A stretch of 64,000 nucleotides of DNA from the NCBI RefSeq assembly GCF_028752835.1, contig NZ_CP087952.1, positions 310,001 to 374,000 on the forward strand, given 5' to 3'. Of this stretch, positions 1 to 64,000 are shown piece after piece (position 1 is the stretch's first letter; each line of letters begins with the position of its first letter). Under the pieces are notes generated by a model, which made no database searches, was not told where the DNA came from, and saw only the letters and a list, made by a program, of their open reading frames with translations. This stretch comes from Desulfosarcina sp. BuS5. Lineage in GTDB: Bacteria; Desulfobacterota; Desulfobacteria; Desulfobacterales; BuS5. The position numbers and the translations under genes were made by a program.

Positions 1-21
1 CTGAAAATTCAAATCATCCAT
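1..21 (-). CDS. Start of a gene running off the left edge (possible BREX-type helicase)
   Basis: An ATG at 19-21 on the minus strand opens the frame MDDLNFQ, which continues past the window edge. GGAG lies about 12 bases upstream. The gene follows a copy of the brxD 3' end by 48 bases. A second copy of its first codons lies at 973-1060 and shows the continuation QALLNNADNFELEEI. In BREX loci brxD is often followed by a helicase gene such as brxHI, so a helicase is a reasonable guess, but nothing visible proves it. Confidence 0.4.
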
Positions 22-111
22 TTTTTATTTCCCTATCTCCGGCCTCAGCGCCCATCCTTCCGCCTCCCATCAAGTATCCCATGAAGGCTGGAGTTGTTCA
101 ATTTTTTCAGC
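1..111. repeat. Direct repeat, left copy (brxD end plus next-gene start)
   Basis: Bases 51-111 match 1061-1121 with two mismatches (51 identical bases at 61-111 and 1071-1121), and bases 1-13 match the segment around 1044-1057. The right copy lacks about 35 bases that carry the start region of the next gene. The two copies bracket the MNT-HEPN pair. The left copy keeps the intact start of the next gene but only the last codons of brxD. Confidence 0.85.
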
Positions 112-117
112 CCCCAT
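70..117 (-). pseudogene. Remnant of the brxD 3' end
   Basis: On the minus strand this encodes MGAEKIEQLQPSWDT followed by a stop, which is the C-terminus of the BrxD-like protein at 1080-2378 with one change (MDAEKI there). It is a leftover from the duplication that brackets the toxin-antitoxin insertion. It is too short to function. Confidence 0.8.
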
Positions 118-124
118 GTTTTGG

Positions 125-424
125 TCATATCAGAATTCCATTCCTCATTATTTCTTCTAAAAAACCGCTTTCGTCGTGTTTTGTTTCAAAAAAAATTGGT
201 TCGATTCTATCATCCACTTCCCTTCTAACTCTCCATAACAGAGGTCTTGTAGAAAAATAATCCCCTTGCATTTCATCGACAATTATCGCGACATCCACAT
301 CACTGTCTTCTCTCTGACTCCCTCTTGCATAAGAACCGAACAAAATCATTTTATCAAATGATATATGTTGTGATAAAAGTTTTTTATATCTTTTAAGTTT
401 TGTTATAACCTCTGCTTTATCCAT
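125..424 (-). CDS. mntA: MNT-type nucleotidyltransferase (MntA-like antitoxin)
   Basis: A 99-residue minimal nucleotidyltransferase. The motif GSYARG (about residues 31-36), followed by SDVDVAI, gives the GSx10DxD signature of the polymerase-beta fold. Proteins of this family pair with HEPN ribonucleases; MntA adds AMP to HepT and so neutralises it. The gene lies downstream of the HEPN gene and overlaps it by 22 bases, the usual two-gene arrangement. Together they form an accessory insert between brxD and the gene after it. The biochemical role here is inferred from the family. Confidence 0.85.
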   Translation of the reverse strand: MDKAEVITKLKRYKKLLSQHISFDKMILFGSYARGSQREDSDVDVAIIVDEMQGDYFSTRPLLWRVRREVDDRIEPIFFETKHDESGFLEEIMRNGILI

Positions 425-789
425 AGCTGTAGTTCCTTTGCATTATCAACAATTTCTTTGCACCGTTCTTCTGTCAAACTTCTCATTAATTGTTCTTTAT
501 GAGACGGATATCTGCATTCAATATTCATTGGTTCAAGCATATCTATAAAAAGCTTCTGATCTTCTGAAAAATACTCATAAATTTTTGCTTTCTTTGCAAG
601 GTAAGAAAGACTATGAGAAAATGGAGCTGATTCTCCATTGGTTTTTACATAATAAGCCTTTAGTATTTTTTCAATAGATTGATGAGCCATAAACCCAACA
701 TAAAGATATCGCTTGCTTTTTAACATTGCAATGGCTGTTTCAATATCATATTCAGATAGTTCTACCCAATATCTTATTTGACCTGACAT
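403..789 (-). CDS. HEPN-domain protein (HepT-like toxin partner)
   Basis: About 128 residues from the ATG at 787-789 (MSGQIRYWVELSEYD). A longer frame begins at 858 but runs into a repeat hairpin, so the internal start is preferred. HEPN features are the helix AHQSIEKILKAYYVK, the HSLSYLAKK segment, and a C-terminal RYPSHKEQL stretch like that of HEPN (PF05168) proteins. HEPN proteins act as RNases, or as RNA-binding partners, in MNT-HEPN systems. It overlaps the downstream nucleotidyltransferase gene and is probably cotranscribed with it. Confidence 0.82.
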   Translation of the reverse strand: MSGQIRYWVELSEYDIETAIAMLKSKRYLYVGFMAHQSIEKILKAYYVKTNGESAPFSHSLSYLAKKAKIYEYFSEDQKLFIDMLEPMNIECRYPSHKEQLMRSLTEERCKEIVDNAKELQLWIKQRL

Positions 790-839
790 CTGTCCAGTTT
801 CTCCAATCATGCTTAGGGCTCGCGCAAAAATAACTTTAC

Positions 840-947
840 ATTTTAAGCGTCGATGCATCCTGCCTGGCTGCGTTACGAAAGCGTAGAAATATCTTGATAT
901 TCCTACACTTTCGCGCCTTTCCAGCCAGGCGCCTCAACACTTAAAAT
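840..947. repeat. Imperfect fold-back repeat, about 108 bp
   Basis: The left arm (attttaagcgtcga, then gcctggctg and gaaagcgtag) is matched in inverse by the right arm (ctacactttcgc, then cagccaggc and tcaacacttaaaat). The arms are about 50 bases each with several mismatches and meet near 893-896. It lies just upstream of the HEPN gene inside the inserted segment. It may be a REP- or MITE-like element, or part of the module's promoter region. Confidence 0.7.
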
Positions 948-972
948 TGCTAACTTATTTTTGTACGAACCC

Positions 973-1060
973 TTAGGAACGTCCCTTATATTTTTTCGCC
1001 CCTATTTCTTCAAGTTCAAAATTATCTGCATTGTTCAGCAGGGCTTGAAAATTCAAAGCA
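973..1060 (-). pseudogene. Remnant of the start of the gene following brxD
   Basis: The minus strand reads LNFQALLNNADNFELEEIG then AKKYKGRS and a TAA at 973-975. The first four residues match the codons of the gene that starts at position 21. The start codon is missing because of an approximately 35-base deletion relative to the left repeat copy, so it cannot be expressed from its own start. It marks the right copy of the duplication and extends the duplicated region to at least about 150 bases. Confidence 0.7.
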
Positions 1061-1121
1061 CCCGTCCTCCCGCCTCCCATCAAGTATCCCATGAAGGCTG
1101 GAGTTGTTCAATTTTTTCAGC
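1061..1121. repeat. Direct repeat, right copy
   Basis: Matches 51-111 with two mismatches. It contains the real brxD stop codon (1080-1082) and its last 14 codons. The offset between copies is 1010 bases. Confidence 0.88.
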
Positions 1122-2378
1122 ATCCATTTCCCGTTTGGTTTCAATAATCTGTTTCCCCATATCCATATCTTCAGGGGTCTGTCCCTGTTCAACCATATCA
1201 AGGATATGGATTAATTGTTTAATGAAAAGGCGAACCTCACTTATAACACCCATGCGTTTTTGGTTTGTGCATATCTTTTCCATTAGCTCATCGCTTACCA
1301 AATCCATTGGATCCCAGCGGTAGGAAATGCCGTGGATGGTTCGTAAGCACCTGCCAAGATCGACCAGCTCGTCTGTTTTAAGAGGGGTTTGATGGATATT
1401 CACCAAGACGCCCCTATAGTTGAGTTTTCCGGATTCTCCGATTGATCGTACACGGCTCCACAAAGCATCATAGGACTTAAAGCCTTTTTCAGACATTAAT
1501 ATATCGGGAATAATAGAGAAAAAAATGTGAAGATATTGAGATGATTCACTGTTATCAATAAGAAGACGTACATTCTCATAGGCTGCATTGCGAATGGAAG
1601 TGCTTTGGCCCATCACGGTTTCCATTTCATCCAGGAGCAGAATTAAACCATTGTGGCCGATGTGGTGCAAAAACAAGATCAACGAGTTCATAAACTGCTT
1701 GCTGTTGGCTTTGTTGAGAAACTCATAGACGCAAAAAGGCTTTAGTTCCCGTTTGGTAACCTTGCCACCTTCAAACCAGTGAAAAAGAACCTCACGATCA
1801 GCATCACGCTTTTCTTCCTCTTCATGGGGCAAAGGGGCAAAACGGTTGTTTATAAGTGCGGCCAGGGCATTGGCAAAATTGATATCCATGCCGGGAATAT
1901 TTCTGAACTCATCGGTAAGGGCAACCCTGTCTTTTTGGGCTTCATCCTTTTGGCCCTGAATAGGGGGCAGTGCTAAATTTTGAAGCCATTCCTCCAGCAT
2001 GTTTCTTATGCCGGTCCCTTTAAAATTACCCTGAAGCTGGCTTACTATAGTCTGGTAAACGGTTTCAAACTTATGTATGGGAACTTCCCGTGTGAGTACC
2101 ACAAAAGAGACAGCAAACCCTTTTTCCATGGCGAGATGTTTGATCACCGACATAAAATGAGTTTTTCCGTCACCATAATCACCGCTGATAAAGCGAACCT
2201 TGGACCCGCCTTTACCAATGTAATGTTCCAGATCATCCTCAATAAAGGTAAGCCAGTTTTGCCGTCCCACGGTAAAAAGGGGAACATAGTCAATTGGCAC
2301 ACTGCCCTTGCGAAGCTGCTCAATAATGGAACGTGCCTGAAAGGGTTCTAACTGATTGACGTCTTCCTTTGATATCAT
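1080..2378 (-). CDS. brxD: BrxD-like P-loop ATPase (BREX-associated, BrxC/BrxD family)
   Basis: A 432-residue P-loop protein of the DUF2791/BrxC_BrxD family. Walker A is GDYGDGKT at residues 66-73 and Walker B is LILLLDEM at 245-252. Its length fits BrxD, not the much larger BrxC. BrxD is an ATPase of type 2 BREX phage-defence loci and usually sits beside a helicase gene. The start ATG at 2376-2378 follows an AGGAA sequence. The gene upstream ends 5 bases before it, so the two form an operon. No PglZ, methyltransferase or PglW is visible, so the rest of the system, if present, lies to the left of the window. Confidence 0.8.
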   Translation of the reverse strand: MISKEDVNQLEPFQARSIIEQLRKGSVPIDYVPLFTVGRQNWLTFIEDDLEHYIGKGGSKVRFISGDYGDGKTHFMSVIKHLAMEKGFAVSFVVLTREVPIHKFETVYQTIVSQLQGNFKGTGIRNMLEEWLQNLALPPIQGQKDEAQKDRVALTDEFRNIPGMDINFANALAALINNRFAPLPHEEEEKRDADREVLFHWFEGGKVTKRELKPFCVYEFLNKANSKQFMNSLILFLHHIGHNGLILLLDEMETVMGQSTSIRNAAYENVRLLIDNSESSQYLHIFFSIIPDILMSEKGFKSYDALWSRVRSIGESGKLNYRGVLVNIHQTPLKTDELVDLGRCLRTIHGISYRWDPMDLVSDELMEKICTNQKRMGVISEVRLFIKQLIHILDMVEQGQTPEDMDMGKQIIETKREMDAEKIEQLQPSWDT

Positions 2379-2383
2379 TGCTG

Positions 2384-3229
2384 TTATTCCTGTTGGTTAT
2401 GAAAGGAGATTGATGTGATCCGCCTTGATTCTCCCTGACTGTCAATGAGCCACAGAGATTGACCACGCCCTGGGGTGAGCTGAAGCTCATACCCTTCTTT
2501 GAGTGTCCCGCCGATGCCGGCCTGGAAATAGCGCCATATATCAACGGAAAACTGATCCAGGCTGTAACCCTTGAATTTGCCTTTGTCCATGTTTTGGAAA
2601 AAAGTTTTTGCCTGTAAAAACATGACATACTCAAAATAAAACTTTTGAATGGAAACCGGATCGCCTAAAGTTAATTTTTCCTTTTCAATTAATTCCAAAT
2701 AAACCCGGCAAAGGGAATCAATAAATTTTTGAGGATCATAAGGACGGTCATAAAGCTGATGCTTAAGTCTTAAAATTGCCGTTAAAATACGCCTGGGATC
2801 AATGGATTTAAGCACTTTTTTATTAAGTTTGGTGCAACGGCCGCTAAAATCAATTTCGCCATTAATACCTTTAAGAACAGCAAACTTGGGGAAATCCACC
2901 TGGATTTCAAGTTCAGATTCCTGGCAAAGCCTAGTCAAATCTTCAATAAGCTCAATCCTGTATTGCTCCACTTTCTCATTTGCATAACTGCCTAATGATT
3001 CAAAAATCGGTACACAGGTTTCAAGAATTTCATCTTCTTTGATATCTTCTGCAATTTTGCTTTTAAGTAATTCATCCAGCCTGAGGAAATCGTCTCTGTC
3101 GGCACACCGGATGCATAGTTTTATAAATTCAGACTTTTTTATTTTCTGATTAAGATCTCTTTGATAGGGCTGTACTATCTGTTTTAACTCATCTTGAATA
3201 TTTTCAAGAAAGTTTGTATCTTCTATCAT
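2384..3229 (-). CDS. Unknown protein, upstream partner of the BrxD-like ATPase
   Basis: A 281-residue soluble, charged protein with no signal peptide or membrane segment and no motif I recognise. Several acidic and basic helices can be read (for example EKVEQYRIELIEDLTRL). The C-terminal part ends TPGRGQSLWLIDSQGESRR. AAAGGG precedes the ATG. It is the first gene of the pair and is followed by the ATPase after 5 bases, so a role in the same defence complex is likely. Some BrxD loci carry TerB-like or other accessory proteins, but I cannot assign this one. Confidence 0.6.
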   Translation of the reverse strand: MIEDTNFLENIQDELKQIVQPYQRDLNQKIKKSEFIKLCIRCADRDDFLRLDELLKSKIAEDIKEDEILETCVPIFESLGSYANEKVEQYRIELIEDLTRLCQESELEIQVDFPKFAVLKGINGEIDFSGRCTKLNKKVLKSIDPRRILTAILRLKHQLYDRPYDPQKFIDSLCRVYLELIEKEKLTLGDPVSIQKFYFEYVMFLQAKTFFQNMDKGKFKGYSLDQFSVDIWRYFQAGIGGTLKEGYELQLTPGRGQSLWLIDSQGESRRITSISFHNQQE

Positions 3230-3314
3230 TCATTACCCTTTCTTCTTCCGGTTTTTATTTTATAAATAACCAATACCTTGCAAAAATTTGATCTGTGCAT
3301 TAAAAATACATTTA

Positions 3315-3410
3315 TTAGCCACAGACGCACACAAACATTTTGCTCTGCCGACATATGGTAGTCCGCGTGTGTTTGTGTGGGTCGAGCGAGCATAGCGAGC
3401 GGGTGGCTAA
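3315..3410. repeat. Palindromic element, about 96 bp
   Basis: Terminal inverted sequences ttagccac (3315) and gtggctaa (ending 3410) enclose inner inverted stretches of the type acacaaac and gtttgtgt, plus an internal gagcgagcatagcgagc repeat. It lies in the 5' region of the BREX-like pair and looks like a mobile REP-type hairpin. The rest of the gap 3230-3521 shows nothing else. Confidence 0.6.
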
Positions 3411-3521
3411 TTATTTTCATGCACAGGGCGACGAAATCCTTCTACCCGCACAACTTTCAAAAATTTAATTTTTTGTCAATTTTGATGGTGTATTTCCTAA
3501 AACTTACAATCTAAAACTTAT

Positions 3522-4148
3522 TCACATAACAGGTTCCGAACCTGCCAGCAGGCGTTTTATATTTTCCCGGTGCCTATAATATATTAAAATTCCAATAATT
3601 ACTGCAAATTCTGTTATGATCAAAGATCCTGAGAATTTCCATACAGCCGGGGGAAGCACGGCAGTTGCGGCAAGAGATCCGACTGATACACGGTTAAAAC
3701 AGCAAACAAACAGAATAAATATAAGTAGAGCTGTAAATGATGCCATAGGTGAAAGCACAAAAAAACAGCCTGCTGCTGTGGCAACTCCTTTTCCGCCGCC
3801 TTTAAATTTCATGTAAACAGGATAAAGATGCCCCAGGAATGCGAAAAATGCAACCATGGAGAGGCCTATCTGTCCCCAGGTTGCATCATAATTCCCGGTT
3901 GCGTTTGAGAGCGCACAGCCAAAATATACAGGAATCGCGCCTTTTAGCATGTCCGCTGCAAGGGTAATGATACCAAGTTTTTTGCCTGCGAGTCTTTTTA
4001 CATTGGTCGCGCCAATATTTCGGCTACCGTTTTTTCTTATATCTATAGATGTAAAGCGACTGGTCAAGATAAGGCCAAAAGGGATTGAACCTAGCAGGTA
4101 AGCTGTAATTATTAATCCCAAAAATTTTAATATTATAAAAATATTCAT
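3522..4148 (-). CDS. plsY: Acyl-phosphate:glycerol-3-phosphate acyltransferase PlsY
   Basis: A 208-residue polytopic inner-membrane protein of the PlsY family. It transfers an acyl group from acyl phosphate to glycerol 3-phosphate, the first step of phospholipid synthesis. The three family motifs are visible: LLGSIPFGLI with SRNIGATNV near residues 18-50, the glycine-rich KFKGGGKGVATA near 114-125, and the C-terminal YYRHRENIKRLLAG. About five hydrophobic segments and the length fit the family. The coenzyme A-disulfide reductase gene ends 18 bases upstream on the same strand. A PlsB-like enzyme at 31706 could give the cell a second route to lysophosphatidate. Confidence 0.95.
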   Translation of the reverse strand: MNIFIILKFLGLIITAYLLGSIPFGLILTSRFTSIDIRKNGSRNIGATNVKRLAGKKLGIITLAADMLKGAIPVYFGCALSNATGNYDATWGQIGLSMVAFFAFLGHLYPVYMKFKGGGKGVATAAGCFFVLSPMASFTALLIFILFVCCFNRVSVGSLAATAVLPPAVWKFSGSLIITEFAVIIGILIYYRHRENIKRLLAGSEPVM

Positions 4149-4165
4149 TTTGGATGGATGCTTTT

Positions 4166-5887
4166 TTAATAATCCTTGGGAGCAAATTCCGGATCGCTGA
4201 ACATAATCATTCCTATTCCGCCCTGGACATTTTTGGTATCATTGTTAATCCCCTGACTACGCAGCAGAAGCTGGGCTTCATAAGAACGCGGCCCTGAGCC
4301 GCAAACCAGTAAAAGGGGTTTATCCTGCGGTATCTCTGCAAGCCTGGACTTCAGTTCCCCCTCATCTATATTCAACCACTGCCGGCCGTATTTTTCGACA
4401 AAAGGGCCGGCCTGAACCGGACTCCGAACATCAAGTACTATGCCGTTATTTCCTTTAAATTCTTTTAAAAAGTCTATGACATCAATCGGAACCTGATAGC
4501 CTTCCATAATATTGTCCAGAGAATTGGCGGCATTATTTATGATATCCATGGCTGAAGCAAAAGGGGGTGCATATCCGACTTCCATGGTTGTAATTTCTTC
4601 AAGACCAACCCCCTGTCCTAGAAGAACTGCCACGGCATCTACCCTGGATTTCACAGCATCCAAATGGGAACCGGCCGCCTCAATACCCAAAACCTTTTTG
4701 GTCTTGCGGTCTGCAATCAATTTTATATACATTAATTGCATATCAGGATAAAAATGCGCTCTGTCAGCCTGAACCACAACTGTATGGACCGGGTCAAAGC
4801 CGGCCTCACTGGCCTGTTTGACTGTCAGCCCGGCCCTTGCAATACCAAGTTCAAATATTTTAAGACAAAAAGTGCCCACAGTACCTTTAAAATGTTCACA
4901 TCCCCCGGCTATGTTTGTGCCGATTACCCTTCCCTGACGATTGGCAAGGGATCCCAACGGCATTGGCAAATTATGACCGCTTACCAAATGAGGTATTTCA
5001 ACACAATCACCACCAGCATAAATATCAGGATCTGAAGTTCTCAAACACTTGTCAACCAGAATACCGTTATACATGCCGGTTGCCAAACCAGCCTCGCTGG
5101 CCAGGGTTGAACCGGGTCTTATGCCCACGGAAAGAATCACGAGTTCACAAGGTATTTTAGAATTGGAGGTCTCCACGGCTTGAACTCCATTAACAGAATC
5201 GCCTAAAATCCTGTTAACCCTTTCGCCAAGCAGTACCCGGATTCCATTTTTTTCCATATGTTTTTTTACAGGCAGGGCCATATCCTTGCCAAGGGCCGTG
5301 GGCAAAAGCTGATCCATCATTTCTATCAGAGTTGTTTCAACTCCCCAAAGATCGGTCAGGGCTTCCGCCATTTCTATCCCGATTGCCCCGCCGCCAATGA
5401 CTACGGCTCGCTCCACCTGGCCTTTGGAAACCATATCCTTTATTGTTTTGGCATGATGTAAATTGCTTATTACACTTACTCCCGGCAGATCAATTCCCGG
5501 TAAAGGAGGTACTACCGGAGTAGCGCCGGTGGCCAAAACCAGTTTATCATAATCAAGCTGTTCTTCGCGGCCATCAACCAGATTTCGAATTTTTAATTTT
5601 TTGTTACGGCGGTCAATAGCAATCGCCTCTGTCCTGGTCCGCACCTCAAGCCCTTTAACATTTTGGAAGTAATTGCTGTCTCTGAGAACATGGGCGCTAG
5701 TTGAGCGTAAAGCCTCTATATTATCAACATCTCCGCCAATATAATATGGGATCCCACAGCCCCCGTAAGAAATAAGATCATCTTTATCAAGCAATACAAC
5801 ATCAAAAGAAGGAGCAATTCGTTTTATTCTGCAGGCCGCCTTGGGGCCTAATGCAACTGCACCGACAATTACCACACGTTTTGCCAT
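4166..5887 (-). CDS. CoA-disulfide reductase-like flavoprotein with C-terminal rhodanese domain
   Basis: About 573 residues. An N-terminal FAD/NAD(P)H disulfide reductase module (residues 1 to about 450) is followed by a rhodanese domain (about 470-570). The catalytic cysteine is in YGGCGIPYYIGG (Cys44), as in CoA-disulfide reductases. The NAD site VVIGGGAIGIEMAEAL and the FAD motif IYAGGDCVEI are clear. The rhodanese loop is VCGSGPRS with its cysteine present. Such fusions reduce CoA disulfide or persulfide, or polysulfide, and are common in anaerobic sulfur metabolisers. I chose the ATG at 5885-5887 because GAGGT lies 8 bases before it; an in-frame GTG at 5896 overlaps that site. Confidence 0.88.
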   Translation of the reverse strand: MAKRVVIVGAVALGPKAACRIKRIAPSFDVVLLDKDDLISYGGCGIPYYIGGDVDNIEALRSTSAHVLRDSNYFQNVKGLEVRTRTEAIAIDRRNKKLKIRNLVDGREEQLDYDKLVLATGATPVVPPLPGIDLPGVSVISNLHHAKTIKDMVSKGQVERAVVIGGGAIGIEMAEALTDLWGVETTLIEMMDQLLPTALGKDMALPVKKHMEKNGIRVLLGERVNRILGDSVNGVQAVETSNSKIPCELVILSVGIRPGSTLASEAGLATGMYNGILVDKCLRTSDPDIYAGGDCVEIPHLVSGHNLPMPLGSLANRQGRVIGTNIAGGCEHFKGTVGTFCLKIFELGIARAGLTVKQASEAGFDPVHTVVVQADRAHFYPDMQLMYIKLIADRKTKKVLGIEAAGSHLDAVKSRVDAVAVLLGQGVGLEEITTMEVGYAPPFASAMDIINNAANSLDNIMEGYQVPIDVIDFLKEFKGNNGIVLDVRSPVQAGPFVEKYGRQWLNIDEGELKSRLAEIPQDKPLLLVCGSGPRSYEAQLLLRSQGINNDTKNVQGGIGMIMFSDPEFAPKDY

Positions 5888-5977
5888 AATGTTCACCTCG
5901 TAACTATTTTAAGAAATATGTTGCAATGTCATTAAGTTAGGATAGCTGTTCCGAATGTATTCATAATACATTGATAC

Positions 5978-6378
5978 TTAAAAATTAATAATACTGCGAT
6001 ATAACTCATCATGCAAATTAAAACGCTCATATCCGCCATGCTGGGCTGGAAAATTTTTTATTGCCAGTTGGATATCTCCGGTTGACGGAAGAAACACAGC
6101 GCTTCCGGTCGGATCAACGCAGGAAAAGTCAAATTTCAAAATATAATATGAATTGCGCAGTTTCGTGGGATTTTTTCCGACTTTAAGACCGCCGAAAAAT
6201 CGCTTTAAATTCATCCTTTGCTGCCACATCATAATAATTTTCCAGCATTGAAAGAACAAGGCTTTTTCCAAAACGCCTGGGACGGATAAATAATTGAGAT
6301 TTTGTCTGTCCTGTCACAATAAAAATACCCTTCTGTAATAAGACTTTTAAAGTCGGATATACCGTATGGAAATTTCAT
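5978..6378 (-). pseudogene. Decayed AAA-ATPase-like gene (PF09820 type)
   Basis: The minus strand begins at the ATG at 6376-6378 with MKFPYGISDFKSLITEGYFY, then shifts frame to IRPRRFGKSLVLSMLENYYD, then shifts again to FGGLKVGKNPTKLRNSYYIL and KFDFSC. These blocks in this order are the N-terminus of the AAA-ATPase-like/PD-(D/E)XK family, which is often patchily distributed. At least two frameshifts and loss of the C-terminal nuclease part make it a pseudogene. The tail after FSCVDPTG no longer resembles the family. Confidence 0.75.
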
Positions 6379-6560
6379 TGTTCAATCCTCATATCACTTC
6401 AAGAGTACTTTACACTTTTTAGATGTTGGTTCTTGCCTGGTTCCCATACTCTAGAGTGGGACGGCATCACGCCTCCTTTAATTTTTTTGCACATAATCGG
6501 CGCCTTTGGGAATTCCTCACACCACATGAATCGAATTAATTCCAGAATATTTCTGTAACC

Positions 6561-6677
6561 CTATAGATTTTCAGATAATTACCCGATTTTAAAATTTGCC
6601 ACAAGGCCAGAGGTAGAAATACTTAATTATAATACTCCGACGACCGATACCGCAATGAAATTATTTATGAAAAAATC
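6561..6677 (-). repeat. Inverted-repeat element family, copy A (interrupted)
   Basis: Begins ctatagattttcagataatt and contains aaaattt, ggccagagg and gaccgatacc in the order seen in the other copies, read from the minus strand. The outer end after cataaataattt is replaced by the IS1-family element starting at 6678. The central hairpin of the family is degenerate here. Confidence 0.7.
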
Positions 6678-7900
6678 GGTAGTCCCTACAAAACAATGCA
6701 GGTCCGAAAAATCAGCTACTTACAAGGTATTGGGACTGTAATGAGATATCTCCAGTTTAGTGGAGAATTCGTAAGTCCCATCTGCATTGCCGGTGTATTA
6801 TGGTTATACTTTTTTATAAATTTCTCGTTTTCATTGTTAATTCGTATTCGTAAGCTCTTATGAAATTGTATGTAATTATAGTTGAATAAGTTGATCCACA
6901 TTACATTACTAAAATTCAGCTTGTTCTTGCAATACCCCAGAGTTTTTCTCTGAAGATAGGAGATATGTTGCCTTAGGGTAAGGTTCAGTCTCTCAATAAA
7001 TGAGGTGTTTTGGCTTTTTCCGGGGAAATCTTTTACAGTACCTTTCACAAAATATTTTTTAACTGTTACAAGCCGACGCTTTATTCGGCGCTTAATAATT
7101 TGCAGGTAAGCATAAGGAATCTCAGACATAATGTTTTCGAGCGCATTTTTGTAAGCCGCTAATTTATCTGCAGCGACCTTTAATATATTATCTTTTCCCC
7201 ATTTGCCCAACTTTTTAACGCCCTTTACTAAACGGTTTGCAGTGTAAGTTGTTCTTGAACCCAACTCGAAACCGATCCAGAATTTTGTTGTTGATTCAAG
7301 AGCGATAAAAACCCATAATTGTTGACTTTTATTTTTAAGGTAAGACCATAGTTCATCCATCTGGAGAAATACAATGGTAAGTCCGATAGTAAAACAAAGA
7401 AATAGGTGAAATTGCTGGCCTTTTTGTCCAATAGCTTTTTGCCGTTGTTCAATTGTCCTTCGATCTTTTTGAAGTACATCGGCAATTGCATCAGTGCCAA
7501 GGCCGTAAGAGTTTAGCTTTGCCGTTTGCTCATATTCTTTAAAACTGCCATGCTTTCCAAAAAGATCGGAATATCCTGTTTCTGAGAATCTATGTTTGCC
7601 ACCATTGCAGTAAAACATTTGTCTTGGCTCAAAATCGGATTTTGTTATGTAAACTCCATCCTTGGCGATTTTGTTCTCGGTTGATTAATAACATTCGCAG
7701 CTTTTCCCGGGACAAAAAAGTGTTAGGGCTGTATTTGCTGTATTTTGCATGGTTGCGATCCTTTGAATAGAGTTTTAACCATGCTTCTACAAAATATATT
7801 GCTTTTGGTCTATAACAATCTTAATTTTTAGTAAAAATCTTTTTTATTCATGTTTTCAGAGACACTTTTTAATCACCTGCATTGTTTTGTAGGGACTACT
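6678..7900 (-). mobile_element. IS1-family insertion sequence, copy 1 (both ends present)
   Basis: Terminal inverted repeats ggtagtccctacaaaacaat (from 6678) and its complement ending at 7900 enclose one transposase gene on the minus strand. The length is about 1.22 kb. A second copy at 34684 is nearly identical. No clear target duplication is visible. The element separates a decayed repeat on its left from galE, which starts 28 bases to its right. Confidence 0.85.
6716..7750 (-). pseudogene. IS1-family transposase, nonsense mutation
   Basis: Reading from the ATG at 7748-7750, codon 22 is TAA where the sister copy has CAA (Gln), directly after the CKCY part of the N-terminal zinc-binding region. 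The remaining 300-residue frame (6716-7618) holds the catalytic region: MDELWSY, DKLAAYKNALEN and SFIERLNLTLRQH supply the DDE residues typical of IS1 InsB. The protein would end at PIPCK and a stop. Expression of an active enzyme from this copy is unlikely. Confidence 0.82.
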
Positions 7901-7928
7901 AAAATTCAGGGTAAAGTATGAGGGGTGT

Positions 7929-8912
7929 ATGAAACAATATAATGTTCTTGTTGTTGGCGGTGCAGGTTATATCGGTTCCCACATGGTTAAATTCCTGCTG
8001 GATGGGGGTTCTGGAGTTGTTACACTGGACGATCTTTCCAAAGGGCATCGTGATCTGGTTTGTGGCGGTAAATTTTATGAAGGGAGCATGGATGATCAGG
8101 CTTTGCTTGATAAAATTTTTTCAGAAAACATGATCAATGCTGTGATGCATTTTGCCGCTTATTCACTTGTGGGTGAATCTGTTATTGATCCGCTTAAGTA
8201 TTATAAAAATAATCTTTACGGTACACTTGAGCTGATTAGAGGGATGATAAGGAACGGGGTGAAAAATTTTATATTTTCCTCAACAGCAGCTGTGTACGGT
8301 GAGCCTGTTGAAACACCGATAACAGAAGAACACCCCCCAAGACCTACAAATCCGTACGGAGCAACCAAGATCGCTGTGGAGCGGATGTTGCGGGATTGTG
8401 ATACGGCTTATGGGTTTAAATATGTGAGCCTTCGTTATTTTAATGCTGCGGGCGCGGATGAGTCAGGTAAAATAGGGGAACGGCATGAACCGGAGTCTCA
8501 TCTTATTCCATTAATACTTAAAGCCGCGTTAGGCGAGCGGGAAAATATCAGCATTTTTGGAACGGATTATCCTACTCCTGACGGAACATGCATACGGGAT
8601 TATATTCATGTAAATGATCTTGCTCGGGCTCACAGTCTTGCCCTGGAAGCTCTTTTTGCCGGCCAACCGAGTGCGGTCTATAATCTCGGCAACAGCAAAG
8701 GGTATTCCGTAAGAGAGGTAATAGATGTTGCCGGAAAAATAACAGGTCTTCCGATTCCGGTTGTTGAGTCGGAGAGGCGGCCTGGAGATCCGGCTGTTCT
8801 GATAGCAGGTTCGGATAAAATAAAGCAAGATCTGGGTTGGAAACCGCAGCGTGAAGATCTGGAAACTATGATCAGCACAGCCTGGGAGTGGCATAAGCAG
8901 GGTAAATACTGA
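7929..8912 (+). CDS. galE: UDP-glucose 4-epimerase
   Basis: A 327-residue short-chain dehydrogenase-fold enzyme that interconverts UDP-glucose and UDP-galactose (or the N-acetyl forms) for surface polysaccharides. The NAD-binding GGAGYIGSH motif is at residues 10-18, the catalytic YGATK (Tyr-x3-Lys) is near residues 147-151, and SSTAAVYG precedes it. The length is normal. The IS1-family element ends 28 bases upstream, so the native promoter has been displaced; the gene may now depend on a junction promoter. A YcaO-TPR gene converges on it with 14 bases between the stop codons. Confidence 0.95.
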   Translation: MKQYNVLVVGGAGYIGSHMVKFLLDGGSGVVTLDDLSKGHRDLVCGGKFYEGSMDDQALLDKIFSENMINAVMHFAAYSLVGESVIDPLKYYKNNLYGTLELIRGMIRNGVKNFIFSSTAAVYGEPVETPITEEHPPRPTNPYGATKIAVERMLRDCDTAYGFKYVSLRYFNAAGADESGKIGERHEPESHLIPLILKAALGERENISIFGTDYPTPDGTCIRDYIHVNDLARAHSLALEALFAGQPSAVYNLGNSKGYSVREVIDVAGKITGLPIPVVESERRPGDPAVLIAGSDKIKQDLGWKPQREDLETMISTAWEWHKQGKY

Positions 8913-8926
8913 AAATAATTTTTAAA

Positions 8927-10654
8927 TTATCCATTCAGCTTTTTAAGATTCTCCCTGGCAAATTCAATCGTCGGGTCAATGGATAGTGCTGTTGTATAAT
9001 ATTGAATTGATTTTGTTTTTTCGCCCATGTCCCTGTAATTGGAGGCAATGTTGGCATAATCTATGGCTGAGCCGGGATCAAGTCGGATATTTTTTTTAAA
9101 ACATTCTATCGCCTTTTCATGCTCTTTAAGTTTAAAATAACAGAAACCCATCAAATTATAGATATCAGTTCTCTCCTGATCTAATCTTTCTCCATGCTTA
9201 AGCGCTTCCAGGGCCTCCTTATACCGGCCCAGATCTTTAAGACAGACGCCCATATATGAATATATAGTAGGCAGCTCCTGTTCGTCAGGCTCTAAATCAA
9301 GGGCCTGATGAAAACAGCTTAAAGCTTTTTCCGGGGCTCCTGTATTGGCCAGGCTCGTGCCGATATAGAATTTTATGTAATATTTTCCCGGAAGCGTCTT
9401 GTCCGCTTGTTGGAGTTTAGCAACGGCCTCTAAAAGATCGAATCTTTCCGTTATCATTTTGGCAGAGAACATTCCCACGCTTGTGTCCCTGGATCTTTCC
9501 CTGAAATGTGCTCCGGGAATGATTGAATAAAATGCGGGGATTTTAAGTTCGGGATGCATTATATTAATCAGAAATACTTCCATCTTTTTTTTTGACAGCG
9601 CTGATATACAATTTTCTATTTCAATTCTGATGTTATTGTTTGAAAGATCGGTCAAACTGGATATTGCGACTATTTTAGAGGGATTTGTTATAAACTTTGC
9701 ATGTTCAATTGCCGTGAATTTAGGCAGACCGCTGGCAACATAGTTGGAGGATGTATTAAAGTCGCCTCCGAGTTGGGCTGTCTCTGTCAGGGCCCGGCTT
9801 AAGGCTTTTTGCGGATCCGGGGTTGTGCCGGCTGTCCAGACTATTTCGCTGGTTTCCGGGAAGCTTGCAGGATCAAAAGCCATAACTCCAACGCTCGGTA
9901 GTCCCATGTCGAGTGAAAAATCGGATATATACAAATTTATACCGGCGTTTCTGTATTTTTTCAGCATTTCAACTACCATGGAATCGGTGGCAGTGTCAGC
10001 ATCGATTCCAGGCACATTAAGGTTGCCGCGGCTGATAATTGATGAAACATGCCTCTCGACAATTTCACACATCCCCTGGAGGACAGCCTCCTCCGCACAG
10101 TTTCCCGCAGAAGGGCCGTTAAACTCATTTATTGCAAAAAACCAGTCAAACGGAACCAGGATTTCCTTGTTGCGGGTAAGATTGTAAGCTGTTGTCCATT
10201 TCAAGGGGAGTTCCTCAAAGATTTGTTTTGCCTGTTCCAGATCCCGGGAATCATCATGCACGGATTTGGCGATCATTTCAAAAGAAAGCGCTTCATTTTT
10301 CAGATCGGCATATTTCCCAGTAATAAAATTTTTCTGATCATCCGCAAAGCTAAATAGGCTGAACCTCTCTGCAAGTTCCATCACAGCACTGGCCTCAGCT
10401 TGCTGGGGTGTTGCGCCCTTTCCCATTTGCTTTTTTGTTCCGATCACTCTTGCTGCATCTTTTCCGCAATTACTGAAATAAACAGGAATGCCAAGCCTGC
10501 CGTTATCGATCCTTTCCGTACTGTCCAGAATGTGCAGACCGGTCTCTGCCAGTTTTTTTCTGAACCTCTTTACAGTCTCTTCCGGCGGCAATATTTTATC
10601 CTGATCCAGGGTGAAACTTTTAAATGCATCGTTTAGAATAATTTTGGAATTCAT
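8927..10654 (-). CDS. YcaO-domain protein with C-terminal TPR repeats
   Basis: 575 residues: a YcaO domain (about 20-410) followed by four to five TPR units (about 425-570, for example TIYSYMGVCLKDLGRYKEAL). YcaO enzymes use ATP to activate amide backbones. The ATP-binding acidic segments are visible: QAEASAVMELAERFS, EEAVLQGMCEIVERH and SRALTETAQL. The YcaO-TPR arrangement matches the group linked to ribosomal protein S12 beta-methylthiolation in E. coli, not azoline natural products, and no precursor peptide or cyclodehydratase partner is nearby. The exact substrate is unknown. Confidence 0.85.
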   Translation of the reverse strand: MNSKIILNDAFKSFTLDQDKILPPEETVKRFRKKLAETGLHILDSTERIDNGRLGIPVYFSNCGKDAARVIGTKKQMGKGATPQQAEASAVMELAERFSLFSFADDQKNFITGKYADLKNEALSFEMIAKSVHDDSRDLEQAKQIFEELPLKWTTAYNLTRNKEILVPFDWFFAINEFNGPSAGNCAEEAVLQGMCEIVERHVSSIISRGNLNVPGIDADTATDSMVVEMLKKYRNAGINLYISDFSLDMGLPSVGVMAFDPASFPETSEIVWTAGTTPDPQKALSRALTETAQLGGDFNTSSNYVASGLPKFTAIEHAKFITNPSKIVAISSLTDLSNNNIRIEIENCISALSKKKMEVFLINIMHPELKIPAFYSIIPGAHFRERSRDTSVGMFSAKMITERFDLLEAVAKLQQADKTLPGKYYIKFYIGTSLANTGAPEKALSCFHQALDLEPDEQELPTIYSYMGVCLKDLGRYKEALEALKHGERLDQERTDIYNLMGFCYFKLKEHEKAIECFKKNIRLDPGSAIDYANIASNYRDMGEKTKSIQYYTTALSIDPTIEFARENLKKLNG

Positions 10655-10672
10655 ATGGTTAATTTTCTCCCA

Positions 10673-10780
10673 CTATAGACCTTATAAATAATTAATTGCA
10701 AAAGGATAGAATTAGGAGATAATACTAACAGTATATCTCCGACCGATAACGCAGTGAAATTATTTATGTGACGGTCTATA
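10673..10780. repeat. Inverted-repeat element family, copy B
   Basis: Ends tatagac (10674) and gtctata (to 10780) are inverted, with aattatttatgtgac and gaccgataacgcagtg as in the other copies. The centre is short and lacks the gtaggggttcaa hairpin. Its right end overlaps the last six codons and the stop of the DUF190 gene (10760-10780). Confidence 0.7.
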
Positions 10781-11122
10781 TTTATCATTATTGGAGCTCC
10801 TGTAAAATTGAACATCTGCTTTTTCGAGTGTTATCAAGCCCTCTTGAATCGCATTTTCAATGTAAGAAAGGAAATCTCTTATTTTTTCATGTGTGTCAAC
10901 GATTTCAACGATAATCGGTAAATCAAGAGAAAGTCTCAATATTTTTGAGGTATGAACCCGGCTGTTGGCTCCAAATCCCATTATACCCCTAAGAACCGTA
11001 GCGCCTGCCAACCCCTGTTCTTTTGCTTTGATAACGAGCCACTCATACAATGGTTTTCCTTTATATTTATTACTTTCACCAATAAAAATACGGAGGAGCT
11101 GGCCTTCAGATGGAATTTTCAT
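10760..11122 (-). CDS. DUF190-family protein, partner of the fluoride channel
   Basis: 120 residues of the DUF190 family (GlnB-like ferredoxin fold), which often sits beside crcB. Recognisable parts are IFIGESNKYKGKPLYEWLV, GLAGATVLRGIMGFG and the C-terminal VQFYR. It probably assists or regulates fluoride export; the mechanism is unknown. It lies 5 bases downstream of crcB on the same strand. The last six residues (YRPSHK) and the stop codon come from the end of an inverted-repeat element, so the original C-terminus seems to have been replaced. Confidence 0.88.
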   Translation of the reverse strand: MKIPSEGQLLRIFIGESNKYKGKPLYEWLVIKAKEQGLAGATVLRGIMGFGANSRVHTSKILRLSLDLPIIVEIVDTHEKIRDFLSYIENAIQEGLITLEKADVQFYRSSNNDKYRPSHK

Positions 11123-11127
11123 TTATA

Positions 11128-11511
11128 TTATCTCCATATTGCATTTATGATTAATCTGCCGAGTAATACAGCTGATAATCCAGCTATTATATGAGCGCCG
11201 ATATTTAACAAAGCCAAAAAAAATCTTTGGTCTTGCAATAAAGTCATTGTTTCATTGCCGAAAGTGGAATAAGTAGTAAAAGAGCCTAGGAACCCGACTA
11301 TCAGCAATAAGCGCGTTTCTAATGTCATTCCGATCTGAAGTTCAGCAAGATGAGAAAACATCCCGATAAGAAAACACCCGATGACATTAACTGCAAAAGT
11401 CCCGTATGGGATGGAAATATTTTTCGATAAATTTTGTATATAACCGCTAACCAAATATCTCAGAATTGAACCGATAAAACCGCCGACACCTATCAGAATG
11501 ATTTTGTGCAT
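11128..11511 (-). CDS. crcB: Fluoride channel CrcB/Fluc
   Basis: A 127-residue protein with four membrane segments that forms a dual-topology fluoride exporter dimer. The signature GGFIGSILRYLVSGY is near residue 10, GTFAVNVIGCFLIG near 38-51 and GFLGSFTTYSTF near 73-84; the last holds the conserved Phe/Thr fluoride track. The downstream DUF190 gene is 5 bases away. I looked for a fluoride riboswitch upstream and did not see its consensus. Confidence 0.95.
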   Translation of the reverse strand: MHKIILIGVGGFIGSILRYLVSGYIQNLSKNISIPYGTFAVNVIGCFLIGMFSHLAELQIGMTLETRLLLIVGFLGSFTTYSTFGNETMTLLQDQRFFLALLNIGAHIIAGLSAVLLGRLIINAIWR

Positions 11512-11553
11512 ATTGAATGGGACGCCCCCCCCCTACTCCTCACATTAAGAGTT

Positions 11554-11685
11554 CTATGGATTGTCACATAAATAATTTCACTGCGTTATCGGTCGTCGAA
11601 GTAGGGGTTCAGGATTTTGAACCCCTACCACCTCTGGCCTTGTGCCAAATTTTAAAATCAGGTTATTATCTGACAATCTATATAG
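11554..11685. repeat. Inverted-repeat element family, copy C
   Basis: Runs from ctatggattgtcacataaat to tgacaatctatatag with the central gtaggggttca and tgaacccctac hairpin arms and the conserved block cctctggccttgtgccaaat. It lies upstream of crcB and of rho, which diverge here. Confidence 0.85.
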
Positions 11686-12084
11686 ATTGAAAATTGTCGA
11701 TTCAGACATCGGGAAAATAGCATTTGTTTGTTTGGCGATCAAGAAAACTTTTATGCTTGACAACTTATAAAGAATGCTTTATTATTTTATTTACTATTAA
11801 ATAGTAGTTCGATGTCCACTGGCTGGAGATATTGCCAAACATAATTCTCCTAATATAAATTCTGAAGCGTCCATATTCCTCCAAAAAAAAACCAACAGGA
11901 ATTCAGCTCACAATTAATTTTAATTCTAAAATATAAATTCATATGTTGTGCCAAAAACCTTGATGTTTTAGTTGATCAGTTTGCGATCGTATAAATATCC
12001 ATATGCTTCTGAGCTTCTGATTTCGAGGATTACCGTCTCACAATTCTTTGATGCAATTTTAATATTAACTAGGATAGATTTGTA
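11686..12084. other. Leader region upstream of rho, no gene
   Basis: About 400 AT-rich bases between the repeat element and rho. I see no convincing coding frame or structured RNA. It should hold the rho promoter and possibly an autoregulatory leader, since Rho often controls its own transcription, but no specific site can be pointed out. Confidence 0.5.
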
Positions 12085-13332
12085 ATGAATATAGTTGAAC
12101 TGAAAGAAAAAAAAATAAGCGAACTGACCAGCATGGCGAAACAATATAAAATCGGCGGGGCCGCAGGTATGAGGAAACAGGAATTAATGTTTGCTCTGCT
12201 GCAGGCACAGATCGAAAAGGATGGCATGATATTCGGATACGGCACACTGGAAATTCTGCCCGACGGCTTTGGTTTTTTGCGTTCAGCAGATTCAAATTAT
12301 TTGCCGGGTCCGGATGATATTTACGTCTCTCCTTCACAGATACGCCGTTTTAATTTGAGAACAGGAGATACTGTGTCAGGGCAAATTCGCCAGCCCAAGG
12401 AGATTGAACGCTATTTTGCTCTTTTGAAGGTCGAAGCGGTAAATTACGAAGATCCCGAAATTGCCAGGGAAAAAATATTATTTGATAATCTTACGCCTCT
12501 TTATCCGGAAAGAAAAATAATGCTCGAAAGCGATCGGGATAATTTTTCTACACGAATTATGGATCTGATGACTCCTATAGGGTTTGGTCAGAGAGGGCTG
12601 ATTGTCTCTCCTCCCAGAACCGGAAAAACGATGCTGTTGCAGGCAATAGCAAACAGCATAAGCATAAATCATAAAGATATTGTTCTGTTTGTGCTTTTAA
12701 TTGACGAAAGGCCGGAAGAGGTTACAGATATGGCCAGATCTGTTGATGGCGAAGTAATCAGCTCTACATTTGACGAGCCGGCCGAAAGGCATGTTCAGGT
12801 TGCGGAAATGGTTATAGAAAAGGCCAAGAGACTTGTAGAACATAAAAAAGATGTAGTTATTTTGCTCGACAGCATTACAAGGCTTGCGCGTGCATATAAT
12901 TCAGTTATACCGCCAAGCGGCAAGATTTTATCAGGAGGAGTAGATTCCAATGCCCTGCAGCGTCCGAAAAGATTTTTCGGCGCGGCTCGTAATATTGAAG
13001 AGGGCGGAAGCCTTACAATTATTGCAACTGCGCTTATTGATACAGGCAGCCGCATGGATGAAGTTATTTTTGAGGAATTCAAGGGAACCGGCAATATGGA
13101 ATTACAGTTGGATCGCCGTTTGGCGGATAAAAGAGTCTTCCCTGCAATAGATATAAATAAATCGGGCACCCGCAAGGAGGAGCTGCTTATTAGCGGCGAA
13201 GTTCTGAATCGTGTATGGATTTTAAGAAAACTGCTTTCATCATTGAACCCGGTAGACAGTATGGAATTTTTACTTGATAAAATGAGTGGAACAGAAGATA
13301 ATACAAATTTTTTGGATTCAATGAATACATAA
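12085..13332 (+). CDS. rho: Transcription termination factor Rho
   Basis: A 415-residue hexameric RNA-dependent ATPase that ends transcription. An N-terminal RNA-binding part ([18 protein letters not shown], primary site) precedes the ATPase core with Walker A SPPRTGKT and Walker [17 protein letters not shown]; the Q-loop/R-loop region [20 protein letters not shown] is intact. The length is normal. It heads a plus-strand cluster: rpmE starts 10 bases later, then prfA and prmC, an order common in proteobacteria. Confidence 0.97.
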
Positions 13333-13342
13333 GGATATAAAA

Positions 13343-13555
13343 ATGAAACCAGATATTCACCCGGAGTATTTTAGTACAACAATCAGCTGTGCATGCGGAA
13401 ATGTTATAGAGGTAGGTTCAACCAAACCGGATATCAGGGTTGAAATTTGTTCAAAATGCCATCCCTTTTTTACGGGAAAACAGAAGCTTATCGATACAGC
13501 CGGCAGAATTGAACGTTTTCGCAAGAAATATGCTAAATTTCAGAAACAGGATTAA
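13343..13555 (+). CDS. rpmE: 50S ribosomal protein L31
   Basis: 70 residues. It has four cysteines or metal ligands in the zinc-binding arrangement (SCACGN near residue 14 and [10 protein letters not shown] near 36), so it is the zinc-containing (C+) form. The C-terminal [12 protein letters not shown] is typical. AAGGA precedes the ATG. It lies 10 bases after rho. Confidence 0.95.
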
Positions 13556-13579
13556 CTCTTTTGATTTGCCATTATACCT

Positions 13580-14659
13580 ATGCTTGAAAAATTAAAAGGT
13601 GTGGAAAAACGCTTTCTGGAACTACAAAATCTGTTAAGCAGCCCTGAAATTGTATCGGATCGCAATGCATTTCAACAATTTAGTAAAGAACATGCTGAAC
13701 TTGGCAATATTGTTTCTGTATTAAGGAATTATGAGCAGATTCTTGCTGATCTGGAAGACAGCCTGGAACTCTTAAAAGACAGTGACCCTGAAATTAAAGA
13801 ACTTGCCAGGGATGATGTTGATGCTTTAACAGAACAAAAGACCGGATTGGAAGCCGAGTTAAAGCAGCTTCTGCTGCCAAGGGATCCTAATGACGACAAG
13901 AATGTTATCATAGAGATACGAGCCGGTACCGGAGGCGAAGAGGCCGGCCTTTTTGCCGGTGATCTTTTCAGAATGTATAACAGGTATGCTGAAAACAGAA
14001 ACTGGAAAGTGGAGGCCATGTCCCACCACGCGACTGGTGTCGGTGGATTCAAAGAGGTCATTGCCATGATCCATGGGAAAGGGGCTTACAGCAGGTTCAA
14101 GTTCGAAAGCGGTACTCATCGTGTTCAGAGAGTCCCGACTACCGAGACGCAGGGACGTATACATACGTCAGCAGTTACGGTTGCGGTTCTTCCGGAAGCT
14201 GAAGATGTCGAGCTTCAGATAGATTCGAGCGAACTTAAAATTGATGTTTTCAGAGCAACAGGTCCGGGCGGTCAGAGTGTCAATACCACTGATTCGGCTG
14301 TACGGATTACGCACCTGCCCACCAATCTTGTAGTAACCTGCCAGGATGAAAAATCGCAATTAAAAAATAAAAACAAGGCCATGAAAGTATTACGCGCCCG
14401 CCTGCTCGACAGTATGATCAGGGAGCAGGATGAAAAGAGATCCCAGGAGCGTAAAAACCAGATAGGAACCGGAGACAGAAGCGGTAGAATAAGGACATAT
14501 AATTTTCCCCAGGGAAGAGTTACAGACCACAGAGTGGGACTTACTCTTTATAAGCTTGAAGAGATTTTGCAGGGAAATATTGATGAAATTATAGACGAAC
14601 TTACAACCTTTTATCAGGCTCGGGCATTACAGAATGCAGAATCAGTCGAAGCCGCCTGA
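13580..14659 (+). CDS. prfA: Peptide chain release factor 1
   Basis: 359 residues; recognises UAA and UAG and triggers release of the finished protein. The catalytic GGQ is in [15 protein letters not shown]. The codon-recognition tripeptide is PTT in [10 protein letters not shown], fitting the P-x-T of RF1 and excluding RF2 (SPF). It overlaps prmC by 26 bases, whose product methylates the GGQ glutamine. Confidence 0.97.
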
Positions 14660-15536
14660 ATGGACCATCCTGAAAATCCTTGAATGGACCACTTCATATT
14701 TTAAATCCCACGGAATAGACAGCCCCAGATCAACAGCAGAGATACTGCTGGCTTATACCTTAAATATAGAACGTATTGATTTGTATTTGCAATTTGACAA
14801 GCCGCTTGACAAGGCAGAGCTTTCTCTTTTCAAATCTTTGATTAAGAGAAGAAGGAACAGGGAACCTGTTGCATATATTACAGGCCATAAGGAATTTTGG
14901 TCAATTGATTTTTCAATAACAAAACATTCACTTATCCCCCGGCCGGAGACCGAATGCCTTGTAGAGACAGCGCTTGCATTAATGCCGGAAGACTTGCCTG
15001 GGCCTGCCCGGGTCTTAGAGCTTGGCACCGGTTCAGGCGCTATTGTTATTGCATTAGCTTCAGAGAAACCAAAAAATATCTTCTTTGCATCCGACAATTC
15101 TATTGATGCCGTTATGCTTGCCGGGAAGAATGCTGTTCAGTATGGTTTTGGCCCAGCTATAAATTTTTTTTCAGGAGACTGGTTTGCCCCATTGAAGAGT
15201 GATCTCTTAAAATTTGATATTATTATTTCGAATCCTCCATACATAAAATCTGCGATTATTCCAAGCCTTGAGCCGGAGATTTGGAAATATGAGCCTATAA
15301 ATGCCCTTGACGGCGGCAAAGACGGACTTTCTGCGTTAAGGCATATTGTGATAAGTGCACATAATTACCTTAAAGAAAAAGGAAGATTGCTGCTTGAAAT
15401 AGGGCATGATCAAAAAGATGCCCTATGGGCAATCATTGAGGAATGCGGAGCATATGATAATATAGTTTTTATAAAGGATTACAGTGGATTTTATAGAATT
15501 GTTTCTATGAAGAAAACAATAAAAAATATTAATTAG
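14634..15536 (+). CDS. prmC: Release factor glutamine methyltransferase
   Basis: A 300-residue SAM-dependent methyltransferase (HemK/PrmC) that modifies the glutamine of the GGQ motif in RF1 and RF2. The SAM site [16 protein letters not shown] and the catalytic NPPY (ISNPPYIKS) are clear. An N-terminal helical domain binds the release factor. The start lies inside the end of prfA, so translation is coupled. Confidence 0.95.
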
Positions 15537-15601
15537 CAGGTTGCTAAACACCCATTTATTTGTTAAACTTAAAAATTTGTAATAACTAACACGTCTCTGG
15601 A

Positions 15602-15675
15602 CCTGTGTCCCGGTGCTTTTTGATAAAGTTAAACACAGGGCGGAAAGAGATGGAAGAATCGAGGTTTAAGCCTCG
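15602..15675 (+). promoter_or_regulatory. Structured leader upstream of rpsB
   Basis: Two hairpins precede rpsB: cctgtgt (15602) pairs with acacagg (15633), and cgagg (15660) pairs with cctcg (15671). A structured leader where S2 could repress its own synthesis is known in some bacteria, but this fold has not been matched to a known family. The gap from prmC is 163 bases. Confidence 0.35.
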
Positions 15676-15699
15676 AATAACCGATACATGGAGAATTTT

Positions 15700-16578
15700 A
15701 TGTCACAAATCACAATGAAGGAACTACTCGAAGCAGGAGTACACTTCGGCCATCAGACCAGACGCTGGAATCCCAAAATGAAACCCTATATTTTTGGGGC
15801 AAGAAACGGCATCTATATTATAGATTTACAAAAAACCGTTCACATGTTCAGAAAAGTACTTGATTTTGTAAGTGATTCGGTAGCAAATGGTAAGTCTATC
15901 CTTTTTGTCGGCACCAAAAAACAGGCCAGAGCATCAATTTATGAAGAGGCTAATCGATGCGAAATGTTTTATGTGCATAACAGGTGGCTGGGAGGAATGC
16001 TGACTAATTTCCAGACTATTAAAAAAAGTATAGACCGCTTGAATTATCTTAATAGAATTGAAAATGACGGATCAATAGATCTATTTCCAAAAAAAGAAAG
16101 ATTGAAACTTGGTAAAGAACGAGTAAAACTCGATAATACCCTGGGCGGGATACGCACCATGAATCATCTGCCGGGCGCTATTTTTGTTGTCGATTCCAGA
16201 AACGAAGCAATCGCAGTTCGTGAAGGAAACAGATTGGGTATACCTGTTATCGCCATCGTTGATACCAACTGTAACCCTGATTCTATTGATTACGTTATAC
16301 CCGGCAATGATGACGCAATTCGTGCTATCCGTTTGATAGCATCAAGGATAGCAGATGCCTGTATTAAAGGAAGGGAGCTTTTTGAAGAAAAGCAGCAGGC
16401 TGCAGCTGATAAGGATGTTGAAGAAGAGATAGTCGAACCTATAGTCGATACGGATTTGCAGCCAGGAGAAAGAAAAATAATTTCTGACGGTACGGATGGA
16501 CCTGTTGTTGAAATAATTAAACGGGCTTCTGCAGCGGATAATATCGAACTTGGAGGTTCACCTGGGGCAACAGAGTAA
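15700..16578 (+). CDS. rpsB: 30S ribosomal protein S2
   Basis: About 292 residues. Motifs [29 protein letters not shown] and [14 protein letters not shown] are typical of S2. I chose the ATG at 15700 because TGGAG lies 7 bases before it; an ATG at 15688 has no site of its own. A roughly 50-residue acidic C-terminal extension ([16 protein letters not shown]) goes beyond the E. coli protein. tsf follows after 36 bases. Confidence 0.96.
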
Positions 16579-16614
16579 CGGAGCTTGATATAAACCATAA
16601 GGAGATAACAGATA

Positions 16615-17211
16615 ATGACTAAAGTAAGCGCTGCAATGGTTAAACAGCTTCGGGAGAAAACCGGAGCCGGCATGATGGACTGCAAGGAGGCGCTGACCGA
16701 ATGCGGTGGCGATGTATCTAAAGCAGTTGATTTTTTAAGAAAAAAAGGGTTGGCAACTGCTGCAAAACGTGCCGGCAGATCAATGAGTGAAGGTGTTATT
16801 GCATCTTATATACATATGGGCGGGAAACTCGGGACTCTTGTGGAAGTAAATTGTGAGACCGATTTTGTAGCAAAAAACGAAGATTTTCTTGAATTTGCAA
16901 AAAATATTGCAATGCATATTGCAGCTACAAATCCTGTTGGTATCAGGCCGGAAGATGTTCCGGAAGATGTAATTAATAAGGAGAAAGAAATTTACCGTGC
17001 CCAGGCGCTTGAAACCGGCAAGCCTGAAAATATTCTGGACAAAATAGCAGAAGGGAAGCTTAATAAATTTTTCAAGGAGAATTGCCTGTTGAGTCAGCCT
17101 TATGTGCGTGATCCCAATATGGCTGTATCGGACTTGATAAACGAGATGATAGCTAAAATAGGGGAAAATATAACGATAAAACGTTTTGTGAGATTCCAGG
17201 CGGGGGAATAA
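16615..17211 (+). CDS. tsf: Elongation factor Ts (short form)
   Basis: 198 residues; nucleotide exchange factor for EF-Tu. The N-terminal UBA-like domain (VKQLREKTGAGMMDCKEAL) and the core TLVEVNCETDFVAKN are intact. It is shorter than the E. coli protein (283) and is the compact form common in many bacteria. AAGGAG precedes the start. It is followed 6 bases later by pyrH. Confidence 0.96.
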   Translation: MTKVSAAMVKQLREKTGAGMMDCKEALTECGGDVSKAVDFLRKKGLATAAKRAGRSMSEGVIASYIHMGGKLGTLVEVNCETDFVAKNEDFLEFAKNIAMHIAATNPVGIRPEDVPEDVINKEKEIYRAQALETGKPENILDKIAEGKLNKFFKENCLLSQPYVRDPNMAVSDLINEMIAKIGENITIKRFVRFQAGE

Positions 17212-17217
17212 TAAGCA

Positions 17218-17958
17218 TTGTCAGATCCACGTTATAAAAGAATTATGTTAAAATTGAGTGGTGAAGCTCTGATGGGAAATCAGGGCTTCGGCATAAGCCC
17301 TGAAATGATAAACAATGTGGCCGGAGAGATTAAAGAGATAGTCGATCTTGGTGTAGAAACGGGCATAGTCGTTGGCGGCGGTAATATATTCAGGGGGATT
17401 GCGGCAAGTTCATATGGAATGGATAGAACGGCAGCAGATCATATGGGTATGCTGGCTACTGTAATAAATTGTCTTGCGCTGCAGGGCGCTTTGGAAAGAA
17501 TGGGAATCCAAACCCGTGTTCAGACCGCATTATCGATTAACAAAGTGGCAGAGCCCTATATACTGCGAAAAGCTGTAAGGCATTTGGAAAAGGGCCGGGT
17601 TGTTATTTTTGGAGCCGGGACAGGTAATCCTTACTTTACTACCGATACAGCCGCTGTTTTAAGAGCGCAGGAGATTCACGCCGAAATATTTCTAAAGGCA
17701 ACCAAAGTAGATGGTTTGTATGATTCTGATCCCGTAAAGAATCATGATGCCATTTTTATTAAAAAAACCAGCTATATGGATGTTCTGCGAAAGCAGCTTG
17801 AAGTCATGGATGTAACTGCTGTTTCTCTTGCAATGGACAATTCACTGCCACTTGTGATCTTTAACCTTAATGTAAGCGGTAACATAAGGAATGTTATATG
17901 CGGTGAGGAAATCGGCACATTGATCACTAACACTAACATACACGATATGATGAGGTAA
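17218..17958 (+). CDS. pyrH: Uridylate kinase
   Basis: 246 residues, amino acid kinase fold; phosphorylates UMP to UDP. Motifs [23 protein letters not shown], and the [15 protein letters not shown] segment are conserved. The frame starts with TTG at 17218, shortly after the tsf stop; no ATG fits the conserved N-terminus. frr begins 7 bases downstream. Confidence 0.95.
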
Positions 17959-17965
17959 AAAAACC

Positions 17966-18523
17966 ATGATTGAATCTATTTATGAGGAAACCAGGGAAAA
18001 GATGGGCAAGTCAATAAGTGCACTGAAGAATGAATTAGTGCGTGTAAGAACAGGGCGGGCATCCCTCAATCTTTTTGACGGTATACGGGTCGATTATTAT
18101 GGCACACTTACCCCGATTGACCAGATGGCATCTCTTTCCGTGCCTGAAAGCCGCCTCATAACTATACAGCCGTGGGATGTTTCGGCGATTAAAAATATAG
18201 AAAAGGCGATTTTAAAATCCGATTTAGGATTAACTCCTTCAAGTGACGGGAAAATTATTCGTATTTCCATTCCTCCGCTTACGGAAGAGAGGCGGAAAAA
18301 ACTTGGTAAAATTGTTCACCAGAAGTGTGAAGATTACAAGGTCGCGGTACGTAATATCAGGCGGGATTCAAACGAGGTGTTAAAGGGTCTTAAAAAAGAT
18401 GGCGATATTGCAGAAGACGTCGCGTTTAAGGCCCAGGATCAGATTCAGACGATAACCGACGAGAATATCAAGTCGATAGACGAAATTTATAAAGAGAAGG
18501 AAAAAGAAATTCTTGAATTCTGA
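17966..18523 (+). CDS. frr: Ribosome recycling factor
   Basis: 185 residues; splits post-termination ribosomes together with EF-G. Typical blocks are ELVRVRTGRASLNLFDGI, YYGTLTPIDQMASLSVPE and RKKLGKIVHQKCEDYKVAVR. The length matches the family. The end overlaps the beginning of uppS by 11 bases. Confidence 0.97.
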   Translation: MIESIYEETREKMGKSISALKNELVRVRTGRASLNLFDGIRVDYYGTLTPIDQMASLSVPESRLITIQPWDVSAIKNIEKAILKSDLGLTPSSDGKIIRISIPPLTEERRKKLGKIVHQKCEDYKVAVRNIRRDSNEVLKGLKKDGDIAEDVAFKAQDQIQTITDENIKSIDEIYKEKEKEILEF

Positions 18524-19283
18524 TAAAAGGGGCTCCACAATTTCCTCGACTGCTGCTCCAGAGCTTGGGCCTGAATATATTCCAAAACATGTTGCCATTA
18601 TAATGGACGGTAACGGCAGATGGGCCAAAAAGAGGCTTTTAAATCGAATAAAAGGTCATGAAAAAGGAGCGAATACTGTACGGGCAATCGTTAAAACTTG
18701 CCGGAAAATCGGTATCCCGATTCTTACGCTTTTTGCTTTTTCCACAGAAAACTGGCAGCGTCCAAAAGTTGAGGTGGCTGCGCTTATGTCTATTCTTAAG
18801 AGATTCCTTGTGACAGAGCAGAAGGAGATGATGGAAAACGATATCCGTCTCAATGTAATCGGACAGATAGAACGTTTGTCTGGGGAAGTGCGGGATGCTT
18901 TGCGCAATGCCATGGAATTAACAAAAAACAATAAGGGTCTCCTCCTAAACCTTGCTATAAGTTATGGAGGAAGATATGAGATAGTCAGGGCAGTTCGGAA
19001 AATTGCAGGAAAAGTTAAAAATGGGATAATTGATCCTGATGATAGGAAAGATGAGATCACTGAAGATTTAATATCAGACCACCTTTATACCAGGGCAATG
19101 CCGGATCCTGATCTTCTTATACGAACCAGCGGTGAGATGCGTATCAGCAATTTTCTTTTATGGCAGATAGCGTACGCAGAAATTTTTATCACAGATACTC
19201 TTTGGCCTGACTTTGACAGTAAAGAATTCATAGGCATTCTTAAAGACTATCAAGACAGAGAGCGCCGGTTCGGTAAAGTATAG
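18513..19283 (+). CDS. uppS: Undecaprenyl diphosphate synthase
   Basis: 256 residues, cis-prenyltransferase that builds the C55 lipid carrier for peptidoglycan and O-antigen. The catalytic aspartate lies in IIMDGNGRWAKKR, followed by FSTENWQRP and the C-terminal PDPDLLIRTSGEMRISNFLL. The N-terminal ~20 residues before PKHVAIIMDG are variable, so the start at 18513 is the least certain point. The stop TAG (19281-19283) lies within the terminal TATAG of an inverted-repeat element. Confidence 0.96.
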   Translation: MNSDKRGSTISSTAAPELGPEYIPKHVAIIMDGNGRWAKKRLLNRIKGHEKGANTVRAIVKTCRKIGIPILTLFAFSTENWQRPKVEVAALMSILKRFLVTEQKEMMENDIRLNVIGQIERLSGEVRDALRNAMELTKNNKGLLLNLAISYGGRYEIVRAVRKIAGKVKNGIIDPDDRKDEITEDLISDHLYTRAMPDPDLLIRTSGEMRISNFLLWQIAYAEIFITDTLWPDFDSKEFIGILKDYQDRERRFGKV

Positions 19284-19427
19284 TTTTTTATATGAATAAT
19301 TTCAACACATCATCGGTTGTCGAAGTAGGGGTTCAAGATTTTGAACCCCTACTCAAGATTTTGAACCCCTACTCCCTCTGGCCTTGTGCCAAATTTTAAA
19401 ATCAGGTAATTATCTAAAAATCTATAT
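19279..19427. repeat. Inverted-repeat element family, copy D (internal tandem duplication)
   Basis: Same family as the copy at 50242: tatag at the left end, gaataatttcaacacatcatc, the gtaggggttcaa hairpin, ctctggccttgtgccaaatt, and an end in aaatctatata. The hairpin's right half (tcaagattttgaacccctac) occurs twice in tandem. It sits between uppS and cdsA inside an operon and is therefore transcribed. Confidence 0.85.
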
Positions 19428-19446
19428 AAAAAATAAATCAGCGTTT

Positions 19447-20262
19447 ATGCATTTAAAAAGATGGATTACAAGTTTTGTGGCCCTCCCCTTTGTAATTTTC
19501 CTTATTTACAAGGGTGGGGCTTTTTTATTTTCAATAGTCATAAGCGGTGTATCGATAATAGCTTTATGGGAATATTTCCGCATTGTATTTACCAAGGGAG
19601 AAATGCGGAAATTCAGCTTGCTTATATGGTTATGCTATTTAACCGGAATTATAATTATTTTATTATCATACTGGAGATTTTTAGATTTAATTCCTGTTGT
19701 TATTGCTTGCCATCTTATTGCCTCGGGAATAATTGTTGTTTTGTCATACAAACCAGAGCTCCATATAATCGATATTATTGCAAAGGAGATTCTGGGGATT
19801 TTATATGTTCCTGTTTTACTTTCGTTTATTATTTTGCTTAGAAACAGCGATGAAGGCATAATATGGACTTTTTTCCTTTTGCTCCTTGTTGTTATAGGAG
19901 ATACAGGCGCATTTTACACAGGTTCTTTCCTTGGCCGGCATAAACTATGTCCATCCGTAAGCCCTGGGAAAACCATAGAAGGCGCAGTCGGAGGCCTATC
20001 CGCGGTTCTGGTTACCGGTGCTCTTTTTAAATTTTTTTTTCTCCCTGACTTATATTGGGCAGGCTCCATTATTTTTTTTCTTTGTATCGGTATAACGGCT
20101 CCCATGGGTGATCTGTTTGAATCCATGCTTAAACGGGAAGGCGGGATTAAAGATTCAGGTACATGTTTGCCGGGCCATGGCGGAATTCTGGATAGGATCG
20201 ATGCGCTTCTTTTTGCGGCTCTGCCGGCATATTATTTTAAGGTATATTTGTTGCATGGATAG
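19447..20262 (+). CDS. cdsA: Phosphatidate cytidylyltransferase
   Basis: About 271 residues, inner-membrane enzyme making CDP-diacylglycerol from phosphatidate and CTP. The signature region is SPGKTIEGAVGG and GHGGILDRIDALLFAALPAY, with about seven to eight hydrophobic segments. An earlier in-frame ATG at 19384 would add 21 residues coded by the repeat element, so the start is placed at 19447 (MHLKRWITSFVALP). dxr follows after 6 bases. Confidence 0.95.
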   Translation: MHLKRWITSFVALPFVIFLIYKGGAFLFSIVISGVSIIALWEYFRIVFTKGEMRKFSLLIWLCYLTGIIIILLSYWRFLDLIPVVIACHLIASGIIVVLSYKPELHIIDIIAKEILGILYVPVLLSFIILLRNSDEGIIWTFFLLLLVVIGDTGAFYTGSFLGRHKLCPSVSPGKTIEGAVGGLSAVLVTGALFKFFFLPDLYWAGSIIFFLCIGITAPMGDLFESMLKREGGIKDSGTCLPGHGGILDRIDALLFAALPAYYFKVYLLHG

Positions 20263-20268
20263 AAAGAG

Positions 20269-21423
20269 ATGAAACAGCTCGCGATATTAGGTTCAACAGG
20301 CTCAATAGGCTGTAATACCCTTAAGATTGTTGAAATGTTTCCGGATAGGTTTATAATCAAGGTACTGGCCGCAAAGAATAATGTCGAATTGCTGGCGGAA
20401 CAGATCGAGCGTTTCAGTCCCGAATTAGCCGTTGTCTTTGATGATCAGCATGCAGTACGCTTGAAAAAGAGACTTAAGAATAACAAAACGGTTGAAATTT
20501 TGTGCGGCAGAGAAGGATACTTGGCGGCGGCATCCTTTAAATCTGTTGATATGGTTGTTTCGGCAATGGTTGGTGCTGCCGGCCTGCTCCCTACGATTGC
20601 AGCGATTGAGGCAGGGAAAGCAGTTGCCCTTGCCAATAAAGAAACATTGGTTATGGCAGGTGAAATCGTTATGGAAAAAGCTATGACTAATGGGGCAAGA
20701 ATTTTTCCTGTTGACAGCGAACATTGCGCAATATTTCAATGCCTGCATGGTAACGACATTAAAGATCTTCATAAAATTATACTGACAGGATCCGGAGGTC
20801 CTTTTCTGCGTAAATCTGTTGATGAATTTGATAAAATTGAACTTTCAGATGCTCTTAACCATCCAACCTGGCAAATGGGTAAAAAAATAAGTATAGACTC
20901 TGCCACACTGATGAACAAAGGGCTTGAAGTTATTGAAGCGAAATATCTTTTTGATGTTAATATTAATGATATAGAGGTTGTTATTCATCCTCAAAGTGTG
21001 GTTCATTCAATGGTTTCATATAAAGATGGAGCTGTAATGGCGCAACTTGGAGTGCCAGACATGAAAGGCGCCATATCCTATGCCTTATCGTATCCGGAGA
21101 GACTTGATATCAAAATGCCGTCACCTGATTTTACTGATATTGGATCTCTTACCTTTGAAAAGCCCGACTTGACCAAATTCCCGTGTCTTGGTCTGGCTTA
21201 TAGCGCATGCAAAAAAGGCGGAACAATGACTTCAGTACTAAATGCTGCTAATGAGGAAGCGGTTTATGCGTTTCTGGACAAGCGCATCCCTTTTGTTAAA
21301 ATAGCTGGTATTATAGAAAAAGTAATGGGCAGGCATAGAGTTGTAGAAAACCCGTTGCTGGATGATATCCTGGAAGCAGACAAGTGGGCAAGGGAAGAGA
21401 CCGGGAGGCTTAAAATATTATGA
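20269..21423 (+). CDS. dxr: 1-deoxy-D-xylulose 5-phosphate reductoisomerase
   Basis: 384 residues; second enzyme of the MEP isoprenoid pathway, feeding UppS. The NADPH motif LGSTGSIGCNTL is at the N-terminus. The metal and substrate sites VDSEHCAIFQCL and SATLMNKGLEVIEA are present. The length is normal. Its stop overlaps the start of rseP by 4 bases. Confidence 0.97.
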   Translation: MKQLAILGSTGSIGCNTLKIVEMFPDRFIIKVLAAKNNVELLAEQIERFSPELAVVFDDQHAVRLKKRLKNNKTVEILCGREGYLAAASFKSVDMVVSAMVGAAGLLPTIAAIEAGKAVALANKETLVMAGEIVMEKAMTNGARIFPVDSEHCAIFQCLHGNDIKDLHKIILTGSGGPFLRKSVDEFDKIELSDALNHPTWQMGKKISIDSATLMNKGLEVIEAKYLFDVNINDIEVVIHPQSVVHSMVSYKDGAVMAQLGVPDMKGAISYALSYPERLDIKMPSPDFTDIGSLTFEKPDLTKFPCLGLAYSACKKGGTMTSVLNAANEEAVYAFLDKRIPFVKIAGIIEKVMGRHRVVENPLLDDILEADKWAREETGRLKIL

Positions 21424-22493
21424 GTACCAGTATAATCGCATTTGTTATTGTATTGGGAGTTTTGATTTTTTTTCATGAACTGGGGCATTTTCTTTTTGCC
21501 AGATTATTCGGAGTTGGTGTTGAAAAATTTTCACTCGGGTTCGGGCCAAAAGTTGTCGGTAAAAAAATCGGCATGACGGAATACCTTATTTCGGCCATAC
21601 CACTCGGCGGATATGTAAAAATGGTTGGCGAGGAACCGGATGGGAAACTTTTACCTGAAGAGATACCTTTCTCGTTTACCCATAAGCATATTTTTAAAAA
21701 GATATTGATAGTTGCCGCAGGCCCTGTATTTAATTTAATATTGACCATTGCAATTTTCTTCGGCCTTTTTTGTTTTTATGGTATGCTGGTTTTAAAACCT
21801 GTGGTAGGTAGTGTGGGTGAAGGAACCCCTGCCTATATTGCCGGACTGCAAAAAGATGATCTTATAGAAGCTATTAACGGAGTACCGGTTGATAGCTGGG
21901 AAAAGATGGCCGAACTTGTATCAATCTGTAACGGAGAAGAGCTTGAGGTGAATTTGCGTCGCGGGGATTCTGCACTGGTTGTTAAATTAACACCTGAACT
22001 TCAAATAACAAAAAATTTATTTGGTGAAGATGCTGAGCGATATCTTATAGGAATCGTATCCTCGGGCAAAGTTTTTCAACGTCCCTTGAACCTCGGCCAG
22101 GCTGCTGTTGAAAGCGTAGCTCAGACCTGGAAGATATCCAAATTGACGGTTCTTGGTATTGTTAAAATGATACAAGGGACGATCTCTGCCAAGGATAACC
22201 TTGGCGGGCCTATCCAGATTGCACAGATGGCAGGAGACTTTTACAAAGAAGGCGTTCCCAATTTTCTCTCTTTTATCGCATTTTTAAGCGTTACACTCGC
22301 TATACTTAATTTTCTTCCAATACCTGTTCTGGACGGAGGCCATATTTTCTTTTTTATTATAGAGTCTGTAACCGGCCGACCCCTTAATCTTAAGTTTCGT
22401 GAAATTTCCCAGCAGATAGGTATAGCCGTACTGGTAATGCTGATGATATTTGCTTTTTATAATGATATTATGCGTATTGTAGTTCAAAAATAA
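21420..22493 (+). CDS. rseP: Site-2 intramembrane metalloprotease RseP
   Basis: 357 residues, polytopic inner-membrane zinc protease that cuts anti-sigma factors and signal-peptide remnants. The zinc-binding HELGH is in FFHELGHFLFARLFGV near residue 18; the third ligand region is NFLPIPVLDGGH. One PDZ-like domain (VGEGTPAYIAGLQKDDLIEA) lies between. This is the dxr-rseP arrangement seen in many proteobacteria. Confidence 0.95.
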   Translation: MSTSIIAFVIVLGVLIFFHELGHFLFARLFGVGVEKFSLGFGPKVVGKKIGMTEYLISAIPLGGYVKMVGEEPDGKLLPEEIPFSFTHKHIFKKILIVAAGPVFNLILTIAIFFGLFCFYGMLVLKPVVGSVGEGTPAYIAGLQKDDLIEAINGVPVDSWEKMAELVSICNGEELEVNLRRGDSALVVKLTPELQITKNLFGEDAERYLIGIVSSGKVFQRPLNLGQAAVESVAQTWKISKLTVLGIVKMIQGTISAKDNLGGPIQIAQMAGDFYKEGVPNFLSFIAFLSVTLAILNFLPIPVLDGGHIFFFIIESVTGRPLNLKFREISQQIGIAVLVMLMIFAFYNDIMRIVVQK

Positions 22494-22501
22494 TTTATTT
22501 T

Positions 22502-25501
22502 ATGCCACACCGACTTGAAATAACACTAAAAGATGATCTCTTTGATGCCGAAGGCGATGGAGTGCGGCGCAAAGCCGAAGACTATTTTGGACTTTCCCTG
22601 GAATCGGTTAAAATCATCAATATCGTTACGATTGATGCTGAATTTACAGTGGATCAATGTATCAGGATAAAAGAGGAAATATTTACAAATCCTGTTACAC
22701 AAAATTCCTCATTTACTCCTCTTGCCGCTGACTTTGACTGGATTATATGGGTCGGCTACAGGCCTGGTGTCCGGGATAACCCCGGCAGCACGGCGGTTGA
22801 AGCAATCGAAGACCTCCTGGGTTTTAAATTTGCAAAAGATGAAGCTGTATATACTTCAAAAGAATACTGTTTAAAAGGCCGGGGACTCCACAGGGAGGAC
22901 ATGGACTTGATAGCAGGTGAACTTCTTGCCAATGATATAATTGAGCAATGGAAAATATTTTCAAAGAATGAATGGAATTCGGCAAAAGGGACAGGTTTTA
23001 TCATACCCAAGGTAATGCTTGATCATAATCCTTCCGTTACATCTATAACAGTGGAAAGCGATTCAAAGCTTGCGAAAATAAGCAAAGAACGCGGCCTGGC
23101 GCTTAATTCCAATGATATACCTGTGATAAGAGAATATTTCTTAAATGATAAGGTTAAAAAGGGACGTGCCCTGGTAGGGCTGTCTGATCCTACAGACATA
23201 GAACTGGAATATATATCACAGGCCAGAAGCGATCATTGCAACCATAATACATTCAGAGGACTTTTTCATTATACTGATCTTTCAACAGGAAGGGCCGAGA
23301 CCTTTGATAATCTCTTTAAGACATGTATAGAGACGCCCACATTATCTCTTAAGGAAGAGAAAAACTGGGTTGTATCTGTTCTGTGGGATAATGCCGGAGC
23401 AGGGTGTTTCGATAATGATCACTATTATGTAATTACAGGCGAAACTCACAATTCACCTTCCAACATGGAAGCGTACGGCGGGGCCATAACCGGCATAGTC
23501 GGGGTCTACCGCGACCCCCTCGGCACCGGCAAGGGCTCGAAACTTGTTATGGGCAGCTACGGTTTTTGCACCGGAATGCAGGATTATGCAGGCGATCTTG
23601 CTCCGCATCTGCATCCTAGGCGTCTTCTGGACGGCATTGTGGAGGGCGTTCGTGATGGCGGGAACAAGAGCGGGATTCCCACAACATTCGGCCAGGTTTG
23701 CTTTCATCCCGGCTATATGGGAAAATCTCTCGTATTTGTTACCTGTGTGGGCATAATGCCTGCGCTTGTTAATGGCAGCCCGGCGGAGACAAAAAAGACC
23801 TCTCCCGGAGATTTGATAGTAATGTGCGGTGGAAGAGTAGGCAAAGATGGAATCCATGGTGTCACGGCATCTTCCGAGGTCTTTTCTGAAAATACTCCTG
23901 CCGGTCATGTTCAGATTGGTGATCCCTATACCCAGAAAAAAATGCATGACTTTATCCTGGAAGCCCGTGATGAAGGGCTTATAACCTTTATTACCGATAA
24001 CGGCGGCGGCGGGCTTTCATCTTCCATAGGAGAATCCGCGCGTTTTTCAAATGGCTGCGAAGTTAATCTGGAGAAGGTTCCTTTAAAATACGAAGGCCTT
24101 GATCAGTGGGAAATATGGATTTCCGAATCACAGGAACGTATGACAGTAGCTGTAAAACCGGAACATTTAGAAAATTTTATGGCCATTTCATCAAAGCATG
24201 CTGTGGAGAGCACTGTTATAGGCCGCTATACTGATACCGGCAAACTTCATATCTTATATAAAGACGAAACATGCGCTTTTATTGATATTGATTTTTTGGC
24301 TTCCGGTTTCCCCCAGTGGGAATTTGACGCAAAATGGGCGACACCCGGCCAACGCGGACTGTTTGAACCAGTATTCAATGAACCGGATGACTACGACTCG
24401 CTTCTTTTGGATATTCTTGCCCGGCCGAATATATGTTCCAAAGAATGGATAACCAGGCAGTATGATCATGAAGTTCAGGGCACCAGTGTTGTCAAGCCTC
24501 TTGCGGGCGTCGCGCGGGATGTTAACAATGACGCCGTAGTAATCAGACCTGTGCTGGAATCCGAAAAGGGGCTCCTGTTTTCCCAGGCGTTTCTTCCATT
24601 TTATTCCGCCATAGATGCTTATCATATGACTTCATGTACTATTGATGAAGCAGTTCGCAGGCTCATAGCAGTTGGGGCGGATTTTGAACATATCGGAGGA
24701 GTTGACAACTTTTGCTGGCCTGATATTCAGTTTCATCCTGAAAAAAATCCCGACAGTGAATTCAAGGCGGCTCAGCTTGTACGTTCCTGCAGGGCGTTGC
24801 GTGATATCTGCATGGCATATGGGATCCCTTTGCTTTCAGGCAAGGACAGTATGTATGTGGACGGTTATCTTGCCGGCAGATACGGTGATACCCATAAAGT
24901 TTCAGCGCTGGAAACACTCCAGTTCTCCGCCATAAGTGTTATGGATAATATAACCAAAGCAGTTACCATGGATAGCAAAATTTCCGGGGATCTCGTCTAT
25001 ATTGTCGGGCTTACACAAAACGAACTCGGAGGTTCCGAGTATTATGACTGTTTCGGATATACAGGGCTGAATCTGCCTGAAGTTTTTCCTGAAAAATTTT
25101 CCGCTATTTATAAATTATTATCCCTTGCCATTCAAAAAGAATTGATCGCTTCAGCTCATGGTATTTACCGGGGTGGTCTGGGTGTGCATCTTGCCATGAA
25201 GGCCTTTGCAGGCAACCTTGGCATGGATTTGGATTTGGGGCTTGTGCCTGCTGAAAAAAATCTCCGCGATGATTATATCCTTTTTTCAGAATCGGCCGGG
25301 CGCTTTATAATAACCATTGATCCTGAAAAAAGAAGTGAGGTTGATAAAATATTTAAAGGAACGGATTGTGTCTGTATAGGCAAAGTGACCGGAGAAAACG
25401 GCAGCCTGGTTATCAGGGGAATCAGGGGTGATACGATTATTTCAGTTCCGGTAAAAAGGCTGAAAGATTCCTGGAAAAAGCCTTTTCTCGACAGGATGTA
25501 A
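22502..25501 (+). CDS. purL: Phosphoribosylformylglycinamidine synthase, PurS-PurL fusion without glutaminase domain
   Basis: 999 residues, intermediate between small PurL (about 740) and the large type (about 1300). Residues 1 to about 160 resemble PurS-like segments (LEITLKDDLFDAEGDGVRRK). The synthase core has ARSDHCNHNTF, GETHNSPSNMEAYGGAITG and a second half with LSGKDSMYVDGYLAG and GIYRGGLGVHLAM. No class I glutamine amidotransferase domain is present, so a separate PurQ must supply ammonia; none is in this window. It converts FGAR to FGAM in purine synthesis. It follows rseP by 8 bases. Confidence 0.9.
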   Translation: MPHRLEITLKDDLFDAEGDGVRRKAEDYFGLSLESVKIINIVTIDAEFTVDQCIRIKEEIFTNPVTQNSSFTPLAADFDWIIWVGYRPGVRDNPGSTAVEAIEDLLGFKFAKDEAVYTSKEYCLKGRGLHREDMDLIAGELLANDIIEQWKIFSKNEWNSAKGTGFIIPKVMLDHNPSVTSITVESDSKLAKISKERGLALNSNDIPVIREYFLNDKVKKGRALVGLSDPTDIELEYISQARSDHCNHNTFRGLFHYTDLSTGRAETFDNLFKTCIETPTLSLKEEKNWVVSVLWDNAGAGCFDNDHYYVITGETHNSPSNMEAYGGAITGIVGVYRDPLGTGKGSKLVMGSYGFCTGMQDYAGDLAPHLHPRRLLDGIVEGVRDGGNKSGIPTTFGQVCFHPGYMGKSLVFVTCVGIMPALVNGSPAETKKTSPGDLIVMCGGRVGKDGIHGVTASSEVFSENTPAGHVQIGDPYTQKKMHDFILEARDEGLITFITDNGGGGLSSSIGESARFSNGCEVNLEKVPLKYEGLDQWEIWISESQERMTVAVKPEHLENFMAISSKHAVESTVIGRYTDTGKLHILYKDETCAFIDIDFLASGFPQWEFDAKWATPGQRGLFEPVFNEPDDYDSLLLDILARPNICSKEWITRQYDHEVQGTSVVKPLAGVARDVNNDAVVIRPVLESEKGLLFSQAFLPFYSAIDAYHMTSCTIDEAVRRLIAVGADFEHIGGVDNFCWPDIQFHPEKNPDSEFKAAQLVRSCRALRDICMAYGIPLLSGKDSMYVDGYLAGRYGDTHKVSALETLQFSAISVMDNITKAVTMDSKISGDLVYIVGLTQNELGGSEYYDCFGYTGLNLPEVFPEKFSAIYKLLSLAIQKELIASAHGIYRGGLGVHLAMKAFAGNLGMDLDLGLVPAEKNLRDDYILFSESAGRFIITIDPEKRSEVDKIFKGTDCVCIGKVTGENGSLVIRGIRGDTIISVPVKRLKDSWKKPFLDRM

Positions 25502-25557
25502 ATGTTGCGGGTTGGAGTTCCCCTTCGCTTGAGACCGGACCAAATAAGGTATTGCCT

Positions 25558-26193
25558 ATGAACAGAATTTTTGCCATAGGAGACATACATGGATGCTATG
25601 ATAAACTCCAGGCGCTTATGGGCAAGGTTCCAATAGACTTTGAACATGACAGGCTTGTCTTTCTGGGAGACTATATCGACCGCGGGCCGAATTCATTCAA
25701 AGTTGTCGAATACCTTATAAATTTAAAAAAAGAATACAGCAATACAGTCTTTTTAAAAGGTAATCATGAGGAGATGCTGGAACTATATCTCAAAGGTATG
25801 GAAATAATGAATTTTGTTAGGAACGGCGGTCACAATACGCTGGAAAGTTACTCGCTACATTCCGGGGAGAACGATGCAGACTTGATACCCCACAGCCATC
25901 TCGATTTTTTTCAATCGCTTCTTCTTTTTTATGAAACAGAAAATTATATATTTGTACATGCCGGTTTACAAAAAGGCGTTCCCCTTGAAAAGCAAAAAAC
26001 TGACGACCTGCTTTGGATACGCAACGGTTTTATCCGTACAAGGTACAAGTTCGGAAAGCGGGTTATTTTCGGGCACACATATTTTAAGGAACCTTTAATA
26101 CAGCCAAACAAAATCGGAATTGATACCGGAGCTGTTTACGGCAACAAGCTTACGTGTATCGAGCTGCCTGATATGAAATTTTATCAGGTGTAA
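25558..26193 (+). CDS. Serine/threonine protein phosphatase-like metallophosphatase
   Basis: About 211 residues of the calcineurin-like fold. The metal motifs are GDIHGCYDKL, GDYIDRGPNS and GNHEEMLE, with later histidines in FVHAG and FGHTYF. It resembles bacterial PrpA/PPP-family or diadenosine tetraphosphate phosphatases; the substrate cannot be told. ATG 25558 is preferred over TTG 25552 because AAGGT lies 8 bases upstream. Confidence 0.85.
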   Translation: MNRIFAIGDIHGCYDKLQALMGKVPIDFEHDRLVFLGDYIDRGPNSFKVVEYLINLKKEYSNTVFLKGNHEEMLELYLKGMEIMNFVRNGGHNTLESYSLHSGENDADLIPHSHLDFFQSLLLFYETENYIFVHAGLQKGVPLEKQKTDDLLWIRNGFIRTRYKFGKRVIFGHTYFKEPLIQPNKIGIDTGAVYGNKLTCIELPDMKFYQV

Positions 26194-26209
26194 GGGCTTG
26201 GAAATAAAA

Positions 26210-26668
26210 ATGTTTCATAACGCTAAAATACTGCTGGTTTTTCAAATTATCTTATTAATGATTGTTTTTTTTGCCTTCCACCCGGAAGATATATTTGCCG
26301 AACGTCTGGCGGTTACTGATTCCATTGCCAATATACGGTCCGGTCCTGGTACAAACAATGTAATCATTTGGAAAGTTGAAAAGGATCATCCACTTGAAAT
26401 TATAGAAAAAAAAGGTAACTGGTACCATTTTAGGGATTTCGAGAAAGATGAAGGCTGGATTCATAAATCCCTTGTGGGGAAAGTAAAAACCGTTATTACA
26501 AAAAAAGATAATTGCAATATCAGAACCGGTCCTGGCACCAAGTATAAAATTATTTTCACCGTTGAAAAGGGGATTCCTTTCAGACTCTTGAAACGCCAGG
26601 GAGAGTGGATTAAGATCAGGCATGCTGATGGAGATCAGGGCTGGATATATAATGGACTCGTATGGTGA
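26210..26668 (+). CDS. Exported protein with two bacterial SH3 domains
   Basis: About 152 residues. An N-terminal hydrophobic segment (ILLVFQIILLMIVFFAF) acts as signal peptide or anchor. Two SH3b repeats follow: IANIRSGPGTNNVI with GWIHKSLVG, and CNIRTGPGTKYKII with GWIYNGLVW. SH3b domains bind cell-wall peptides, so it is likely periplasmic and wall associated. The ATG at 26210 has GGA 7 bases ahead; a TTG at 26198 is also possible. Confidence 0.85.
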   Translation: MFHNAKILLVFQIILLMIVFFAFHPEDIFAERLAVTDSIANIRSGPGTNNVIIWKVEKDHPLEIIEKKGNWYHFRDFEKDEGWIHKSLVGKVKTVITKKDNCNIRTGPGTKYKIIFTVEKGIPFRLLKRQGEWIKIRHADGDQGWIYNGLVW

Positions 26669-26679
26669 GGTTATGAAAT

Positions 26680-27666
26680 ATGGAAATGACAGATAATAGA
26701 GGTGTTATTGCGGGAATTGGCGCCGCGTTGATGGATCTGCTTTTACAGGAAAGCGAAGATTTTTTGAAAAAGGCAGAGATTCAAAAAGGCGGGATGAAAC
26801 TTGTGGAGAATGATGTTATAGATCAAGTTCTGCAGAACACACCCGTGCAGCCGGTTTTAGTTCCAGGTGGATCAGCCTGCAATACTGTTATAGGCGTAAG
26901 CAAACTTGGCGGTCAGGCCCGCTTTATCGGAAAATGCGGTGAGGATGAATACGGCAGTATTTTTGAGGATGATTTGAAAAAAAATCAAGTCGAGCCGCTG
27001 CTTTTCAAGTCGTCATCACCAACAGGACGGGTGCTTTCAATTATTACACCCGATGCACAGCGTTCACTCTTAACCTTCCTGGGTGCATCTTCAGAAACAG
27101 AACCGGATGATATAAGCGTTGCATGCTTTAAGGATGCGACCATAGTACATCTTGAGGGATATTTGATATTTAATGGCGATTTAATGATGACGGCATTAAA
27201 GCATGCTAAAAAGGTCGGTGCGCTTATATCACTCGATCTTGCAAGTTTTACCGTGGTTGAAGAATTTCATGATATGTTTGAACGGATTGTGCATGATTTT
27301 GTTGATATTATTATTGCCAATGAAGATGAAGCCCGGGCATTTACCGGCTATGCGGATGAGCATAAAGCTATTAAAGCTCTTGCTGAAAAAGCCGGGACTG
27401 CTGTATTAAAGGTTGGAAAACGGGGCAGTTACATTGCCGGAACAGGTAATATAATAAAGATTGAGTCTGTGGGGTCAGGTGGGGCTATTGATACAACCGG
27501 AGCAGGAGATTTATGGGCATCAGGTTTTCTTTTTGGTTTATTAAATGAATATCCCCTTGAAAAATGCGGGAAACTGGCTTCTGCCTGCGGATATGAAGTC
27601 TGTCAGGTAATGGGGGCGGATATTCCTGAAAAAGGCTGGCAAAGGATTAAGGGAATACTGGAGTAA
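26680..27666 (+). CDS. PfkB-family sugar or nucleoside kinase
   Basis: 328 residues, ribokinase fold. The N-terminal signature VPGGSACNTVIGVSKLGG and the C-terminal DTTGAGDLWASGF, with its catalytic Asp and anion hole, are intact. The extended N-terminus and the GRVLSIITPDAQRSLLTFLG segment are like adenosine-kinase-type PfkB proteins of deltaproteobacteria. The substrate is unknown. It lies in a compact plus-strand run and ends 2 bases before the next gene. Confidence 0.88.
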   Translation: MEMTDNRGVIAGIGAALMDLLLQESEDFLKKAEIQKGGMKLVENDVIDQVLQNTPVQPVLVPGGSACNTVIGVSKLGGQARFIGKCGEDEYGSIFEDDLKKNQVEPLLFKSSSPTGRVLSIITPDAQRSLLTFLGASSETEPDDISVACFKDATIVHLEGYLIFNGDLMMTALKHAKKVGALISLDLASFTVVEEFHDMFERIVHDFVDIIIANEDEARAFTGYADEHKAIKALAEKAGTAVLKVGKRGSYIAGTGNIIKIESVGSGGAIDTTGAGDLWASGFLFGLLNEYPLEKCGKLASACGYEVCQVMGADIPEKGWQRIKGILE

Positions 27667-27668
27667 TA

Positions 27669-28358
27669 ATGGCAAAAAAACGAATATCGCGGGCAAGAAA
27701 AAAAAAGTTGAAAGAACCTGATGAGTTTATTGCATTTTCTGCAAAAATATTGAACTTTGTTGCTGAAAACAAGAATCAGGTACTATTAATTTCTGTAGCT
27801 TTTCTGATTATAATAAGTATGTTTGTGGGTATAAGGGTATATTTCATTAAATCCGAAAAAAGAGCTTTTACATTGATGGCTAAATCGATGGCTGAATATC
27901 GGGCTGCCCTGAAAGAGAATAAAAACAATTCAAAATTGCAGCAAGTTGATGATAATTTAAACGGAATACTGGATAAGTATTCAGTAATGCATGCCAAAAA
28001 ATTTGCAAAAGTTCACTTGGCGAATATATATTTTCAAAATAGAGATTTTGACAAGGCTATTGAACTATATGCCGATGCGATTAAGGATTTTAGTGATGAT
28101 CCTTTAATAAATAATTTAATGCTAAACAGCTTGGCCTGCTCATGTGAAGAGAAAAATAATTACAAATCAGCGGTTTCATATTTTGAAATGATAGTATCCG
28201 GGAATGATGTATTTATGAAGGATGAGGCTTTGTTCAACCTGGGCCGCCTCTATGCGGCGATGGGTGAGCCTGATAAGAGTAGAAACGCATTTGCGAGTAT
28301 AAGGGATAACTATCCAGATTCTTTGTATATTGGGCTTGTCAAGGCAAAGGGATTGTAA
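27669..28358 (+). CDS. Membrane-anchored TPR protein
   Basis: 229 residues. A basic N-terminus (KKRISRARKKKLK) is followed by one membrane helix (VLLISVAFLIIISMFVGI), then TPR-like repeats (AKVHLANIYFQNRDFDKAIE; ALFNLGRLYAAMGEPDKS). The layout matches YfgM/ancillary SecYEG-like proteins with a periplasmic TPR domain. It follows the PfkB kinase by 2 bases. Confidence 0.8.
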   Translation: MAKKRISRARKKKLKEPDEFIAFSAKILNFVAENKNQVLLISVAFLIIISMFVGIRVYFIKSEKRAFTLMAKSMAEYRAALKENKNNSKLQQVDDNLNGILDKYSVMHAKKFAKVHLANIYFQNRDFDKAIELYADAIKDFSDDPLINNLMLNSLACSCEEKNNYKSAVSYFEMIVSGNDVFMKDEALFNLGRLYAAMGEPDKSRNAFASIRDNYPDSLYIGLVKAKGL

Positions 28359-28366
28359 TTTAAGAT

Positions 28367-28778
28367 ATGTCCGGATTTGAACCAGTTTATGTTGAATCTT
28401 TTAAAAAAGGCGTGATTAAGGAAAGAGCCGAAACAGCCCGCCATATCCTGCAAGCCTGTATGCTTTGCCCCAGGGAATGTGCTGTTAATCGACTTTCCGG
28501 GGAAACCGGTATTTGTAAAACAGCTCATAATGCCGTTGTATCCTCATGTGGTTTATGGATAAGATGACCTTATCATGCCGGGAAATTTTGCCGTCACATC
28601 TGAAATAATGTCATTTATAGCAAAAGAAATATCACCAAACAGCTACGTCAATATTATGCCCCAGTACCGACCATGCGGAAAAGCTGACAATGTCAAAGAG
28701 CTTTCCCGTTATCCTTCAGAAAAAGAAATTCAGGAAGCTTTGGCGGCAGCTGCTGACGCAGGGCTTGGACGATTATAA
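28367..28778 (+). pseudogene. Radical SAM (PflX/COG1313-like) gene with central deletion
   Basis: The first part (28367-28567) encodes the N-terminal block CMLCPRECAVNRLSGETGIC. The second part (28575-28778) encodes the C-terminal block YVNIMPQYRPCGKA and SRYPSEKEIQEAL. The middle, which should hold the GCNLRCVFCQN cluster motif and most of the barrel (roughly 160 residues), is missing, and the frames do not join. The gene therefore cannot bind the radical SAM cluster. The C-terminal fragment abuts namZ. Confidence 0.8.
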
Positions 28779-29962
28779 TGCTGCCGGATAACCCTGTTGT
28801 TCAAACCGGCCTTGAGAATTTGCTGAACGATCCGCCAAAACGGATATTCGGGAAGCGGGCAGGACTTTTGTGCAATCCTGCTTCCGTTGACAGACATTTG
28901 CGGCATGCCAGGGGATTGATATCAAGCAGGCTCCCAGTTGAATTGACTTCTCTCTATTCCCCACAGCACGGATTTTGTGCTGAAAAACAGGATAATATGA
29001 TAGAGTCTGATGATACCTTTGATCCGGTTTTGGATATACCTGTTTTCAGCCTTTACGGCACAACACGAATTCCCACAAAAGAGATGTTTGACCATATTGA
29101 TTTACTTTTTGTAGATCTGCAGGATGCGGGGACACGTGTTTATACATTTATATATACAATTTCCCATTGCCTTGAGGCGGCAAAAAAATTCAGCAAGTCT
29201 GTTATTCTGCTTGACCGGCCCAATCCTGTATGCGGCAATGTCATGGAAGGTAATTGCTTGAAAGCTGAGAACAGTTCATTTGTGGGGCGATATCCTCTGC
29301 CCATGCGCCATGGGTTGACCATAGGGGAGCTGGTGCTTCTATTCAACGAACATTTTAGTATAGGCTGTGATCTTGAGGTGATACCCATGAAAGGCTGGGA
29401 AAGAGGTATGTATTTTACAGATACAGGTCTTGCCTGGATCCCGCCTTCTCCCAATCTCCCTACTCCAGTATCGGCAATGGTTTATCCGGGTCAGGTTTTA
29501 TGGGAAGGTACGAATATTTCTGAAGGTAGAGGCACAACTCAACCTTTTGAACTTTTTGGAGCGCCGTTTATCGACACAGAAAAAGTTCTTTCTTTTATTG
29601 GTGGAAACAATTTACCGGGAGTACACCTCAGACAAGTTTCCTTTGAACCGACTTCGAATAAATGGATGGGGTTTATATGCAATGGATTTCAAATTCATGT
29701 AACCAATGCTGAATTATTTCAGCCCTATTTGACAACATTAAAGCTGATGCAGGCGGTTTCTTGTATTCACAAGGATAAGTTTAAATGGGCGGAACCTCCT
29801 TATGAGTATGATTTTGACAGACTTCCCATAGATCTTATAACAGGTGACAGCAGGATTAGATATATGATTGAGAATTGTGAAAGAATTGAGACGATAGTAG
29901 ATTCATGGGAAGATGATCTCAGACAATTTGATAAAATCAGCCGCATTTTTCATTTATATTAA
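28778..29962 (+). CDS. namZ: Exo-beta-N-acetylmuramidase NamZ (DUF1343, GH171)
   Basis: 394 residues of the DUF1343 family. Conserved parts are GLLCNPASVD, SLYSPQHGFCAEKQDNM, DLLFVDLQDAGTRVYTF, LDRPNPVCG and EGRGTTQPFELFGAPF. Characterised members (B. subtilis NamZ) release MurNAc from the non-reducing ends of peptidoglycan fragments. No signal peptide is evident from this start, so the protein may be cytoplasmic. A murU-amgK fusion that would salvage MurNAc lies at 41022. The start overlaps the end of the broken radical SAM gene. Confidence 0.87.
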   Translation: MLPDNPVVQTGLENLLNDPPKRIFGKRAGLLCNPASVDRHLRHARGLISSRLPVELTSLYSPQHGFCAEKQDNMIESDDTFDPVLDIPVFSLYGTTRIPTKEMFDHIDLLFVDLQDAGTRVYTFIYTISHCLEAAKKFSKSVILLDRPNPVCGNVMEGNCLKAENSSFVGRYPLPMRHGLTIGELVLLFNEHFSIGCDLEVIPMKGWERGMYFTDTGLAWIPPSPNLPTPVSAMVYPGQVLWEGTNISEGRGTTQPFELFGAPFIDTEKVLSFIGGNNLPGVHLRQVSFEPTSNKWMGFICNGFQIHVTNAELFQPYLTTLKLMQAVSCIHKDKFKWAEPPYEYDFDRLPIDLITGDSRIRYMIENCERIETIVDSWEDDLRQFDKISRIFHLY

Positions 29963-29973
29963 GGTATTCTCAA

Positions 29974-30660
29974 TTGGCAAAAAATGAATTATCCTGGAAA
30001 AGGATGGCTTTCAAAGGGAACAAGGTTTGGCAGGCTTTTGAAGAAAATGGAGACCCTTTAGTCAAAAACGATAAATTTTTAATCAAGTACCAAACTGATC
30101 AGGATTATGAGTACTGGGTTAACAAAAAGAGTTTACTCCCTTTGAGCGAATTAAAAAAAGGTGAGTATAAAAAATCAGGGAAAAGCAAAAAGACCGGTTC
30201 AAAAAGAGAATATGAAGATTATGATGCTGCTGAATTAGATAATGCAATTTGCCTTTATACCGACGGGGCGTCTTCAGGAAATCCGGGGCCGTCGGGGATA
30301 GGAGTTTTGTTGCGTTTTAAAGAACATGAAAAGGAGATTTCAAAATATATTGGAAATGCGACTAACAACATTGCCGAACTTAAAGCGATTGAGGCCGGAC
30401 TGTCAGTTTTAAAAAAAAAAGACCTTTCGGTGATAGTCTTTACTGACAGCAGCTATGCCCTTGGCGTTCTTGTCAGCGGCTGGAAAGCAAAAAAGAACGT
30501 GCAACTGGTTGAAAAAATACAAAAAAAAATTTCTGAATTCAAAAATATTAAATTTATCAAAGTGCAAGGTCATTCCGGTATGGCCGAAAATGAAAGGGCT
30601 GATTATCTTGCAACTTCAGCAATAAAAAAGGGATTGGATCAAAACGTGCATTTTCCATAA
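29974..30660 (+). CDS. RNase HI-type ribonuclease with extra N-terminal domain
   Basis: 228 residues. The RNase H core (about 90-220) has the acidic residues in YTDGASSGNPGPSG, AELKAIEAGL, FTDSSYALGV and NERADYLA. The first 75 residues form a separate domain (FKGNKVWQAFEENGDPLVKN) that I do not recognise; it is not an obvious viroplasmin-type domain. It starts with TTG at 29974. The role is removal of RNA from RNA-DNA hybrids. Confidence 0.87.
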   Translation: MAKNELSWKRMAFKGNKVWQAFEENGDPLVKNDKFLIKYQTDQDYEYWVNKKSLLPLSELKKGEYKKSGKSKKTGSKREYEDYDAAELDNAICLYTDGASSGNPGPSGIGVLLRFKEHEKEISKYIGNATNNIAELKAIEAGLSVLKKKDLSVIVFTDSSYALGVLVSGWKAKKNVQLVEKIQKKISEFKNIKFIKVQGHSGMAENERADYLATSAIKKGLDQNVHFP

Positions 30661-30698
30661 GAAACCTTGCGATGTTAAGATGCAGGGTTTCTTATGGA
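30658..30698. terminator. Hairpin between convergent genes
   Basis: ataagaaacc pairs with gggtttcttat around an 18-base loop, between the stop codons of the RNase H gene and a minus-strand gene. No U-run follows directly, so intrinsic termination is plausible but weak. Confidence 0.45.
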
Positions 30699-30711
30699 GA
30701 TTAGAAGAATG

Positions 30712-30996
30712 CTATGCTTCTTTTGATTCTAATGTTTTTATTTTTTTTTCAAGTTCGTCTATCTTCTGTTTGTATGAACCGGCGTCATCATCTTCTGTTG
30801 CCTCAGTGTCATCACCTTTTTTCCATGTATCTTTTAGTTCATCAAAGCCCAGGTAAAGAGCCAGTCCGCCTCCGGCCAGGAGCAATACAGGGATTGTGCC
30901 GGCTAGAAGGTTAAAAAAAGGTTGCCACCAAATAGATATTCCAATAAGCCCTAAAACGGCTGCTACCGCTCCACCAATTAATGTTTTCATGAACAA
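30712..30996 (-). CDS. Small membrane protein with C-terminal coiled coil
   Basis: 94 residues. Two hydrophobic segments (LIGGAVAAVLGLIGISIWW and LLAGTIPVLLLAGGGLALYL) are followed by an acidic linker and a short coiled coil (YKQKIDELEKKIKTLESK). GGAGG lies before the ATG. I do not recognise the family. It is a single gene facing the RNase H gene. Confidence 0.65.
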   Translation of the reverse strand: MFMKTLIGGAVAAVLGLIGISIWWQPFFNLLAGTIPVLLLAGGGLALYLGFDELKDTWKKGDDTEATEDDDAGSYKQKIDELEKKIKTLESKEA

Positions 30997-31228
30997 ACAT
31001 CCTCCTTTAACTTAAATAAGTTGATCTTTTAAATTTTTTGAAAAAATAGTTTATAGGTTTACAGTGATAAACAGAAAGCAAAATACACCCCTTAGGGAGC
31101 CAGCCAAGGATGTTTAAATAATACCCTGTATAATAAATTTTTATATTATCACAGCAAATGATGCAAGGCAAGACTAATTTATTATTTTCACCTCACATTT
31201 ATTGTATCCATTCACAGTCTGCAGGGGA

Positions 31229-31501
31229 GGGTGCAATACAAAAAAGTTACACAAATTAATATGGGTATTTCTTCTTCGGACTGCCCTGAAAGGGCGATAT
31301 ATACCAGCCTGGGGCAACGCCCCAGGAAAAGATTATATATTCCCCAAGAGCCCTGAAAGGGCGATACATAAAAATAAATATATGTCACGTCCTTTCAGGG
31401 CTGATTGGTTATAGGATATTCAAATCCCAGGGCGTTGCCCTGGGCTGGTATGTATAGCCCTTTCAGGGCTGATAATCGAATAACTTTTTCATATTGCACC
31501 C
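31229..31501. repeat. Large nested palindromic element (REP-like)
   Basis: Outer arms gggtgcaata (31229) and its inverse ending at 31501 enclose inner arms gccctgaaagggc, ccagcctgggg and their inverses around a centre near 31365. Two internal GC-rich hairpins, cctggggcaacgccccagg (31308-31326) and cccagggcgttgccctggg (31426-31444), are themselves palindromes. Such sequences recur in many genomes and resemble RAYT-mobilised repeats; no transposase is attached here. Confidence 0.8.
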
Positions 31502-31535
31502 TTTATTCTTTTATCCAGGACAAGCAGCATTTTTT

Positions 31536-31570
31536 ACCTTCGTTCCCAGGCTCTGCCTGGGAACGAAGGT
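31536..31570. repeat. Perfect hairpin, 16-bp arms
   Basis: accttcgttcccaggc and its exact complement surround the loop tct. A gaaaaaat/tattgcaccc block follows, repeating the right end of the neighbouring element, so this hairpin is probably a second, nested REP-type unit. The gap 31000-31705 otherwise holds no gene. Confidence 0.75.
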
Positions 31571-31705
31571 AAAATAATTTTTTCATATTGCACCCGCAGG
31601 GGATAGTCTTTAAACATGTATAATAAGTTATTGCAATGAAAATTATATTCTGATAATTCAAATACCCTGATGAAAATTAGGAAACAATAAATAATATAGC
31701 AAATC

Positions 31706-34342
31706 ATGGCGAAACAGCAAATATCAAACCACAGAACAATCAGACAAAAAATCAGGCAATGGATTGACTCTACCCTTGGAAATACCCATAATCACTATAT
31801 ATGCTTAATGCCCGAGCGAACAGGTTCTTTCTCTTCCCTGGTTCTTAAGCTTTTTTTTTCAGGTATAAAAATAGATGAGGATCAATATTCAGTCCTTCGG
31901 AAAATTCCTGAAAATGCTATTGTCGTTTATGTAAATCAATATAGAAGTTATTTTGAGTATCTTTTTTATTACACACGATATAAACAGGCAGGCGTCAGGT
32001 TTCCGGCAATAGGTTTTGGTTATAAAGTTATAATCTGGCAGCCGGTTAAGAGATTGTTTAAAATAATTCTGGCTTTTACAGATTATCTGCTTCACGAAAA
32101 AGTCTTTCCGAATCCTTATGAAAGTGGGTACATTAAAGATGAACTTGTCAACGGCAGATCAGCCCTGCTGTCTCTTGTGGAAAAAAAAGGTTTTTACAAA
32201 AGGTTCGTTAAGGCAAAATATGATCCTGTTCATTATCTGATAGAGATGCAGTCATCTATAAACAGACCGATCTATTTAGTCCCGCAACTTATTTTTTTCA
32301 GTAAAAAACCACCCAAATCACATCCGACATTTTTGGACATACTCTTTGGGACCAAAGAGAAACCAGGAAAAATTAGGCGATTAGCGGCCATGTTAAACAA
32401 CAAGAACAGGCCGTTTGTAGAAATATCCGAGCCCGTCAATTTAAACTCATTTATAAAGCTTACTGAAAACAAGGAGTTGAGTATAGATCAAAGGGCGATT
32501 CTATTGAGGCGGCAGCTTATGCGCCAAATAAATCGTCATCGCCATAGTATAACGGGCCCTGTGCAAAAGTCGAAACAGGAAATTAAGGAGAATATCCTGA
32601 CGGGTGAAAGACTGCAGGGGTTCATGAAACAATATGCAGCAAAGCATAAACAGAAAATTTGGGATGTGCATAAACAGGCTGATTCGCATATTGAGGAGAT
32701 TGCGGCAAGATACAATTCAAACCTGGTGGGTTTATTTGCCATAGTTGTAAGGTGGATACTTAGATTCATGTTCGATGGCGTTACAGTCAATTATGAAATG
32801 CTGGCCAGGATTAAGGCTGCTTCTCAAAAGGGTCCGCTTATTTTTATTCCCTGCCATAAGAGTCATATAGACTACCTTATATTATCCTATATCATGCTGA
32901 AGAAAAATATGCCGGGCCCTCACATTGCCGCCGGCAAGAATCTTTCTTTTTGGCCCTTAGGGCCGTTATTCAGAATAGGAGGGGCATTTTTTATAAGGCG
33001 CAGCTTCAAAGGGGCTGTACTCTATTCTAAAATTTTCACAGAATATATATATAAGCTGCTTGAAGAAGGTTTTAATCTCGAGCTTTTTATAGAGGGGGGC
33101 AGAAGCCGCACCGGAAAACTGCTCAGGCCACAGCTCGGACTCCTGTCAATTATAATTAATGCCTGCAAAAACGGAGCATGTAAGGATCTGAATTTAGTGC
33201 CTGTTTATATAGGTTATGACAGGGTGCTTGAGGAAAGTGCTTATATTAATGAAATTGAAGGCGGATCAAAGGAAGATGAGAACATTAAGCAGGTTATAAA
33301 AGCAAGAAGATTTCTGAAAAAAAGGTACGGGAAAATATATATTAAATTTAGCGAAGCCGTCACCCTAAAGGAATTTGTCAATGAAAACGACATGCCTCTT
33401 GGGACGATGACTTCTAAAGAACAGAACGCGCTCTGTCGAAAAATCGGTACATGGTTATTACATTCCATAGATAAGGTTACTGTTGTTACTCCCCATGCAC
33501 TTGTGGCATCCGCCATACTTAACTGTACAAAAAATCTTTTTTCTTATGATCACCTGCTATCGATTGTAGATACATATATCAGGTACCTCTCTCTCCAGGA
33601 AGCGACACTTGCAGATACCCTGTTGCTTGATCAGACTCATGTCATTGATCAGGTTGTAGATTCATATATGCAAAGAAAATTTATCGAAACAGTATCAAAG
33701 GGGGAAAAGACTCTATCCGCAGAATCTCAATTTAAAGTTAATGAAAATAAAAGATCTGCTATGGAATATTATAAAAACAATTGTATTGCTTTTTTTATTC
33801 CGGCCGCATTTACAGCCCTGGCAATACTTGAAAAAGATGCATTCCAATTCTCATCAGTCGATCTTCACTCCGGCTACAAATTCTTCCAGGAATTTTTCAA
33901 GAATGAATTTACACCTGATCCCTTAAAAACACCGGAAAACCATGTACGAAAAAATATTAAAGCTTTTATCGATGACGCTATATTAATGCCGCATCCCACT
34001 CTTGCCGACACATATAATATTACTTCTTCAGGTTTAAGGAAGTTAAAATTATATTCCGGATTTCTAAAGGCTTATTTTGAGTCATACTGGGTAGTCTTAG
34101 CTTACTTTAATCGTTATCCCAACAACTCTGTTAAAGCTAAAGATCGCTTAAAAAAAATACAGTCATTAGGCAACCGCATGTACAAAAAAAAAGAAATCAA
34201 ATTACATGAAGCGGTCTCAAGAGTTAATTTTCAAAACGCATCCGATTATTTTATTCAGCATGGTATAAGGGGCTCGGATGATCAGGAGAAAATAGATTTT
34301 TATTCCGAAAAAATTCAAAATTATATGAACTATTTGTCTTGA
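31706..34342 (+). CDS. plsB: Glycerol-3-phosphate acyltransferase PlsB-like
   Basis: 878 residues, peripheral inner-membrane acyltransferase. The catalytic H-x4-D is in PCHKSHIDYLILSY (near residue 388), followed by GGAFFIRRSF and the EGGRSRTGKLL block, all PlsB/GNPAT motifs. An N-terminal half (VVYVNQYRSYFEYLFYYTRY) looks like a degenerate acyltransferase-type domain. It acylates glycerol 3-phosphate from acyl-ACP or acyl-CoA. The stop codon at 34340-34342 coincides with the left edge of a 340-bp duplication. Confidence 0.88.
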   Translation: MAKQQISNHRTIRQKIRQWIDSTLGNTHNHYICLMPERTGSFSSLVLKLFFSGIKIDEDQYSVLRKIPENAIVVYVNQYRSYFEYLFYYTRYKQAGVRFPAIGFGYKVIIWQPVKRLFKIILAFTDYLLHEKVFPNPYESGYIKDELVNGRSALLSLVEKKGFYKRFVKAKYDPVHYLIEMQSSINRPIYLVPQLIFFSKKPPKSHPTFLDILFGTKEKPGKIRRLAAMLNNKNRPFVEISEPVNLNSFIKLTENKELSIDQRAILLRRQLMRQINRHRHSITGPVQKSKQEIKENILTGERLQGFMKQYAAKHKQKIWDVHKQADSHIEEIAARYNSNLVGLFAIVVRWILRFMFDGVTVNYEMLARIKAASQKGPLIFIPCHKSHIDYLILSYIMLKKNMPGPHIAAGKNLSFWPLGPLFRIGGAFFIRRSFKGAVLYSKIFTEYIYKLLEEGFNLELFIEGGRSRTGKLLRPQLGLLSIIINACKNGACKDLNLVPVYIGYDRVLEESAYINEIEGGSKEDENIKQVIKARRFLKKRYGKIYIKFSEAVTLKEFVNENDMPLGTMTSKEQNALCRKIGTWLLHSIDKVTVVTPHALVASAILNCTKNLFSYDHLLSIVDTYIRYLSLQEATLADTLLLDQTHVIDQVVDSYMQRKFIETVSKGEKTLSAESQFKVNENKRSAMEYYKNNCIAFFIPAAFTALAILEKDAFQFSSVDLHSGYKFFQEFFKNEFTPDPLKTPENHVRKNIKAFIDDAILMPHPTLADTYNITSSGLRKLKLYSGFLKAYFESYWVVLAYFNRYPNNSVKAKDRLKKIQSLGNRMYKKKEIKLHEAVSRVNFQNASDYFIQHGIRGSDDQEKIDFYSEKIQNYMNYLS

Positions 34343-34679
34343 TTTGAAAAGCTTGGAACTGAATATGAAAGCTATGATCCTGGCCGCCGGCTTCGGTACA
34401 CGTCTGCGCCCTTTTACTGAAAATATACCCAAACCCCTGTTTACAATTTCTCAAAACCCCCTGCTTGATATCACCATCCGCAATCTGCAAAAAGCAGGGT
34501 GCGAAGCGATAATAGTTAATACCCATCATCTGCATGAAACGATTGAATCTTACATATTATCACAGAATTACTTTATTCCTGTGTACACTCGGCATGAATC
34601 CTCCATTTTAGGCACCGGCGGCGCCATAAAGAATGTTGAGGATTTCTGGGACAGCGGCCCTTTTATGGTTATTAACAGT
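34341..34679. repeat. Direct repeat of the murU start, left copy
   Basis: 339 bases that match 40997-41336 with about half a dozen substitutions and a one-base indel. It begins at the plsB stop codon and ends where the IS1-family element enters. The right copy carries the intact gene. Confidence 0.9.
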
Positions 34680-34683
34680 TCAG
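34365..34683 (+). pseudogene. Truncated murU 5' fragment
   Basis: Encodes MKAMILAAGFGTRLRPFTEN through FMVINS, the first 105 residues of the nucleotidyltransferase domain of the gene at 41022, then runs into the IS1-family element. It lacks the metal-binding aspartate region and the kinase domain. It keeps the original position directly after plsB. Confidence 0.88.
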
Positions 34684-35870
34684 GTAGTCCCTACAAAACA
34701 ATGCAGGTGATTAAAAAGTGTCTCTGAAAACATGAATAAAAAAGATTTTTACTAAAAATTAAGATTGTTATAGACCAAAAGCAATATATTTTGTAGAAGC
34801 ATGGTTAAAACTCTATTCAAAGGATCGCAATCATGCAAAATACAGCAAATACAGCCCTAACACTTTTTTGTCCCAGGAAAAGCTGCAAATGTTATCAATC
34901 AACCGAGAACAAAATCACCAAGGATGGAGTTTACATAACAAAATCCGATTTTGAGCCAAGACAAATGTTTTACTGCAATGGTGGCAAACATAGATTCTCA
35001 GAAACAGGATATTCCGATCTTTTTGGAAAGCATGGCAGCTTTAAAGAGTATGATCAAACGGCAAAGCTAAACTCTTACGGCCTTGGCACTGATGCAATTG
35101 CCGATGTACTTCAAAAAGATCGAAGGACAATTGAACAATGGCAAAAAGCTATTGGACAAAAAGGCCAGCAATTTCACCTATTTCTTTGTTTTACTATCGG
35201 ACTTACCATTGTATTTCTCCAAATGGATGAACTATGGTCTTACCTTAAAAATAAAAGTCAACAATTATGGGTTTTTATCGCTCTTGAATCAGCAACAAAA
35301 TTCTGGATCGGTTTCGAGTTGGGTTCAAGAATAACTTACACTGCAAACCGTTTAGTAAAGGGCGTTAAAAAGTTGGGCAAATGGGGAAAAGATAATATAT
35401 TAAAGGTCGCTACAGATAAATTAGCGGCTTACAAAAATGCGCTCGAAAACATTATGCCTGAGATTCCTTATGCTTACCTGCAAATTGTTAAGCGCCGAAT
35501 AAAGCGTCGGCTTGTAACAGTTAAAAAATATTTTGTGAAAGGTACTGTAAAAGATTTCCCCGGAAAAAGCCAAAACACCTCATTTATTGAGAGACTGAAC
35601 CTTACCCTAAGGCAACATATCTCCTATCTTCAGAGAAAAACCCTGGGGTATTGCAAGAACAAGCTGAATTTTAGTAATGTAATGTGGATTAACTTATTCA
35701 ACTATAATTACATACAATTTCATAAGAGCTTACGAATACGAATTAACAATGAAAACGAGAAATTTATAAAAAAGTATAACCATAATACACTATCAATGCA
35801 GATGGGACTTACGAATTCTCCACTAAACTGGAGATATCTCATTACAGTCCCAATACCTTGTAAGTTAAGG
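34684..35870 (+). mobile_element. IS1-family insertion sequence, copy 2 (right end lost)
   Basis: Left terminal repeat ggtagtccctacaaaacaat is intact; sequence then follows copy 1 closely up to ccttgtaagt (about 35864). The last 40-odd bases and the right terminal repeat are gone, replaced by the IS3-type end at 35871. Copy 2 should not transpose by itself. Confidence 0.85.
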
Positions 35871-35921
35871 TACTCCCCATTGTCAAGACAAAAAACAAGG
35901 TTTTTTAAGGTGCGCTTTTGA
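34833..35921 (+). CDS. IS1-family transposase (intact catalytic part, altered tail)
   Basis: 362 residues. An N-terminal zinc-binding region (LFCPRKSCKCY and FYCNGGKHRFS), a helix-turn-helix region (YGLGTDAIADVLQKDRRTI), and the DDE catalytic residues (MDELWSY, TDKLAAYKNAL, SFIERLNLTLRQH) are present in one frame. Because the right end of the element is lost, the normal stop after PIPCK is missing and about 20 foreign residues (LRYSPLSRQKTRF) are added. The enzyme may still be active in trans on copy 1. Confidence 0.87.
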   Translation: MQNTANTALTLFCPRKSCKCYQSTENKITKDGVYITKSDFEPRQMFYCNGGKHRFSETGYSDLFGKHGSFKEYDQTAKLNSYGLGTDAIADVLQKDRRTIEQWQKAIGQKGQQFHLFLCFTIGLTIVFLQMDELWSYLKNKSQQLWVFIALESATKFWIGFELGSRITYTANRLVKGVKKLGKWGKDNILKVATDKLAAYKNALENIMPEIPYAYLQIVKRRIKRRLVTVKKYFVKGTVKDFPGKSQNTSFIERLNLTLRQHISYLQRKTLGYCKNKLNFSNVMWINLFNYNYIQFHKSLRIRINNENEKFIKKYNHNTLSMQMGLTNSPLNWRYLITVPIPCKLRYSPLSRQKTRFFKVRF

Positions 35922-35987
35922 GCTATAAATAATCCTGAAAATTAAAAAATAATAGTAAATAAAAAAAATATGTTTCTGTTTATCATA

Positions 35988-36136
35988 AAAATGTTCATAA
36001 ACAACTTAACTAATTGATTTAATAAATCAATGATACCATTCTAAAATGTTCATAACTTATTGATAAAATGTTTATAACTTTTTTGTATCTCATTAACATA
36101 CTGTTAAAATTCAATATTAATATGTTTATAACTTAT
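35988..36136. repeat. Iteron-like direct repeats
   Basis: Four copies of aaaatgttyataactt-like sequence begin near 35988, 36043, 36065 and 36119. The spacings are 55, 22 and about 54 bases, multiples of about 11, so the copies face the same side of the helix. The inverse (ttatgaaca) is distantly like a DnaA box. They lie about 100 bases beyond the end of the small RHH-like gene. They could be replication iterons or binding sites. Confidence 0.55.
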
Positions 36137-36243
36137 GCCGCACGTTGAATAGGGCATTCACCAAAATATATTATTTTTACAACCTCACATTGATCACCAT
36201 TGCTGATAAATCTTGCCTGTTACTTCCTTTAATTTGTCCGATC

Positions 36244-36441
36244 TTAACTATCAATTTCGTAATCATCCGGCAAATTCAAAAAATCTTTTTTCGCCAATTG
36301 ACTCTCAATTAAATAACCAATTTGACCATTCCTCTTGAGCTGTGAAATCATCCACTGTGGTAATCTAATTGTCACAAGCTCTCGTTTCAAATGGTCTGGT
36401 TTCTTTTTTCGACCAGCCCCTGCACGTTTTCCTCCTCTCAT
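36244..36441 (-). CDS. Small RHH-like DNA-binding protein
   Basis: 65 residues. The N-terminus GGKRAGAGRKKKP is common in plasmid and phage proteins; it is followed by a beta-strand and helices typical of ribbon-helix-helix folds (VTIRLPQWMISQLKRNGQIG, then YLIESQLAKK). GGAGGT precedes the ATG. Its neighbours are iteron-like repeats, so it could be a copy-control or antitoxin-type regulator. No toxin partner is seen. Confidence 0.6.
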   Translation of the reverse strand: MRGGKRAGAGRKKKPDHLKRELVTIRLPQWMISQLKRNGQIGYLIESQLAKKDFLNLPDDYEIDS

Positions 36442-36675
36442 TTTTTTACCTCCAAAACATATAGCATGTTGAATTAAGTGTAACGCTATTCAAAAAATCA
36501 TCCTAAAAATACGCTATATATTTGATTAGCGTTATGCAATATTCAAATAAACTCTACTACCAACTGATTATGTGTTGGATAGTACGCTTTTATCTTGTTT
36601 GCAGCAGGAAACATTTTTTATAATATCAATACGACTTAATGGTATTCTAATTAATTATACAAAGTGGTTCTGAAA

Positions 36676-37470
36676 TTACCCTGGAAAAGTTTTAAAATAT
36701 ATCTCTGCCGGGGTCTGGTAATCCAAAGATTGATGGAGTCGTTCATTATTGTAAAAGCCAAAATATTCTCCAATGTTTTGAATAGCCTCCCTGACGGTCT
36801 CATAATTGTGAAGATAAACACGTTCATATTTCACGGTACGCCAAAGGCGCTCTACGAAAATGTTATCCAGAGCACGGCCCCGGCCGTCCATGCTGATCTT
36901 CACATCGGCTTTTTTTAAAACGCCGGTAAAGGCATCACTGGTAAACTGACTGCCTTGATCCGTGTTAAAAATCTTAGGTTTTGCAATTTTTAAGGCACCC
37001 TGTAAGGCTTTTATACAAAAATCCTTATCCAATGTGGTTGAAAATTCGTAGCTCAGGACATACCGACTAAACCAGTCTATCACTGCTACAAGATAGATAA
37101 AACCTGAATTCAAACGGATATAGGTAATATCCGTTGACCACACCTGGTCAACTTGCTCAATGGAAACGCCTCGCAGCAAGTATGGATAAATTTTATGCTC
37201 TTTTGATGCTTTGCTCAAATTTGGTTTTGGATATATAGCTTCAAGTCCCATAAGCCGCATCAAACGTCTTATTCGTTTAGGATTAACAGTGTGCCCTTGT
37301 CGCTTTAATACGGCCGTCATTTTTTCAACACCGTAGAACGGATATCGGGTATATTCTTCGTCTATCAATCGCATGAGAGCCAGGTTATAGCTCTCATCTT
37401 TGCAGGATTGATAGTAATAGGTTGATCTGTTTATTCCCAAAAGATCACACTGGCGCATTACCGGTATCAA
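36676..37470 (-). CDS. IS3-family transposase OrfB
   Basis: 264 residues from the internal ATG, with the DDE core: D in VWSTDITYIRL, D in FNTDQGSQFTSDAF and E in NIFVERLWRTVKYE. An N-terminal HTH_21 region (YPFYGVEKMTAVLKRQGH) is intact. The frame is open upstream to about 37530 and encodes QYIEPNHSLIPVMRQC, so the working protein is probably an OrfAB fusion made by -1 slippage at a run of A residues at the end of orfA. Confidence 0.9.
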   Translation of the reverse strand: MIPVMRQCDLLGINRSTYYYQSCKDESYNLALMRLIDEEYTRYPFYGVEKMTAVLKRQGHTVNPKRIRRLMRLMGLEAIYPKPNLSKASKEHKIYPYLLRGVSIEQVDQVWSTDITYIRLNSGFIYLVAVIDWFSRYVLSYEFSTTLDKDFCIKALQGALKIAKPKIFNTDQGSQFTSDAFTGVLKKADVKISMDGRGRALDNIFVERLWRTVKYERVYLHNYETVREAIQNIGEYFGFYNNERLHQSLDYQTPAEIYFKTFPG

Positions 37471-37504
37471 AGAATGATTCGGCTCAATGTATTGACGCTT
37501 TATA

Positions 37505-37795
37505 TCAATTGAGAAGGTTAGATTTTTTTTTTAGCCAGTCCAATTCGACCTTTAATTGGCCGATTTGCTGGTAAAGCTCCGCCTGGAATTCTTCAGCGTC
37601 TTTTTCTTTTTTTTGACGCTTTTTTGAAAATATATCGGGCAATTCTTCTAATAGACGCTTTCGCCATTGATTTATTTGATTTGAATGAACTCCATATTCA
37701 CTAGATAGTTGAGAAATCGTCTTTTCCTTTTTAACCGTTTCAAGCGCTACTTTAGCTTTGAATGATGCACTGTAATTTTTTCGAATTTTACCCAT
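37505..37795 (-). CDS. IS3-family transposase OrfA
   Basis: 96 residues, helix-turn-helix protein (KNYSASFKAKVALETVKKEK, QLSSEYGVHSNQINQWRKR) with a leucine-zipper-like C-terminus. It ends at LDWLKKKSNLLN; the KKK codons are a run of ten A residues on the minus strand. A -1 shift there joins it to the OrfB frame. AAAGGAGG lies upstream of the ATG. Confidence 0.9.
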   Translation of the reverse strand: MGKIRKNYSASFKAKVALETVKKEKTISQLSSEYGVHSNQINQWRKRLLEELPDIFSKKRQKKEKDAEEFQAELYQQIGQLKVELDWLKKKSNLLN

Positions 37796-37989
37796 TGATG
37801 AGCCTCCTTTTTGTTGATCAGGATATACTCATTTTACACCTTAAACAACTGTCCAGTTTTTGGGGAGTATTATAATTTGTAAATTATTTAATTATTACTT
37901 GAAATTTTAAATGGTTTTGAATAGTTTATAGTCACGTTGCGTTAATATTTCTTATTATTATCAGAAGTCAACCGTTTTATGAGGCTATT

Positions 37990-38634
37990 ATGAAAGCAGA
38001 ATTGAGCGGGATAAATATTGTAATACTTGGCAGCTTTAATCCAAAGATATTTCAGCCGGCCTGGTTTGCAGCAAATGAACTTATAAGAAAACTTGAGGCT
38101 GAAGAAGCGGATACAGAAATTATTCATAATGATATTTCAATATTTCGCATTGGGGATTGGCTACGGTTGGAAGTTACAAGAGATCGATTTAATGCGTCAA
38201 CTGAACAGGAAGCATATTTTGAAGTGTTAGTTGACTTTGTGCTGGGTACATTTAGCTTATTGTCTCATACACCGGCTGGCATTCTTGGAATTAATAGAGC
38301 TATGCATTACCGGGTAAAAAACGAAAAGCTTTGGCATGAGATAGGTGATAAGCTGGCCCCAAAAGAACCTTGGAAGTTATTAATGCGAGCTCCAGGGCTG
38401 ACAAGAGTTGAAATGCAGGATATCAGGGTAGATGGCCCTAAAGGATATTTGAGAGTTCGGGTCGAACCATCAACTCGAATCACCCCGGGAATATTTATAA
38501 ACACCAACGATCATTATGAAGTTGATGACCCTAAAAATGCTATGGGCTGCTCAGAATTAATGGAAATCCTTAATACCAATTGGAAAAATTCGATTTATGG
38601 TGTTGGAGACATAGCCAAAACAATCATTGGTTAA
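37990..38634 (+). CDS. Cassette gene 1, unknown protein
   Basis: 214 residues, soluble, no catalytic motif I recognise. It has an N-terminal FNPKIFQPAWFAANELIRKL segment and a conserved-looking middle (GILGINRAMHYRVKNEKLWH) followed by GYLRVRVEPSTRITPGIFIN. The alternation of strands and helices recalls the sporadically distributed TIGR04255-type proteins, but this is only an impression. It is followed 11 bases later by gene 2, in the same direction, and lies in the IS-rich island. Confidence 0.6.
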   Translation: MKAELSGINIVILGSFNPKIFQPAWFAANELIRKLEAEEADTEIIHNDISIFRIGDWLRLEVTRDRFNASTEQEAYFEVLVDFVLGTFSLLSHTPAGILGINRAMHYRVKNEKLWHEIGDKLAPKEPWKLLMRAPGLTRVEMQDIRVDGPKGYLRVRVEPSTRITPGIFINTNDHYEVDDPKNAMGCSELMEILNTNWKNSIYGVGDIAKTIIG

Positions 38635-38645
38635 AAGGAGAAAAT

Positions 38646-39299
38646 ATGCAACTTGCAAGGTTTGAACAGTATGACCATGAAAGACTTAGAATAGCTTCAG
38701 ATAATAGCAATATTAACGATTCTGAAGAGGAAGGGGAAATTGTTTCTTCATTATACATGGATCGGAAATGGGAAGTCATTACAAAACCGGATGCTACTTC
38801 ATACGGCCAACAGATTTTTCAAGAATGCGGATTTATAGCTTCTCAAGAGAAGACATCTGTTAATAGTAAAATCAATTCGACCTATATAGATATTGACGAT
38901 AAGTCCAATTTACTTCAAAAGGAAACACCTGAGTCTCCTATTGTTTGGTATCCGTTTAAATCTCAAAGAGCTACACTGTTTACAGCGTTTATAAAATGGC
39001 GAGGTGTTGTTCTTAAAATCTATAAGGATTGTTTCCTATGCAGACTTGTTGATCAAGATGGCAATTCACCAGATGAGGAGGCAGAGATCCTACTATCGGA
39101 AATATCATACGAAGATTTACAATTAATTGATATCGGAGCTGTATTTTACTGGAGTATTGGATATCAAACAAATCCATCAGGTTCTCGCATCAGATCCTCA
39201 ATTATCAGATTTCGGCGGCTTCCTGTTTGGAGATTTGGAGAGCTATCCGAGGCTCAAAAAAAGGCCGAAAAAACACTAATAGCGCTTGGTATTACCTGA
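38646..39299 (+). CDS. Cassette gene 2, unknown protein
   Basis: 217 residues starting at the ATG after AAGGAGAAAAT. It has no signal peptide, no membrane segment and no recognisable domain. The C-terminal part (RATLFTAFIKWRGVVLKIYK, GAVFYWSIGYQTNPSGSRIR) suggests a small beta-barrel fold that could bind nucleic acid or protein. It lies 5 bases before the metallo-beta-lactamase-fold gene and 11 bases after gene 1, so the three are one operon. Confidence 0.6.
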   Translation: MQLARFEQYDHERLRIASDNSNINDSEEEGEIVSSLYMDRKWEVITKPDATSYGQQIFQECGFIASQEKTSVNSKINSTYIDIDDKSNLLQKETPESPIVWYPFKSQRATLFTAFIKWRGVVLKIYKDCFLCRLVDQDGNSPDEEAEILLSEISYEDLQLIDIGAVFYWSIGYQTNPSGSRIRSSIIRFRRLPVWRFGELSEAQKKAEKTLIALGIT

Positions 39300-39304
39300 T
39301 ACAG

Positions 39305-40399
39305 ATGTTGACACCGCCTCTTAACGAAGAAGTTGAAATATCAATATTTGGTCCAGGATATGGAGAGTGTATTTTAGTCCATATTGGTTTTAATGATTGG
39401 ATAATTATTGATTCGTGTATCAGCCCTTCCTCAAAAGAACCATGTGCTATTGAATATTTATCCAGCATTGGAGTACCGTTAGATACAGGTGTAAAACTGG
39501 TTATCGCTACCCATTGGCATGATGACCACATTAGGGGGATCGGCAAAACCGTTAACTCCTGTTCAAATGCAACATTCGTATGCTCGGATGGTCTTTTAAC
39601 AAAAGAATTTGTAACATTTATAAAGGCATATGGAGCAAGGCCAGGCTTGAATGAAGGCATAAACGAATTCGATATTGTTTTAAAGTCGTTGGAAACTTCT
39701 CATAGAACGCCGAAATATGCCAGCGCAGAAAAAGCCCTTTGGAAAAGAAATGGACCAAGCAAGCCTTCCTGTTGCATTACAGCATTATCGCCTGCTGATT
39801 TTGCAATACATTTAGCAAAAATTCAGCTAAAGGAACTTTTCCCGCAAGAAAATACAACAAAGCGAGATGTTGTGGCGCCTCAACCAAACAATGTCGCTGT
39901 TGTTATTTGGATTGAGGTCGGAGGTATTTGCCTGCTTCTTGGCTCTGACCTTGAAAATTCCCCAGACAAAAGACATGGGTGGGCGGCTATTGTTGATTCA
40001 AACCTGCGTCCGGAAGGTATAGCTTCGGTTTTTAAAATCCCACATCACGGCTCTAAAAATGCCGATTTGCCGAAAGTGTGGCAAAAAATGTTGATAAAAA
40101 ACCCTTTAGCGGTAATGACGCCATTTTCAAAAGGAAATGTTAGTCTGCCAACCCTTGAGGATATCAACAGAATTAAAAGCCAAACTTCTGAAGGTTACAT
40201 TACAGCATCGCCAGGAGTAAAACGCGTTAAGAAGCCCAAAATAGTTGAACAATTTGTAAAAGGTGCCACCAAATCAATATACCAAGCTAATAGTTTTTTT
40301 GGTCATGCCCGTTTTCGAGCTGATTTAAAAAGCCAGCCAATAGACTGGAAAACAGAACTTTTTCAATCGGCTACTTCCCTTAATAGCTTGAAAGTGTAA
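39305..40399 (+). CDS. Cassette gene 3, metallo-beta-lactamase-fold hydrolase
   Basis: 364 residues. The metal site HWHDDH is at residues 70-75, the later ligands lie in LLLGSDLEN and the IPHHGSKN motif, a combination typical of the ComEC-like branch of the MBL fold, which includes nucleases and nucleotide hydrolases. No membrane segments are present, so it is not ComEC itself. ATG 39305 is chosen because the earlier frame overlaps gene 2. The cassette composition is unfamiliar; a defence or toxin-like role is an inference from its island setting. Confidence 0.75.
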   Translation: MLTPPLNEEVEISIFGPGYGECILVHIGFNDWIIIDSCISPSSKEPCAIEYLSSIGVPLDTGVKLVIATHWHDDHIRGIGKTVNSCSNATFVCSDGLLTKEFVTFIKAYGARPGLNEGINEFDIVLKSLETSHRTPKYASAEKALWKRNGPSKPSCCITALSPADFAIHLAKIQLKELFPQENTTKRDVVAPQPNNVAVVIWIEVGGICLLLGSDLENSPDKRHGWAAIVDSNLRPEGIASVFKIPHHGSKNADLPKVWQKMLIKNPLAVMTPFSKGNVSLPTLEDINRIKSQTSEGYITASPGVKRVKKPKIVEQFVKGATKSIYQANSFFGHARFRADLKSQPIDWKTELFQSATSLNSLKV

Positions 40400-40473
40400 T
40401 TTTCTTAGATAGTCTGCCCCATGACACTGATACGAGAAATTTGGTGTTCTGAACAGTAAATAACAGGTACTGA

Positions 40474-40720
40474 TTTTTATTAAAAAAAGGTAACCGTTCA
40501 CGGTTTACGGTTGAAAATAGAACGGTAACGCCGGCAACACCGGTTATGTGGGAATCAATGGTAACAGTGGCAACACCGTAGAGACAAGGCATGCCTTGTC
40601 TCTACAGCCCGGCCGCCATCACCACAATTTCAACAACAACTCAACCAAGGGAACGGAAACGGAAACTCTGACAAAAATGTCAGCCGTAAACCGACAACCG
40701 TGAACGGTTACCAATAAAAA
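40474..40720. repeat. Inverted-repeat element with GC-rich core
   Basis: ggtaaccgttcacggtt (40489) is matched exactly in inverse at 40696-40712; the arms extend outward (tttttatt) and inward (cggtttacggttg versus its inverse with one change) with small indels. The interior is an open frame rich in Gly and Asn repeats (GNAGNTGYVGINGNSGN), interrupted by a perfect palindrome. It looks like a MITE of about 247 bp. Confidence 0.7.
40578..40605. repeat. Perfect 28-base palindrome
   Basis: gtagagacaaggca is followed by its exact complement. The sequence belongs to a type of palindrome (gtagagac... ...gtctctac) that is widespread and highly repeated in cyanobacteria and some other phyla. It lies inside the inverted-repeat element. 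Confidence 0.8.
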
Positions 40721-41021
40721 TTGTTATTAGTGAAACGGGGACATTATGTTGCGGAAAGTGATTAACAAATATTTTCATATCGAAAACAATCTGATTATAT
40801 CGAATTTTGGTGAGGGGGGCAATTCCTTAATATTTTAACGTTTATTAGCTTTCGGCTGCCTCCTCATTTCAGGGCTGTATGTCAGAAAGGCAACATGTTT
40901 GCACTGTGATGCAGGATAAGATCCCAATAATTATCAGCGCTAAGGGCTCGCACGCGGGAATCCGGGTGCAGTTACCACTGTTCATTAAAATGTTACGATT
41001 TGAAAAAGTCTGGAACTGAAT
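40721..41021. other. Gap before murU-amgK; right repeat copy begins at 40997
   Basis: 40721-40996 has no convincing gene. From 40997 the sequence repeats the plsB-murU junction (gatttgaaaa). The original promoter or coupling of murU-amgK to plsB is lost here, so a promoter in this gap is expected but not identified. Confidence 0.5.
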
Positions 41022-41336
41022 ATGAAAGCTATGATCCTGGCCGCCGGCTTCGGTACACGCCTGCGCCCTTTTACTGAAAATATACCCAAACCCCTGTTTA
41101 CAATTTCTCAAAACCCCCTGCTTGATATCACCATCCGCAATCTGCAAAAAGCAGGGTGCGAAGCGATAATAGTTAATACCCATCATCTGCATGAAACGAT
41201 TGAATCTTACATATTATCACAGGATTATTCTATTCCTGTGTACACTCGACATGAATCCTCCATTTTAGGCACCGGCGGCGCCATAAAGAATGTTGAGGAT
41301 TTCTGGGACAGCGCCCCTTTTATGGTTATTAACAGT
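40997..41336. repeat. Direct repeat of the murU start, right copy
   Basis: Matches 34341-34679 at about 98 percent. It includes the whole 24 bases upstream of the start codon and the first 105 codons of the intact gene. Confidence 0.9.
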
Positions 41337-42728
41337 GATATAATCACGGATATTGATTTTAATGAAGTTTATGATTTCCATTTGAAAGGCGACAGCCTTG
41401 CTACACTTGTGGTGCATGATTATTATGAATTTAATAAACTCAGAATTGACAGGAATGGTTTTATTAAAAGTTTTAACAATATGGAAAACGATGGGGAAGA
41501 GGAAAAAGATAACTTTAAGCTGTTAGCGTTTACTGGCATCCATGTTCTCGATCCCGAAATTACGAATTTTATACCCGCAGGTAAATTCTCCAGTATCATT
41601 GATGTATACATAAAATTGGGGCAGCAGAACAAAAAAATTAAGGCTTTTGTTGCAAACAACTTGTACTGGAGAGATATAGGCACGCTGGATAGTTATAGAA
41701 AAACTGTAATTGAGAATATGGCCGCAACTGCTTTTAAAAAAACAGGGTACTCTTCACTCCCAAAAAATATAAACCATACAAAACTTAAAGGTGACGGTTC
41801 AGACAGGAAATGGTACAGGTTTTCTGCGGGCTCACATTCCCTGGTAATGTCGGATCATGGCATAAACACGCTTGGCACAAGATCAGAGGTCGGAGCATTC
41901 GTAAAAATCGGGCATCATCTTTATGAAAAAGGAATCCCTGTTCCTGAAATATATCTTTATGATACATTTTCAGGAATAGTATTTCTGGAAGATCTGGGAG
42001 ACAGAAATCTTCAGTTGCTTGTTCATCAGGATGGAAATGCGGAAAATGTTATTTTATGGTATAAATCCGTAATCGATCTTTTAATCAAAATGTCTTTTAA
42101 AGGAGCAGAAGGGTTTGATCCTTTATGGACATTTCAGTCAGCAGATTATAATATTGAACTTATCCTTGAAAAGGAATGTCGGTATTTTGTAGATGCTTTT
42201 TTAAATGTATATTCAGGTCTGAATCATTTGTATGAAAATTTTTTGGATGATTTTATGTGCCTTGCGAAAAAAGCAGTTGAATCAGATGTGACCGGATTTA
42301 TGCACAGGGATTTTCAATCGCGTAATATCATGGAAAAAAAAGGCGATTTTTATTTCATAGATTTTCAGGGCGGCCGCAGGGGGCCAATTCAATATGACCT
42401 TGCTTCGCTTTTGATTGATCCTTATGTGAACCTGCCTGATTCTGTTCAGTCGGAACTTGTGGAATATTGCATAACAAGATTATCCTCATTTATTAATCTG
42501 AATCGGGAAAAATTCATTTTATGCTATCAACATTGCGCCATAACAAGAAATTTACAGATCCTGGGCGCCTTCGGGTATCTTGGCCGCGTTAAGGGCAAGA
42601 GGTTTTTTGAGCAATATATTCCCGGCGCGCTTACAACACTCAGACGTAACCTGCAGAAGCTGGGTGGAGATGTTTTTCCTGTTTTAGCTGCAACTATAAA
42701 AGACAGGAGCTTGGGGAACGGATTATGA
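41022..42728 (+). CDS. MurU-AmgK fusion (MurNAc-1-P uridylyltransferase and sugar kinase)
   Basis: 568 residues. The N-terminal nucleotidyltransferase (1 to about 235) has MILAAGFGTRLRPFTENIPK and the metal-binding VINSDIITD. The C-terminal kinase (about 245-568) is an aminoglycoside-phosphotransferase fold with LKGDGSDRKWYRF, MHRDFQSRNIM (catalytic loop) and FIDFQGG. AmgK phosphorylates the anomeric carbon of MurNAc or GlcNAc and MurU makes the UDP-sugar; in Pseudomonas they are separate genes. The fusion would do both steps. The substrate is inferred; other NDP-sugar salvage is possible. NamZ at 28778 supports MurNAc. Confidence 0.8.
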   Translation: MKAMILAAGFGTRLRPFTENIPKPLFTISQNPLLDITIRNLQKAGCEAIIVNTHHLHETIESYILSQDYSIPVYTRHESSILGTGGAIKNVEDFWDSAPFMVINSDIITDIDFNEVYDFHLKGDSLATLVVHDYYEFNKLRIDRNGFIKSFNNMENDGEEEKDNFKLLAFTGIHVLDPEITNFIPAGKFSSIIDVYIKLGQQNKKIKAFVANNLYWRDIGTLDSYRKTVIENMAATAFKKTGYSSLPKNINHTKLKGDGSDRKWYRFSAGSHSLVMSDHGINTLGTRSEVGAFVKIGHHLYEKGIPVPEIYLYDTFSGIVFLEDLGDRNLQLLVHQDGNAENVILWYKSVIDLLIKMSFKGAEGFDPLWTFQSADYNIELILEKECRYFVDAFLNVYSGLNHLYENFLDDFMCLAKKAVESDVTGFMHRDFQSRNIMEKKGDFYFIDFQGGRRGPIQYDLASLLIDPYVNLPDSVQSELVEYCITRLSSFINLNREKFILCYQHCAITRNLQILGAFGYLGRVKGKRFFEQYIPGALTTLRRNLQKLGGDVFPVLAATIKDRSLGNGL

Positions 42729-42748
42729 ACCGCATAAAAGTCATGATT
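42721..42748 (+). repeat. Direct repeat of the dapB start, left copy
   Basis: gattatgaaccg followed by ataaaagtcatgatt matches 43658-43685 with one silent change (cgc versus cgt); 11 further bases upstream match with two changes. The ATG here overlaps the murU-amgK stop (ATGA) and is the likely original dapB start, now cut off after eight codons. Confidence 0.88.
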
Positions 42749-42789
42749 GTACCTCGGACGAAATAGAATATTTTGAAACCGGCCCCATT

Positions 42790-43155
42790 ATGTTGAATAT
42801 AAAAAAAATAAAAGAAAATTTATATAAACGGGAAAAAGCAAAAAAACAGGCTCGGCTTAAGCGTTTTGATGCAGCCACAAGCGATTTTAATGCAATTGTG
42901 CAAATGATCATCAATCAATACTCCCCTAAAAAACTTGTGCAATGGGGTTCATTATTAGTTCCTGAACAGTTTGATGAAAATTCGGATATTGATATTGCCA
43001 TAGAAGGGATTTCGGATGCAGCGAAATATTTTGCGTTATTGGGGGATGCAATGAAATTGACACGCTTTCCATTGGATATCATTCAATTGGAAAAAATTGA
43101 ACCTGAATTTGCAGAATTAATTTTATTAAAGGGAAAAATTATTTATGAGTCTTGA
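42790..43155 (+). CDS. MNT-type nucleotidyltransferase (antitoxin-like)
   Basis: 121 residues. The motif WGSLLVPEQF then NSDIDIAIEG gives the GS...DxD signature, after a basic helical N-terminus. The following gene overlaps it by 11 bases and encodes a HepT-like protein, so this is a second MNT-HEPN module, of a different subfamily and with opposite gene order to the one at 125-789. It sits in an insert bounded by copies of the dapB start. Confidence 0.83.
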   Translation: MLNIKKIKENLYKREKAKKQARLKRFDAATSDFNAIVQMIINQYSPKKLVQWGSLLVPEQFDENSDIDIAIEGISDAAKYFALLGDAMKLTRFPLDIIQLEKIEPEFAELILLKGKIIYES

Positions 43156-43627
43156 AATAAATATTCAAAACTTGCGAAGTGAAATTAACAAGTCACTTTC
43201 AGTACTGGCTCGTATAGAAAATTATATTGTAGATTTTCAACAGCAAAAATTAATAAAAAAATCCGGTCTTGATGAAGCAATGATCGTTACACAGGCTCTT
43301 ACAAACTATTATACTTGTATAGAAACTCTTTTTGTCCGTATTTCCAAATTTTTTGAAAATAATCTTGATAAAGAACAGTGGCATCGTTCCTTGCTGAAAA
43401 AAATGACATTGGAAATTGAGGATGTCAGGCCGAAAGTTATTTGCGAATCAGTATACCATGGCCTGTTGGAATTGTTAAAATTTCGACATTTTTCAAGATA
43501 TTATTTTGAATTGGACTATGATTGGGACAAATTGAAATTTTTATTAAAAAAATTCAACGATGTTCATACTCAAGTAAAGACTGACCTGTCTGAATTCGAT
43601 TGTTTTTTAAATAATTTGTTGGATTAA
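43145..43627 (+). CDS. HepT-like ribonuclease toxin partner
   Basis: 160 residues, all helical. The C-terminal stretch LLKFRHFSRYYFELDYDWDK carries the Arg/His-rich motif of the HepT-like toxin family, and WHRSLLKKMTLE precedes it. It overlaps the nucleotidyltransferase gene by 11 bases. Family members act as RNases silenced by AMP addition; here this is inferred. Confidence 0.78.
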   Translation: MSLEINIQNLRSEINKSLSVLARIENYIVDFQQQKLIKKSGLDEAMIVTQALTNYYTCIETLFVRISKFFENNLDKEQWHRSLLKKMTLEIEDVRPKVICESVYHGLLELLKFRHFSRYYFELDYDWDKLKFLLKKFNDVHTQVKTDLSEFDCFLNNLLD

Positions 43628-43657
43628 ATCGCTAAATCTAAAGGAGATCAGGAAACA

Positions 43658-43685
43658 GATTATGAACCGTATAAAAGTCATGATT
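43658..43685 (+). repeat. Direct repeat of the dapB start, right copy
   Basis: Second copy of the 28-base sequence. It carries the ATG that now starts dapB, with a new ribosome-binding site (aaaggagat) 10-18 bases upstream, supplied by the inserted segment. Confidence 0.88.
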
Positions 43686-44489
43686 AACGGAATACCCGGT
43701 AATGTCGCGGTTGTTATGGCAAAACATACCCTGATGGATGAACGATTTGAACTGATTCCATATTCTTTGACCGGCCCTGAAATTACAGAGAATAATTATC
43801 AACTAAACGATTTTTCAGTAAGGTTGCTGCGCCCTGATGAACGAGCTATGGCAATCATAGGCATTAAGGATAAAGAGGGTGCTTTTATAAGTATCGATTA
43901 TACCCACCCTTCTGCTGTGAACGGCAATGCCGAATTTTACTGTAAGCATAGCCTCCCATTTGTTATGGGTACAACCGGAGGTGACAGAGAACTGTTGGCC
44001 GGCACAGTAGCTAAGGCATCTATTTCAGCTGTAATTGCGCCAAACATGGCCAAGCAGATTGTGGGTTTCCAGGCCATGATGGAATGGTGCGCAGATGCTT
44101 TTCCAGGTCTGTTCAAAGGCTATTCGCTGGAAATAAAAGAGAGCCATCAGAAGGGTAAGGCGGACACAAGCGGAACAGCAAAAGCGCTTGTTGAATGTTT
44201 CAGGAATATGGGAGTTAACTGCTCTGAAAAGAATATAATCAAGGAGCGTGATCCGGAGATCCAGAAAAAAGTATGGGACGTGCCCGAGGAATTTCTGGGA
44301 GGGCATGGATATCATAAGTATACCCTTATATCAGAAGATAAAACCGTAAAATTTGAATTCGGCCATAATATTAACGGCAGAGATGTTTATGTGCAAGGCA
44401 CGCTCGATGCTGTGGTTTTTCTAAATCAAAAAATTGAAGAGTCCATACATGGCCGGGTATTCAGCATGATGGATGTGTTAAGGAAATAG
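43662..44489 (+). CDS. dapB: 4-hydroxy-tetrahydrodipicolinate reductase
   Basis: 275 residues; reduces the dihydrodipicolinate precursor toward diaminopimelate and lysine. Conserved blocks are MINGIPGNVAVV (dinucleotide site), PFVMGTTGGDR, AVIAPNMAKQIVGF and the catalytic KESHQKGKADTSGTA. It resembles the plant-type DapB of some deltaproteobacteria. The first eight codons are a duplicated copy of the sequence at 42725, so the gene was rebuilt after the toxin-antitoxin insertion. Confidence 0.92.
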   Translation: MNRIKVMINGIPGNVAVVMAKHTLMDERFELIPYSLTGPEITENNYQLNDFSVRLLRPDERAMAIIGIKDKEGAFISIDYTHPSAVNGNAEFYCKHSLPFVMGTTGGDRELLAGTVAKASISAVIAPNMAKQIVGFQAMMEWCADAFPGLFKGYSLEIKESHQKGKADTSGTAKALVECFRNMGVNCSEKNIIKERDPEIQKKVWDVPEEFLGGHGYHKYTLISEDKTVKFEFGHNINGRDVYVQGTLDAVVFLNQKIEESIHGRVFSMMDVLRK

Positions 44490-44490
44490 T

Positions 44491-46260
44491 ATGAAACGCA
44501 TTAAAATAATCACAGCGCTTTTATTGCTGCTTGCTGTTACAGTATCTGTTTCAGCGGAACAGCGCTTTCCGGAAAAAGGATGGAAAGATCGACCCAATCC
44601 GATTGCCGGCCCTGATGCGGTGACCGGTGGAGAAATTTCTGTTTTTGCAGGCCAGTATCCTAAAAGCCTTAATTATTATCTTGACAATAATGTCTTGTCT
44701 GCGGAAATTTTTGGAGCAATGTTCGAAACCCTGCTTTCCATGAATCCGGTCACCATGGAGTACGAACCCGGCCTCGCATCAACCTGGTCAATATCGGATG
44801 ACAAAAAGGAATTTACCTTTACCATTAACAAAAAAGCCCGCTGGAGTGACGGGAGCCCTGTAACAGCCTCTGATGTCAAATTTACTTACGATATTATCAT
44901 GGACCCCAAAAATCTTACAGGCCCTCATAAGGTGGATATGGAACGATTCCATCCGCCTGATGTTATAGACGATTATACTATTAGGTTTGTTGCTGAAAAT
45001 GTTCACTGGAAAAATCTTGGAGTAGTCGGAGGGTTTCATATCCTGTGTCGGAACGCTCTGAAAAAAAAGGATTTTAATAAAATTAATTTTGCTTTTCCTG
45101 TTGTTTCGGGCCCTTATATGTTGGGAAAAATTGATGAAGGAGTTTCCATAACTATGGAGCGACGCAAAGACTGGTGGAACAGGTCTAGCAAATCTTCACT
45201 TGGAACCGGTAATTTTCAGCAGATTAAGTTTAAATTTTTTGCGGAACGTGAAAATGCATTTGAAGCATTTAAAAAGGGTAATATAGATCTTTTCCCTATT
45301 TATACCTCCAGGATATGGATAAATGAAACCGGAGGTGAAAAATTTTTAAAAAACCGGATTGTAAAGCAGAAGATATTTAACCATAAGCCCATAGGATTTC
45401 AGGGGTTTGCCATGAATTTAAGGAAACCGCCTTTTGATGATATCAGGGTTCGCAAAGCCATGGCGCTGTTGCTTGACCGAAAAAAGATGAACAGTGTTTT
45501 GATGTATAATCAATATTTTTTACACAGATCTTATTTTGAAGACCTTTATTCCAAAGATATACCCTGCCCGAATCCGCTTATCAAAATGGATAAGGAAAAA
45601 GCACGGGAACTACTGAAAAAAGCAGGATGGATTGTTAATCCGGAGACAGGCTTTCTTGAAAAAAATAAAAAAAAATTCTCATTCAAGTTTTTAACAAGGA
45701 GTTCTTCTGCGGAGAAATTTCTTGCAATCTATGCCGAGGACCTTAAAGATGTAGGGATAGAGTTAGTTATAGACAAAAAGGATTGGGCTGCCTGGGCAAA
45801 AGACATGGATGGGTTCAATTTCCAGATGACATGGGCCGTTTGGGGTTCCGGAATTTTTAAAGACCCCGAGGGGATGTGGTCATCAATGGAAGCGGACAGG
45901 AAAGGCGGCAATAATATAACAGGTTTTAAGAATAAAAAAGTAGATCTTCTGATAGAAGAACAGAAGTCAAATTTCAATATCGGAGAAAGAAACAAAATAT
46001 ACAGAAAAATAGATCAATTAGTCTATGAGGATTTTCCATATGTGCTATTATGGAACATAAATTATACCCGTCTTCTTTATTGGAATCGTTTCGGCACCCC
46101 TGATACTGTACTCTCAAAATACGGAGATGAAAGAAGCGCATACTGGTACTGGTGGGTTGATGAGGATTCGGAAGCCGATCTCCGGGATGCCATGGAAGAG
46201 GAGACTCCATTGCCACAAAAGGAGCGGTCAATCGTTTTTGATGACCTGTTCAAACCATAG
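44491..46260 (+). CDS. ABC transporter solute-binding protein, family 5
   Basis: 589 residues, periplasmic. A signal peptide (KIITALLLLLAVTVSVSAEQ) is followed by a SBP_bac_5 domain: YEPGLASTWSISDDKKEFTF, KARWSDGSPVTASDVKFTYD, PVVSGPYMLG and DIRVRKAMALLLDRKKMN. It binds oligopeptides or similar ligands. No permease or ATPase genes follow, so it is an orphan in this window. It begins 1 base after dapB. Confidence 0.88.
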   Translation: MKRIKIITALLLLLAVTVSVSAEQRFPEKGWKDRPNPIAGPDAVTGGEISVFAGQYPKSLNYYLDNNVLSAEIFGAMFETLLSMNPVTMEYEPGLASTWSISDDKKEFTFTINKKARWSDGSPVTASDVKFTYDIIMDPKNLTGPHKVDMERFHPPDVIDDYTIRFVAENVHWKNLGVVGGFHILCRNALKKKDFNKINFAFPVVSGPYMLGKIDEGVSITMERRKDWWNRSSKSSLGTGNFQQIKFKFFAERENAFEAFKKGNIDLFPIYTSRIWINETGGEKFLKNRIVKQKIFNHKPIGFQGFAMNLRKPPFDDIRVRKAMALLLDRKKMNSVLMYNQYFLHRSYFEDLYSKDIPCPNPLIKMDKEKARELLKKAGWIVNPETGFLEKNKKKFSFKFLTRSSSAEKFLAIYAEDLKDVGIELVIDKKDWAAWAKDMDGFNFQMTWAVWGSGIFKDPEGMWSSMEADRKGGNNITGFKNKKVDLLIEEQKSNFNIGERNKIYRKIDQLVYEDFPYVLLWNINYTRLLYWNRFGTPDTVLSKYGDERSAYWYWWVDEDSEADLRDAMEEETPLPQKERSIVFDDLFKP

Positions 46261-46319
46261 GGGTAGCCTATTCTATTTGCTAATAATATCAAATAATTAT
46301 TCAGTTTATAAAGTTATTA

Positions 46320-47195
46320 CTATAGAGTTTTTCTTAAATACTCCTCAAATCCCCTTACCGCATTTCCCAGGAAAATTCTTTCCCGTCTCTGTGTTCCGGC
46401 AGCCATTTTACTAAAAACTTCCAGGTTGGAATCCTTTTCAAGCAGTACATCAATAGATCGGTTTATAAAATCATCCCCGCCTTTTCGGAATTCTCCGGTA
46501 AGAATATCTTTCCATAGAAACAACTGCTCCCTGAATCTGTTTAAAAGTCTGTGAGAGCTTTCCGCTTTGCCAAAATGCGCATAATGGATAGGCTGATTAT
46601 CCAAAGCCAGCAGCTTATCCACACTTTTTATGAAAATATCGAAAAAAAACCTTGGCGGTGTGGCGGGGCGCAGGTATTCCTCTCCGTTTATTAGGAAATA
46701 ATTACCACCTGCTTCACCGGCAAAAAATAAATTTTTATAACAGAAACTCAGATGATGAGCTGCGTGACCGGGTGTTTCTATTACCATAAGATTCTTTATA
46801 TCTGTTTCTGTATGCGGGATTAACTTCTCCCTTGCAACCGGTCCTGGAGGGCCAAACATTTCGGCAATATCTCCGAGGACTTTAAGGCTTCCCTTCCAAA
46901 GATTTTCAGGTTCAACAATATGTTTTATACCCTTGGCATGGCAGACTGCCTTTGCCATTGGGAATTGCTCAAGTATATCAGCCAGGGCGCCGCAATGATC
47001 TATATGTATATGTGTAATAAAGATGTAATCCAGCCTCTCTATTTTTTCGAAATGTAACGAATCTATAAGTCTTTGTGCCGAACCGGCAGGACCGACATCG
47101 ACAATAAAGGTGATATCATCACTGCAGAGCCATGACCCGAAAAATGAATTAAAGCCCGGATCATCCTGTTTTATTTCAATCAATTTTGTCTTCAT
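46320..47195 (-). CDS. Metallo-beta-lactamase-fold hydrolase
   Basis: 291 residues. The metal site is HIHIDHCGALADIL, followed by ETPGHAAHHLSFCY, giving the HxHxDH and later His ligands. It resembles glyoxalase II-like thioester hydrolases; the substrate is unknown. It is separate from the ComEC-type enzyme at 39305. It lies 44 bases downstream of the PanP-like gene, possibly in one transcript. Confidence 0.82.
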   Translation of the reverse strand: MKTKLIEIKQDDPGFNSFFGSWLCSDDITFIVDVGPAGSAQRLIDSLHFEKIERLDYIFITHIHIDHCGALADILEQFPMAKAVCHAKGIKHIVEPENLWKGSLKVLGDIAEMFGPPGPVAREKLIPHTETDIKNLMVIETPGHAAHHLSFCYKNLFFAGEAGGNYFLINGEEYLRPATPPRFFFDIFIKSVDKLLALDNQPIHYAHFGKAESSHRLLNRFREQLFLWKDILTGEFRKGGDDFINRSIDVLLEKDSNLEVFSKMAAGTQRRERIFLGNAVRGFEEYLRKTL

Positions 47196-47239
47196 TATAA
47201 TTTCAGTTCCCCTTACAAATTTTTTGGAATCAATTCTTA

Positions 47240-48892
47240 CTATCTATCTTCAGGCAGTATCATTCTATAAATTTTTTCCTGTTCATCCAGGATTTTCCTC
47301 AGAATCGTCATGTCCGTCAAAGGATTCATAAGCACACATCGGAAAACAACAATCTCTTCTTTATGGCTGTTTCCGATGAGCAGAGTCGTCCTTGATACAA
47401 AACTATTGCCGGCCTCCCTTTGAAGTATTTGAATTATCCGGGTAATCTCATTAAGCCGTTGGTTAATGGCCTTCCGCTGCTCATGATCTGCGTAATCAAG
47501 TTGCTGCTGTATACTTAATGGGCATATTCTGTAAGTTATTATGTTAAGTTGAGGTTCAGTGATCAACTGAAAGTCAGGCCGGTTTTTTATCTCTTGCGCA
47601 AATTTGACCGCTGTTTCTATGCTATGTTCAATAAGAAGAGCGTAACCTTGTGTACCCATTATCTTGAGCGCGCTGTCTAGTATTATGGAATTAGCTTCCC
47701 GTGATCCGGCAACCGATTTGATTCCCAGATCAACAGAGCCAGGCCGGTTTATGTAGTTTGAATGATAAGCGACTGCGTCCATGCGCGCCGGATCTTTAAA
47801 GTATACCATTCCGCATGTCATCGGCATATATAATTGTTTATGACCGTCTATTGTTATGGAGTCGGCAAGTTCAATGCCTTTTAGCAGGTGCCTGTATTTT
47901 TTAGACATAATTGTCGGGCCTCCCCATGCGGCATCAACGTGATAATGTATATTGTTCTCAGCGCAGATACTGCCAAGCTCTTTAAGGGGGTCTATGGTTC
48001 CGGTTTCGGTTGTGCCTGCAATGCCTACAATAGCCAGTATTTTGGTGTTTTTTTCATCTTTCTTGATATCCTTAATGATATTATTCAGACTATCGAGCTT
48101 TATTCTATTATGTTCATCCACATCTACAGGAATAACATTTTTGTTGCCTATCCCCAGCAGTCCTCCGGCTTTTCTGAGAGAAAGATGGCCCAGTCTGGAG
48201 ACCAGTACAACGCATCTTTCAATTCCGTAAGCATTGTACACAGCCAGGATGCCCTCACTTTCAACACCTTCAAACCCCTCTTTAGTGGGGGGAAGCAGGT
48301 TGTCTCTGGCGACCCACATAGCGGTAAGATTTGCCAGGGTGCCGTCCTCTACAAAACAGCCTAACGTTGTATGGGCATTCTGGATATTTTCATCATAAAA
48401 AGTATCCTCTTTTTGATAAAGCAGGCGGTGTATCTTTGCTATAACCTGTTTTTCAAGGACCGAAACAACCTTTGAAGTTTCAAGTTTAACCACATTTTGG
48501 TTAAGGGCGGTAACTATTGTTTTAAGATGTACCATGAAAAATGGTATGGCGGACGTCATATGGCCCACAAAATAGGGAGAAGCTATGTTGACTGCATGTG
48601 GTGCAATATTTTCAATAAGATCCGTTATAACATCATCCAGTTTTTTTTCGGGTTGTTCGCTCAGTATGGAACTTGTAAAATAATTTGCCATATCCTTCAG
48701 GCTGAACTTGCGGGTGACTCCCACATGTTGATTTAAAAAATCATGTAATCCGAAAAGAATAGGCCGCATATATTTTACTAAAGTATTTCTGGAAGTTTCA
48801 TTTTCCGGCCTTAGGAATACCCTTATAAGAGACGACCAGTCTGCTACTAATTTTTTTTTTTCTTTGTTTGGGCCTGTTTTTTTATTATGCAT
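47240..48892 (-). CDS. panP: PLP-dependent group II decarboxylase, PanP-like
   Basis: 550 residues. The PLP lysine is in TIDGHKQLYMPMTCGMVYF, preceded by YHVDAAWGGPTI. The length and these motifs match putative aspartate 1-decarboxylases of the PanP type, which make beta-alanine for coenzyme A. Other group II enzymes (glutamate or aromatic amino acid decarboxylases) are possible. A stretch of lysine codons starts the protein; the ATG at 48890 has no strong ribosome-binding site. Confidence 0.78.
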   Translation of the reverse strand: MHNKKTGPNKEKKKLVADWSSLIRVFLRPENETSRNTLVKYMRPILFGLHDFLNQHVGVTRKFSLKDMANYFTSSILSEQPEKKLDDVITDLIENIAPHAVNIASPYFVGHMTSAIPFFMVHLKTIVTALNQNVVKLETSKVVSVLEKQVIAKIHRLLYQKEDTFYDENIQNAHTTLGCFVEDGTLANLTAMWVARDNLLPPTKEGFEGVESEGILAVYNAYGIERCVVLVSRLGHLSLRKAGGLLGIGNKNVIPVDVDEHNRIKLDSLNNIIKDIKKDEKNTKILAIVGIAGTTETGTIDPLKELGSICAENNIHYHVDAAWGGPTIMSKKYRHLLKGIELADSITIDGHKQLYMPMTCGMVYFKDPARMDAVAYHSNYINRPGSVDLGIKSVAGSREANSIILDSALKIMGTQGYALLIEHSIETAVKFAQEIKNRPDFQLITEPQLNIITYRICPLSIQQQLDYADHEQRKAINQRLNEITRIIQILQREAGNSFVSRTTLLIGNSHKEEIVVFRCVLMNPLTDMTILRKILDEQEKIYRMILPEDR

Positions 48893-49022
48893 AATAATAT
48901 GTTAATATAACGCTTATACCAAGTAAGCTTTCAAAAGGTATGGTTATCAGAAAAATTATGAAGGGATAATTATAACAACAACCTGTAAAGAGCAACTTAT
49001 TAATGGGATCGGGAATCGGATT

Positions 49023-50192
49023 TTATGATAAATAACCCTTTACAGGCTTTTCGGTTAAAAAACCGAAACACCATAGCACAATTCCTCCGCTCAAAGCCAT
49101 AATGCTGCTCATTAGAAAAAGGAATGACGAGCCGGCGCTTTCGTACAAATAGCCGCTCAAAAAAAATCCAACCATCATTCCCAGACCGTATGAAACGGCA
49201 TTATTGACTGCCTGCCCGAAAGTTTTGTTGAAATCGTCGGTTAAGAGATCAATGTACAGAATACTCGCCATATGAAATGTGCCATAAGTTATGGCATGAA
49301 AAATCTGTGAAAAAAGAATGAGACCGGGCGACTCGGCGCAATAGAGGATAAACCATCTTAATGCTGCTGCAAGAAAAGAGAATACAAGAACTTTTTCCAG
49401 GGTAAAACTTTTGAAAATCTTGCCGGAATTTATCATAACCAGCATCTCTGAAATTGAAGCCAGAGCCCAGGTTATTCCAATAAAAGTATTGCCGTATCCG
49501 AGGTGCTCAAGATGTATGGAAAAAAAACCATAATAAGCGCCGTGGCTCATCAGCATCAAAAAACCACAAAATAAAAAAAGTATGATTCGTCTGTTTACAT
49601 TTTTTTTAAATATAGACCCTGATAAATTTCTTTGTGTTGCAGTTTTGGGTATTTTGGTTGAGATCAAAGCTTGAATCAGTGAGCCGGCCAAAATGAGAAG
49701 AATTATAATTTTTATTGGAAAATAATCTATCAGCACACCCAGAATAGTTGTTACTATAATAAAACTTATTGTGCCCCATACTCTTATCTTGCCGTAACTT
49801 TTTTTTTCCCCGGCCAGTATATCCATAGTAAAGGCTTCCAGGAAAGATATGAGAGGGGTAAAGAAAACACCGTAACAGAGCGTAATTAAAAGCATTATAT
49901 GGAAATTATCCGTATACAGGTAGAATGCCCATATCCCGGCGCTTAAAAAATTGAACAAGATGTAAATATGCCTTCTTGCGCTAAAACGGTCGGCAACTAT
50001 TCCCCAAATTATGGGAAACAGTATCATTGTCATGGATCTTACGGCTGACAAAATTCCGATTTCAAAGCCGCTTAAATTGATATGGTAACAATAAAGATTA
50101 AAATAGGGTAAAGATATACCCATCACACCAAAATACAAAAAATATTGTGAACCTATAATTATGTTTGATATATTTTTTTTATCTTGAACCAT
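49023..50192 (-). CDS. MFS transporter (phenylpropionate/nucleoside-symporter-like)
   Basis: 389 residues, about 12 membrane segments. The pattern YFNLYCYHINLSGFEIGILS near the start and PIIWGIVADRFSARRHIYIL are typical of the HcaT-like (MFS_1_like) branch. The substrate is unknown. Gap 48893-49022 holds nothing that I can identify. Confidence 0.82.
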   Translation of the reverse strand: MVQDKKNISNIIIGSQYFLYFGVMGISLPYFNLYCYHINLSGFEIGILSAVRSMTMILFPIIWGIVADRFSARRHIYILFNFLSAGIWAFYLYTDNFHIMLLITLCYGVFFTPLISFLEAFTMDILAGEKKSYGKIRVWGTISFIIVTTILGVLIDYFPIKIIILLILAGSLIQALISTKIPKTATQRNLSGSIFKKNVNRRIILFLFCGFLMLMSHGAYYGFFSIHLEHLGYGNTFIGITWALASISEMLVMINSGKIFKSFTLEKVLVFSFLAAALRWFILYCAESPGLILFSQIFHAITYGTFHMASILYIDLLTDDFNKTFGQAVNNAVSYGLGMMVGFFLSGYLYESAGSSFLFLMSSIMALSGGIVLWCFGFLTEKPVKGYLS

Positions 50193-50241
50193 GAATATTA
50201 AACATATACGTGAACTGTTTTTTCTGAATTATATATTTTGA

Positions 50242-50370
50242 TATAGATTGTCACATAAATAATTTCAATGCGTTATCGGTCGTCGGAGTAGGGGTTCAAG
50301 ATTTTGAACCCCTACTCCCTCTGGCCTTGTGCCAAATTTTAAAATCAGGTTATTATCTGACAATCTATAG
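50242..50370. repeat. Inverted-repeat element family, copy E (best example)
   Basis: 129 bases with terminal inverted repeats tatagattgtca and tgacaatctata, and a perfect 12-bp-arm hairpin gtaggggttcaa ... ttgaacccctac in the left-centre. No coding capacity. It lies between the MFS gene and the selenoprotein gene. Confidence 0.9.
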
Positions 50371-50496
50371 TACATAATGTAATCTATGGTATCGTATAAT
50401 AAATCGCAATTTTTATTATTGAAAAAAAATTACCTATGGAATATTGATATCTAATCGGTTTTATTAATTCGCAATCAAAATTTGGAGGAATTTGTT

Positions 50497-50724
50497 ATGT
50501 CTGATAAAGTTTTAATCTTCGGCAAGAACGGTTGACCTTTCACCATAGCGGCTCGTGAAGCTTATGCAAAAAAAAATAAGGATTTGGAATATATTGATGT
50601 GCTCTCCGATCCTGATAAACTAAGCAGTATGATGAAATATTCCAATGGAATGCGTAAAGTGCCGATTATCGTTGAAGGAGATAAGGTCTCAATAGGCTTT
50701 AACGGAAGGTCATGAGGCGTATGA
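50497..50724 (+). CDS. Uxx-star glutaredoxin-like selenoprotein (two in-frame UGA)
   Basis: Reading UGA as selenocysteine (U) gives 75 residues: MSDKVLIFGKNG-U-PFT, a thioredoxin-like middle (LEYIDVLSDPDKL, VPIIVEGDKVSIGFNG), and a C-terminal RS-U-GV then stop (TGA at 50722). UGA codons are at 50533-50535 and 50713-50715, both in frame. U-x-x-T and U-x-x-stop match the Uxx-star family. Hairpins follow both: cttt-cac/gtgaag near 50537-50560, and gatcag/ctgatc at 50728-50746, placed like bacterial SECIS elements. GGAGG is 8 bases before the ATG. Standard gene calling would miss it. A redox role is inferred. Confidence 0.85.
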
Positions 50725-50727
50725 TAA

Positions 50728-50746
50728 GATCAGATGTATGCTGATC
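50728..50746 (+). promoter_or_regulatory. SECIS-like hairpin for the second UGA
   Basis: gatcag and ctgatc pair around the loop atgtatg, with flanking ta/ta pairs. The stem begins 12 bases after the UGA at 50713, a normal distance for a bacterial SECIS. It overlaps the stop of the gene by no bases and ends 22 bases before the next gene. Confidence 0.65.
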
Positions 50747-50768
50747 CTAAAAGTCTCAATATGAATTC

Positions 50769-51419
50769 ATGGAAAAACAATATCTGATTGATGATTTTAA
50801 AGCCGGCGAGGCCTGGCGTCTGTTCAGGATTATGGGGGAGTTTGTCGAGGGGGTTGAAGCTCTGCATGATCTTGGGCCGGCGGTCAGTATCTTCGGATCG
50901 GCAAGAACAGCCCCTGATAATCCTTTTTATAAAATGGCCGAAAAGATCGCAGCGCTTTTCGTTCAAAATGATTTTGCAGTAATAACCGGCGGCGGAGGAG
51001 GGATCATGGAGGCGGCCAACAAAGGAGCCTCTGAAGCAGGAGGGGTTTCCATAGGGATGAATATAATCCTTCCCTATGAGCAGGAACCAAATGTATATTC
51101 CAACAGAAAAATAGATTTCAACTATTTTTTTATACGCAAGGTGATGTTTGTTAAATATGCCACGGCATATATTATTTTGCCGGGCGGGTTTGGTACTCTG
51201 GATGAGCTTTTTGAGGCTGTCACCCTTATTCAAACCCGCCGCATACGACCTTTGCCCGTAATCCTGGTGGGCTCTGATTATTGGTCAGGCCTGCTGGAGT
51301 GGATTAAGGCCAGGTTAAAGGATGAAAAAAGGATATCACCGGCAGATCTGGAAATTATTCAGGTCATGGATGAACCTGAAGAAATCGTCAAAGCAGTGCG
51401 GAAAATCATTATAATTTAG
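50769..51419 (+). CDS. LOG-family protein (TIGR00730), phosphoribohydrolase-like
   Basis: 216 residues, Rossmann-type. The PGGxGTxxE motif is PGGFGTLDELFE, with ITGGGGGIMEAANKGA near residue 73. Lonely-Guy proteins remove ribose 5'-phosphate from (cytokinin) nucleotides; in bacteria many act on AMP or IMP-like nucleotides. The start at 50769 has no clear ribosome-binding site and lies 44 bases after the selenoprotein gene. The stop overlaps that of the convergent amidohydrolase by 11 bases. Confidence 0.85.
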   Translation: MEKQYLIDDFKAGEAWRLFRIMGEFVEGVEALHDLGPAVSIFGSARTAPDNPFYKMAEKIAALFVQNDFAVITGGGGGIMEAANKGASEAGGVSIGMNIILPYEQEPNVYSNRKIDFNYFFIRKVMFVKYATAYIILPGGFGTLDELFEAVTLIQTRRIRPLPVILVGSDYWSGLLEWIKARLKDEKRISPADLEIIQVMDEPEEIVKAVRKIIII

Positions 51420-52266
51420 GCTGTACGGCCTGTTTCAGAAGCCTTTCCGCATTAAGACCGCAGATTTTGTCGATATCATTTTTGGAAAGTCCGGTATTAT
51501 CAAGCTCCTTGAAGTATCTTGCAGGTTTAATAAGCGGAAAATCGCTTCCGAACAGTATCTTGTCTATCCCCGCAAGCTTTTTTGCATACTTGTATATATC
51601 GGTATCATAAAGAAAGGGAGAGGCGGCTGTGTCAAAATATACATTTTTCAAACTTTCCTTAACCTCTTTTTTAAGAGTACTAAAGAAAAATATCCCCCCG
51701 CCCCAGTGCGCCAGTACGATTATGTTTTCAGGATATCTCCTCACCATGCTGTATATCTGCTTTAGGGTATTAGAAGTTTTTCCCGGATATTTATGGCCCA
51801 CAGGCTCATTTGTATGAATTAAAACCGGCAGATTTTTTTTTAAACAGATTTCCATAACCGGTTCCAGCCGTTCAATAGATTCCCGATCTATTCCTGAACC
51901 ATAAAATGCAAGTTCGCCGATTCCCGCAAGGCCCCCCTCAATACATCGTTCCGCTTCTTGGCCCGCCCCATCATCCATAACATCAAAGCAGCCGAAACCG
52001 GCAAGCCTGCCCGGGTATCGTTCAACAGCTTCCATAATATAATCATTATGCATTTTATATACTTCCGGATTCTTCCACGGGAACCCGAATGTCACCGAGA
52101 AATCGACTCCCTGTTCATTCATTGTTTCAACAATTTCTGCCGCCCCGGAAATTTTGGACTTTGGCGAATCATATAAAAGAGTGAATTCAGGTTCGCCATG
52201 GAAGTATTTTTCCCTGTTGTCACGAATCTTACCGGGAAAAATGTGCGTGTGAAAATCTATTTTCAT
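51409..52266 (-). CDS. Amidohydrolase-family (TIM-barrel) metalloenzyme
   Basis: About 285 residues of the Amidohydro_2 family (ACMSD/decarboxylase-like). The metal site is IDFHTHIFP at the N-terminus, VLIHTNEP and IVLAHWGGG in the middle, and ILFGSDFPL at the C-terminus with its Asp. The ATG at 52266 is preferred because AAGGAG lies 6 bases upstream. The substrate is unknown. Confidence 0.83.
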   Translation of the reverse strand: MKIDFHTHIFPGKIRDNREKYFHGEPEFTLLYDSPKSKISGAAEIVETMNEQGVDFSVTFGFPWKNPEVYKMHNDYIMEAVERYPGRLAGFGCFDVMDDGAGQEAERCIEGGLAGIGELAFYGSGIDRESIERLEPVMEICLKKNLPVLIHTNEPVGHKYPGKTSNTLKQIYSMVRRYPENIIVLAHWGGGIFFFSTLKKEVKESLKNVYFDTAASPFLYDTDIYKYAKKLAGIDKILFGSDFPLIKPARYFKELDNTGLSKNDIDKICGLNAERLLKQAVQPKL

Positions 52267-52448
52267 TATCATCTCCTTGATGATTATATAAATGGAAAAC
52301 TATTTCTTATAATAGGTAAACTATTATATATTATTATGCATTATTATGCAGTATTATGTAGTTTATTTCTTGATAGTCAGCTTGAGTCGTATCGTACTTT
52401 TAATATAACTACTTGAAATTATAGTAAAATAGTTTAATGTCATAATGG

Positions 52449-52464
52449 TGGCATATCCTTTGCT
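52449..52464 (+). promoter_or_regulatory. Sigma-54 (RpoN) -24/-12 promoter
   Basis: tggcatatcctttgct has GG and GC separated by exactly ten bases, matching the TGGCAC-N5-TTGCW consensus with one change. The start of transcription would be near 52475, about 60 bases ahead of the small PEP-CTERM-like gene. Sigma-54 control of PEP-CTERM proteins through PrsK/PrsR is known in other bacteria. Confidence 0.65.
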
Positions 52465-52535
52465 ATTCTAAACAGATAAGGGAGTTTGTAGCACCATTGA
52501 GAACACTTAATAATATAAAACAGGGAGGTGCTAAA

Positions 52536-52712
52536 ATGAAAAAGTTTTTAATTTTTTTATATATATTTTTAACGGTTCCAGGTATTATGGGACTCGCATG
52601 CGGGTTTTCCTATATTAATAAATATGTTTCTGTATCAGAACCAATGTTAATGCTCACCATAGGTTTAAGCTTGATTTTTATAGCAGGAACAAAGAAAAAA
52701 AGAAAGAATTAA
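52536..52712 (+). CDS. Mini-protein: signal peptide plus PEP-CTERM-like tail
   Basis: 58 residues starting at the ATG after GGAGGT. An N-terminal hydrophobic segment (KKFLIFLYIFLTVPGIMGLA) acts as signal peptide. The C-terminus SEPMLMLTIGLSLIFIAG then KKKRKN has the EP dipeptide, hydrophobic helix and basic end of a PEP-CTERM sorting signal, with SEP in place of PEP. Almost no mature sequence lies between. Family function is unknown. It is followed 20 bases later by the transglycosylase gene. Confidence 0.65.
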   Translation: MKKFLIFLYIFLTVPGIMGLACGFSYINKYVSVSEPMLMLTIGLSLIFIAGTKKKRKN

Positions 52713-52732
52713 CACATATATAGGATTACATA

Positions 52733-53440
52733 ATGAATAAAAGGTTTATTGTAAACAGACTTATTTTAGTCATGAATTGCTGGGTTTCGATTTTTATTAT
52801 TGCCGGCATTCTTGTCTTTCCCGAAAAAACATATAATAGTACAAATTCTGCTGTGGCAGGTTCCATGGATTCCAAAATTGCTCTATCCAGCATTATAGCA
52901 GTGGCTCATATTACAACCAATGAAGATGAAATAGCTGTCAGCAGTAATCATACTATTACAGAAGTGCCTAAAACAGCAGATTTAAAAACCGGTTACACAG
53001 ATAATCAAGCAAAGCCCGGATATGACTCACATGATAAAAAATATGCCGGTCCATTCGATATGCTGATAGTCCAGGCTGCGGAATTATATCAGGTTGAACC
53101 CGCACTGATTAAAGCGATAATCATGGCCGAATCGGGACATAACCCCAAAGCGCTTTCCAAAAAAGGTGCACGGGGTCTTATGCAGTTAATGCCAAGAACT
53201 GCCAAGCGGCTTGGTGTCGTTGATAGTTTTAATCCGGAACATAATATAAACGGTGGAGTTAGATATTTCAAACAACTACTTAAGCAGTTCGACGGGAGTG
53301 TAGAGCTTGCGCTTGCCGCCTATAATGCCGGAAGCAGAAACGTAAGGCAGTATAATGGTGTTCCGCCGTTCAAAGCTACAAAATTTTATATAACCAAAGT
53401 TTTCAAGTATTACGATATTTATAAAAAACAGTTTATATAA
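52733..53440 (+). CDS. Lytic transglycosylase (Slt domain)
   Basis: 235 residues. An N-terminal membrane anchor (WVSIFIIAGILVFPEK) is followed by a low-complexity stretch and an SLT domain (about 115-230). The catalytic Glu is in IIMAESGHNPKALSKKGARG, followed by LMQLMPRTAKRLG and AAYNAGSRNV. It cuts the MurNAc-GlcNAc bond of peptidoglycan in the periplasm. It lies behind the sigma-54 promoter and PEP-CTERM-like gene, and its stop overlaps the convergent gene by 8 bases. Confidence 0.87.
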   Translation: MNKRFIVNRLILVMNCWVSIFIIAGILVFPEKTYNSTNSAVAGSMDSKIALSSIIAVAHITTNEDEIAVSSNHTITEVPKTADLKTGYTDNQAKPGYDSHDKKYAGPFDMLIVQAAELYQVEPALIKAIIMAESGHNPKALSKKGARGLMQLMPRTAKRLGVVDSFNPEHNINGGVRYFKQLLKQFDGSVELALAAYNAGSRNVRQYNGVPPFKATKFYITKVFKYYDIYKKQFI

Positions 53441-54590
53441 ACCTTTTCATCGCTTCATCGATAATTTTATTTACATTGTCGGGCGTAATTGAATTTTCTT
53501 TACAAATCTGTTCCACCCGAGCCATATTATGCGGGCTCTCCATATCGGACAACCTGTTAAAAATACCCATCCTTCTGCCGACCATATAATAGCACCGCCG
53601 CTGTTGATCCATATCAAGAAAGGTACGCAGTATCTCCAGCAGTCTATCCTTATCATCAGGGAATTTGCCTTCCAGATCATCAAAAAGGTTCAGTATATGG
53701 TCGCTTTTCAGAACACTGGTAATCCCGTTCAAGTTTTCTATAAAAAGAAGGATCTCTTCCGCCACCATTATATCATCAGCTTTTTCAAAGCGGCCTGATT
53801 TATAATCATTATACAGCTCTATATTGTGAGGGATTGCAAGCGGCCTCAAACGGATGAAATCCGGATTTATCCTGTTTACAGCGTCGGCTGTTTCAATAGC
53901 ATGAATTTGAGAATATTTTCTTCCTCCAAGGCCCGGCATTACATACTCCGAAAGTTCCATTCCGGCTTTTTTTACTTTTAGGCCGGCTTTTATGTGTGTT
54001 TCCTTGTTAACACCTTTTTTTACCATACTAAGAACCGGATCGGAGCCGGATTCAAGGCCGATATGAATTCTGTTCAAACCGGCCATTCTTATCGACTTAA
54101 GATCATTATCCTTGATGCGTGAAATTGTGTGTGATCGCGCGTATGAGGTTATTCTTTCAACCCATGGGAAACATTTTTTTATCTTCAGCAGTATCTCAAC
54201 AAGGTTAGCGGGCTTAATTATAAGGCTGTTGGCATCCTGGATAAATACAGACTCCATGCCGCAGGCATACCAGTTAACCGCCGCATAAAATGCATCCTGC
54301 TCTCCTTGTTCAAGATTCTTCAAAGCTACTCTGAGATCCGCCTGACTTATGCGGCCTGTAAGATCTGCGATAGACTTCAGTTTTTCGACATGTCTGCAAA
54401 CAGAATCAATATCTTTAATAACATCTTCCATCGGGCGTACGGAAAACTTGGAATTGCCGTATGTCCCACAGAAAGTACAGCGGTTCCACGGGCAATTCCT
54501 GGTCACGCGTATCAGAAGGCTGTAAGCCTCACTCGGCGGCCTTATCGGCCCCTGTTCAAACCCTTGATATGTTTTATTTTTTTTATTCAT
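53433..54590 (-). CDS. Radical SAM protein (Elp3/MiaB-like fold)
   Basis: 385 residues. The CxxxxCxxC-type cluster motif is in RNCPWNRCTFCGTYGNSKF near residues 31-45. Later blocks (RIHIGLESGSDPVLSMVKKG, GGRKYSQIHAIETADAVNRI) are typical of the B12-independent radical SAM group related to HemN/Elp3. The reaction is unknown. No accessory genes are nearby. Confidence 0.8.
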   Translation of the reverse strand: MNKKNKTYQGFEQGPIRPPSEAYSLLIRVTRNCPWNRCTFCGTYGNSKFSVRPMEDVIKDIDSVCRHVEKLKSIADLTGRISQADLRVALKNLEQGEQDAFYAAVNWYACGMESVFIQDANSLIIKPANLVEILLKIKKCFPWVERITSYARSHTISRIKDNDLKSIRMAGLNRIHIGLESGSDPVLSMVKKGVNKETHIKAGLKVKKAGMELSEYVMPGLGGRKYSQIHAIETADAVNRINPDFIRLRPLAIPHNIELYNDYKSGRFEKADDIMVAEEILLFIENLNGITSVLKSDHILNLFDDLEGKFPDDKDRLLEILRTFLDMDQQRRCYYMVGRRMGIFNRLSDMESPHNMARVEQICKENSITPDNVNKIIDEAMKRFI

Positions 54591-54689
54591 TATACAATTT
54601 TCTGTTATTATATTAAATTAAGTTATATTCTGTTAAAAAATTGATACCATATGGCTTTATACAACAGATAAAGATATTTTATCAATTTA

Positions 54690-55072
54690 TTAATCAGAAA
54701 TTTACAAACTCATTTTACCTCATTATAATTATCTGATAGGTAAAAAATTGATTAACAATCAATTTTTTTTGGTGGATTCGCTTCGCTTAATCCACACTAC
54801 AAACTACCAACTTTTATATAAAATTGTAGGGTGGATTAAGGAGCGTAGCGACGAATCCACCAAAGTTAACAATATCAGTTCATCACGGATTAGTGTGGTA
54901 ATCCATGATGAACAGCTATTAGCGCTTAGCTTTTAGCTGTTAGGTATTAACGGCTAAAAGCTAATACCTGATGGCATAAGTTTAATTATATGCTCAATAA
55001 ATAGAATCTCCACAATAATCCGCTATGATCCACAATATCAAACAGTTATTCAGTTTGTAAATTTCTGATTAA
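54690..55072. repeat. Composite element with 21-bp perfect terminal inverted repeats
   Basis: ttaatcagaaatttacaaac (54690) is matched exactly in inverse at 55052-55072. Inside are two further inverted pairs: ggtggattcgcttcgc (near 54771) with gcgacgaatccacc (ending near 54861), and a cttagcttttagctgttagg / ggctaaaagctaatacc pair near 54930. No gene fits. It fills most of the gap 54591-55092, in front of mltG. Confidence 0.75.
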
Positions 55073-55092
55073 TACAATCCAGGCGGCCACTG

Positions 55093-56130
55093 TTGAAAAA
55101 ACATCATAATGAAAAACAAAACAGGCATAGCTTTTTAAAGATACTTTTACTCATAACATTGATCTTTGCAGCCGTAGTATCCGCAATGTTTCTGGATCTT
55201 TATTTATATGCGGGCCGACCCTTTGGTTCCGATAATTCGACAAAGTTGGTCAATATTATGCCGGGGCATAATTTTTCTGATGTTTTTAAAGAACTGTGCA
55301 ACTCAGGGATTGTTGCTTATTCGTACAGATTTAAACTGCTGGCCGTTATAAGAGGATATGATAAAAGAATAAAATTCGGTGAATATCTCCTTTCACCATC
55401 CATGACACCCTCTGAAATCCTTACGATAATAACAAAGGGCAGGGTGCGTTTAAACAAACTGACCATTCCTGAAGGCTATAATATCGAACAGATTGCCACT
55501 GCAGTATCTCAAGCAGGAATAGAAGACGAAAAGAGCTTTTTAAAAGCCGCAAAAAATTCTTCCTTGGCTGCGCAAATGAAGATTAACGCCAATACTTTTG
55601 AAGGATACCTCTTTCCGGATACATACTATTTTCCCAAAAATACGACTCCTAAAACAATAATATCAACAATGGTCAACCGGTTCCAGACCATCTTTACGGA
55701 TGAATTTGCAAAACAGGCGGAAAAACTCGGTTTTTCAATCCACCAGATTGTTACCCTGGCATCGATTATTGAAAGAGAAACCGGTGCGTCGGAGGAACGT
55801 CCGATCATCTCGTCGGTTTTCCATAATAGATTAAAGAAAAATATGCGCCTTGAAAGTGATCCTACCGTTATTTACGGTATAGATGGGTTTAACGGTAATA
55901 TTACAAAAAAAGATCTTAAAAAACCATCTCCTTATAACACATACCTTATAAGGGGACTTCCTCCAGGGCCGATTTCAAACCCGGGGCTGAAAGCTCTGGA
56001 AGCAGCCCTGTACCCGGCTGAGACCGATTTTCTATATTTTGTTTCCAAAAAAGATAAAACTCACAAATTTTCTACCAATCTAAGAGAGCATAACAAGGCG
56101 GTTTATAGGTATCAAATAAAAAAAAGGTAG
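55093..56130 (+). CDS. mltG: Endolytic murein transglycosylase MltG
   Basis: 345 residues. One N-terminal membrane helix (ILLLITLIFAAVVSAMFLDL), a LysM-like segment and the YceG domain with TLASIIERETGA (catalytic Glu) and LPPGPISNPGLKALEAAL. It cuts nascent glycan strands in the periplasm and so limits their length. It starts with TTG at 55093 after AGGCGG. The preceding element may hold or disrupt its promoter. Confidence 0.93.
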   Translation: MKKHHNEKQNRHSFLKILLLITLIFAAVVSAMFLDLYLYAGRPFGSDNSTKLVNIMPGHNFSDVFKELCNSGIVAYSYRFKLLAVIRGYDKRIKFGEYLLSPSMTPSEILTIITKGRVRLNKLTIPEGYNIEQIATAVSQAGIEDEKSFLKAAKNSSLAAQMKINANTFEGYLFPDTYYFPKNTTPKTIISTMVNRFQTIFTDEFAKQAEKLGFSIHQIVTLASIIERETGASEERPIISSVFHNRLKKNMRLESDPTVIYGIDGFNGNITKKDLKKPSPYNTYLIRGLPPGPISNPGLKALEAALYPAETDFLYFVSKKDKTHKFSTNLREHNKAVYRYQIKKR

Positions 56131-56142
56131 GTTTTTAGTCTG

Positions 56143-56484
56143 TCAGCATGTTAAATGGAATCCTGCCGATACTCTTTTCCCCTCTTTTAATAGTTTGTTA
56201 AATGTATCGACAGCTTTGGAAGTACTCACTTCTATCAGTTCAATCTCTTTTTTTTGAAGAAACTTACGTAATGAATCGGTAGATTTCATGAGGCCTGGTT
56301 TCCCTTTTCCCAGCACAAGAATATCAGTATTTTTTTTTAGTATATCGGCTATGTCATCAATGTCCACCCTATGTCCGTTTTTTCTCCACCAGTCAGGCAC
56401 TACTCTTCCACAAATAATTTTAATATCATTTGTGTAAACTCTTCCTTTTATTGCTATTTTTCCGAAAGAATATTGTTCTATCAT
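56143..56484 (-). CDS. Mth938/DUF498-family protein
   Basis: 113 residues with the Mth938-like domain: YSFGKIAIKGRVYTNDIKI, WWRKNGHRVDIDDIADIL and LVLGKGKPGLMKS. Homologues include NDUFAF3 of mitochondria and small bacterial proteins of unknown role. It converges on mltG with 12 bases between. Confidence 0.85.
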   Translation of the reverse strand: MIEQYSFGKIAIKGRVYTNDIKIICGRVVPDWWRKNGHRVDIDDIADILKKNTDILVLGKGKPGLMKSTDSLRKFLQKKEIELIEVSTSKAVDTFNKLLKEGKRVSAGFHLTC

Positions 56485-56536
56485 AATTGAAAAGCCGCTT
56501 TCCTTATGAGTAGCTTGTGCAAAAGGGAAAGTCTAT

Positions 56537-56666
56537 ATATAGATGTTTTCATAAATAATTTCACTGCGTTATCGGTCGTCGGAGTAGGGGTTCAAGATTT
56601 TGAACCCCTACTCCCTCTGGCCTTGGGCCAAATTTTAAAATCGAGTAATTATCTGAAAATCTATAG
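56537..56666. repeat. Inverted-repeat element family, copy F
   Basis: tatagatgttttcataaata to ctgaaaatctatag, with the intact gtaggggttcaa hairpin and the ccctctggccttgggccaa block. It lies just beyond the CULT gene's stop (56671). Confidence 0.88.
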
Positions 56667-56670
56667 TCGA

Positions 56671-57129
56671 TTAAGATGAGTCGATTAAGCGATCTAATAT
56701 AAGCCCATGGAAACTATTCATAGATTTTGATGTATAATACCATCCAAGGTGTGTAAGGCACATGCCGCATAGAACAACTTGCCAGCGGAAACCTTTAAAC
56801 CAGCTCCACTCTTCTGTTGCAGGTCCGACATGCCCGCATCCTTTCGCCGACCCGAAACATCCTATTTGAAATACAACGCCCTGGGGATTCGCGAAAGTAT
56901 GCTCATAAGCCCCCGCCACTTCAATAAGTTCCGACCTGTTTGTTATTGTCAATAAGCATTGCCTGCAAAGTAGCGCTTTTTCATTGCGTGGTTTTTCTTC
57001 TTCTTCCTCTATCCAGTTTAAATCCCTGATCGCTTCCGGATTCTTATCTTCCTGATCATACTTGAAAATATCAGGACAATAGAAGTCCGTTGGGTGGAAT
57101 CCGTCAATCATATAAAAAAAAAACGACAT
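56671..57129 (-). CDS. CULT-domain (cereblon-type) protein
   Basis: 152 residues. The domain covers about 52-150. Zinc cysteines are C55-x2-C58 and C121-x2-C124; the aromatic cage is W110, W116 and W130. The spacing 110-116-121-124-130 is the same as W380, W386, C391, C394 and W400 of human cereblon. Known bacterial CULT proteins (MsCI4 of Magnetospirillum) are single-domain and bind uridine and glutarimides. The physiological role is unknown. An acidic N-terminal extension of about 50 residues may be partly non-coding; the ATG at 57129 lies 2 bases after the yjbQ stop. Confidence 0.85.
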   Translation of the reverse strand: MSFFFYMIDGFHPTDFYCPDIFKYDQEDKNPEAIRDLNWIEEEEEKPRNEKALLCRQCLLTITNRSELIEVAGAYEHTFANPQGVVFQIGCFGSAKGCGHVGPATEEWSWFKGFRWQVVLCGMCLTHLGWYYTSKSMNSFHGLILDRLIDSS

Positions 57130-57130
57130 T

Positions 57131-57559
57131 TCAAGCAGTACCGATTATTGTTATATCCACCACTCTTTCTCTTGCCCTGTTATCATGATTTATAATGACA
57201 GCCTGTTGCCATGTTCCCAGGGTCAAACGTCCGTCACGAACCGGTAAAGCAATTGACGGGCCGAGCAGTGCCGCCTGCACATGACTATGCCCGTTCCCGT
57301 CATACCATGCTTTTTCATGATCATATTCAATATCCGGAGGCGCAAACCTTGTAATCGCTTTTTTCAGATCATTGACCACACCAGGTTCAAATTCGATTGT
57401 TGTAACAGAACTGGTGGATCCGATCACCGTGGCATTAAGTGATCCGTTAATTATCTTTGACTGTTTTAGAGAATCTGTGAGCCTGAATGTTATGTTCACA
57501 ATATCCAGGCCGGTTTTAGTGGTAATGGAAATTCTGTCGGTAAAAATAGTTATGCTCAA
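57131..57559 (-). CDS. YjbQ-family protein (UPF0047)
   Basis: 142 residues. The family blocks GSTSSVTTIEFEPGVVNDLK, HSHVQAALLGPSIALPV and LTLGTWQQAVIINHDN with the conserved His residues are present. Members have been linked to thiamine phosphate synthase activity in vitro; the real role is unsettled. It is directly upstream of the CULT gene, so the two are probably cotranscribed. Confidence 0.9.
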   Translation of the reverse strand: MSITIFTDRISITTKTGLDIVNITFRLTDSLKQSKIINGSLNATVIGSTSSVTTIEFEPGVVNDLKKAITRFAPPDIEYDHEKAWYDGNGHSHVQAALLGPSIALPVRDGRLTLGTWQQAVIINHDNRARERVVDITIIGTA

Positions 57560-57639
57560 TTTCTATAGCTCCTTAGAGTTACTAACCAAACTTGTTCATA
57601 ATACCGCATGGTATTTTCTACGGTTGTCGTCATCATAGA

Positions 57640-58185
57640 TCACCAGGGTTCTCCATTACCGGTTATCTCTTCCAGAGCTATGCTATTCCCGCGATTGGTT
57701 TCCGTTATTTTATCCCTGGTAATATGGAAATAAATTTGAAAAGCAGTCCTTTTTGCGCTGGTTATTGCATCTATTCCTCCATCAAGATCTTTAACAATAT
57801 TCCATACAACCGCCATACCAAGTCCTGTCCCGCTTCCGCCCATAACTTTTTTTGTATAAAAAGGCTGAAAGATTCTTCACAGATCCTTTGGTGAAAGACC
57901 TATACCGTTGTCGGTAACTGTTAACAGAACATATTCTCCAGGATTTATCTCATCATATCCCATCAAGGGGTGGTCTATATATTTGTTCCGGGTAGTTATT
58001 GTGATATCTCCATTGCATTCAATTGCCTCTACGGCATTGAGCACAAGGTTCATCAGCACTTTGCTGATATGGATTAACGCACAATGAATATTTAATAACT
58101 CCGGTTCGAGTTTTGTTGTTATTTTTATATAGTCATATACTCCTTTCTTTAACGCCTCCACGGCAGTTTCTATGGAAGCCCTCCA
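57640..58185 (-). pseudogene. Truncated histidine kinase with in-frame stop
   Basis: From the right: a receiver-domain end (ETAVEALKKGVYDYIKI), then an HATPase region with the N box LMNLVLNAVEAI and G1 box DNGIGL, then LSPKDL, a TGA, and RIFQPFYTKKV with the G2 box MGGSGTGLGMAVV. The TGA replaces the usual Glu codon. The front of the kinase (sensor, HisKA) is gone and a receiver tail is joined directly, so it is a fused remnant. Confidence 0.8.
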
Positions 58186-58278
58186 TGTTAAGTTCCATTA
58201 GGCCGTATAATATAAATTATTATTTTTATACGCTTGAATGGACTCAAAAAGCATGTTATAGACTTTACGAAAAAGAAA

Positions 58279-58355
<77 letters not shown>

Positions 58356-58369
58356 TTTTTAGTAAAGCC

Positions 58370-59221
58370 TTAAAGAACTTCATTCATACTGCCGGTGCGA
58401 TACCCTTCCAGGTCGAGAGATACATATTTATATCCCAGGTTTTTAAGATGCTTAACGATTTTTGTGCAAAGATCAAATTTCAGCAATATTTTTTTTTCTC
58501 TTTCTCCCAGTTCTATTCTTGCTAATATACCATGATGCCTTACCCTGAAAATATACATTCCTAGTTTTTCGAGAAATGCTTCGGCATTTTCCACTTGTTT
58601 TAAGGCATCCTTTGTTATTTCGGTATAATATGGGAATCGGCTTGCCAGGCAGGCTAAAGCCGGTTTATCCCATGTGGGCAGTTTAAGGGCTTCGGATACA
58701 ACTCGAATATCGCTTTTAAGAAATCCGGCTTCTGCCAGGGGACTGCGGATACCTATTTCGTTAAGGGCGACTCGTCCGGGTCTGAAATCCGCAGCATCGT
58801 CAATATTGCCGCCATCAAAACAATTGCGGATTCCGTAAAGTTCCGCTCTCTTTTTGATTTGTGAGAAGATTGCTTTTTTACATATATAGCATCTGTCAGG
58901 ATGATTTTGAACAAATCCCGGCAGCTCAAGCACATTTTCTTTCAAGATGATATGTCTGACACCCATAGTTTCGGTAATATCATGGGCGGAATTAACCTCG
59001 TTTGCAGGAATCACCTCTGATTTAATGGTTATTGCCAGGAGCCTTTCTCCAAGTTCCCCAAGAATTTCTGCGCATACTTTTAATAAAAAAGTACTATCTA
59101 CCCCACCTGAAAATCCGATTGCGGCATCTCCTGCCCTGGTGATGATCTGCCTGAGGCGATCATACTTTTCCCGAAGTATTTCAGGCAAGTTTGGCGCTTC
59201 GTCTGTTTTGCTGCAAGTCAT
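58370..59221 (-). CDS. larE: LarE-type sulfur transferase (PP-loop)
   Basis: 283 residues. The PP-loop SGGVDSTFLLK is near residue 39. Further blocks are CYICKKAIFSQIKKRAE and the cysteine-containing DKPALACLASRFPY. LarE gives up the sulfur of its own cysteine (or uses a [4Fe-4S] cluster) to make the nickel-pincer nucleotide of lactate racemase. No larA, larB or larC are in the window, so the role could be broader. It directly abuts the EamA gene (stop at 59222). Confidence 0.87.
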   Translation of the reverse strand: MTCSKTDEAPNLPEILREKYDRLRQIITRAGDAAIGFSGGVDSTFLLKVCAEILGELGERLLAITIKSEVIPANEVNSAHDITETMGVRHIILKENVLELPGFVQNHPDRCYICKKAIFSQIKKRAELYGIRNCFDGGNIDDAADFRPGRVALNEIGIRSPLAEAGFLKSDIRVVSEALKLPTWDKPALACLASRFPYYTEITKDALKQVENAEAFLEKLGMYIFRVRHHGILARIELGEREKKILLKFDLCTKIVKHLKNLGYKYVSLDLEGYRTGSMNEVL

Positions 59222-60088
59222 TTAATTTATACCAATAACGTACAGACCGGCAATCATGAATATGCAGGCCATTGATTTAACAACCAGGCTCTTTTCCTTA
59301 AATACTGTTCCCCCGAGCACGACCGTTAAAAGGTTTGACAATCGTTTGGCCGGTATTGCCAGTGAAACAACGGCAGCCGGAACCGCGAGTGCTTTAAGAT
59401 GCAGAAAGTCACTGATAATCCAGAAGCCTCCAGCTATAATAATAAGGAACCACTGCTTTTTTGCCAATGATGCCACACGCTTGTATCTGTTCATGGCAAT
59501 TATTAAAACCAATTGTATAATGAAGATAAACATTGCAAAGAAAAATATATGCGTCATGGCATCTGTTTCAAATAATACCACCCTGTTTATTACCGGGCAG
59601 AAACTCCATAAAACCAGGGTTGCCAGCACGATAAGAAAATATTTAGCCGGCAGGGCGGTAAAGGGATTGAAAAAATTTCTTATTTCTTTGAGAGTAACTA
59701 TATAACCGCCTGATAAAATCAACATAACTCCGGCAAACTGTTGACTGTTTAGTACCTCCCCTAGCTGAAAGTATGACAACAAAATAACTAAAAGCGGGTT
59801 GAAATTAAGCAGCGGTGAAACAGTTGATATTTCACAGTGTTTATATGCTATATTAAGCAGGTATGATCCAGTGAACGCAAAAACGGCATTTATCGAAATA
59901 AGGATTATATTGGCTGATGAGATTCCGAAATCGACTTCTCCAACAAATGGAATCAGGCAAAAAAAACCGAAGCTGCCTGTTAATATCATCATATCGGTTA
60001 CGTCGGCATTTTTCAGTATTTTTTTTCTTACTATGTGATTAAGTGAAAAGAAAAATCCCGAACATAATATTAAGCTTATCCAGATCAT
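59222..60088 (-). CDS. EamA/DMT-family transporter
   Basis: 288 residues, 10 membrane segments in two EamA repeats (AVFAFTGSYLLNIAYKHCE; ALAVPAAVVSLAIPAKRLS). A metabolite exporter of unknown substrate. It is upstream of and touches larE, so translation is likely coupled. Confidence 0.85.
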   Translation of the reverse strand: MIWISLILCSGFFFSLNHIVRKKILKNADVTDMMILTGSFGFFCLIPFVGEVDFGISSANIILISINAVFAFTGSYLLNIAYKHCEISTVSPLLNFNPLLVILLSYFQLGEVLNSQQFAGVMLILSGGYIVTLKEIRNFFNPFTALPAKYFLIVLATLVLWSFCPVINRVVLFETDAMTHIFFFAMFIFIIQLVLIIAMNRYKRVASLAKKQWFLIIIAGGFWIISDFLHLKALAVPAAVVSLAIPAKRLSNLLTVVLGGTVFKEKSLVVKSMACIFMIAGLYVIGIN

Positions 60089-60165
60089 TATATATTCATA
60101 GGGAGCATCCCCGGTTTTTTGCCACCCACCCTGAAAGGGTTAAGTCTTGATGTCAAGTCTTGATA

Positions 60166-60777
60166 TTAAGAAGAAGGATAATCAAATTCTTCTATTATTT
60201 TTCCTTTGTCAACAAATAACCCTAAATCATTATATGCGCTTATGCAGGCGTCTGTCATATTTTCAAGATTTCTGCAAAGCGGGTCGCCATTTCCCAGCAT
60301 TTTCTGTGAATCTTTAAGTATTTTTTTCATATTATTTATTTGTTCTGCCAGTCTGCTTTGAATCTGTTTTCTTATTTTCTGTTTTTTCAGTTCATCTGAA
60401 AGAACGGATTCAAGTCTGCAAATTGAATATTCTACAAGCGCATCCCGCGGCGCTCCTGAATCTTCAGCCGCGTCACATAATGAGGCAAGTGTTCTCCTGC
60501 TCAAAACAAATGTTTTCTGAATACGTTGCATAGCATTAAAATGCCGCAGTTCAAGTTTTTTGGCAATCGCATGTAATGTCTGACGGTCTTCCATAAGATG
60601 ATCAAACAGAGATTTTTGCTTTATGCCAAGGTGAATTGAAACTGTGTTTAAAACACTGATAGCCCTGGCCGTCAGTTTAAATGTGGCTCTCACCGATTGC
60701 CTGCCCCTCAGGTCTGAGATGAAGGGACCTGGTAATGAAATAATTTGATTGGGTCGTTTATTATTTTTTATGGTCAT
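60166..60777 (-). CDS. Protein with two RHH-like segments
   Basis: 203 residues. Two similar regions, VRATFKLTARAISVLNTVSI (about 29-48) and IQKTFVLSRRTLASLCDAAE (about 85-104), each followed by a second helix, look like ribbon-helix-helix motifs in tandem. The C-terminal third is a helical, charged region (KKQKIRKQIQSRLAEQI). A DNA-binding regulator is plausible; the family is not recognised. Confidence 0.6.
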   Translation of the reverse strand: MTIKNNKRPNQIISLPGPFISDLRGRQSVRATFKLTARAISVLNTVSIHLGIKQKSLFDHLMEDRQTLHAIAKKLELRHFNAMQRIQKTFVLSRRTLASLCDAAEDSGAPRDALVEYSICRLESVLSDELKKQKIRKQIQSRLAEQINNMKKILKDSQKMLGNGDPLCRNLENMTDACISAYNDLGLFVDKGKIIEEFDYPSS

Positions 60778-60943
60778 CGCGCGACTTTTTAATATTACTA
60801 AAAATGAATAATGAATTATAATAATGAAATAAAAAAAATAAAAATTAATATTGACGCATAATAAATAATGTTTATTTTAAAAGCAAGAAAAAATGATGTT
60901 TAATAAAAATATTATATATATCTAACAAAAGGAGGTAATTATG

Positions 60944-61390
60944 ATGGAACTTACCAGATGGAACCGTTTGGGTGATTTGCCTGTCCTGCAGGATCGTATT
61001 AATCGGATGTTTAATGACACTTTCTTCAAGGGCAGCGGTGCTGTAAACGATGAACTTACAGGCCATAGCTGGAATCCCGTAGTTGACATTATTGATAATG
61101 ATGAAAGTATAGTAATAAAGGCTGATCTTCCGGGTGTCGATAAAAAAAATATCAGCATAGATTATAAAGACAGAGTGCTGACCCTTAAAGGTGAAAGAGT
61201 CGATGATAATGAAGTCAAGGAGGAGAATTACTATAAAAGAGAGCGGGTGCGCGGCTCATTTATGAGATCTTTCACCCTGCCTGCTTCAGTTGCTGCTGAT
61301 AAAATTAGTGCGGATTATAAGGAAGGCGTACTCAAGATTGAAATACCGAAACCTGAAGAGCAGAAACCGAACCAGATTACTATTAATTAA
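60944..61390 (+). CDS. Small heat-shock protein Hsp20
   Basis: 148 residues, alpha-crystallin domain. WNPVVDIIDNDESIVIKADL, GVDKKNISIDYKDRVLTLKG and GSFMRSFTLPASV are typical; the C-terminal IxI-type motif is IEIPKPEEQ. Two ATGs follow AAAGGAGGT; the second (60944) has the better spacing of 7 bases. An ATP-independent chaperone. It ends in a strong terminator. Confidence 0.93.
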   Translation: MELTRWNRLGDLPVLQDRINRMFNDTFFKGSGAVNDELTGHSWNPVVDIIDNDESIVIKADLPGVDKKNISIDYKDRVLTLKGERVDDNEVKEENYYKRERVRGSFMRSFTLPASVAADKISADYKEGVLKIEIPKPEEQKPNQITIN

Positions 61391-61409
61391 TCTTTATTCC
61401 AATCCCTTA

Positions 61410-63689
61410 TCACAGGGGCGGCTCAATAGAGCCGCCCTTTTTATATACCCTGTTGATGCGTTCACATAAATCCGTCGGCCCGGGCATATTTTGATTGTCG
61501 ATGCTTAAAACAGGAACCGCCCCTATCAGGGAGTTGGATATAATAACTTCTTTCCCTGCCAAAAGATCTTCAGGCTTTAAAACTCTTTTCTCAACCTTGT
61601 ATCCCCATTCAAGCAGAACGTCGCAAAGCGCTTTTTGCATTATACCCGGCAAAACATGTTCGGAAAAAGGGATTAATACTTTTTTTCCCGAAATCAGCAT
61701 TATATTAGCTGTGTTTGTTTCAGAAACTGTTCCGTCCGGATTTAATATCAGGGCTTCGTCTGCTCCCATTTTCACTGCCCATCTGCCGGCCAGGAGATAA
61801 TACAAATAATTAAGCGTTTTGTGAGAAGCAAGTGGAGACTGACGGGCTTCGGGATATGTTAATAATTTAATTCCCGGCGATTTTTTTCCCGCAAGCCTGT
61901 GGGTATAAGGCCTGGCCATTACCATAAGTGTGTGATTAAATGGGGGCGTTTCCCTGTCTCCCCGGGTGGCAAGAATCTTGATGGCCCCAGTTTTATCGGT
62001 TAACCTGTTTTTTGCTATAACCGCATTAATAATCGAAGACCATGTGAGATCAGGCGGTCTGCTTTCAAAAAGATTCTCCCAGGTATTGTTAAATCTTGCC
62101 ATATGCTCATCAAGGTAAAGCGCTTCCCCTTTATCCGCCCTGATGGTTTCAAAAAATCCGAATCCGAATAAGAGCCCCTGGTCAGTTGCAGATACGCATG
62201 CCTCCTTAACAGGTTTAAGTTTCCCGTTGATCCAGAGATAGTCTTCAGGCTCAGCCTGTTTTACTTTGTCCCTGAAAACCTCCATCAACGTCCGTCCCTT
62301 ATGAATGGTTTCATTGAATTCATCCAGGGGATCGGAATCGAATACAATCCCCCCTCCGGCAGAGAAAAAGATTTTATCTTTATATACGGTTGCCGTGCGG
62401 ATTGCTATTGATAAATCCATGGAGCCTGAAAAACCGATATAACCTATGGAACCGGTATATATGTGACGCCTGTGCGGCTCCAGTTCATCAATAATCTCCA
62501 TGGCCCTGATCTTGGGACAGCCTGTAATTGACCCACCGGGGAATGTGGCTGCAATTAGATCTATCGCATCCCTGCCTGTGTCGAGCCTCCCCTCAACAAT
62601 GGAAACAAGATGATAAACATTACTGTATGCTTCAAGCATTTTATGCTGTTTCACTTTTACTGACCCGGCAGCACAGACTTTGCCGATGTCATTGCGCAAA
62701 AGGTCGACTATCATGGAGAGTTCGGCGTCATCCTTTGTGCTTTTTTGCAGGTCATTTTTTAATTCATGATCTTCCTTTTTAGTTTTACCCCTGGGTCTTG
62801 TCCCCTTGATGGGTCTTGTTTCGACAATGTCTCCCCTTAGCTTAAGAAATCTTTCCGGCGAGGTGGAAACTATTTGATGATCGCCGGCATTAATGAAACT
62901 GAAAAATGGAGCCGGGTTATTCCTGTATAGCGTTTTAAAAAGGGAATAGGGATCACCGGTAAAGCCCATTTCAAAACGCTGTGACATATTTACCTGATAC
63001 ACATGGCCGGCTGCAATATACTCCCTGATTTTCTCGATTGCAGCAATATATTCCGGCTTGTTGAAATTTGACTTAAACCCGGCTGCATCGCCTGAAAAAC
63101 TTTTTTTTATTAATGGGTCCGCAATAATAGTTTTTCTGAAGCTGTCAAGGGTTGCATACAAACTTGAGCTCCCTTTATTTTGTAGTACCGGAATACAGAG
63201 GGTGATGGTACTGGTTGTTTTATCCTGTACTATTATAATTGAATGCGCAAAAAAAACTGAATGCGGGAGCTGTATATCATCATTGGAAGTGCGTGGAAGT
63301 TCCTCAAGAATATCTTTAAGATCATAGGAGAGATAACCAAAAAGGCCGGCGTAAACCGGTTCAGGTAGACCGGCAAGATCAAGCTGACTGACTTGCAAAC
63401 TGTAATGATTGACAATTTCTCTTAGAATATCAAAAGGGTGTCCTGTAAAATTAAATATCTGCCCATTTATGCTGATACTTATTGCGTCTCGAAAACATTT
63501 AAAACTCAGCCAGGGCTTTGCGGCAATTATGTGGTACCGTGCAGAGTCAAGATCACCTCCGCTCATTAATATCACCGTACCTGGTTTATGCGCAAACCGC
63601 GCTGCAAAAGAGATAAAATCTTCATCCAGGCTTATATGTTCGGTATAAATATCGGTAAGTCGGCCAATAATTTTTTTTATTTTATCCAT
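61410..63689 (-). CDS. pabB: PabB-PabC fusion (aminodeoxychorismate synthase component I and lyase)
   Basis: About 759 residues from the ATG at 63689 (MDKIKKIIGRL); a frame with a TTG start at 63719 is longer, and neither has a good ribosome-binding site. The chorismate-binding part (1 to about 475) has RPIKGTRPRG, MIVDLLRNDIGKV and GGSITGCPKIRAMEIIDELE. The class IV aminotransferase part (about 495-759) has GLLFGFGFFETIRA, the PLP lysine in SHKTLNYLYYL and VSETNTANIMLI. Together they make 4-aminobenzoate for folate. A PabA glutaminase must be encoded elsewhere. Confidence 0.9.
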   Translation of the reverse strand: MDKIKKIIGRLTDIYTEHISLDEDFISFAARFAHKPGTVILMSGGDLDSARYHIIAAKPWLSFKCFRDAISISINGQIFNFTGHPFDILREIVNHYSLQVSQLDLAGLPEPVYAGLFGYLSYDLKDILEELPRTSNDDIQLPHSVFFAHSIIIVQDKTTSTITLCIPVLQNKGSSSLYATLDSFRKTIIADPLIKKSFSGDAAGFKSNFNKPEYIAAIEKIREYIAAGHVYQVNMSQRFEMGFTGDPYSLFKTLYRNNPAPFFSFINAGDHQIVSTSPERFLKLRGDIVETRPIKGTRPRGKTKKEDHELKNDLQKSTKDDAELSMIVDLLRNDIGKVCAAGSVKVKQHKMLEAYSNVYHLVSIVEGRLDTGRDAIDLIAATFPGGSITGCPKIRAMEIIDELEPHRRHIYTGSIGYIGFSGSMDLSIAIRTATVYKDKIFFSAGGGIVFDSDPLDEFNETIHKGRTLMEVFRDKVKQAEPEDYLWINGKLKPVKEACVSATDQGLLFGFGFFETIRADKGEALYLDEHMARFNNTWENLFESRPPDLTWSSIINAVIAKNRLTDKTGAIKILATRGDRETPPFNHTLMVMARPYTHRLAGKKSPGIKLLTYPEARQSPLASHKTLNYLYYLLAGRWAVKMGADEALILNPDGTVSETNTANIMLISGKKVLIPFSEHVLPGIMQKALCDVLLEWGYKVEKRVLKPEDLLAGKEVIISNSLIGAVPVLSIDNQNMPGPTDLCERINRVYKKGGSIEPPL
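61416..61442 (+). terminator. Rho-independent terminator after hsp20
   Basis: gggcggctc pairs with gagccgccc around aata, followed by ttttt. It lies inside the last codons of the convergent pabB-pabC gene, whose stop is at 61410. Confidence 0.9.
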
Positions 63690-63733
63690 GCTAATAACAA
63701 TCCGTGCGTAACTTTTCAATAACTTCTGGAGCT

Positions 63734-63930
63734 CACTGATGATAAAATATAAAAGGTCTGATTGTTTGAGCGTGTTAGTGAGCCTTAAGAAAAAACAGCA
63801 TATAAGACAACTAATGTTTAAAGGATATGAGTTGGCTTTTAAGCAGCCGGAATTAAAAGATAGGCCCCTGTTTTTTTCTTTAGGCTCACTAACATGCGAG
63901 TTTCAGACATTTTATATTTTATTATCAGTG
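63734..63930. repeat. Long fold-back element, about 197 bp
   Basis: cactgatgataaaatataaa (63734) and the following gtctga, gtgttagtgagcc and aagaaaaaacag are matched in inverse by ctgttttttt, ggctcactaaca, tcagac and ttttattatcagtg up to 63930. Arms of about 65 bases with roughly 80 percent identity. A 76-codon open frame here is a by-product of the fold-back. Confidence 0.75.
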
Positions 63931-64000
63931 GCGTGTATCTTGTCATTTGATTTCCCGTTCCTTATTTAGATGTTACATCCGTGCAAGGGCCGAGTTTCAA

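Follow-up and report, generated by a model that had tools for sequence, protein, structure and literature searches.

The question raised by this locus is whether a frame of 75 codons crossed by two in-frame TGA codons is a gene, and which residue would be inserted at each of them. The window analysed here is the whole stretch of 64,000 nucleotides from Desulfosarcina sp. BuS5 (NZ_CP087952.1, positions 310,001 to 374,000), for which a first-pass annotation had proposed a hidden selenoprotein of the Uxx-star family, crossing TGA at 50533 and 50713 and ending as U-G-V-stop at 50722. The coordinates of this frame proved exact (Table 1). Translation with TGA as Sec gives MSDKVLIFGKNG-U-PFTIAAREAYAKKNKDLEYIDVLSDPDKLSSMMKYSNGMRKVPIIVEGDKVSIGFNGRS-U-GV, in which PFT follows U13 and NGRS precedes U73. 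The locus very probably encodes a working selenoprotein of UXX-star family 1, and both UGAs would be decoded as Sec via two hairpins.

Table 1. Features of the UXX-star locus and its neighbour (positions in the window)
Feature	Position	Strand	Evidence
Ribosome binding site GGAGGA	50484..50489	+	Read from sequence; 7 bases 5' of the start ATG at 50497
UXX-star family 1 selenoprotein (very probable), 75 residues	50497..50724	+	NF041114, 101.8 bits vs cut-off 72; 64-homologue alignment; predicted glutaredoxin fold, pLDDT 87.4
UGA codon 13, predicted Sec at glutaredoxin active-site Cys position (U-P-F-T)	50533..50535	+	TGA in 83/91 loci, TGC/TGT in 8/91
SECIS 1 (putative): GGCU 50550-50553, loop CGUGA 50554-50558, AGCU 50559-50562	50550..50562	+	Synonymous covariation; weak as single fold
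UGA codon 73, predicted C-terminal Sec	50713..50715	+	TGA in 91/91 loci
UGA best read as true stop, TAA directly after	50722..50724	+	Homologue terminators; 9 bases to SECIS 2 loop
SECIS 2 (putative): GAUCAG 50728-50733, loop AUGUAUG 50734-50740, CUGAUC 50741-50746	50728..50746	+	Fold z -2.3; covariation
LOG-family gene (TIGR00730 / Lysine_decarbox), second of conserved pair	50769..51419	+	TIGR00730, 153.9 bits, cut-off 96.35

The assignment to the Uxx-star family was upheld by the score over the curated cut-off of the NCBIfam model NF041114 ("UXX-star selenoprotein family 1"; 1.8e-29), and the cut-off of the parent model NF041212 was also passed. The frame read with TGA as U matched Pfam Glutaredoxin at 4e-10, and homologues carry TGA at both sites; the protein features that had been seen to continue across the UGAs are thus not due to chance. 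UXX-star families 2 and 3 and the HUGP/GUXX-star fusion (NF041211, NF047338 and NF045501) have a related domain, but here the product scored 57, 49.7 and 45 bits, under cut-offs of 100, 97 and 325, respectively. Besides the profile score, the product has the C-terminal U-x-x-stop of NF041114 members and Sec or Cys at the glutaredoxin active site. It shares U-P-F-T at residue 13, U-G-V-stop and two Sec residues with family 1, from which it differs in nothing essential, although the closing pair of its second SECIS is mismatched. The family has been described as 'distant Grx-like protein 1', with two Sec residues and a UxxT motif, in a 2026 review (PMC13188914). The description of the gene as hidden was therefore only partly right, because NCBI already curates a model of precisely this family, which the review covers too. 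The window gene is a well-supported new member of an already known selenoprotein family, to which the non-coding second SECIS, the Cys13 control, the invariant C-terminal Sec and the LOG linkage described below are additions for which no priority is claimed.

The fold of the product is predicted to be that of a glutaredoxin. AlphaFold gave a beta-alpha-beta-alpha-beta-beta glutaredoxin core in which the third helix is absent, and Foldseek on this predicted model returned glutaredoxins and NrdH. A profile built from 64 family members also retrieves glutaredoxins in the PDB. Glutaredoxin 3, NrdH and cGrx1 (PDB 3grx, 1h75 and 7c12) have the same fold and active-site position, which bears out the proposal that the first U stands at the redox Cys of a glutaredoxin-like protein. 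However, these proteins have sites of the CPxC or CPxS type and mostly a C-terminal helix, whereas the window protein has U-P-F-T and a short U-x-x tail. Mammalian thioredoxin reductase ends in a Gly-Cys-Sec-Gly tail. Both proteins thus carry Sec on a short C-terminal tail, but this is an analogy only, as the window protein has neither the FAD/NADPH domains nor the adjacent Cys.

UXX-star family 1 is widespread in the bacterial class and functionally orphan. A match was found in 244 of the 390 genomes of the class, and 171 of the 390 were over the family cut-off. No member was found in the nearest available genomes, which belong to the same genus or family and are 66-83% complete, and searches of plasmid and phage collections gave no match to the gene; viral contigs held only weak glutaredoxin-like stretches with 29-42% identity. 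Codons were compared in 91 loci, comprising the window and 90 others, among them one relative found by direct search of genome contigs (L024; its gene appears again as L057 and entered the count a single time, one duplicate being removed). Codon 73 is TGA in every locus. Codon 13 is TGA in 82 and TGC or TGT in eight of the 90 other loci, and the eight Cys13 genes (L027, L040, L055, L058, L075, L099, L112 and L114) all keep Sec73. Placed on the tree, the Cys13 genes imply about four changes, of which at least two are forced by well-supported branches. Of 87 homologues, 83 end in U-x-x-stop and the remaining four in U-x-x-x-stop. The sequences thus indicate that the C-terminal Sec, not the Sec at the glutaredoxin site, is the invariant residue, and the emphasis of the first-pass annotation on the first U, which alternates with Cys, was misplaced. 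That annotation had also named sense codons unrelated to Cys or Sec at both positions as evidence against a selenoprotein; the only alternative at codon 13 is Cys and there is none at codon 73.

Each UGA had been reported to be followed by a hairpin at SECIS distance. For codon 13, this holds by comparison only. The loop of SECIS 1 begins 18 bases past UGA13, a distance that is the same in most relatives' genes, but the stem has four base pairs, and shuffled sequences reach energies as good (z +0.8). The third bases of Ala19 and Glu21 covary (T-A 57, C-G 16, T-G 2, C-A 1, G-A 1; Fisher 2e-13, ignoring ancestry). These bases are free of protein constraint, and their covariation leaves the protein unchanged. 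Furthermore, 81 of 83 Sec13 genes keep the closing pair vs one of eight Cys13 genes (Fisher 3e-8, again ignoring ancestry), which provides a natural test: SECIS 1 decays where Sec13 has turned into Cys. Sequence comparison thereby supports SECIS 1 as a real element.

The hairpin after codon 73 both folds well alone and covaries in homologues. It lies entirely 3' of the stop codon; the fold of 50713-50765 reached -12.6 kcal/mol, and four of 200 shuffles were equally good. A possible outer stem is present in the window (50713-50718/50753-50758). In each of the 52 loci with a recognisable core, the hairpin begins past the stop, and stem pairs 4, 5 and 6 are paired in 96, 92 and 88% of these loci vs 87, 58 and 45% in shuffled sequences. 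None of 2000 shuffles gave covariation as high, although the shuffles leave ancestry uncorrected. Since SECIS 2 is outside the coding sequence, this covariation is no by-product of protein constraint. UGUAU and UGGAU are the most frequent loops, some 19 bases past the UGA, and the consensus is GGC-UGUAU-GCC. In the window an A.G mismatch replaces the usual closing C-G, and the loop G is therefore third rather than second. Published criteria for bSECIS elements are a loop of 3-9 nt, a distance of 16-37 nt, a stem of 4-16 bp, a G in the first two loop positions and an MFE of -7.5 or lower (PMC13188914). Set against these, SECIS 1 fits in its spacing, in its loop G and in its stem of 4 bp but does not reach the MFE, whereas SECIS 2 fits in spacing and stem, has its G third in a 7-nt loop, and fits the energy limit with the UGA included (53 nt; -12.6). 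In Rfam, no SECIS family was present at the locus at gathering or relaxed thresholds, the relaxed hits being chance matches.

In the proposed mechanism, SelB and Sec-tRNA-Sec would read UGA13 via the short hairpin within the coding region and UGA73 via the 3'-UTR hairpin. The product would be a glutaredoxin fold ending where the last helix would begin, and would carry a selenol at the active site as well as one close to the C terminus; U13 and U73 might form a reversible diselenide. A role in redox chemistry or in the handling of metal(loid)s is suggested by the fold, by the constancy of Sec73 and by the alternation of Sec and Cys at residue 13; the protein would act in thiol/selenol redox reactions or bind metal(loid)s. 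Sec73 is presumably indispensable, with residue 13 a partner that can be replaced by Cys. A main role in binding Hg, As or other metal(loid)s by Sec73, and not in redox catalysis, is possible but doubtful; it is compatible with the Sec reading, has been proposed for the family (PMC13188914) and agrees with an invariant Sec73 beside a variable residue 13. However, the glutaredoxin fold, the active-site Sec or Cys kept in every member and the cis-Pro (VP) motif (64-homologue alignment and structure comparison) speak against it, the neighbouring gene encodes a nucleotide-type enzyme, and no metal gene was present among the adjacent genes classified.

That neighbour, a LOG-family gene 44 bases past the UXX-star gene on the same strand, is a concrete partner candidate. 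A LOG gene follows the UXX-star gene in 40 loci including the window, with the strand always shared, and is the next gene in 19 of 29 loci having at least 700 bases downstream. Seven of the ten exceptions without a LOG gene belong to a short subgroup of about 70 residues. On gene order, this linkage appears to be the best pointer to UXX-star function, and the selenoprotein may work with the LOG-family enzyme encoded next door. More tentatively, the two could be a selenium-dependent two-gene module in which Sec73, inserted through the 3'-UTR SECIS, does the work and the glutaredoxin-site residue is only a partner. If this were true, an orphan selenoprotein family would gain a function linked to nucleotide chemistry.

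Which residue is inserted depends on the decoding machinery. The first-pass annotation had recommended a check for selA, selB, selC and selD, and all were found, including a canonical selB and a tRNA-Sec with G73 and a UCA anticodon; the lack of SelB and tRNA-Sec, named there as counting against a selenoprotein, did not occur. The selD gene, too, carries a UGA in frame (...SGUASKL...). A second system for reading UGA is also present in this genome: immediately 5' of a second selB lies a SelC-like tRNA with a UCA anticodon, U73 followed by CCA, an acceptor stem of 8 bp and a T-stem in which an A is bulged. A selC* tRNA-Cys with SelB* has been described for delta-proteobacteria (PMC7609411), and the second tRNA and selB agree with it in U73, UCA, the T-stem A bulge and the adjacent selB. 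The selC*/selB* locus lies at G000:C1:1778129-1780191 (L005, L013; L115 5831-10192). Given this tRNA-Cys and second SelB, reading of the UGAs as Cys had to be considered, and Cys at codon 13 of relatives would agree with it. It is nevertheless improbable. An antisense, intron-like insertion of 2.27 kb with an RT gene splits SelB* near its C terminus, within the last winged-helix domain, and the remainder of SelB* is found on the far side. A SelB*-like protein is present in only 7-8 of 63 UXX-star genomes, vs full-length canonical SelB in at least 50 of 63, and the UGAs and hairpins persist in the genomes that lack SelB*. In addition, codon 73 is never Cys, which would be odd if Cys were enough. 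With SelB* interrupted and rare in UXX-star genomes, Sec is much the likelier residue, and we infer that Sec rather than Cys is inserted at both UGAs. A near-identical copy of the insertion (99.96%) interrupts a nearby FAD/ferredoxin oxidoreductase gene. An altered genetic code was rejected, as TGA terminates 10 of the 43 open reading frames of at least 200 residues in the window.

The TGA at 50722 is best read, from the homologous sequences, as an ordinary stop, because homologues carry TAA, TGA or TAG there (37, 35 and 15 of 87). This stop is 9 bases from the loop of SECIS 2, under the range of 16-37 (PMC13188914). UGA 50722 would end translation because it is too near SECIS 2, and spacing is probably what makes the last UGA a stop. 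Read as a third Sec codon, it would give U-G-V-U and then TAA, and the TAA directly after it means that read-through would add exactly one residue. This reading is highly improbable, since 52 of the 87 homologues have TAA or TAG at the site, the distance to the next in-frame stop varies from 0 to 498 codons where the site is TGA, and the SECIS 2 loop is so close. With 50722 taken as the stop, a Sec TGA (50713) and a stop TGA lie 9 bases apart, a point that the first-pass annotation did not raise. Each apparently serves its proper purpose, and this is relevant to the way in which SelB gauges distance.

The alternatives that two nonsense mutations mark a decaying glutaredoxin pseudogene, or that the TGAs are sequencing errors, have only the stops themselves in their favour and are refuted by the homologues, in which both codons are TGA across dozens of genera, the hairpins covary and the frame is conserved, leaving them a negligible chance. 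The same comparison shows that the frame behaves as coding sequence, the two UGAs as recoded codons, the hairpins as predicted SECIS elements and the last UGA as a stop.

Several other features were observed in the window. A palindrome of 34 bases, GGAGTAGGGGTTCAA-NNNN-TTGAACCCCTACTCC, resembles a REP/MITE element. It occurs eight times without change in the genome, twice within the window, and diverged copies are present as well; its sites in the window are 50285-50318, 56581-56614, 19322-19375 and 11598-11631. On the minus strand, 31282-31326 matches the Rfam Acido-Lenti-1 RNA (39.6 bits vs a gathering score of 37) and folds better than shuffles. Also on the minus strand, 47240-48892 encodes the pyridoxal-dependent aspartate 1-decarboxylase PanP (TIGR03799, 626.8 bits, cut-off 606.1), the alternative to PanD in beta-alanine synthesis.
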